NCBI GenBank assembly: GCA_021325315.1
Contig: JAJPHK010000036.1
Location: 1 to 34,016, forward strand
DNA length: 34,016 bases
Direction of reading: 5' to 3'
DNA from: Alphaproteobacteria bacterium
Lineage (GTDB): Bacteria > Pseudomonadota > Alphaproteobacteria > Rhizobiales > Xanthobacteraceae
The translations under genes were made by a program, and so were the position numbers. Shown here in pieces: positions 1 through 34,016 of this stretch; positions within the stretch are counted from its first letter, which is position 1; every line of letters starts with the position of its first letter. The notes beneath the pieces are model-generated. The model worked only from the letters and a program-made list of their open reading frames with translations, had not been told where the DNA came from and did no database searches.

Positions 1-251
<251 letters not shown>

Positions 252-385
252 GCTCTTGTCGTCAATGCCCACGCGTGAAGCGTGAGCGTCGATCAAGACA
301 GAAAAGACCAAATTTGTGGAACGAGGTCCCCGCCTGCGCGGGGACGCTTGCTTCGCACGCGCTTGCTTCAAGCTGTCCTTCGCTG

Positions 386-502
386 GTCTGGTGGTTCTGC
401 AAGGAGCCTGAACCCGATCCCATTCCGAACTCGGCCGTTAAACTCCTTTGCGCCGATGGTACTAAGTCTTAAGACTTGGGAGAGTAGGTCACTGCCAGGC
501 CT
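386..502 (+). rRNA. rrf: 5S ribosomal RNA (approximate ends)
   Basis: 'cctgaacccgatcccattccgaactcggccgttaaa...gatggtactaagtcttaagacttgggagagtaggtcactgccagg' is typical 5S sequence, located just after 23S. Confidence 0.93.
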
Positions 503-534
503 GCTGAGGACAGTTTCTCGACTTCACGATACGA

Positions 535-576
535 AAAAGCCCGCCACGGATTTCCGTGGCGGGCTTTTTGTTTTTC
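535..576 (+). terminator. Rho-independent terminator of the rRNA operon
   Basis: Perfect hairpin 'aaaaagcccgccacgga-ttt-ccgtggcgggcttttt' followed by 'gtttttc', directly after 5S. Confidence 0.9.
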
Positions 577-588
577 CGCGCCGAAATT

Positions 589-1668
589 TTAACGGCGATA
601 TTCCGGCAAGCGATTCAAAACGTCCGCGATCGGGCCATCGGTCCAGGCTTGCGTCACGAAATCGCGATGCCGCTCTTCCTCCGGATTGCCGGCGATGAAG
701 GCGACCGTGCCGGACTTGATTTTGCCGTTCAGAGAATCCGCCACGCCGATATTCTTCTCGCGCAGCATCTCCTTGAGCTCCTGATTTTGCCTGCGCGTGG
801 AGCTGAGATAGGCGCTGACGAAGAAACCGGAACGGTTGCTCAAAATCCAATTCTCGAAGGTGTCAAGCTCGGCATAAAGCGAATCGAGCATGACGATGCC
901 AAGCAGGCGCTTGCCAATGCCGCCGTTCTTGATCACCGCCGCTGCCGGGCCGTAGCCGCCGCTGTAGCTCACGATCACGACCGGCATTTTCGCGAAAATC
1001 TGTTCGGTGCGCGGATCGCCATAAAGCTTCGCGAGATTGCGGGCCGCCTCACGCAAGTAGCGTGCGAATCCGTTCGGCTGCCAAAAATTGCCGGCGCTGG
1101 AATCGGAGGCGTCGAGCGCGAACTGCGGTGCGAGCAGCACGGCGTTGGAATAGGACTTCGAGATTTGCGCCGGCACCTGCTGGCGCCGCCACACGTCGCG
1201 GTTCAGTTCCGCGCCGTGACCGTGGAAGAAGACGACGATCACGCCGGGCTTCTTGATGTTGAAACCCTGCGGAATGTGCATCAGCGTGCGCTGGTCGTCG
1301 AAAGTGCTTTCGCTGAAGGCGCGGCCGCGCGCTGAATAGTGCAGGCGTTTTCCATCTTTATCGACGATAAAAGGCCGCCCTGTGCCCGGGACTTTGCCGT
1401 CATAGGGGAAGGGCCCGGCGAGAAATTCGACAACGTCGGTGCGCGATTGCTTGATGCCCAAATTCGCGGCATTCGAACGCGCGATCGCGCCGGTCACGAT
1501 GTCATTCGGCCTTTCGACAGACGCGAATGCCCTTTCCTGCGCAATACCGGCGCTAGGCTGCAAATAGATAAACGTGCAAAGCGTGGCTGTGGCTAGCGGC
1601 CGCCAGTCGACTTGCAATGCTCCACCCTCTTCCGACCTTCCCAATTCTCGCGGGAAGACTCCCCACAC
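589..1668 (-). CDS. Exported alpha/beta-hydrolase-fold protein
   Basis: 359 aa ORF with 'VIVVFFHGHGAELNRDVW' and a nucleophile-elbow-like 'VVIVSYSGGYGPAAAVI'. Hydrophobic N-terminal segment. The start codon may be internal. Confidence 0.7.
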   Translation of the reverse strand: MWGVFPRELGRSEEGGALQVDWRPLATATLCTFIYLQPSAGIAQERAFASVERPNDIVTGAIARSNAANLGIKQSRTDVVEFLAGPFPYDGKVPGTGRPFIVDKDGKRLHYSARGRAFSESTFDDQRTLMHIPQGFNIKKPGVIVVFFHGHGAELNRDVWRRQQVPAQISKSYSNAVLLAPQFALDASDSSAGNFWQPNGFARYLREAARNLAKLYGDPRTEQIFAKMPVVIVSYSGGYGPAAAVIKNGGIGKRLLGIVMLDSLYAELDTFENWILSNRSGFFVSAYLSSTRRQNQELKEMLREKNIGVADSLNGKIKSGTVAFIAGNPEEERHRDFVTQAWTDGPIADVLNRLPEYRR

Positions 1669-1817
1669 GTTGAATCAACCCAATCAATATGACTAAACGG
1701 TAAAGTTCAAAGACGACGATATCGTGGTATCGAATGCGCCGGAACCGCCGGGAATCTTAAGGCAAATGTGGCAATTACGGGCCAGTCGAGGCCCAGCAAA
1801 GGAAAAAGGACCGAAGC

Positions 1818-2924
1818 ATGCTGCGCGGAATCAAGATTGCTCTTTTCGCTATCTGCTTCGCTGTCCTTGGACTTCATTCTGCGAACGCGGAAAATGCGAA
1901 TACGAATGCGAATGACGTCGCGCGGCTCCTTGCCGGTATGCCGGTTTCGAGCAGCTCGCCGCTCGCGAGGTACATGAGCGATCCGGCATGGAAGCAGCAC
2001 GCGCAGTATTTCGATGCGGCATGGAAAAAACTCGACGAGAGTCAACTTTCCAAGGTGCGTGCCTGGTCAGAGGCGAACATCAAGAATCCGCAGGACACAC
2101 TCTATTATATGTTCAGCGGTCCGGATTTGCTTTATGCGCAAGCTTTCTTCCCGAAGGCGAAGACCTATGTGCTTGCCGGACTCGAGTCGGTGGGCTCGAT
2201 TCCGGAGTTCAGCGAACGCACGCGCTATTCGCTTCCGAGTTTGCGTGCGTCAATGAATACCGTGCTTAACATCAGCTTTTTCATCACGCGGCACATGAAG
2301 GAGCAGCTGCACGAAGGCCAGCTCTCCGGCACTTTGCCGATTTTGTATGTGTTTCTCGCGCGTGCCGGAAAAGAAATTCGCGAGGTGACGATCTTCAATC
2401 TCGAAAAGGACGGGACGATCAAGCCGGTAAACGAAGCGCGCCGCGGCCGTGCGAGCGGGCATATCGGCAGCGGGGCCAAAATCGAGTTTGCGGATGCGGA
2501 CGGTACAAAACGTACACTTTACTATTTCAGCACCGATCTTTCCGATCCGGGCGTCAAGACCACCGGCTTCCTGCAATTTTGCGAGAAGCTCGCACCGGGG
2601 GATTCGTTTCTGAAGAGCGCTTCGTATCTGATGCACGGCTACAACTTCGACACGATCCGTGATTTTATTGTCCAGCACAGCCGCACGGTCGTGCAGGACG
2701 ACTCCGGCATTCCGCTCCGCGCCTTCAAGGGCGATTGGACGTTTTATCCGTTCGGAAATTATCTCTATCCGCTGGGAATTTTCCCGAACACCTATCAGCC
2801 GAAGCTGAAGGAAATGTTTGCGAAAGCGCCGAAGCTCGATTTCGGCGTCGGATATCGCCACCGCCCGAACGAGTCGAACTTGATGATGGCGGTCAAGAAT
2901 AACGTAAAGGGTGCCAGTAATTAA
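1818..2924 (+). CDS. Exported protein of unknown function
   Basis: 368 aa ORF with a clear signal peptide (MLRGIKIALFAICFAVLGLHSANA). No family I can name with confidence. Confidence 0.75.
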   Translation: MLRGIKIALFAICFAVLGLHSANAENANTNANDVARLLAGMPVSSSSPLARYMSDPAWKQHAQYFDAAWKKLDESQLSKVRAWSEANIKNPQDTLYYMFSGPDLLYAQAFFPKAKTYVLAGLESVGSIPEFSERTRYSLPSLRASMNTVLNISFFITRHMKEQLHEGQLSGTLPILYVFLARAGKEIREVTIFNLEKDGTIKPVNEARRGRASGHIGSGAKIEFADADGTKRTLYYFSTDLSDPGVKTTGFLQFCEKLAPGDSFLKSASYLMHGYNFDTIRDFIVQHSRTVVQDDSGIPLRAFKGDWTFYPFGNYLYPLGIFPNTYQPKLKEMFAKAPKLDFGVGYRHRPNESNLMMAVKNNVKGASN

Positions 2925-4228
2925 CTTTTGCGGCTCAGCCACAGAAGCGGTGTGCCGAGCAGCAAGATCCCGACGCCGATCAGGGCGCCGGTGCCGGCAT
3001 ATGCAAGACTCGACCAGATCATCCAGACAGAAGCGCAGACGAGCAAAATCGGCGGCAGCGGATAAAAGGGCATACGATAAGGAAGCACGCCACCGCGTTT
3101 CCTGAAGATCATCACCGAGATCGCGACCAGGAGCAGGAAAAACCAGAATACCGGCGCGGTATAAGCAACCATCGCCTCGAACCCTTCGCGCGAGAATCCG
3201 CCGAAGAGAATGAGCGAGAGTGCGATCACGCATTGCAGGAGAAGCGCGTTTTTCGGGTTGTCGCCGTGCGATTCCCATACGCCAAGCTGGCGGATAAACG
3301 TGAAGTCCCGGCCGACGGCGTAATAAGTACGCGCGCCGGTAAAAATCGTGACGCTTAGCGTCGAAAGCGCGCAGACGCAGATCATCGCGGAAAGCGCCGT
3401 CGCGCCAATATCGCCAAGGAAACGCCGCATGACGTCGCTTGCGATCGCCTGGCTAATGCGCAATCCGGACAGTCCGAGCGAGTGCAGGTAGGCGTAATTG
3501 ACCGCGAGGTAGAGCGCGATGACCGCAGCGGTGCCGATCAGCAATGTGCGCACCATATTGTGCCGCGCGTCCTTCAGCTCCCCGCCGAGATAGGCTGCTT
3601 CATTCCAGCCGCCATAGGTCAATAAGACGAAAACCGTTGCAAGACCGACGGAGCCGGAGAAGTTCGGCTGCGCCGCGAGTTCGGAAGCGGCCGGCGCGAC
3701 GAGCGCGCCCGATACGATTAGAACGAACTTGGTCGCGATCGTGAGCGACGTGAGCCCCCATTGCGTCCAGACGGTTTGCGGTGTGCCGATGAGATTGAGC
3801 GCCGTCAGTGCGGCCACGGCGCTTGCCGCGTGAATCGCCGTGCTGTATGCGCCGAGCGGCAGGATCACGGACGCATATTCACCGTAGACAAAGGCAACGG
3901 CGGCAATCGCACCGGTCTGGATCACGGTGCCGCGCGCCCAGGCAAACAAGAGCCCGGCGGGTTTGCCGTAAGCGAGTGTGAGAAATCGATACTCGCCGCC
4001 TGCGTCGGGATGCGCGCTGCCGAGTTCCGCGTAGCAAAGCGCTCCGACGAGCATCCCGCAGCCGCCGAGCAGCCATACGCCGTAGAATGCCGCTTCGTTC
4101 GGTACGTTCGCGGCGACCAGCGACGGAGTCTTGAAGATGCCGATACCGACCACGACCCCGATCAGAAACACCGCGCCGTCGATGACCGACAAAGTGCGGA
4201 GCGGCTTCGGCTGGGGAGGGGAGGCCAT
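2921..4228 (-). CDS. APC superfamily amino acid permease
   Basis: Start 'MASPPQPKPLRTLSVIDGAVFLIGVVVGIGIFKTPSLVA' with about 12 hydrophobic segments, typical of the APC family. The ORF track extends upstream to 4363, but the internal ATG at 4228 fits the family start. Confidence 0.88.
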   Translation of the reverse strand: MASPPQPKPLRTLSVIDGAVFLIGVVVGIGIFKTPSLVAANVPNEAAFYGVWLLGGCGMLVGALCYAELGSAHPDAGGEYRFLTLAYGKPAGLLFAWARGTVIQTGAIAAVAFVYGEYASVILPLGAYSTAIHAASAVAALTALNLIGTPQTVWTQWGLTSLTIATKFVLIVSGALVAPAASELAAQPNFSGSVGLATVFVLLTYGGWNEAAYLGGELKDARHNMVRTLLIGTAAVIALYLAVNYAYLHSLGLSGLRISQAIASDVMRRFLGDIGATALSAMICVCALSTLSVTIFTGARTYYAVGRDFTFIRQLGVWESHGDNPKNALLLQCVIALSLILFGGFSREGFEAMVAYTAPVFWFFLLLVAISVMIFRKRGGVLPYRMPFYPLPPILLVCASVWMIWSSLAYAGTGALIGVGILLLGTPLLWLSRKS

Positions 4229-4427
4229 CGGATGGTTGCTCGGAGAGGAAAACAGCCGCTGCGAATAGCAGGATTCTTGCAACCACGCGATAAATCTTGT
4301 CTTCCCGCCTTCCCAAGCGCGTTCACAATTGCTACATACGCCGCGCTCGCACAGATTTGTCACGGGACAAGGCGGTCCCGGCCGTTGGGCCAGGGTGCCA
4401 AGTTTCGTGTTCGGATAAATCGGTTAT

Positions 4428-4504
<77 letters not shown>

Positions 4505-4508
4505 AATT

Positions 4509-4560
4509 AACGCCGGAAATTTCGGCGTTTTCGAGGGCCGCTCCATGTGGGCGGCCTTCT
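4509..4560 (+). terminator. Tandem hairpin terminators after tRNA-fMet
   Basis: 'aacgccg-gaaattt-cggcgtt-ttc' (7-bp stem plus T-run), then 'ggccgc-tccatgtgg-gcggcc-ttct'. Confidence 0.75.
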
Positions 4561-4759
4561 CATTTTCGGTATGTCGCCACCGCTGAAATCGAAACCGTCA
4601 TTGACATAAAATTGCGACCGCGGTTCCAGTGAAACTGGAAGTTTCGCAACCCTGTTCAAGAATTTTCGGAGTATCTGTTCTCCCGACTCGTCCCCACAAG
4701 CAGATTGACACTGGCGACTTGGCTTTATGTATCGGTATCCTCCTTGTTGGGGAACGCAA

Positions 4760-5584
4760 ATGGTGGCCGACTTCAAAGCATTTCGAGACCTTGAGCGAGC
4801 AGGCTGGGCCGATCCCCGGCGCGCTTGTGGCTACGTTGAATTGTTTGCTTCTGCTTCCGACCAGGCGATCGGTAGCCTGTTGGATGCCGTCAATGCGGGG
4901 CCGCAAATGAAGGCGCTCGATCTTTGTTGCGGCCAAGGCAATGCCTCCGAGGCCCTTGCTCGCCGGGGCTGCGATGTGACCGGCGTTGATTTTTCTCCCG
5001 CGATGCTGTCGTTTGCAAATCGTCGCGTACCGAACGCGACGTTTATCGCGGCCGATGCGCAAGAATTGCCTTTCGCCAACGGTGAATTTGATATCGTTGT
5101 TTCTAATTTGGGCGTGTGCCATGTGCCCGATCAGCCGCGTGCGTTATCTGAAGCACTGCGCGTCCTTCGTCATGGGGGGCGATTTGCAATGACGGTATGG
5201 TGTGGCCCTGATGTCTCCCCATGCTTTGAAATTGTTTATGGCGCCATCAGAAGTCATGGTAACCCCCAAGTGTCCGCCCCTCCGGGACCGGACTTTCACC
5301 AATTTGCCAAAAGGGAAATTGCCGAGAAGCTGCTAGGCGAAGCTGGCTTTCACAATGTCGAACTAGCGATTGTTGATTGCGTGTGGGACCTCGATAGCCC
5401 ACAGGCTCTGTCCGAAATCTACGAGAAGGGCACTGTCAGGGCAGCAATGGTTCTTGCCGGTCAGCCTCCGCCAAACCTCACTGCAATACGACGAGCCATG
5501 GCCGAGGCAGTGCAGAAGCGCTTTGCCCATGGAGATCGCTGGCGCGTTCCTGTGCCGGCTGCCCTGGTGTGGGCCAGCGCTTAA
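4760..5584 (+). CDS. Class I SAM-dependent methyltransferase
   Basis: 'ALDLCCGQGNASEALARRGCDVTGVDFSPAML' (motif I) and 'LPFANGEFDIVVSNLGVCHVPDQPRALSEALRVLRHGGRFAMTVW'. The ORF is open from 4727; ATG at 4760 is preferred. Confidence 0.85.
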   Translation: MVADFKAFRDLERAGWADPRRACGYVELFASASDQAIGSLLDAVNAGPQMKALDLCCGQGNASEALARRGCDVTGVDFSPAMLSFANRRVPNATFIAADAQELPFANGEFDIVVSNLGVCHVPDQPRALSEALRVLRHGGRFAMTVWCGPDVSPCFEIVYGAIRSHGNPQVSAPPGPDFHQFAKREIAEKLLGEAGFHNVELAIVDCVWDLDSPQALSEIYEKGTVRAAMVLAGQPPPNLTAIRRAMAEAVQKRFAHGDRWRVPVPAALVWASA

Positions 5585-5683
5585 CCTTGATGATGCCTGC
5601 CTTGGGCCACAAGCTGGCGTTGCGCGGCCCGTTGCAGGAGCGACGGGACGTTGCGGGCGCGGTCGCTTGCCGCCGAAGACAAC

Positions 5684-6073
5684 CTAGTTCGCGGCTTCGA
5701 CGACGTACTGCCGAATTATTTTTATTGCCTTGTCACGCTGTGGCAAAAGATCCTTCTCAGCTTTCCCATTGAGAAATGCCACCGCTTGGTCTAGGCTGTC
5801 CCATTCGGTAATGGCGATATGCTTCGGCGCCTCGCCCACGACCCCAACAATCCTTCCGACAGTGGTGCGCAAATTGCGGCCGCCAGCCGTCTTCTGCGCA
5901 TTCGCAACGAGCGGCCCAAAGACCTTCAGGGCTGAGGCATCGATCACTTCGAGTTCGGTGATTTGGTAGGCCTTTGGCTTGGCTTGGGCGTGCAGTGCCT
6001 CAATACAAGAGCCAGCTGCACCTAGTGCGGTGCCAGCAACGGCCGCCAGTACGATCTGCAGCTTGTAATTCAT
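5684..6073 (-). CDS. DUF1330 domain-containing exported protein
   Basis: 129 aa: signal-like N-terminus, then 'KAYQITELEVIDASALKVFGPLVANAQKTAGGRNL...ITEWDSLDQAVAFLNGKAEKDLLPQRDKAIKIIRQYVVEA', the DUF1330 pattern. Confidence 0.82.
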   Translation of the reverse strand: MNYKLQIVLAAVAGTALGAAGSCIEALHAQAKPKAYQITELEVIDASALKVFGPLVANAQKTAGGRNLRTTVGRIVGVVGEAPKHIAITEWDSLDQAVAFLNGKAEKDLLPQRDKAIKIIRQYVVEAAN

Positions 6074-6228
6074 GATGTACCTCCTCCCTGTTGACTATTG
6101 CGACAACATGGCATCGCGCGCCGGCGCAACACTTGCGATTGTTTCGGCACGCGTCATCCAAGGTAGCTTACCGAACTCTACACCAGCAACCAGCATATAT
6201 CCCGCGGCAGCCAAAGAGGATCAAATTC

Positions 6229-6264
6229 AAGCCCCGGACAATACGTCCGGGGCTTTTGCTTTTC
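6229..6264 (+). terminator. Strong hairpin plus T-tract, oriented for + strand transcription
   Basis: 'gccccggac-aatac-gtccggggc-ttttgctttt': perfect 9-bp stem, 5-nt loop, T-rich tail. Confidence 0.8.
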
Positions 6265-6299
6265 ACGGGTCGCGGCGCAGACTGTGTTTAAGGTGAGCC

Positions 6300-7061
6300 T
6301 CAGTTCGTCGCTAGCGCAGTAAATGCCCGCTTGAAATCGTCCAGCGTTTCGTCGGGCAAATCCGACACGGCGACATAAGTGAAATGCGCGTCGCGCCAGG
6401 TTTTGACGTGGTAGCCGGAGATGCTGCCGCCTGGAACCTCGCGCAGGCCCAGCAAGGTCGTTAGACTGATCGTATGCCGCCCACGGCGATAAACGACCGA
6501 GGCGACCGGATCGCCGGCGACAACGTCAATTCGCGCGCCCACAAGGGTAAATCCGCTGCCGCCGAGATCGACCACGGGCGGAGATTCGGGCAGCTTCGTT
6601 GTAAACCAGGGCTTGATCGTGTGGCGATCGGAGGAGGCGACATCGAACGGCTTTTCCGCGAGCAGGCTGCGAATGTGGTTCGACACCACAAAAGTTTCGA
6701 TCTCCTGGCGGTTCGTCTGTTGTTGCAATCCGATGAAGGTCCCGGTGCCGGAAAGTACAGCGCCAACCAGCGCCGCCGCGGCAAGCGCGCACCAGGAGTT
6801 TTTGCGCGCGGGACTAGCTCGCTCCGGAATTGGCCGATCAATCGCGGAAGTTACTTTCGCACGCAGCCGTTCTAATGGCACATCGTCATCGGGAATCGAG
6901 CGGATCAGCCGCCGCAGCGACAAGATTGCCTCGTATTGCGCCCGCAGTTCGGGCTCCGATGCGAGCCGCCGTTCCAGTCCCGACACCGACGCGGGATCCA
7001 GCTCTCCGTCGGCGTGGGCCTGCAGAAGCAGACGGTCCTCGTCGCGAATGGGCGACATCAT
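6300..7061 (-). CDS. Anti-sigma factor, membrane-anchored
   Basis: 253 aa: N-terminal 'LLLQAHADGELDPASVSGLERRLASEPELRAQYEAI...LRRLIRSIP', one central TM segment 'WCALAAAALVGAVLSGTGTFIGL'. ATGA overlap with the upstream ECF sigma gene. Confidence 0.85.
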   Translation of the reverse strand: MMSPIRDEDRLLLQAHADGELDPASVSGLERRLASEPELRAQYEAILSLRRLIRSIPDDDVPLERLRAKVTSAIDRPIPERASPARKNSWCALAAAALVGAVLSGTGTFIGLQQQTNRQEIETFVVSNHIRSLLAEKPFDVASSDRHTIKPWFTTKLPESPPVVDLGGSGFTLVGARIDVVAGDPVASVVYRRGRHTISLTTLLGLREVPGGSISGYHVKTWRDAHFTYVAVSDLPDETLDDFKRAFTALATN

Positions 7062-7732
7062 ATCGAGCCCCTGATCGCTTGCGAGAGAATTTCTCTCGCG
7101 CGGGAAAGCCGCGACATCACTGTACCGACGGGTGCGCCTATGATTTCGGCGATTTCCCGGTAACTCAGATCCTGCATTTCGCGCAGCACGATCACCTCCT
7201 TGAACGGAGGAGGGAGAGCGTCGATCGCGGCGCGAACTGTCTCGGTATCGGTGCGAGACAATAGCACCGTTTCCGGGGTCGATATTTCGTGATCGTTTTC
7301 CTGAGGACTCTCGAGCCGAGCCTTTTCGTTGTGGTCGAGATCCTCGGTGAAAACCACCGCCGCCGGACGGTTCTTCAAGAGCCAGCTATAGGCCGTGTTG
7401 CGCGTGATCGTCAGTGTCCAGGCGCGTGCATTGATGCCACCAAAACTCTGAATTCCGCGATAGGCGCGAAGCGAGGCCTCTTGCACGATATCTTCTGCGT
7501 CGGCGCCGTTTCCCGCGAGCCAGCGCGCGAGCCGATAAGCTTGCGCAAGATGCGGCAAGAACACTTCGTTAAAGAGCCGGCGTCTTTCCGCCTCGTCCAC
7601 GGCGATTTCCGACGTTGCTTTCACGCCAACCGTTTCAACGGTAACGCGCGGCAAGCCATTGCCGCGCGTCCGTTGAGGTGCAGCGCCAAGCTGCATGACG
7701 GAAAAAGCAGACGAGGTCAAAATTACCGTCAC
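7058..7732 (-). CDS. ECF-type RNA polymerase sigma factor
   Basis: 'ARWLAGNGADAEDIVQEASLRAYRGIQSFGGINARAWTLTITRNTAYSWL' (region 2) and 'ALPPPFKEVIVLREMQDLSYREIAEIIGAPVGTVMSRLSRAREIL' (region 4). GTG at 7732 overlaps the cupredoxin stop; the true start may be downstream. Confidence 0.92.
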   Translation of the reverse strand: MTVILTSSAFSVMQLGAAPQRTRGNGLPRVTVETVGVKATSEIAVDEAERRRLFNEVFLPHLAQAYRLARWLAGNGADAEDIVQEASLRAYRGIQSFGGINARAWTLTITRNTAYSWLLKNRPAAVVFTEDLDHNEKARLESPQENDHEISTPETVLLSRTDTETVRAAIDALPPPFKEVIVLREMQDLSYREIAEIIGAPVGTVMSRLSRAREILSQAIRGSI

Positions 7733-8082
7733 GGCATCACGATGATTTTACCTTTCATATGCGGGTGCAGCCCGCAGACGTAGTCGTAAGTGCCGGTCTT
7801 GCTGAAGGTATATGAGTAGGAGCCGTTGGTATCGAAGGCCTGCGAATGGAACAGACCATTGCTCTCTACGATCGAGTGCGGAATATCGTCACGGTTTGTC
7901 CACGTAACCGTTGTGCCGACATGAACCGTCAGTGCTTCGGGCGCGAAGGCAAAATTGTCGATTTTGACATCCGCCTTGCCCGCAGCCCTCGCGCGCGATT
8001 GAAAGACTGCCGCGGCGAGAACGAGCGACGCGAGAGAAAGCCGCGCGAAATCGCGCCGCGTGAAGATCGCCTTCATTTTCAT
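7729..8082 (-). CDS. Tat-exported cupredoxin (plastocyanin/pseudoazurin-like type I copper protein)
   Basis: Tat motif 'TRRDFARLSLASLVLAAAV'; 'APEALTVHVGTTVTWTNRDDIPHSIV...FSKTGTYDYVCGLHPHMKGKIIV' carries the His...Cys-x2-His-x2-Met copper ligand pattern. Confidence 0.92.
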   Translation of the reverse strand: MKMKAIFTRRDFARLSLASLVLAAAVFQSRARAAGKADVKIDNFAFAPEALTVHVGTTVTWTNRDDIPHSIVESNGLFHSQAFDTNGSYSYTFSKTGTYDYVCGLHPHMKGKIIVMP

Positions 8083-8098
8083 TCTCCAGATTCTTGGC

Positions 8099-9049
8099 TC
8101 AACCCGCCAAAGTCGAGTCGATGATGGCGAGTTGCTTTTTGCCTTGCTCGATCTTGACGCTGGTGAGTCCGAGCACGCTGCGAAGTTTCTCGGCGGGAAC
8201 CAGCATCGGCCCGGGCGAGGGCGCGCTGCCCGGCGCGGGTTGCGGGAACGCCGTCGATCTCGCGGTGTGGAAGGTCATGTTACCTTCGACCTTCTGGATG
8301 ATCTGGTGAATGTGCCCGTTCAACACGGTGACGGAGCCGAAGGGTTTCAGGAGTTCGAGCGCGCGCGTTCCGTCTTGCGTACCCCAGCCCCATTCGGGAT
8401 AGACCACCCAGAGGGGAATATGCGCGAAAACGACGATCGGCGTGCTGTTCGGTTTCCCGCGGAGGTCGTCCGCAAGCCACGTCAGTTGCGCTTCGCCAAG
8501 ATTGCCGAGGCCGCCGCCTTTGAGATCGACGACGTTCACAAGGCCGATGAAATGTACACCGTGATCGTCGAAGCTGTACCAGCCGTCGCCTTTTGTGCCT
8601 TTGCCGTAGCGGTCGAGATAAGCCTTGCCGCGGCCTTCATCGATGATGTCGTGCTCGCCGGGCACATAGCGGACGTCGAGGCCCGCTTCCGAAATAACCT
8701 GGTTAGCGTCATCGAATTCGGCCGGCTTCGAGAGATGCGTGATGTCGCCGGTGTGAATCATGAAGGCGGGGCGCTCTTTTATCGCCTTCACTTTGCCGAT
8801 GGCCTCTTGTAGTGTGCTGAGCGCGTTCGGATTCGCGGGCTTGCTGAAACCGATATGGCTGTCGCTGATCTGCAGGAACGAGAAGCCTTTGGACTCGGCC
8901 GCAGCCGCTTCGCCTACCAATCCGATGGATTTCGGTACGCCGCCTGAAAGCGTCCAAAGGACGCCCGTACCCGCCCAAATCATGCATTCCAGCGCATGCC
9001 TGCGGTCGATACCGCTGTCTTCGTCGTGTTTCGCCATACCGGCCTCCAT
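8099..9049 (-). CDS. Metallophosphoesterase, probably exported (Tat-like leader)
   Basis: 'FLQISDSHIGF', 'FMIHTGDITH', 'YVPGEHDIID', 'VVFAHIPLW', 'VLNGHIHQI' match calcineurin-like phosphoesterase metal motifs. N-terminal 'DRRHALECMIWAGTGVLWTL'. Confidence 0.9.
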   Translation of the reverse strand: MEAGMAKHDEDSGIDRRHALECMIWAGTGVLWTLSGGVPKSIGLVGEAAAAESKGFSFLQISDSHIGFSKPANPNALSTLQEAIGKVKAIKERPAFMIHTGDITHLSKPAEFDDANQVISEAGLDVRYVPGEHDIIDEGRGKAYLDRYGKGTKGDGWYSFDDHGVHFIGLVNVVDLKGGGLGNLGEAQLTWLADDLRGKPNSTPIVVFAHIPLWVVYPEWGWGTQDGTRALELLKPFGSVTVLNGHIHQIIQKVEGNMTFHTARSTAFPQPAPGSAPSPGPMLVPAEKLRSVLGLTSVKIEQGKKQLAIIDSTLAG

Positions 9050-9124
9050 GAAAAAGCCCTGCGGGCCCTTGCTACGGAGACTCGGCGATTAGCGGCGAAA
9101 TTCCCGGTGCGGATAACGTTTATG

Positions 9125-9696
9125 TTACCGGGGGCGGGATGCGAGTGGCAGTTTTTCGAACAACAAAGGCTCGTCCGAGAGCTTTGCGCCTTCGATCGTG
9201 AGCAACCGGAGTTTTGTCTTTACGCCGCCGCTGCCGGAATAACCGCCCGGCTTGCCGTTTGCGGCGAGCACACGATGGCATGGGATGATCAAGGGAATCG
9301 GATTTTCCCCGAGCGCCTTGCCCACGTCGCGGGCCGCTTGGGGTTCCTTGCCGAGCTTCGCGGCGATTTCGCCGTAGTCATGACGGCGCCGCGGGGAATG
9401 GCGGAGGTGATTCTGTAAACGCGGAGATTGAATTCCGGCAGCGCCTTGATGTCGAGCTTTGTATCCGAAAAATCGGCGTCCTCGCCGTTCAAAAGTGCGA
9501 CGATTTTACCGATTGTTGCGGCGATCTCCGGAGAGGGCGAAGCTTCGCGCCCCCCGCGGAAGCGCTTTTGCATACGTGAGCGGGTTCTGCCTTCGGTTGC
9601 CTCCGGCAGTTGCACGCCGATGATCCCGTAATCGTTCCATACGATGCCGCATGGGCCGATTGCAGTGTCGAAAATCGCAAAGCGCTGTGCCATCAT
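9125..9696 (-). pseudogene. ogt: Methylated-DNA--[protein]-cysteine S-methyltransferase (Ogt/MGMT family), interrupted by a -1 frameshift near 9376-9377
   Basis: N-part in ORF 9289..9696 ('...FNLRVYRITSAIPRGAVMT') and C-part in ORF 9125..9325 ('VGKALGENPIPLIIPCHRVLAANGKPGGYSGSGGVKTKLRLLTIEGAKL', with the PCHR active-site motif). They join in one frame (MT-YGEIAAKLGKEPQAARDVGKALG) if one base is added. Confidence 0.9.
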
Positions 9697-9729
9697 GACG
9701 AACTTATCATTTCCAAGGTCAATTTTTCC

Positions 9730-10659
9730 ATGCCGCTAGATCCAGAAATCGCTCGCGCGCAGCGTGAGATTCCGATCATCGACGTGCATCAGCACTTTTG
9801 GAAATTAAAAGATAATTATTATCCGTGGCTTTGCGACCCGATTCCGATTCAATTCCGCTACGGCGATTATTCTTACATTAAGCACGATTACATGCCGGCG
9901 GATTACCGGCGCGACGCGGGAGAGAACCGCGTCGTGAAAACCGTGCATGAGGAAGCCTGGTTCGATCCGAACGATCCCGTGCGCGAGACGCGCTGGGTGA
10001 CGGAGGTCGCGAAGACGCACAATCTGCCGACGGCGCTCGTCGCGAACGGGCCGCTCGATCGCGAAAATATTGAAGAAATCCTCGCAGGCCATGCGATGAG
10101 CCCGCTTGCACGCGGCATCCGGAATTTTCCCAAAACGTCATCTAGTCCGCGCGAGGCGAAACGCGGGGCACCGGGTTCCATGGACGATCCGCGGTGGCAG
10201 TACGGCTATTCGTTGTTGGAGGAACATGGATTTTCCGCCGACATCCAATCGCCGTGGTGGGATGTCGATGCGTTGTGCGATCTAGCGCGGGATTTCCCCA
10301 AAACTCAGATCATTATCGTTCACGCGGGACTTCCTTCCGACCGCAGTGAAGAAGGCTTGCGTGGCTGGCGTGCTGCGATGGAGAAAGCCGCGAATCATCC
10401 AAACGTCGCCGTGAAGATTTCCGGCATCGGCGAGCCGGGAAAGCGCTGGAGTCTGCAGTCGAATGGCCCGATTATTCGCGATCTCGTGAAAATTTTCGGC
10501 ACGGATCGCGGCATGTTCGCGAGCAACTTTCCGGTCGACAGCATCATCGGCACCTTCGAGGAAATTTATGACGGCTTTCGCGCGGCGGTTGCCGACCTGC
10601 CGCTTTCGGAGCAGCGCAAGCTGTTTCACGACAATGCGGAACGGATCTATCGACTCTGA
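9730..10659 (+). CDS. Amidohydrolase family protein (TIM-barrel, amidohydrolase_2-like)
   Basis: 'IPIIDVHQHFWKLKDNYYPWL', 'IIIVHAGLP', 'MFASNFPVDSI' fit the COG3618-type metal-dependent hydrolase pattern. Start ATG at 9730, internal to the ORF track. Confidence 0.88.
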   Translation: MPLDPEIARAQREIPIIDVHQHFWKLKDNYYPWLCDPIPIQFRYGDYSYIKHDYMPADYRRDAGENRVVKTVHEEAWFDPNDPVRETRWVTEVAKTHNLPTALVANGPLDRENIEEILAGHAMSPLARGIRNFPKTSSSPREAKRGAPGSMDDPRWQYGYSLLEEHGFSADIQSPWWDVDALCDLARDFPKTQIIIVHAGLPSDRSEEGLRGWRAAMEKAANHPNVAVKISGIGEPGKRWSLQSNGPIIRDLVKIFGTDRGMFASNFPVDSIIGTFEEIYDGFRAAVADLPLSEQRKLFHDNAERIYRL

Positions 10660-10976
10660 TCTTGGCTTGTAGTTTCACGCACGAATTTCGATTCGCGGAC
10701 CACTTCGCAGACCTGCAAATGATATTCGAGGTAGAATTTTTCCCGGCCCAGTCTCTTGATCGAAATGTGCTCGGGATGCGTCGACCATGCCAGCAATGCT
10801 TCAGCCGATTCCCATTCGAAGAAGCTGAGGCGCTCGCCGTCCTCCGCAACATAGCCTTTGTGCGAGATATAGCCGGGCATTGCGCGCGCGAGCTCGCTCA
10901 TGCGCCGAAACCAATATTGATATTCTTCGCCTAATCCTTCTGGCGTACGGCGCGCCCGAAATACGGCCACGATCAT
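10647..10976 (-). CDS. Antibiotic biosynthesis monooxygenase (ABM)-domain-like small protein
   Basis: 109 aa 'MIVAVFRARRTPEGLGEEYQYWFRRMSELARAMPGYISHKGYVAEDGERLSFFEWESAEALLAWSTHPEH'. Confidence 0.78.
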   Translation of the reverse strand: MIVAVFRARRTPEGLGEEYQYWFRRMSELARAMPGYISHKGYVAEDGERLSFFEWESAEALLAWSTHPEHISIKRLGREKFYLEYHLQVCEVVRESKFVRETTSQDQSR

Positions 10977-10990
10977 GCATGCCTCACAGT

Positions 10991-12175
10991 TCAGGCCGCC
11001 TTGCGGCTCGCGAGGAATTCACCCATGCGGCCGAGCGCTTTCTGGATATTCGCCGCCGAATTCGCGTAGGAAACGCGGATATAGCCTTCGCCCAGGATCC
11101 CGAAATCCGGTCCTCCGATCAAAGCAACGCCTGCATCTTCGAGGAGCGCGGACGCAAGCGCCTTCGCCTTCCACCCGGTCTGCTTGATGTTGGGGAAGGC
11201 GTAGAACGCACCCTTCGGTATCGCGCAGGAAACACCGGGTAATTTGTTCAGGCCTTCGACGACGATCTTTCGGCGCTTGTCGAACTCCGCGACCATCTTG
11301 CCGACCGCATCCTGCGGGCCGGTGAGTGCGGCGATCGCCGCGTATTGCGAAGGCGCGTTCACGCAGGAATAGCTGTTCACCGCGAGCTTGCGCGCGTACT
11401 CATAAAGCTTGTCGGGCCAGATCGAATAGCCCATGCGCCAGCCGGTCATGGCGTAGGTTTTCGACCAGCCGTTCAGGAGAATGAGCCTGTCGCGGATCGA
11501 CGGATAGGAGAGAAGACAAACATGCTTCTCGCCGTCGTAGACCATCTGGTCGTAAATCTCGTCGGACATGATCGCGACATTTGGATGCTTCTCCAGCCCA
11601 GCGATCAATTTATCGACTTCGGCTTTCGGCGTGACGCCGCCGGTGGGGTTCGCGGGCGAATTCAGAATCAAGAGCCTCGTCTTCGGCGTGATGAGTTTCA
11701 GCGTTTCCTCGGCGGAGAAGGCAAAGCCGTTTTCCTCGCGCACCGGCACCGGAATGGGTTTCGCGCCGGTGAACTCGATCATCGAACGGTAGATGGGAAA
11801 GCCGGGATCGGGATAGAGAATGTCCGCGCCGGCCTCGCCGAACATCAGGATCGTCTCGAACATCGTGACCTTGCCGCCGGGCACGATCATCACGCGGTCG
11901 GGCGAGACCTCGATCTTGAAGCGCTTGTGCAGGTCGGCGGCAACCGCTTCGCGCAGGGGCTTGATACCGACTGAAGGCGTATAGCCGTGATGGCCGTCCC
12001 GGAGCGCCTTGATCGCAGCTTCGACAATGTGTTTGGGCGTCGGGAAGTCGGGCTGGCCGATGCCGAGGTTGATGATGTCGCGGCCTTGCGAGGCGAGCTC
12101 GGTTGCACGGGCAAGCACGGCAAAGGCATTTTCCTCGCCGATCCGGTCAAAAGCAGCCACAGTTTGCAACGTCAT
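10991..12175 (-). CDS. Pyridoxal-phosphate-dependent aminotransferase (class I/II)
   Basis: 'IINLGIGQPDFPTPKHIVEAAIKALRDGHHGYTPSVGIKPLREAVA', 'NSPANPTGGV', 'ILLNGWSKTYAMTGWRMGY' (PLP lysine). ATG at 12175 (MTLQT) is preferred. Confidence 0.93.
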   Translation of the reverse strand: MTLQTVAAFDRIGEENAFAVLARATELASQGRDIINLGIGQPDFPTPKHIVEAAIKALRDGHHGYTPSVGIKPLREAVAADLHKRFKIEVSPDRVMIVPGGKVTMFETILMFGEAGADILYPDPGFPIYRSMIEFTGAKPIPVPVREENGFAFSAEETLKLITPKTRLLILNSPANPTGGVTPKAEVDKLIAGLEKHPNVAIMSDEIYDQMVYDGEKHVCLLSYPSIRDRLILLNGWSKTYAMTGWRMGYSIWPDKLYEYARKLAVNSYSCVNAPSQYAAIAALTGPQDAVGKMVAEFDKRRKIVVEGLNKLPGVSCAIPKGAFYAFPNIKQTGWKAKALASALLEDAGVALIGGPDFGILGEGYIRVSYANSAANIQKALGRMGEFLASRKAA

Positions 12176-12261
12176 CGTTCGGCCTTTCACGCCCGTTGAT
12201 TTCGCCGTGACTTTAGGCGCATGAATTGTGCAAAATCAAATGCGCCAGGGAGACGACAGGT

Positions 12262-14067
12262 ATGTTGAATAGCGGAAAAAGCACGAAACGCCGCCTGCGC
12301 TCCCAGCTCTGGTTCGATAATCCCGATAATCCCGGCATGACGGCGCTTTACCTCGAGCGCTATCTCAATTTCGGGCTCACACTCGACGAATTGCGCGCAG
12401 GAAAGCCGATCATCGGGATCGCGCAGACGGGCTCGGATCTGTCGCCTTGCAACCGGCATCATCTAGAGCTCGCCCATCGCGTGCGCGAGGGCATCCGCGA
12501 GGCAGGCGGTGTCGCGTTCGAATTCCCGACGCATCCGATCCAGGAAACGGGCAAGCGCCCGACGGCGGCGCTCGACCGCAACCTCGCTTATCTCGGCCTC
12601 GTCGAAGTTTTGTACGGCTATCCGCTCGACGGCGTGGTGCTGACCACGGGCTGCGACAAGACGACGCCCGCCTGCATCATGGCGGCGGCGACCGTGAACC
12701 TGCCCGCGATCGTTCTCTCCGGCGGGCCGATGCTGAACGGCTGGTTCCAGGGCGAGCGCACGGGCTCGGGCACGATCGTCTGGAAAGCGCGCGAGATGCT
12801 CGCCGCCGGCGAGATCGATTACGACGGCTTTCTGAAGCTCGTCGCTTCCTCCGCGCCGTCCGCCGGTCACTGCAACACCATGGGCACGGCTTCCACCATG
12901 AACGCGCTTGCGGAGGCGCTCGGCATGTCGCTGCCGGGCTGTGCGGCGATTCCGGCGCCCTATCGCGAGCGCGGGCAGATCGCTTACGAAACCGGAAAGC
13001 GTATCGTCGAGATGGTGGAGGAGGATTTGAAGCCTTCCGATATTCTCACGCGCGAGGCGTTCGAGAATACGATTGTGGTGAACTCCGCGATTGGCGGTTC
13101 CACCAACGCGCCGATCCACATCAACGCGATCGCGCGCCACATCGGCGTGCCGCTCACGGTCGAGGACTGGCAGCGCGTGGGCCATCGGATTCCGCTCTTG
13201 GTAAACATGCAGCCTGCCGGGAAATATCTCGGCGAGGAGTTCCATCGCGCGGGCGGCGTGCCGGCGGTCGTGGCCGAGCTCATCAAGGCCGGAAAAATTC
13301 ACGAAAAAGCGAAGACCGTGAACGGAAAAAGCATTGGCGCGAATTGCAAAGGCCAGTTCTCGTGGGATCGTGATGTCATTCGCGAATATGAGAAGCCGCT
13401 GGTGAAGGATGCGGGCTTCATCGTGCTCAAGGGGAATCTCTTCGATAACGCCATCATGAAAACGAGCGTGATCTCGAAGGAGTTTCGCGACCGCTATTTG
13501 TCAAATCCGAAGGACCCAGAAGCGTTCGAAGGGCGCGCCATCGTGTTCGATGGGCCGGAGGACTATCACCATCGGATCGACGATCCGTCGCTCAAGATCG
13601 ACGAGCACTGCATGTTGTTCATCCGGGGCACCGGGCCGATCGGCTATCCGGGCGGGGCGGAGGTCGTGAATATGCAGCCGCCTGCGGCGCTCATTAAGCG
13701 CGGGATCAAGTCGCTGCCCTGCATCGGCGACGGACGTCAGTCGGGCACATCCGGCTCGCCTTCGATCCTGAACGCCTCGCCCGAGGCGGCGGCGGGCGGC
13801 GGGCTTGCGCTTTTGAAAACAGGCGACCGGGTGCGGATCGACCTGAAAAAGGGCGAGGCCAATATCCTCATCTCTGCCGAGGAACTGGCGGCGCGGCGCG
13901 CGGAGTTGGCAAAAGCAGGCGGCTACAAATCGCCCGCGAGCCAGACGCCGTGGCAGGAAATCCAGCGCGGCATCGTCGAGCAGTTCGACGAGGGCATGGT
14001 GCTGAAGCCCGCCGTCAAATATCAGCGCGTGGCGCAGACGGCGGGAACGCCAAGGGACAATCACTGA
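12262..14067 (+). CDS. IlvD/Edd family dehydratase (sugar-acid dehydratase, L-arabinonate dehydratase-like)
   Basis: '[30 protein letters not shown]', '[16 protein letters not shown]', '[35 protein letters not shown]', '[25 protein letters not shown]' are IlvD/Edd signatures. Confidence 0.93.
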
Positions 14068-14897
14068 TGCCGAGCATTTCCGAAAAGCGCGTCACGTTTC
14101 ACGCGCTTCACAAAAGCGGCTGCTTTGTCATTCCGAACCCGTGGGACATCGGCAGCGCGCGCTGGCTGCAGGGCATGGGCTTCAAGGCGCTCGCGAGCAC
14201 TTCTTCAGGCTTCGCGTGGTCGAAGGGGTTTGCCGACAATCACGTCACGCGTGAGATGGTGCTTGCGCATCTTTCCGAACTTGTCGCGGCGACGGATATT
14301 CCGATCAACGCCGATTTCGAGAGCGGCTTCGCGCACGATCCGGCGGGCGTCGCCGAAAGCGTGAAGCTTGCGGTGGATACGGGAGTCGCCGGATTGTCCA
14401 TCGAGGATTCGACCGGCGACAAAGCCAAGCCGCTTTACGATCTCGATACCGCGGTGGCGCGATTAAAAGCGGCGCGCAAGGCGATCGACGAGAAGGGCGG
14501 CGATACGCTCCTCGTGGGACGCGCAGAGAATTTTTTCGCCGGCGTGCCCGATCTCGACGACACCATCGCGCGGCTCAAGGCTTATTCGAACGCTGGCGCG
14601 GACTGTTTGTATTCTCCCGGCATCAGGACGAAGGAACAAATCGCAGCCGTCGTGAAAGCCGTCGCGCCGAAGTCGTTTAATCTTTTGATCGGCGGCGCCA
14701 TCGGAATTACCGTGAAAGACGCAGAACAGCTCGGCGTACGCCGGATCAGTGTCGGCGGGGCGCTCGCGCGCGCGGCGTGGGGCGGGTTCCAGCGCGCGGT
14801 CAAGCAGATCGTGGAAGAAGGCCGTTTCGACGAATTCGCGAATGCGGCGGCAGGCGCGGAGCTCAACAAGTTCTTCAATACGGATCGTGCGAAGTGA
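14067..14897 (+). CDS. Isocitrate lyase / PEP mutase family protein
   Basis: 'FVIPNPWDIGSARWLQGMGFKALASTSSGFAWSKG', 'INADFESGFAHDPAGVAESVKLAVDTGVAGLSIEDSTGD', 'LLVGRAENFFAG'. TGATG overlap with the upstream gene. Confidence 0.92.
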   Translation: MPSISEKRVTFHALHKSGCFVIPNPWDIGSARWLQGMGFKALASTSSGFAWSKGFADNHVTREMVLAHLSELVAATDIPINADFESGFAHDPAGVAESVKLAVDTGVAGLSIEDSTGDKAKPLYDLDTAVARLKAARKAIDEKGGDTLLVGRAENFFAGVPDLDDTIARLKAYSNAGADCLYSPGIRTKEQIAAVVKAVAPKSFNLLIGGAIGITVKDAEQLGVRRISVGGALARAAWGGFQRAVKQIVEEGRFDEFANAAAGAELNKFFNTDRAK

Positions 14898-15592
14898 AGG
14901 CTAAGCAAATAATTTCGCAGCCGGTTGGGCTTCCGGTCGATCCGAAACCCGCGCCGATGCCGGGTGCAGTCGTACTGAAAGGGCGTTTCGGGCAAGTTGA
15001 GCGCCTTGATGCTTCCCGCCATGCCGCGGAGCTGTGGCGAATTCTGAGCGACGATGACAGTGTCTGGACGTATATGTTCTACGGCCCTTTTCCGGATGCC
15101 GGCACTTTCTCGAATTTTCTCGGCAAGATCGCCGCGCTCGAAAACCAGATTTATTATTCGATCTGCGATCAGGAAGGACGCCCGCAAGGCTGGGCGTCCT
15201 TGATGGAAATTCGCCCCGCCGACCGGGTGATCGAGGTCGGAAGCATTGTTTATGGCCCCGGACTGCAGCGGACGCCGCTTGCGACAGAGGCGCAATATCT
15301 GCTCGCGCGCTATGTGTTCGAGATTTTGGGTTATCGGCGTTATGAGTGGAAATGCGACGCGCTCAATGCACGCTCGCGGCGCGCGGCGGAGCGATTTGGC
15401 TTCTCGTTCGAAGGAATTTTCCGGCAGCACAAGATCGTCAAGGGGCGAAATCGCGACACCGCCTGGTTCGCGATGCTCGATTCCGAATGGCCGCGCGCAA
15501 AGGCTGCCTTCGAGCAATGGCTGGATCCGAAGAATTTCGACGCGAGCGGCCGCCAGCGCCGCTCGCTCGAGGAAATCCGCAACCCATTATAA
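14894..15592 (+). CDS. GNAT family N-acetyltransferase (RimJ/RimL-like)
   Basis: GTG start in a GTGA overlap; 'TPLATEAQYLLARYVFEILGYRRYEWKCDALNARSRRAAERFGFSFEGIFRQHKIVKGRNRDTAWFAML'. Confidence 0.88.
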   Translation: MKAKQIISQPVGLPVDPKPAPMPGAVVLKGRFGQVERLDASRHAAELWRILSDDDSVWTYMFYGPFPDAGTFSNFLGKIAALENQIYYSICDQEGRPQGWASLMEIRPADRVIEVGSIVYGPGLQRTPLATEAQYLLARYVFEILGYRRYEWKCDALNARSRRAAERFGFSFEGIFRQHKIVKGRNRDTAWFAMLDSEWPRAKAAFEQWLDPKNFDASGRQRRSLEEIRNPL

Positions 15593-15601
15593 GAGGACAC
15601 C

Positions 15602-16345
15602 GTGGGAGACCGTCTGAAAGGAAAACATTGCCTTGTGACCGCGGCGGGACAAGGCATCGGCCGGGCGATCGCGGAAGCGTTTCTCCGGGAAGGAGCGAAG
15701 GTCGTCGCGACCGATCTCGACGACGCGAAGCTCAAGGGGCTTTCCGCCGACTGCCGCAAGCTGGATGCGCGCAACACCGCGGAGGTCGATGCGCTCGCGA
15801 AAGCCATTCCCGCGCTCGACGTGCTCGCGAATTGCGCGGGCTACGTCCACCACGGCAACGTCCTCGATACATCCGAGGCGGATTGGGATTTTTCCTTCGA
15901 TCTCAACGTGAAATCGATGCATCGCACGATCCACGCCTTCCTTCCCGGCATGCTGAAGAAAGGCGGCGGCTCGATCATCAACATCTCCTCGATTGCGTCC
16001 TCCGTGAACGGACTGCCCAACCGCTATGTCTACGGCGCGTCGAAAGCAGCCGTGATTGGGCTCACAAAATCGGTGGCGATCGATTTTATCAAGCAGGGCA
16101 TCCGTGCGAATGCGATCTGCCCGGGCACGGTGCAGTCGCCGTCGCTCGACGAGCGGATTGCGACGCTCGCGAAGAACACCGGGAAATCCGAAGCCGAGGC
16201 GCGGCAATCCTTCATCGACCGGCAACCGATGGGCCGCCTCGGGACTGCCGAGGAGATCGCTTTCCTCGCAGTTTATCTTGCCTCGGACGAATCGAAATTC
16301 ACCACCGGCACGATCCAGCTCATCGACGGCGGATTCGCCTTGTAA
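15602..16345 (+). CDS. SDR family oxidoreductase
   Basis: 'LVTAAGQGIGRAIAEAFLREGAKVVATDL', 'NCAGYVHHG', 'INISSIAS', 'YGASKAAVIGLTKSVAIDF', 'LIDGGFAL'. GTG start 9 bp after the GNAT gene. Confidence 0.94.
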   Translation: MGDRLKGKHCLVTAAGQGIGRAIAEAFLREGAKVVATDLDDAKLKGLSADCRKLDARNTAEVDALAKAIPALDVLANCAGYVHHGNVLDTSEADWDFSFDLNVKSMHRTIHAFLPGMLKKGGGSIINISSIASSVNGLPNRYVYGASKAAVIGLTKSVAIDFIKQGIRANAICPGTVQSPSLDERIATLAKNTGKSEAEARQSFIDRQPMGRLGTAEEIAFLAVYLASDESKFTTGTIQLIDGGFAL

Positions 16346-16348
16346 CAA

Positions 16349-17437
16349 TCAGTTCTTGAGGAATTCCAAAATCTCCTCGAAGAATTCGGACCGTTTTTTC
16401 TCGAAGAGGACGAAGTGTGTGGCGTCGGTGATCAGCACGTTTTTCTTCACCGGCGCATGCACAAGCTCTCGCATCAGGCCTTCGCGGTCCTCCTGGAACG
16501 ACCACGTATCGTAGTTTCCGCCGATCACGAGTGTAGGCGCGTAAATATTCGCCGCGCTCCAGAGCGGCCGGCCGGTCGCCTGATAGAATGAATCCTCAAG
16601 CACGCCGTTCGGGGCGCGAAGGCTTGGCGGGTTACGGGTATTGCTAGTTGGATCGGTGGCAAGGCATTCCTTCCAGAATTCAACCGGGACCGCCGGATCG
16701 CGATATTCGTTCTTGTTCTCAACGGGAATCTCGCCGTTCCAGCGGGCGGTATTCGCAGCTTCCGTAGTCAGACGATAGGCGCCAAGCGCGAAGTTGAATT
16801 CGTAGGGCTTGCGCTTGTTCTGCAAGCCGCTCCCCGGACCTAAATTCGTGTGATCGTTGAAATTATAAAGCGGTGCGTACAGCACGAGTTTTTGCACGTT
16901 TTCGCTATGAAGCGAGGCGTAATAACCTGCCATCATCGCGCCCCATGACCAGCCGATCAGCGTGACCTTTTGCACGTTTCGCGTTTTCTTGATGTGGTTG
17001 ACCATCGCCTCGATGTCGCGAAGCGCGAGATAGGAGCGGGTAACAGGCCTGTTGTTCGCGGCAGGCTCGTCCATCGCCTTCTCGCGGGTCGAGCCGCCAT
17101 AATTGCGATAATCGCCCATGTAGACGACATAACCGTGCTTTATCATCCAGTCGGCCCATGAATAGTCCTTGTAGGCGAGATCGAAATCGCAGGTCGAAGG
17201 GCTGGTCGCGCCGTGAAGAAAAAGAACGATATTTTCGTTGGTAAAGGTCTTGTTCCCTTCCGCCATTTTCTCGCGCATGAAAATCTTGATGCCCGGATCG
17301 AGCGCATCGATCCGGAAGTCATTCTTGGTAATATTTTGCGCGGCGGCAATTCCTGTAAGGCTCAGGGCGAACGTAATCGCGCTTGTCCACCTGTAAGCGG
17401 AACAAACGATGCTTGGCGACAACCAACCGGTAGGCAT
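16349..17437 (-). CDS. Exported alpha/beta hydrolase
   Basis: 'IVLFLHGATSPS', nucleophile elbow 'VTLIGWSWGAMMAGYYA', C-terminal 'ATHFVLFEKKRSEFFEEI'; N-terminal hydrophobic segment ending 'GIAAAQ'. Confidence 0.87.
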   Translation of the reverse strand: MPTGWLSPSIVCSAYRWTSAITFALSLTGIAAAQNITKNDFRIDALDPGIKIFMREKMAEGNKTFTNENIVLFLHGATSPSTCDFDLAYKDYSWADWMIKHGYVVYMGDYRNYGGSTREKAMDEPAANNRPVTRSYLALRDIEAMVNHIKKTRNVQKVTLIGWSWGAMMAGYYASLHSENVQKLVLYAPLYNFNDHTNLGPGSGLQNKRKPYEFNFALGAYRLTTEAANTARWNGEIPVENKNEYRDPAVPVEFWKECLATDPTSNTRNPPSLRAPNGVLEDSFYQATGRPLWSAANIYAPTLVIGGNYDTWSFQEDREGLMRELVHAPVKKNVLITDATHFVLFEKKRSEFFEEILEFLKN

Positions 17438-17487
17438 GGCGTTAAGTTTCCTCCGTTAAGTTTTTATTTGAGCGAGAGAAACGTTCG

Positions 17488-18603
17488 TTATTGTTTTTGA
17501 GTGCTTTTGCGTTTTGTTACTTCCTCCAGAAATTCGGTGATATTCTTGTTCATGAATTCCACATCGGCAGCTTTCGCGGGCGAAGCGGCGAAATGGCCTT
17601 GCAGAGAAGGAATCACGATGTACTTCGCACCGGGGATGTTCTTCGAATCTTCCGCGGCTTCGATGGTGGGATTGTAAAGATCGTCGGGTGCATTCATCAG
17701 AATCGCGGCCGCCTTGATGCTCTTCAATGCAGCGATCGTGTCGCCGTTGAAGCCTGGAGTGGTTCCGACGTCATGCCGATCGTACGCCCAAGTCTGCCAG
17801 ATCCAATTGTTGGCATCGAAGCCTCCCTTCAGCCAAGTTTCCTCGAATTTCTGAATCCATGGAATGACGTCGAGACCCTTGGGGTAGGCTTCTTTCAATC
17901 CTTCTGGGGTGCGGGTTGCGAGCGTGAGCAAAACATTGACCCAGGCACGCCACTCTTTCTCCGGTTGTGATGTGTAATTCCCTTCGTTATAGGCTGCGTC
18001 GGCCGTCAGGGCTTTGCGTGTCGCTTCATTAACGGCGATCGACCACGCGGGCGTTTTTGCCATTGGCGTTAACGCGATCAGCGCGTCCATCATCTCCGGG
18101 TGGCTCACGCCCCATTGGATTGTCTGCATGCCGCCCATGGAGGCACCTGAAACCGCGAAGAGATGCTTGATCCCGAATTTCTCGGTCACAAGGCGGTACT
18201 GCGATTCCACCATGTCGCGGATCGTAAAATGCGGGAATTTCGTTCCGTGCTGGGTCTTGCTGTTGCTTGGCGAGGTCGAAAGCCCGTTGCCGATCGCATC
18301 GGTGGCAATGATAAAGTATTTGTTCGTGTCCAGCGCTTTTCCAGGGCCGATGAGAAAATCAATGCGATGATGATTGCCTCCAATCGAGGAGGTCATCAGG
18401 ATCGCGTTGCTTTTCTGCTCGTTCAGCGTCCCGTGTGTTACGTAAGAAATTGCGAAATCCTTGATGACCTCGCCGCTTTCGAGCTTGAGGTCGCCTTCCT
18501 GAAACAGCTGGTGCGGAGGTTGCTCGGGGGTATGCGCGAATGCCGCTGGTTGAAAGGCAAGGGAAAAAGCAAAAATGAGCGCTGAGCGCGCGGTCAGTTT
18601 CAT
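17488..18603 (-). CDS. Exported alpha/beta hydrolase of the homoserine O-acetyltransferase-like (MetX) fold
   Basis: 'ISYVTHGTLNEQKSNAILMTSSIGGNHH', 'LFAVSGASMGGMQTIQWGVSHPEMMDALIALTPMAKT', signal peptide 'MKLTARSALIFAFSLAFQPAAFAH'. Confidence 0.87.
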   Translation of the reverse strand: MKLTARSALIFAFSLAFQPAAFAHTPEQPPHQLFQEGDLKLESGEVIKDFAISYVTHGTLNEQKSNAILMTSSIGGNHHRIDFLIGPGKALDTNKYFIIATDAIGNGLSTSPSNSKTQHGTKFPHFTIRDMVESQYRLVTEKFGIKHLFAVSGASMGGMQTIQWGVSHPEMMDALIALTPMAKTPAWSIAVNEATRKALTADAAYNEGNYTSQPEKEWRAWVNVLLTLATRTPEGLKEAYPKGLDVIPWIQKFEETWLKGGFDANNWIWQTWAYDRHDVGTTPGFNGDTIAALKSIKAAAILMNAPDDLYNPTIEAAEDSKNIPGAKYIVIPSLQGHFAASPAKAADVEFMNKNITEFLEEVTKRKSTQKQ

Positions 18604-18756
18604 TTTTTCCTCCCAGAAATTTTTTTGACGGACCTGGTCTGAGAACAGGCGGATGCAATGATTATTCCCTTTCCGTCTTCATTCTAGTAGTACGCTGGTG
18701 CGCAGCGCACACAAGACAGCAATGCGGTATCTGGACACTTTCTAAGGGAAAGATTC

Positions 18757-19734
18757 ATGCACGTTCTCATCATCGGCGCAGCCGGCATGATCGGGCGAAA
18801 GCTCACCGAAAGGCTCCTTAAAGAGAGAAAGCTGCGCGGGCAGCCGATCGAAAAACTGACGCTTCAGGACATTGTTCAGCCACAGGAGCCGCGCGACAAA
18901 CCGTTCGAGATCGAGACGCGTGCGGGCGATCTCTCCGTGCCGGGCGAGGCAGGCGCGCTTGTCGCCGACAATCCTGACGTGATTTTTCATTTGGCCGCCA
19001 TCGTTTCGGGCGAGGCGGAAGCGGATTTCGAGAAGGGCTACCGCATCAACTTCGACGGCACGCGGTTCCTGTTCGATGCGATTCGGGCGCGGAAATACAT
19101 GCCGCGGGTCGTGTTCACGAGCTCGATCGCGGTCTATGGCGCGCCGTTCAACGGGCCGGTGAAGGACGATTTTCATCTTACGCCGCTCACGTCCTACGGG
19201 ACACAGAAGGCGATCGGCGAATTGCTGCTCGCGGATTACACGCGCCGCGGTTTTTTCGACGGCATCGGCCTTCGGCTTCCTACGATTTGCGTCCGGCCCG
19301 GCAAGCCGAACAAGGCGGCTTCCGGCTTCTATTCGAGCATCATTCGCGAGCCGCTCGCGGGGCAGGAGGCGATCCTGCCGGTGCCGGATACAATCCGGCA
19401 CGGGCACGCAAGTCCGCGCTCGGCGGTGGGTTTTCTCATTCATGCCGCCAACATCGATGGCGCGAAGCTCGGCCCGCGGCGGAATCTTGCCATGCCGTCG
19501 GTTTCGGTGACCGTCGCGGAGCAGATCGAGGCGCTGAAACGTGTCGCCGGCGAAAATGTCGCTTCCCGCATCAAGCGGGTGCCGGATCCGGTGATTGCGG
19601 CCATCGTCACCGACTGGGCGGAGGAAGTGGAAGCGAAACGCGCCCGCGAGCTGGGCTTCGAGGTCGAAAAAACGTTCGACGACATCATCCGTGTCCATAT
19701 CGAAGACGAGCTCGGCGGCAAGATCGTGAACTGA
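18757..19734 (+). CDS. NAD-dependent epimerase/dehydratase, D-erythronate dehydrogenase-like
   Basis: '[21 protein letters not shown]', '[39 protein letters not shown]', '[54 protein letters not shown]' resembles the DenD group. Confidence 0.85.
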
Positions 19735-20447
19735 TGCGCTTTGCAACTCCGCTTGTTCCGGCGAGACTGATCCGCCGCTACAAGCGGTTTCTTGCGGATG
19801 TCGTGCTGCCGGATGGCAGTGAAATCACCGCACATGTCGCCAATCCCGGTGCGATGCTTGGCATCAACACGCCGGGGTCGCGCGTGTGGCTTTCGAAATC
19901 GGACAATCCGAAGCGCAAGCTCGCATACAGCTGGGAGCTTGTAGAGGCGGATTTCGGCGCGGGGCCTGAGCTTGTGGGCGTCAATACCGCCCATCCGAAC
20001 GGTCTTGTCGCGGAGGCGCTCGCGGCCAAAGCGATCGCGCCCTTCGCACAATATTCAACGATTCGGCGAGAGGTCCGCTACGGCAAGAACAGCCGTGTGG
20101 ATTTCCTGCTCGAAGGCGAGGGGCTCTCGTCCTGTTATCTGGAAGTTAAGAATGTCCATATGATGCGCTCGCCGGGCCGGGCGGAATTTCCCGATGCGGT
20201 CACCGCGCGGGGCGCAAAACACCTCGATGAGCTTGCCGCCGCTACGAAAACGGGCGCGCGTGCGGCACTGCTGTTTCTCGTGCAAATCGGCTCAGCGAAA
20301 TCCGTATCGCTTGCGCAAGACATCGACCCTGCCTATAAAAAAGCCTTCGATCGCGCGCTTGCGGAAGGCGTTGAGGCCTACGCGCTAACCTGCCGCATTT
20401 CCGTCGATGGAATCGAAATTGGCTCGGCCATTCCGGTGCTCGGCTAG
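19734..20447 (+). CDS. sfsA: DNA/RNA nuclease SfsA (sugar fermentation stimulation protein)
   Basis: '[64 protein letters not shown]', '[14 protein letters not shown]', '[10 protein letters not shown]', '[19 protein letters not shown]'. Confidence 0.96.
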
Positions 20448-20495
20448 CTTGCGCCTTTCGTGCCATCCCTTACATTAAGGACCGGAGTTTCCCCC

Positions 20496-21320
20496 ATGAG
20501 CTATGTTGAAGCCGCTACCGCGCCCCTGCGCAAAACCGGGCAGATCAAGCTGCACGGTCCCGAAGGCTTTGCCGGTATGCGCCGCGCGGGCCGGCTGGTC
20601 GCGGAGGCTCTCGACGAGCTCGTAGACCTGGTCAAACCGGGCGTCACCACCGAAGAGATCAACCGTTTCGTGCTGAACTTTGCGCTCGATCACGGCGCGC
20701 TGCCGGCAACGCTGATGTATCGCGGCTACAACAAATCCGTCTGCACCTCGATCAATCATGTCGTCTGCCACGGCATTCCGAACGACAAACCGCTCCGGGA
20801 AGGCGACATCGTCAATGTGGACGTGACGCTTGTGCTCGACGGATGGCACGGGGATTCGAGCCGCATGTATCTCGTGGGCGAAGTGCCGCGCCGGGCAGAG
20901 CGGCTTGTCGCGGTGACTTATGATGCGATGATGGCGGGCATCAACACGATCCGCCCCGGCTCCACGATCGGGGCGATCGGCGCCGCGATTCAGTCGGTCG
21001 TCGAACCCAATCACATGAGCGTCGTGCGCGATTTTTGCGGGCATGGCGTCGGCCGGCTTTTTCATGACGAGCCGAACGTAGTGCATATCGGCCGAGCGGG
21101 AGAGGGCGCGGTGCTGAAGCCCGGCATGTTCTTCACCGTCGAGCCGATGATCAATCTCGGCCGCCCGCATGTGAAGGTTCTTTCCGACGGCTGGACCGCG
21201 GTGACGCGCGACCGTTCGCTGTCGGCGCAATTCGAGCACACGGTCGGCGTCACGGAAACCGGCGTCGAGATCTTTACGCTTTCGCCGAAGGGGCTTCATC
21301 AGCCGCCCTATCACCACTGA
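20496..21320 (+). CDS. map: Type I methionyl aminopeptidase
   Basis: '[30 protein letters not shown]', '[22 protein letters not shown]', '[16 protein letters not shown]', '[10 protein letters not shown]', '[14 protein letters not shown]'. ATG at 20496 is preferred. Confidence 0.97.
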
Positions 21321-21327
21321 AGCGGCC

Positions 21328-22032
21328 ATGGGCGGCACAAAGAAAAGTCCAGGACTTGACGAGCCGCACTATCATGGACACCGCGACCGCCTGCGTTCGC
21401 GATTCCGCGAATCGGGGAGCGACGCGCTCGCGGATTACGAACTTCTCGAATTGATCCTGTTTCGCGCGCTGCCGCGGCGCGACGTGAAGCCGCTCGCGAA
21501 AGCGCTGATCGCGAAATTCGGCTCCTTCGCGGAAGTCGTATCCGCGCCGCCCGCGCGCATCGCGGAAGTGGACGGCGCGGGCGAAGCGGTGATTACCGAG
21601 CTCAAGCTGATCGAAGCGGCGACGCGCCATTTCGCGCGCGACAAGGTGCGCGAGCGGCCGGTGCTTTCTTCATGGAATTCGGTGCTGGAATATTGCCGCG
21701 CCGCCATGGCCTTCGCCGACAAGGAACAGTTCCGGATTCTGTTTCTCGACAAGCGTAATCAGCTGATCACCGATGAGGTGCAGCAAACCGGAACCGTCGA
21801 TCACACGCCGGTTTATCCGCGCGAGATCGTGAAGCGGGCTTTGGAACTTTCGGCGACCGCCGTCATTCTTGTCCACAATCATCCGTCGGGCGATCCGACG
21901 CCGTCGCGCGCCGATATTCAGATGACGAAGGCGATCATCGATGTCGCGCGGCCGCTCGGGATCGAAATTCACGATCACATCATCGTCGGCAAGGACGGTC
22001 ATACGAGCCTCAAAGGCATGCGTCTGATCTGA
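21328..22032 (+). CDS. radC: RadC family (JAB domain) protein
   Basis: '[35 protein letters not shown]' N-domain and the JAB motif '[22 protein letters not shown]'. Confidence 0.96.
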
Positions 22033-22036
22033 GCAG

Positions 22037-22072
22037 GAGCGCGACGGAAATCCGCCGCGCTCGCCGCTTTGT
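22037..22072. terminator. Hairpin between convergent radC and methyltransferase genes
   Basis: 'gagcgcg-a-cgga-aa-tccg-c-cgcgctc': long stem with one mismatch in the 46-bp convergent gap; T-rich only weakly. Confidence 0.55.
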
Positions 22073-22078
22073 TGTCGT

Positions 22079-22909
22079 TTAGCGCGATTTGGTAACAACG
22101 ACTTCGAGATATTCGCTCGGAACCACCAGCGTGCCGTCCTTGGCGGTATTGAACTCGCCGATCAGCGCGAGGATCTCGGTTTCCAGCGACTTTTGCTTCG
22201 TGGCGTCGACAGCCGCAAAAGCCTTCAGCACGGGTCCGTAATAGGTGCGGAAGAAGTCGACCCAATGCGCCGGCGATTTGTAGCGGAAGACGAAATGCCG
22301 CGATGCCGCTGCGATCGAGACGTTCTTGCCGAACAAAACTTCCAGATGAGCGCGCTGTCCCCACAGCGCCGGCGAGCTCAAGCCCGGCGCGGGCGGGACA
22401 TATTTCCCGATGATCTTGAACAATCTTCCGATGAAGCCTTCGGGTGTCCAGTTGGCGAGGCCGATCTTGCCGCCGACGCGGCAAACGCGCAGCAGTTCCT
22501 TCGCGGCTTTCGCCTGATCTGGCGTGAACATCACACCGAAGGTCGAAAGCACCACATCGAAGCTTCCGTCGGGAAACGGAAGATTTTCCGCGTCCGCTTG
22601 TTGAAAGATGACCGGCCAATTCTCGGCCTCGGCGCGCGTGCGGCCCTGATCGAGAAGCGCGCCGACATAGTCGGTGGATGTGACGGCGGCGAAACGCCGC
22701 GCCGCCGCGAGAGTCGCGTTGCCGTTTCCGGCGGCGACATCAAGGACGCGGTGGTTGCTGCGAAGATCGACCGCTTCGCACAGGTTTTCGCCGACAATCT
22801 GCAATGTGCTGCCGACAACGGCGTAGTTGCCGGAGCTCCAGGCCGCCTGCTGGCGGCCCTTAATCATGGCGTAATCGATATTTATGGGATTTGCTGCTTG
22901 CACATTCAT
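22079..22909 (-). CDS. SAM-dependent methyltransferase
   Basis: 'HRVLDVAAGNGNATLAAARRFAAVTSTDYV', 'LPFPDGSFDVVLSTFGVMFTPDQAKAAKELLRVCRVGGKIGLANWTPEGFIG'. Confidence 0.9.
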   Translation of the reverse strand: MNVQAANPINIDYAMIKGRQQAAWSSGNYAVVGSTLQIVGENLCEAVDLRSNHRVLDVAAGNGNATLAAARRFAAVTSTDYVGALLDQGRTRAEAENWPVIFQQADAENLPFPDGSFDVVLSTFGVMFTPDQAKAAKELLRVCRVGGKIGLANWTPEGFIGRLFKIIGKYVPPAPGLSSPALWGQRAHLEVLFGKNVSIAAASRHFVFRYKSPAHWVDFFRTYYGPVLKAFAAVDATKQKSLETEILALIGEFNTAKDGTLVVPSEYLEVVVTKSR

Positions 22910-23045
22910 CTCGACATCTCCTCGTTTTAAGGCACCATTGGAGCGTTGGCGCTTCCTAACGCCTTTCTCGTTTCGTGTGTGCCGGCGGCCGGTGTTTCCG
23001 CTGCCGGATTGAGCGCGTGAATATGACCGGAGGTCGGTTCTCTCA

Positions 23046-24044
23046 ATGATCGGGACGCCGCTTTCATTTGCAGAGACGCCGAAAAGCGCGGCGGCCTACG
23101 ATGTATTGGCGGAAATGCTGCGTTCGCTGCGGCTCACGGGATCGGTGTTTTTGAACGCGAGTTTTTCGGCCCCGTTTGGCGTTCTCAGTCCGAAGCAATA
23201 CGACGAAAACACACCGCTCGCGCATCTCCGCCACATTAGCATCTTTCATCTGGTCGCGGCCGGGGAATGCACAATCGAGGCAGCAACCGGCGAGCGAAAA
23301 AAGGTTTCGGCTGGCGATATTCTGTTGCTGCCGTTCGCGGACGCGCACAAGTTCTGGAATGGCGAATTTTCGGAGATGGCGTTCGCTCCCGACTTGATGC
23401 GTGCGAGTCGTATGAAGGGTGTGTGGAACATCACTCACGGCGGTGGGGGTTCCGAGACCCGCCTTGTGTGCGGCTTTATCGAATCCTCTGAGTTTCTGTT
23501 CACGCCGGTATTCCGCTCGTTGCCCACTTTGATGGTGGATCGAACAAGCGACGACAAGGTTGAAGCGCTACTCGCCTCGACGGTGAGAGAGATTCTGACC
23601 TTGACGGACGCTGCCGTACCCGGGACCGAACTCATGCTCGGCCGGTTGATGGAGCTGCTGTTCGTGGAGGTGCTGCGCCGTTACGCCGAGCGGCTTCCAG
23701 CCGGTGAGAGAGGCTGGTTCGCGGCGCTTAACGATCCGGTCGTGGGTCGCGCCCTGCAGCTCGTGCACCGCGATCCGGCGCGCCGCTGGACGGTGGAAAG
23801 CCTCGCCCGCGAGGCCGGCACCTCGCGCACCGTGCTCACGGAGAGGTTCAATGCCGTGTTAGGGCAGGCGCCGATCGAATATGTGACAGGCTGGAGAATG
23901 CAGCTTGCCGCGGAGAGAATTCGCAACAGCAACGATGGTCTCGCCTCGATCGCTGCCGACATCGGCTACGAATCCGAGGCGGCGTTCAATCGTGCGTTCA
24001 AGCGCGTGACCGGAATGACGCCGGGACGCTGGCGGGACGGCTAG
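23046..24044 (+). CDS. AraC family transcriptional regulator (cupin-type N-terminal domain)
   Basis: N-terminal cupin-like 'ECTIEAATGERKKVSAGDILLLPFADAHKFW'; C-terminal HTH 'WTVESLAREAGTSRTVLTERFNAVLGQAPIEYVTGWRMQLAAERIRNSNDGLASIAADIGYESEAAFNRAFKRVTGMTPGRWR'. Confidence 0.95.
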   Translation: MIGTPLSFAETPKSAAAYDVLAEMLRSLRLTGSVFLNASFSAPFGVLSPKQYDENTPLAHLRHISIFHLVAAGECTIEAATGERKKVSAGDILLLPFADAHKFWNGEFSEMAFAPDLMRASRMKGVWNITHGGGGSETRLVCGFIESSEFLFTPVFRSLPTLMVDRTSDDKVEALLASTVREILTLTDAAVPGTELMLGRLMELLFVEVLRRYAERLPAGERGWFAALNDPVVGRALQLVHRDPARRWTVESLAREAGTSRTVLTERFNAVLGQAPIEYVTGWRMQLAAERIRNSNDGLASIAADIGYESEAAFNRAFKRVTGMTPGRWRDG

Positions 24045-24757
24045 TTCGGACGTGAAAGCGACAGCGGCCGCGGCTGTTCCGGAATTTTTGTCCAGTTGCC
24101 TTCCGGCTGGCGGCCGAAGCGTATGCGCTCGTCTTTCGCGGACAGAAGGATGATATCCCCTCGGTCCAGATACCATTTCACCGGGCCGAAACGAGCGAGG
24201 GTCGGATCGCAGCCCGGTTTCACCACGACCTTGAACATGTCGTCGCCCGCAGCCTGATCCGTGAGCGCGAGCGCGCAGATCGCCGGTCCGTTCGGGCGGG
24301 AAATATTCCATTCACCCGCGGCATCGGAAAAGGTCGGGACGTCGTTCGGTTGCACGAATTGCAAGTTGGTCAGAAAATAAACTCCGTCGCCTTCGAGAAG
24401 CGCCTCATATTGTCCCCCGACCCCTTCCGTGAACTCCGAAACGGTGCGTTTGGCGGCGTTAACGAAACGGATCGAGCCCGCGATGCCCGGCAGCCATGCA
24501 GCGGTATCGTTTAGGAACCGGAAGAGTGGCGTGCATTCCGAGCGATCAAAAGCGAGCGCGTAACCCGCCGCCACAGCTTTAGCTTCGAGTGTAATGGGGC
24601 ATTTACGATCGCCAAGCGCGCTTTGCAACTGATAGTTCGCCGCGAGCTGCTTCGCATCGGGAATCGCCGGACGCGCCGGCTCCGTGTCCGGCGCCTGCGC
24701 CATCACAGGAACTGCAAATGTGAAAGCGAAGGCGAGCAGGCACGCGAGACGATTCAT
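24041..24757 (-). CDS. Exported protein with two AprI/Inh-like (metalloprotease inhibitor) halves
   Basis: Signal peptide 'MNRLACLLAFAFTFAVPVMAQA'; second half 'DAAGEWNISRPNGPAICALALTDQAAGDDMFKVVVKPGCD...PVKWYLDRGDIILLSAKDERIRFGRQPEGNW' fits the Inh pattern, first half similar ('DRKCPITLEAKAV...RSECTPLFRFLNDTAAWLPGIAGSIRFVN'). Confidence 0.72.
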   Translation of the reverse strand: MNRLACLLAFAFTFAVPVMAQAPDTEPARPAIPDAKQLAANYQLQSALGDRKCPITLEAKAVAAGYALAFDRSECTPLFRFLNDTAAWLPGIAGSIRFVNAAKRTVSEFTEGVGGQYEALLEGDGVYFLTNLQFVQPNDVPTFSDAAGEWNISRPNGPAICALALTDQAAGDDMFKVVVKPGCDPTLARFGPVKWYLDRGDIILLSAKDERIRFGRQPEGNWTKIPEQPRPLSLSRPN

Positions 24758-24836
24758 GATGGCCTCAACGGGTTTGGCGAATGCTAGCACGCGTGACTTG
24801 TTCAAGCCATGTGCGCCGGCGTCATGACGGCTGCAA

Positions 24837-25814
24837 CTATTTTTTCTTCGGCGGCCACGGTGTTTCGACAACGGGTGTGATCGGGTCTTTTCCCGCGGCC
24901 CATGCCGCGAGATTGTCCACCACGAGCTGACCCATGGCGCGGCGCGTCCAATGTGTCGCCGAGGCGACATGCGGCAAGAGCACCACGTTCTCCATGTCGA
25001 TGAGCGCTTGCGGCACTTTTGGTTCTTCCGCGAAGACGTCCAGTCCCGCCGCGAGAATGGTTTTGTTCTTGAGCGCCTCGATCAGCGCGGGCTCGTCCAC
25101 AACGGAACCGCGCGCGACATTGATCAGAACGCCATTCGGGCCGAGTGCTTTCAACACATCGGCGTTGATCATATTTTTGGTGGCGGGACCGCCGGGGACA
25201 ATCGCGATCAGCACATCCACATCCTTCGCCATCGCGACAAGATCGGGATAGTGCTTGTAAGGAACGCCCGCCGCCGGCTTTCGGCTGTGATAGACGATGG
25301 GGCGATCGAAACCCTCGAGGCGTTTCGCGATCACTTTCCCGATCCGGCCCATGCCGACGATGCCGATCGTGCGATCGCGCAGCGTGTTCGTGAGCGGATA
25401 GGGTTTTTCGCGCCATTTGCCCGCACGCAGATATTTTTCAGCCTGAGGAAGTTCGCGCAGCGTGTTCAACAAGAGTGCGATGGTGGTATCGGCGACTTCG
25501 TCGTTCAAGACATCGGGGGTGTTTGTGACGACAATTCCATGCGCGCCCGCCCACTTCGCGTCCACCGAATCGTAGCCGACGCCGAAATTGGCGACGATCT
25601 CGAGCTTCGGCATCTTTTCCATGATCGCGGCGGTCACGGGAAATTGACCTCCGGTCGCGATGGCGCGGATGCGCGGCGATACCTCCGCGAGAAAAGCGTT
25701 GCGGTCTTTCGCGTTTGCGAGGCGATGGACGGTAAAAAGCTTATCCACCCCTTCCTCGACAACGGGAACCATCTTTCCCGTGAGCAAGAGATCGGGGCGT
25801 TCTGTCGCGATCAT
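24837..25814 (-). CDS. 2-hydroxyacid dehydrogenase (D-isomer specific)
   Basis: 'LRDRTIGIVGMGRIGKVIAKRLEGFDRPIVYHSR', 'LINVARGSVVDEPALIEALKNKTILAAGLDVFAEEPKVP', 'VVLLPHVASATHWTRRAMG'. Confidence 0.94.
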   Translation of the reverse strand: MIATERPDLLLTGKMVPVVEEGVDKLFTVHRLANAKDRNAFLAEVSPRIRAIATGGQFPVTAAIMEKMPKLEIVANFGVGYDSVDAKWAGAHGIVVTNTPDVLNDEVADTTIALLLNTLRELPQAEKYLRAGKWREKPYPLTNTLRDRTIGIVGMGRIGKVIAKRLEGFDRPIVYHSRKPAAGVPYKHYPDLVAMAKDVDVLIAIVPGGPATKNMINADVLKALGPNGVLINVARGSVVDEPALIEALKNKTILAAGLDVFAEEPKVPQALIDMENVVLLPHVASATHWTRRAMGQLVVDNLAAWAAGKDPITPVVETPWPPKKK

Positions 25815-25976
25815 GCTGATTTTCCTTGCAATGCGGTAAATCTGACGAAAGGGGGAAGGTTTGGTGCTTGATCGGCCTCAAGCTCCATCCCAATATGCAG
25901 TCCTGAACACGCCAAAAACAAGAGCCGGTCACCGCTAAAACGACCGGCCAGAGGAAATGCCGGGGAGACAGAGTGG

Positions 25977-27044
25977 ATGGCGTCAGTCGAAATTCGAGAA
26001 GCGCGTAAGGCTTTTGGCGCCGTTGAAGTTCTTCATGGTGTGAATGTCAGTATTGAAGACGGCCAGTTTGTCGTGCTGGTGGGTCCTTCCGGCTGCGGGA
26101 AATCGACGCTTCTCCGCATGATCGCCGGCCTTGAGAACATCACCAGCGGCGAAATCATCATCGGCAACCGCGTCGTCAACAAACTGCCGCCGAAGGCGCG
26201 CGACGTCGCGATGGTGTTCCAGAATTATGCGCTTTATCCGCACATGACGGTCGCGGACAACATGGCGTTTTCCATGAAGCTCAAGAAGGCGCCGAAAAAA
26301 GAGATCGACGATCGCGTGCAGCGCGCGGCGGCGATCCTCGGACTCGAGCCATTGCTGGGACGCTATCCCCGCCAGCTTTCCGGCGGCCAGCGCCAGCGCG
26401 TAGCCATGGGCCGGGCAATCGTGCGCGATCCGCAAGTCTTTCTGTTCGACGAACCGTTGTCGAATCTCGACGCGAAATTGCGCGTGCAAATGCGCACCGA
26501 AATCAAGGAACTGCACCAGCGGCTGAAAACCACCACGGTCTATGTCACGCACGACCAGATCGAGGCGATGACGATGGCCGACAAAATCGTCGTCATGCAC
26601 GACGGCATTGTCGAGCAGATCGGCTCGCCGCTCGAGCTTTACGACCGGCCGGCCAACCTGTTCGTGGCGGGCTTCATCGGTTCGCCTGCGATGAACTTTT
26701 TCAACGGCAGGATCGCCATGAACGGGAAGGCTGCGTTCGAAACCACGGGCGGGGTCGAGCTTCCGCTTCCGGGAAGACCCGCGAACGCAAGCGGGCAGCC
26801 CGCAATCTATGGCGTACGACCGGAACATTTCACGCTTTCCGACGACGGCGCGCCCGGCGAAGTGGTCGTGGTCGAGCCGACAGGGTCGGAGATTCAGGTT
26901 TTTGCGAAGATCGGCGGACAGGACGTGACGGCGGTCTTCCGGGAGCGGCACAATTTCAAGCCGGGCGACAAGATCCGGCTAAAGCCAGATCCGAGGCTCG
27001 TTCATCTGTTTGACGCGCCGACGGGGAAGAGACTGAACACATAA
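25977..27044 (+). CDS. ABC transporter ATP-binding protein (UgpC/MsmK-type)
   Basis: Walker A 'VGPSGCGKSTLLRMIAGLE', 'MVFQNYALYPHMTVADNMAFSMKL', signature 'LSGGQRQRVAMGRAIVRDPQVFLFDEPLSNLDAKLRVQMR'. Confidence 0.97.
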   Translation: MASVEIREARKAFGAVEVLHGVNVSIEDGQFVVLVGPSGCGKSTLLRMIAGLENITSGEIIIGNRVVNKLPPKARDVAMVFQNYALYPHMTVADNMAFSMKLKKAPKKEIDDRVQRAAAILGLEPLLGRYPRQLSGGQRQRVAMGRAIVRDPQVFLFDEPLSNLDAKLRVQMRTEIKELHQRLKTTTVYVTHDQIEAMTMADKIVVMHDGIVEQIGSPLELYDRPANLFVAGFIGSPAMNFFNGRIAMNGKAAFETTGGVELPLPGRPANASGQPAIYGVRPEHFTLSDDGAPGEVVVVEPTGSEIQVFAKIGGQDVTAVFRERHNFKPGDKIRLKPDPRLVHLFDAPTGKRLNT

Positions 27045-27078
27045 CACCGAACGTATAAAACCAAGGAGGAGTAACGCC

Positions 27079-28401
27079 ATGAAGGATTTTACCCGCCGCT
27101 GCCTGATCAAAGGCGGCACTGCGGCCGCGGCCGCCGGCGCGCTAACCGGCCCCGCCTTTTTGGAATGGGCGAAAGCCTGGGCGCAGTCCGCGCCGTGGAA
27201 ACCGGAAAAGGGCGCGCAGCTTTCGATTCTGCGCTGGAAGTATTTTGTGCAATCGGAAGATGACGCGTTTGTTGCGTTGATGGACTCGTTCACCAAAGCA
27301 ACCGGTGTGAAGGTCACGATCGCGCGCGAGTCCTACGAAGACGTGCAGCCGAAAGCTTCGGTCGCCGCCAATACCGGAGCCGGACCTGACCTGTTCTGGG
27401 GACTTTATTCACTGCCGCATCTCTTTCCGCAGAAGTGTCTCGATGTCACCGATGTAGCCGACTATCTCGGTAAAAAGTACGGCGGTTGGGTGCCGACAGC
27501 GGTCACCTACGGCAAGGGCAGCGGCAACAAGTGGATCGCGATTCCCGTTTGCTACGCGGGCAATCTGCTGAACTATCGACTCGAAGCCTCGAAGAAGGCT
27601 GGTTTTTCGAAATTCCCGACGACGACCGACGAATTCCTCGCCTATGCGAAGGCGATGAAGGCGCAAGGGACGCCCGGGGGCATGGCGCTCGGTCACGCTT
27701 CGGGAGACGGCAACGCGTGGATATACTGGTGCCTATGGGCTTTCGGCGGTAACGTTGTCGACAAGGACGACAAGGTCATCATCAATTCGCCGGAAACCGA
27801 AAAGGCGCTCAATTACGCCAAGGCGCTTTACGAAAACTACGTACCGGGAACCGCTTCATGGAACGACGCCTCTAATAATAAGGCGTTCCTTGGCGGCGAA
27901 ATCCACTGGACTAATAACGGCATCTCGATCTACGTCGCCGCGCAGAACGACCCAAGCAAAAAGCAGATCGCGGAAGACATGGATCATGCCTATTGGCCGG
28001 TCGGGCCGGTCGGCAAGCCGACCGAGTTTCATCTGATGTTCCCGCTGATGGCGATGAACTACACCAAATATCCGCAGGCCTGTAAGGCGCTGATGGCTTA
28101 CATGTTGGAGGCCGATCAGTTCAATAAATGGCTCACGGCATCGAAGGGCTATCTCACGCATTGCCTCAATGCCTACGATAAAAACCCGGTGTGGACGGCC
28201 GATCCGAAGACAACGCCGTTCCGCGACGTCGCAAAGCGCACGCTCACCGCGGGCGGCCTCGGCTCGGTCGGTGAGAAGGCGGCGAGCGCGATCGCCGACT
28301 TCGTCGTGCTCGACATGTTCGCGGCCTATTGCACCGGCCGCGAAGATGCCAAGGGCGCGATCAAGATCGCTGATCGGCAGCTGCGGCGGATTTATCGCTG
28401 A
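27079..28401 (+). CDS. ABC transporter substrate-binding protein (carbohydrate-type), Tat-type leader
   Basis: 'DFTRRCLIKGGTAAAAAGALTGPAFLEWAKAWAQ' leader; 'SFTKATGVKVTIARESYEDVQPKASVAANTGAGPDLFWG' typical extracellular family 1. Lies between the ABC ATPase and permeases. Confidence 0.93.
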   Translation: MKDFTRRCLIKGGTAAAAAGALTGPAFLEWAKAWAQSAPWKPEKGAQLSILRWKYFVQSEDDAFVALMDSFTKATGVKVTIARESYEDVQPKASVAANTGAGPDLFWGLYSLPHLFPQKCLDVTDVADYLGKKYGGWVPTAVTYGKGSGNKWIAIPVCYAGNLLNYRLEASKKAGFSKFPTTTDEFLAYAKAMKAQGTPGGMALGHASGDGNAWIYWCLWAFGGNVVDKDDKVIINSPETEKALNYAKALYENYVPGTASWNDASNNKAFLGGEIHWTNNGISIYVAAQNDPSKKQIAEDMDHAYWPVGPVGKPTEFHLMFPLMAMNYTKYPQACKALMAYMLEADQFNKWLTASKGYLTHCLNAYDKNPVWTADPKTTPFRDVAKRTLTAGGLGSVGEKAASAIADFVVLDMFAAYCTGREDAKGAIKIADRQLRRIYR

Positions 28402-28457
28402 GTGGGGGCCGGGCAGGAGGGTACTCCTCACCCGGCTACTCGCTTCACTCGAAACCA

Positions 28458-28480
28458 CCCTCCCCGCTTTGCGGGGAGGG
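28458..28480. repeat. Perfect GC-rich hairpin in an intergenic repeat-like sequence (REP-like)
   Basis: 'ccctccccgc-ttt-gcggggaggg': 10-bp perfect stem in the SBP-permease gap. Confidence 0.75.
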
Positions 28481-28493
28481 ATGCGAGAGATGA

Positions 28494-29450
28494 ATGGCTG
28501 TCACTGCGTTGAAATCGTCGGCTAGGCCCGCCACGCGCGATGTCAGTGCGTGGGAACGGCTAAAGGTGAACCGCAACTGGCTTGGATTGTGGTTTATGCT
28601 GCCGGCAGCGGCTTTTCTTGTCCTGTTTCTTGCCTATCCGCTCGGGCTCGGTGTTTGGCTTTCCTTCACCGACGCCAAGATTGGCCGCAGCGGCATTTTC
28701 GTTGGCTATGAGAACTACGAATGGCTATGGGACGATTCGATCTTCTGGCTTTCGGTGTTCAATACGCTGCTCTACACCCTCGTTGCGAGCACCATCAAAT
28801 TTGCCGTCGGGCTCTACCTTGCATTGCTGCTCAACGAGAATCTGCCGTTCAAGGCGATTCTGCGCGCTATCGTGTTGATCCCCTTTATCGTCCCGACCGT
28901 GCTCTCGGCGATCGCCTTTTGGTGGATCTATGACAGCCAGTTTTCCATCGTATCGTGGACGCTGCGCCATCTCGGCTTCATCTCTGGCAATATCGATTTC
29001 CTCGGCGATCCATGGAACGCGCGCTGGTCGGTTATCTTCGCCAATATATGGCGCGGCGTGCCGTTCGTCGCGATCACACTGCTCGCCGGCTTGCAGACGG
29101 TATCTCCGTCGCTCTACGAGGCCGCGACGATTGACGGCGCCAGTTCCTGGCAACGCTTCCGCTATATCACCTATCCGTTGCTTACTCCGATCATCGCCGT
29201 TGTGATGACCTTCTCGGTGCTGTTTACATTCACCGACTTTCAGCTGATCTGGGTGCTGACGCGCGGCGGCCCGGTGAATGCGACGCATCTGATGGCCACA
29301 CTTTCCTATCAGCGCGCCATCATCGGCGGACAGTTGGGCGAAGGGGCGGCGATCGCAACCGCCATGATCCCGTTTTTGCTCGCCGCCATTCTGATCTCGT
29401 GGTTCGGCTTGCAGCGCCGTAAATGGCAGCAGGGCGAAAGCAATGACTGA
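28494..29450 (+). CDS. Sugar-type ABC transporter permease
   Basis: 'WLGLWFMLPAAAFLVLFLAYPLGLGVWLSFTD', EAA loop 'PSLYEAATIDGASSWQRFRYITYPLLTPII'. Confidence 0.95.
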   Translation: MAVTALKSSARPATRDVSAWERLKVNRNWLGLWFMLPAAAFLVLFLAYPLGLGVWLSFTDAKIGRSGIFVGYENYEWLWDDSIFWLSVFNTLLYTLVASTIKFAVGLYLALLLNENLPFKAILRAIVLIPFIVPTVLSAIAFWWIYDSQFSIVSWTLRHLGFISGNIDFLGDPWNARWSVIFANIWRGVPFVAITLLAGLQTVSPSLYEAATIDGASSWQRFRYITYPLLTPIIAVVMTFSVLFTFTDFQLIWVLTRGGPVNATHLMATLSYQRAIIGGQLGEGAAIATAMIPFLLAAILISWFGLQRRKWQQGESND

Positions 29451-30351
29451 CATCCTGCACAAGACCTCGCCGAGTGTCGTGGCCGCCGCGGACCACAGCG
29501 AGGGCATGAGCTATCTGGAATCGCTGCCGCGTCGGCTGATTACGCTTTATCTGCCGCTCTCGGTGATTCTGCTCGTTTTGCTGTTTCCGTTCTATTGGAT
29601 GGCGCTGACGTCAATTAAGCCGGACGATCAGCTGCTCGACATGGACAAGGTCAATCCGTTCTGGACCACGGCGCCGACACTCAAGCATTTCTATACCCTC
29701 CTGTTCCAGACTAATTATCCGCTCTGGCTGTGGAACACGATGTTCGTTGCCATCGGCGCCACGATCCTGTCGATCATTGCGAGTGTGCTTGCCGCCTATG
29801 CCATCGTTAGGCTGCGCTTCCGGGGTGCGAATTGGGTGGGCGGCGCGATCTTCCTCGCCTATCTGGTGCCGCCTTCGATTCTCTTCATCCCGCTCTCGAC
29901 CGTCGTGTTCCAATACGGGCTGTTCGACAGCCCGTTCGCGCTCATTCTGACGTACCCCACGATTTTGATTCCGTTCTCGACCTGGCTCCTGATGGGCTAT
30001 TTCAAGACCATTCCCTACGAGCTCGAGGAATGCGCGCTGATCGACGGGGCGAGCCGCTGGCAGATCATGACTAGGATCGTGCTGCCGCTCGCGGTGCCGG
30101 GGCTGATTTCGGCGTTCATCTTCTGCTTCACGCTCTGCTGGAACGAATTCATCTACGCGTTGACATTCCTGTCGACGACCTCGCACAAGACCGTGCCGGT
30201 TGCGATCGTCAACGAATTCGTCGACGGCGACATCTATCGCTGGGGTTCCCTGATGGCTGGCGCGCTCGCAGGATCGTTGCCGCTCGTCATCCTCTATGCC
30301 TTCTTTGTCGAGCACTACGTCTCGGCCATGACCGGCGCGGTGAAGGAATAG
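29443..30351 (+). CDS. Sugar-type ABC transporter permease (MalG-like)
   Basis: 'TLYLPLSVILLVLLFPFYWMALTSIKPDDQL', EAA loop 'PYELEECALIDGASRWQIMTRIVLPLAVPGLISAFIFCFTLCWNEFIYALTFL'. Overlaps the upstream permease by 8 bp. Confidence 0.95.
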   Translation: MTDILHKTSPSVVAAADHSEGMSYLESLPRRLITLYLPLSVILLVLLFPFYWMALTSIKPDDQLLDMDKVNPFWTTAPTLKHFYTLLFQTNYPLWLWNTMFVAIGATILSIIASVLAAYAIVRLRFRGANWVGGAIFLAYLVPPSILFIPLSTVVFQYGLFDSPFALILTYPTILIPFSTWLLMGYFKTIPYELEECALIDGASRWQIMTRIVLPLAVPGLISAFIFCFTLCWNEFIYALTFLSTTSHKTVPVAIVNEFVDGDIYRWGSLMAGALAGSLPLVILYAFFVEHYVSAMTGAVKE

Positions 30352-30441
30352 CCGGAATAGAATGCTTTTCGGCGCGACATTCGTCTGCTTGACCGCGAGG
30401 GTGCGCTTCGGGCACGACGGTATAAGGGTGAGGTAATCCTT

Positions 30442-31074
30442 ATGCACGCTGCGTCTCAATCGAAATTGTCCATCTCCACGATTCAACTGATCCGGAAGGC
30501 GGTGTTGCTTGCCGTCGTCATTGGCGGCATTTTCCTTCTGCTCTTTGCGGATTCGAGCTGGCCGGATGGCCATTTTCCCCACGAGACGATCGAGCTCGTC
30601 GGCTTTTTCCTGATCGCATTCTGCATCCTGGGACGGACCTGGTGTTCGCTTTATATCGGCGGCTTCAAGAACAAGAATCTGATCGACCTCGGCCCATATT
30701 CGGTCACGCGCAATCCGCTGTATGTTTTTTCGGTGATGGGCGCCGCGGGCGTGGGCGCGCAGCTGGGCAGTATTGTGATCGCCTTGCTCGCGGGCGCCGT
30801 TGTCTGGGCGGTATTCTACATTTTGATATTTTCGGAGGAAGCGCATCTGCGGAATCAGTTCGGAAAGGAATATCTGAGCTATGTCGCCAGGGTTCCGCGG
30901 TTTTGGCCGAGATTCGCCGCCTGGCGCGACGCCGATACGCTGATCGTCAGACCCGGCATCGTGCGCGCGACGTTTTTCGACGCCTGCGTGTTCCTGCTCT
31001 CGATTCCGATCGCGGAGTGGTTCGATTATCTGCACGATACCGGAATCCTGCCGACCCTGTTCCAGCTTCCCTAG
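30442..31074 (+). CDS. Isoprenylcysteine carboxyl methyltransferase (ICMT)-family membrane protein
   Basis: 'LGRTWCSLYIGGFKNKNLIDLGPYSVTRNPLYVFSVMGAAGVGAQLGS...FSEEAHLRNQFGKEYLSYVARVPRFWP' ICMT/PEMT pattern. Confidence 0.88.
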   Translation: MHAASQSKLSISTIQLIRKAVLLAVVIGGIFLLLFADSSWPDGHFPHETIELVGFFLIAFCILGRTWCSLYIGGFKNKNLIDLGPYSVTRNPLYVFSVMGAAGVGAQLGSIVIALLAGAVVWAVFYILIFSEEAHLRNQFGKEYLSYVARVPRFWPRFAAWRDADTLIVRPGIVRATFFDACVFLLSIPIAEWFDYLHDTGILPTLFQLP

Positions 31075-32016
31075 TTACTCTCCGGTTTGCGCCTTGAGAG
31101 AATCCTCCGCTTTCATACGGCGCTCGCGATACAGAAGGTAAAGCCCCGAGGCGATGACGACCGCGGCGCCCGCCAGCGTCCAGCGATTCGGCACGTCGCC
31201 GAACACGGCGAATCCCGCGATGACCATCCAGACGATCTGCGTATAGATGAAAGGTGCGAGGATCGGCGCCGGCGCGCGGCGGTGGGCCATGATCAGGAAC
31301 AGGTGGCCGATCCAGCCGAGCGCGCCGACCCAGATCATTGCGGAAATCACCAGCGGTTCGCCCGGTGCCGTCCAGAACCACGGCAGGGGCAGCGTTGAAA
31401 CCGCCAGCCCGACCAGCGCGGAATAAAACGCGGTCGTCGCGGTGGAATCGTAGGATGCGAGAATGCGTGTCGTGATGTTGTAGAGCGCGTAACAGATCGC
31501 GCCCGCCAGCGACAGGATCGCAGCCGGATGGATTCCCCCGGCGCCGGGACGTGTCACCAGGAGAACCCCCGCGAAGCCGACGAGGATCGCGACCCAGCGG
31601 CGCGGGCCGATCCATTCGCCAAGCATCGGTCCGGCGCATAGCGCCACGAACAGCGGCGTCGAGAACATAATCGCGGAAGTCTGGTCGAGCTGCAGATAGC
31701 GAAGCGCGGTGAAATTCGCGATCGACGAGCCGACGAGCATGAGCGAGCGGAAGGTCTGTAACCAGGGGCGCTGCGTCGCGAGCAATCCGGACGTCGTCCA
31801 GGGATTCACGAAAACCAGCGAGATCGCGAAATGGCCGGCATAGCGCGCCCAGAGCACTTCCACCGTCGAAATGTGATGATTCAGCCATTTTGCGCTGGTG
31901 TCGAGAACGCAGAAACAGACCAGCGCGAGGCACATCAGCGCGATACCGGTGAACCGCGCTCGCGAATCGTCTGAGGCGGGCAATGTCCGGCGCTTCGCCG
32001 CGGCTTTTGTCGTCAT
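31075..32016 (-). CDS. DMT superfamily (EamA) transporter
   Basis: Ten hydrophobic segments, 'GIALMCLALVCFCVLDTSAKWLNHHISTVEVLWARYAGHF', 'FNALRYLQLDQTSAIMFSTPLFVALCAGPMLGEWIGPRRWVAILVGFAGVLLVTRPG'-type EamA pattern. Confidence 0.93.
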   Translation of the reverse strand: MTTKAAAKRRTLPASDDSRARFTGIALMCLALVCFCVLDTSAKWLNHHISTVEVLWARYAGHFAISLVFVNPWTTSGLLATQRPWLQTFRSLMLVGSSIANFTALRYLQLDQTSAIMFSTPLFVALCAGPMLGEWIGPRRWVAILVGFAGVLLVTRPGAGGIHPAAILSLAGAICYALYNITTRILASYDSTATTAFYSALVGLAVSTLPLPWFWTAPGEPLVISAMIWVGALGWIGHLFLIMAHRRAPAPILAPFIYTQIVWMVIAGFAVFGDVPNRWTLAGAAVVIASGLYLLYRERRMKAEDSLKAQTGE

Positions 32017-32028
32017 GCGGAGACGCTT

Positions 32029-32784
32029 TCAATAGGTGGCGCGGCCGCCCGAGAGATCGAACACCGCCCCGGTCGTGAACGAGCATTCGGCGGAGGCGGC
32101 GAAAGCGACGGTCGCCGCGATCTCCTCGACCTTGACGAAACGATTGCGCGGAATTTTCGAGAGCATGTAGTTGATGTGCTCTTCCGTCATCTGGTCAAAG
32201 ATCGCGGTTTTCGCGGCGGCGGGCGTCACGCAATTCACGGCGATGTCGTACTGCGCGAGTTCCTTGCCGAGCGATTTCGTGAGCGCGATCAAGCCCGCCT
32301 TCGAGGCGGAGTAGGCGGGCGCGTTCGGATTTCCTTCTTTTCCCGCGATCGACGCGACATTCACGATCCGCCCGTATTTCTGTTTGATCATCGAAGGCAC
32401 GACGGCGCGGCAGCAGTGAAAGGGGCCGGTCAGGTTGATCGCGATCACCTGGTTCCAGTCCTTCGCCGGATATTCCCAGGTCGGCTTGTTCGGGCCCGAG
32501 ATCCCCGCGTTGTTTACCAGAATGTCGATCCGTCCGAAGGCCGAAAGCGTTGCGTCGCGGGCGCTATCGACCGCCTTCAAGTCCGTCACGTCGACATCGA
32601 AGACCTCGACCCGGCCGCGGCCCACGAGCTCGGAAGCGGTTTGCTCGGCGAGCTTCCCGTCGCGATCCCAGATCGCGACATGCGCGCCGGAATCGAGCAT
32701 GCGTTCGACGATCGCCCGCCCGATGCCCTGGGCGCCCCCGGTGACGACCGCGGCCCGGCCGGCGAGATCGATGCGGTTCGTCAT
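32029..32784 (-). CDS. SDR family oxidoreductase (3-oxoacyl-ACP reductase-like)
   Basis: 'AAVVTGGAQGIGRAIVERMLDSGAHVAIWDRD', 'LVNNAGISG', 'YSASKAGLIALTKSLGKELAQYDIAVNCVTPAAAKT'. ATG at 32784 is preferred over the ORF-track start. Confidence 0.95.
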   Translation of the reverse strand: MTNRIDLAGRAAVVTGGAQGIGRAIVERMLDSGAHVAIWDRDGKLAEQTASELVGRGRVEVFDVDVTDLKAVDSARDATLSAFGRIDILVNNAGISGPNKPTWEYPAKDWNQVIAINLTGPFHCCRAVVPSMIKQKYGRIVNVASIAGKEGNPNAPAYSASKAGLIALTKSLGKELAQYDIAVNCVTPAAAKTAIFDQMTEEHINYMLSKIPRNRFVKVEEIAATVAFAASAECSFTTGAVFDLSGGRATY

Positions 32785-32920
32785 GTCGTGTTTCCCCAGC
32801 GTTCGGCAATGGCTTTCCGCGAGATTAGCCGAGGTTAACGATACGCGCGAGGCGAATTGCGTCTCGCTTGCGGAACCGTGCGCCCGCCCGTAGGTTGCGG
32901 CAATTTTTCGCGGACGTGCC

Positions 32921-33727
32921 ATGATTCCGAAGCGCTACTGGACGGAGATGACCTGGGAGGATTTCCACGACGGAGATCCTGCGGACTGGATCGCGGTGCT
33001 TCCGGTCGCGGCGGTCGAACAGCACGGGCCGCATCTTCCGGTCGGTGTCGATAGCTACATCGCCGAGGGCTATCTGCACCGCGTGATGGAGCTTCTGCCG
33101 CAATCGCTGCCCGCGACCTTCCTGCCGTTGCAGGCGGTCGGGAAGTCCGACGAGCACCTTTCGTTTCCCGGGACGCTCACGCTCTCGCCGGAAACCGCGA
33201 TCCGTGTCTGGACCGAAATCGGCGAGAGCGTTTACCGCGCGGGCGTGCGGAAGATCGTGATCGTGAATTCGCACGGCGGCAATTCGCCGGTGATCGATAT
33301 TGTCGCGCAAAATCTGCGCACGCGCTGCAAGATGCTCGCGGTGACGACCTCGTGGCATAGGCTCGGCTACCCGGAGGGATTGTTCTCGAAAGAGGAAATC
33401 GCGCACGGCATTCACGGCGGCGAGATCGAGACGTCGCTGATGCTGTGGCTGAAGACCGAAACGGTGCGGCCGGATATCGGCGACGGCAAGCCCGCGTCGC
33501 TCGCGATGGAACGCGAGTTCAAATATCTCCGCGCCTCGCGGCCGGCGGGCTTCGCCTGGATGACGCAGGATCTGAACCCGAGCGGTGTCGTCGGCAACGC
33601 GCGCGCGGGCACGCTGGAGAAGGGCGCCGCGGCGATCGATCACGGCGCGAAGGCTTTTGTGGCCCTTCTCGAGGATGTGCAGCGCTTCGATCTCAAGCGG
33701 CTGCGCGAGGGACCACTGAAGGATTGA
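32921..33727 (+). CDS. Creatininase family protein
   Basis: 'LPVAAVEQHGPHLPVGVDSYIAEGYLHR', 'SDEHLSFPGTLTLS', 'KIVIVNSHGGNSPVIDIVAQNL', 'GIHGGEIETSLML' metal-binding motifs of the creatininase family. Confidence 0.95.
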   Translation: MIPKRYWTEMTWEDFHDGDPADWIAVLPVAAVEQHGPHLPVGVDSYIAEGYLHRVMELLPQSLPATFLPLQAVGKSDEHLSFPGTLTLSPETAIRVWTEIGESVYRAGVRKIVIVNSHGGNSPVIDIVAQNLRTRCKMLAVTTSWHRLGYPEGLFSKEEIAHGIHGGEIETSLMLWLKTETVRPDIGDGKPASLAMEREFKYLRASRPAGFAWMTQDLNPSGVVGNARAGTLEKGAAAIDHGAKAFVALLEDVQRFDLKRLREGPLKD

Positions 33728-33779
33728 ATTCAATTTTTGGTTTCTCCGTTCGTTATGAATGCGCGAGCGCGCCTTCCAC

Positions 33780-33886
33780 CGTCATTCGGAGGCGCGAGCG
33801 AAGTCGGGCTTGCCCGACTTCGCCATTTAAAACGCGCAAGTCGGCTAAACCCGACTTCGGTGTGCTGCGCTGCGCCCGGAATGACG
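33780..33886. repeat. Nested imperfect inverted repeat (REP/palindromic intergenic element-like)
   Basis: Outer ends 'cgtcattc...gaatgacg'; inner perfect palindrome 'gaagtcgggc-ttgcccgacttc'; further 'aagtcggctaaacccgactt' hairpin. Confidence 0.75.
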
Positions 33887-34016
33887 AACAGCGGGGCAAA
33901 CGCCTTTATCTCCGCGCCCGGGTTTTCACCCGTCCGGAGCATTTTCTTTCCGCGAACGGCGCAAGCGCCAAGCGCGGTGAGGGACCGGAGCGCCGCTGGG
34001 CGCAATCGGGCCTTCC

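Follow-up and report, generated by a model that had tools for sequence, protein, structure and literature searches.

The four genes that lie head to tail on the minus strand at 9049-6300 of the window (the whole 34,016-nt stretch of Xanthobacteraceae DNA that was analysed) raise the question of how an ECF sigma factor and its anti-sigma factor relate to the two exported proteins encoded with them, a metallophosphoesterase (MPE) and a cupredoxin. The initial annotation had read the cluster as a candidate signalling unit in which the exported pair was either the output or the input. The gene coordinates that it gave were confirmed (Table 1), as were the 16-nt gap between the MPE and cupredoxin genes and the GTGA and ATGA overlaps that follow. 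Pfam agreed with the identification of the phosphoesterase, the cupredoxin and the ECF sigma factor; the anti-sigma yielded no Pfam match of its own and a weak one in NCBIfam, and the majority of its relatives have a zf-HC2 match.

Table 1. Coordinates of the genes and sequence features of the locus, numbered as in the window.
Feature	Position	Strand	Basis or description
Predicted ECF-type promoter	9105-9078	-	-35 GGGAAT 9105-9100, -10 GAGTCT 9083-9078
MPE gene (calcineurin-like phosphoesterase)	9049-8099	-	Pfam PF00149
Cupredoxin gene (type I, blue copper)	8082-7729	-	Pfam PF13473/PF00127
ECF sigma gene (regions 2 and 4), true start uncertain	7732-7058	-	Sigma70_r2/r4_2
Perfect hairpin between cupredoxin stop and conserved sigma body	7637-7674	-	11-bp inner stem, 4-nt loop, outer pairs
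Anti-sigma gene, membrane-bound product	7061-6300	-	weak NCBIfam 'antisigma' match, model
Terminator-like hairpin 3' of anti-sigma gene	6229-6255	.	11-bp stem; T-rich tail best on plus strand

Conservation and boundaries of the gene set

An MPE alignment scanned against 84,980 species genomes returned at least 536 relatives, and the analysis was continued with the best 80. The cupredoxin gene adjoins the MPE gene in all 80 of these best relatives, a sigma gene accompanies the two in 79 and an anti-sigma gene in 76, nearly always in the order seen in the window, and a comparison of the genes around them revealed no conserved operon gene beyond the four. Because these loci had been picked by MPE similarity, a second MPE search was run over 399 Pseudomonadota genomes drawn evenly across the phylum. 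The MPE was found in 16 of them (about 4%), each time with an adjacent cupredoxin gene, and the sigma and anti-sigma genes lay within 1.5 kb of it in 13 of the 16. The initial annotation would have given up its proposal had the sigma/anti-sigma pair been absent beside these two genes in other genomes; the pair is indeed present there, in both samples. Conservation of the cluster in the 80 relatives and in the 399-genome draw thus argues, at the level of gene neighbourhoods, that the linkage of the four genes is real and not due to chance.

The set recurs in Burkholderiales and Gemmatimonadota. Plasmid or megaplasmid records of Caballeronia, Burkholderia stagnalis and Gemmatirosa carry all four genes, and a Cupriavidus record of this kind carries the set without a detected cupredoxin; in the plasmid and megaplasmid loci the MPE-cupredoxin and sigma/anti-sigma pairs are divergent or convergent. 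Each pair also occurs apart from the other. Related sigma/anti-sigma pairs with neither MPE nor cupredoxin nearby were found at five loci (L122-L126), and Streptomyces and Mycobacteroides retain the cupredoxin-MPE pair. A Mycobacteroides abscessus plasmid (L115, 512-5906) has genes for a molybdopterin oxidoreductase, an ECF sigma factor, a Rieske protein, the cupredoxin and the MPE close together; it looks like an actinobacterial equivalent of the module in which the regulators differ, its ECF sigma factor being unrelated to that of the window.

The start of the sigma gene at 7732 is uncertain, since the first ~45 residues read from it are poorly conserved and a perfect 11-bp hairpin lies inside this part. 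The distance from the cupredoxin stop to the start of the sigma match is 26-137 nt in most relatives, so that the GTGA overlap may be confined to the window's genus. The hairpin (inner stem at 7644-7669; z = -4.1 for the 131-nt stretch) has a single copy genome-wide, and stems of at least 9 bp at the cupredoxin-sigma junction were seen in 7 of 77 relatives, vs 1.3% of control stretches. A role as a conserved attenuator was rejected, as few relatives have such a hairpin, and this lack of general conservation suggests that it is probably not essential.

Terminator-like sites are as numerous in the region as expected from shuffled sequence. Downstream of the operon, past the terminator-like hairpin, a small secreted DUF1330 protein is encoded at 5684-6073 (minus strand), probably as a separate unit. 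Directly upstream of the MPE gene lies what was recognised by eye as a gene for an Ogt-like methylated-DNA cysteine methyltransferase with a PCHR motif (9125-9696, minus strand); it appears to be frameshifted into two overlapping ORFs.

A promoter motif ahead of the exported pair

The motif GGGAATAA-N15-RRTC[T/A] was found upstream of the MPE gene in all 80 relatives, with near-fixed spacing and 50-136 nt ahead of the MPE match; among random stretches taken from this DNA, 1.9% match a strict regular expression of it. When a weight matrix was trained on the 80 relatives, the window being excluded, the predicted window promoter, ~29 nt upstream of the annotated MPE start and in the position that the motif occupies in all 80 relatives, obtained the top score in the 34 kb on both strands (11.8 bits, a score expected by chance 0.2 times per window and 4.5e-4 times per 150 nt of one strand). 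It is a diverged copy, with TT instead of AA after GGGAAT, and scores low against the 28 bits of the promoter of a genus neighbour (L002).

The distribution of the motif bears on the direction of control. Where the two pairs are divergent (L012, L117, L121, L143 and L156), it stands before both units, the MPE-side copy of L117 being weak. MPE-cupredoxin pairs with no sigma gene nearby usually still have it; the motif scores 31.0 bits at the B. multivorans pair and 29.0 bits at that of B. cenocepacia, and neither has a related sigma gene within the 10 kb searched. The actinomycete relatives have the pair without a GGGAAT-type promoter. As the motif occurs before the MPE gene, before both split halves and in the absence of a nearby sigma gene, the MPE and the cupredoxin are, from this comparative evidence, most likely the output of a self-activating sigma unit.

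A search of the window's own genome for GGAAT-N17-RRTCT gave 20 matches, vs an estimated ~22 by chance, and only the one in the window combines the complete GGGAAT with a clear promoter position. Elsewhere in this genome (L100, C89:51413-51439, minus strand), GGAATTTCGCCGTCTGCTCGCCGATCT, which differs little from the window promoter, precedes a gene for a secreted protein and marks at most a candidate further target. Within the window, two secreted alpha/beta hydrolases are encoded at 18603-16349 (minus strand), the first preceded by a weak ECF motif at 18668 (8.5 bits, 0.5 expected). This second motif was absent in both homologs found, too few (n = 2) to judge its conservation, and marks a possible second target. 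On a Mesorhizobium ciceri plasmid (L124, 3577 and 5547), a related sigma/anti-sigma pair has the motif before itself and before DUF680 genes, and the wider sigma family thus seems to have swapped outputs.

The mapped ECF26 promoters of S. meliloti, GGAATAAGCGAGGCAGCTCGCTCGTCT for rpoE4 and GGAATAAATCCATAGCCCTCCGTGTCT for the rpoE1 operon, have the form GGAAT-N18-GTCT (PMC6180224). The N18 spacing and the elements of the relatives' motif match them, and the promoters of the window and of all 80 relatives are of the GGAAT-N17/18-GTCT type.

The four products

The MPE matched PF00149 with an E-value of 2.2e-12 and passed its gathering score (48.2 vs 21.5 bits); its nearest solved structures are GpdQ and Rv0805, class III cyclic-nucleotide-type phosphodiesterases, and its structure could be modelled with low confidence only (mean pLDDT 69). 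It is a predicted exported, calcineurin-like metallophosphoesterase with a Tat-type leader and a GpdQ/Rv0805-like fold. It shares with Enterobacter GpdQ and with Rv0805 this fold and most metal ligands (D63, H65, D102, H210, H246 and H248), and differs from them in its predicted export, in its sequence (~20% identity) and in a metal motif changed throughout the family, GEHD (E132) instead of the canonical GNH[D/E] in 111 of 112 family ORFs. This replacement of Asn by Glu may alter the metal preference, or may alter or abolish hydrolase activity.

Both exported products had been credited with Tat leaders. That of the MPE held (RRxxLEC in 60 of 65 MPE leaders); for the cupredoxin, a Tat-like RR was found in only 19 of 71 family members, and Tat export is therefore doubtful as a family trait. 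The MPE leader is almost invariant as RRxxLECMxWAGTGxLWT, its Cys and two Trp included, which is unusual for a merely cleaved leader, and a role in anchoring or docking may be the reason why it is retained.

The cupredoxin matched PF13473/PF00127 at about 1e-11 and is nearest in the PDB to amicyanin and to nitrite-reductase cupredoxin domains. The His/Cys/His/Met copper ligands noticed initially are present as H69, C103, H106 and M109, and the C-x2-H-x2-M loop is found in 71 of 71 relatives. By its sequence it is a small exported type I copper protein, amicyanin/plastocyanin-like. It shares with amicyanin this loop and the upstream His ligand; unlike amicyanin, it lies below the equivalog cut-off of TIGR02657 (62.6 vs 110.2 bits), and its operon is devoid of methylamine dehydrogenase genes.

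The sigma factor matched Sigma70_r2/r4_2 at about 1e-15. Its best NCBIfam match by far is PRK12533 (NF009185), at 196.3 bits and thus below the cut-off of 248. Promoter and gene layout suggest ECF26 membership: the anti-sigma gene lies downstream of the sigma gene and its product has one TM segment in the model, an order and topology that fit the COG5662-type arrangement of ECF26. The sigma sequence itself is hardly closer to S. meliloti RpoE6 (37%, E 3e-19) than to enterobacterial RpoE (34%, E 4e-19).

Profile comparison placed the anti-sigma near RsiW (1.7e-4) and RsrA (3.6e-3). Its model consists of an N-terminal anti-sigma domain, a long TM-containing helix (90-134) and a periplasmic domain (146-251), in agreement with the single TM segment initially proposed. 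The H-x3-C-x2-C zinc motif is absent in the window protein and present in 38 of 70 relatives; zinc-thiol redox sensing is unlikely as a general mechanism, about half of the family being without the motif. On the periplasmic side, no variation was seen at D145, H147, P151, W152 and H196, and very little at H129 and K150. The patchiness of the zinc motif beside these invariant residues points to sensing by the periplasmic domain, not by a zinc-thiol switch. The nine best PDB matches of this domain in Foldseek are all RseB or MucB, with a probability of 1.00 and E-values from 1.6e-3 to 2e-2 (about 2e-3 for the best two, none below 0.001), over partial alignments of ~80-120 columns, and no Pfam RseB match was found in the anti-sigma. 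As the structural match is partial and no E-value falls below 0.001, we treat it as a strong hint that the modelled domain is RseB/MucB-like.

Output, input and related systems

Taken together, the locus is probably one autoregulated ECF sigma/anti-sigma operon with the exported MPE and cupredoxin as its output, a reading that we hold with good confidence on comparative grounds. The proposed signalling unit was thus supported, and of its two versions the promoter evidence favours output, with autoregulation. At rest, the sigma factor would be held by the anti-sigma at the membrane. Perception of a signal by the RseB/MucB-like periplasmic domain would free the sigma factor, probably via stepwise proteolysis, and the freed sigma factor would read the GGGAAT-N-GTCT promoter before the MPE gene, so that the whole operon would be transcribed, giving more sigma factor, its own inhibitor, the metallophosphoesterase and a blue copper electron carrier. 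The pairing of sigma factor with promoter, the proteolytic release and the task given to the exported pair are what we infer. As to function, we tentatively suggest a small envelope repair or protection response, in which the MPE would act on an extracytoplasmic phosphodiester and the cupredoxin would handle electrons or copper. A more specific version is rather improbable: an envelope-damage circuit whose anti-sigma has a built-in RseB-like sensor and in which the redox state of the GEHD MPE would be served by the cupredoxin.

The exported proteins share an operon and a compartment with the anti-sigma, and its conserved H129, H147, KPWF and H196 could bind a metal or a partner. They might thus (also) be input, as accessory regulators touching the periplasmic domain and tuning sigma release, in the way that RseB and MucB act on RseA and MucA. 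We consider this unlikely: the B. multivorans and B. cenocepacia pairs keep the promoter apart from any related sigma gene, and the sigma/anti-sigma pairs L122-L126 stand without MPE or cupredoxin, so that output fits better than input; feedback by the exported pair is possible and compatible with the output reading. The same periplasmic histidines, together with a type I copper protein among the output, could also speak for a copper-stress unit, in which they would sense periplasmic copper and the cupredoxin would buffer or oxidise it. This is less probable still, for no copper exporter, oxidase or chaperone was evident among the conserved neighbours as read from their sequences, blue copper sites are more often electron carriers than copper stores, and the phosphoesterase would be left unexplained. 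That two independent units, the sigma pair and the exported genes, merely happen to adjoin, a general caution for operons read from a single genome, was refuted by the survey and is practically negligible, given conservation over orders, classes and phyla, in several arrangements and with promoters in common.

A sulfite or thiosulfate response is suggested by analogy with S. meliloti RpoE4, the targets of which are the sulfite dehydrogenase gene sorT, a cytochrome c gene and azu2, for a pseudoazurin. Its regulon, too, has a blue copper protein, and its promoter spacing is identical (PMC6180224; PMC3511301). The neighbourhood of the Mycobacteroides pair, with its molybdopterin oxidoreductase, Rieske protein and ECF sigma gene, would fit such a response. 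By contrast, the genes conserved around the 80 loci, as read from their sequences, include none that resembles one for a sulfite-oxidising enzyme, the RpoE6 anti-sigma (the one compared) resembles that of the window in its N-terminal domain only and has a different periplasmic domain without KPWF, and ECF26 members do not all respond to sulfite (PMC3511301). This response is therefore very unlikely here.

For the output reading, RpoE4 and its sorT-sorU-azu2 targets come closest among described systems. Like S. meliloti RpoE1 and RpoE4, whose anti-sigmas belong to COG5662, the present system probably has an autoregulated operon with a downstream one-TM anti-sigma, a GGAAT-N17/18-GTCT promoter, a blue copper protein as target and a small regulon (PMC3511301; PMC6180224); unlike that of RpoE4, its output is a phosphoesterase and an amicyanin-like protein. 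It shares with the control of RpoE and AlgU by RseA-RseB and MucA-MucB a membrane anti-sigma and, in the proposed scheme, periplasmic control, the domain concerned being RseB/MucB-like in the model; in the window, however, this part is fused to the anti-sigma and the operon has no separate RseB gene. B. japonicum EcfF/EcfQ was rejected as the present system, the paper giving other targets and neither a copper protein nor a phosphoesterase. We found no paper joining an ECF or other sigma factor, a cupredoxin and a (metallo)phosphoesterase in a search that covered only a minor part of the subscription-journal literature. The architecture is ordinary, but we came across no description of the output pair as a conserved unit, of the changed metal motif or of an anti-sigma with such an RseB-like domain.

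The MPE module is present in ~4% of the sampled Pseudomonadota, including Bradyrhizobium, Mesorhizobium and Burkholderia, and in part in Actinomycetota; Bradyrhizobium BTAi1, a laboratory strain, is among the carriers of the cluster (L075). Owing to the conserved promoter, reporter fusions would give direct access to both regulon and stimulus. The GEHD change makes the family useful for examining how metal sites vary across a very large superfamily of enzymes. The pairing of MPE and cupredoxin over phyla hints at an extracytoplasmic link of a phosphoesterase to redox or copper chemistry and, if the envelope-damage circuit were true, a phosphoesterase would be working with an electron carrier.
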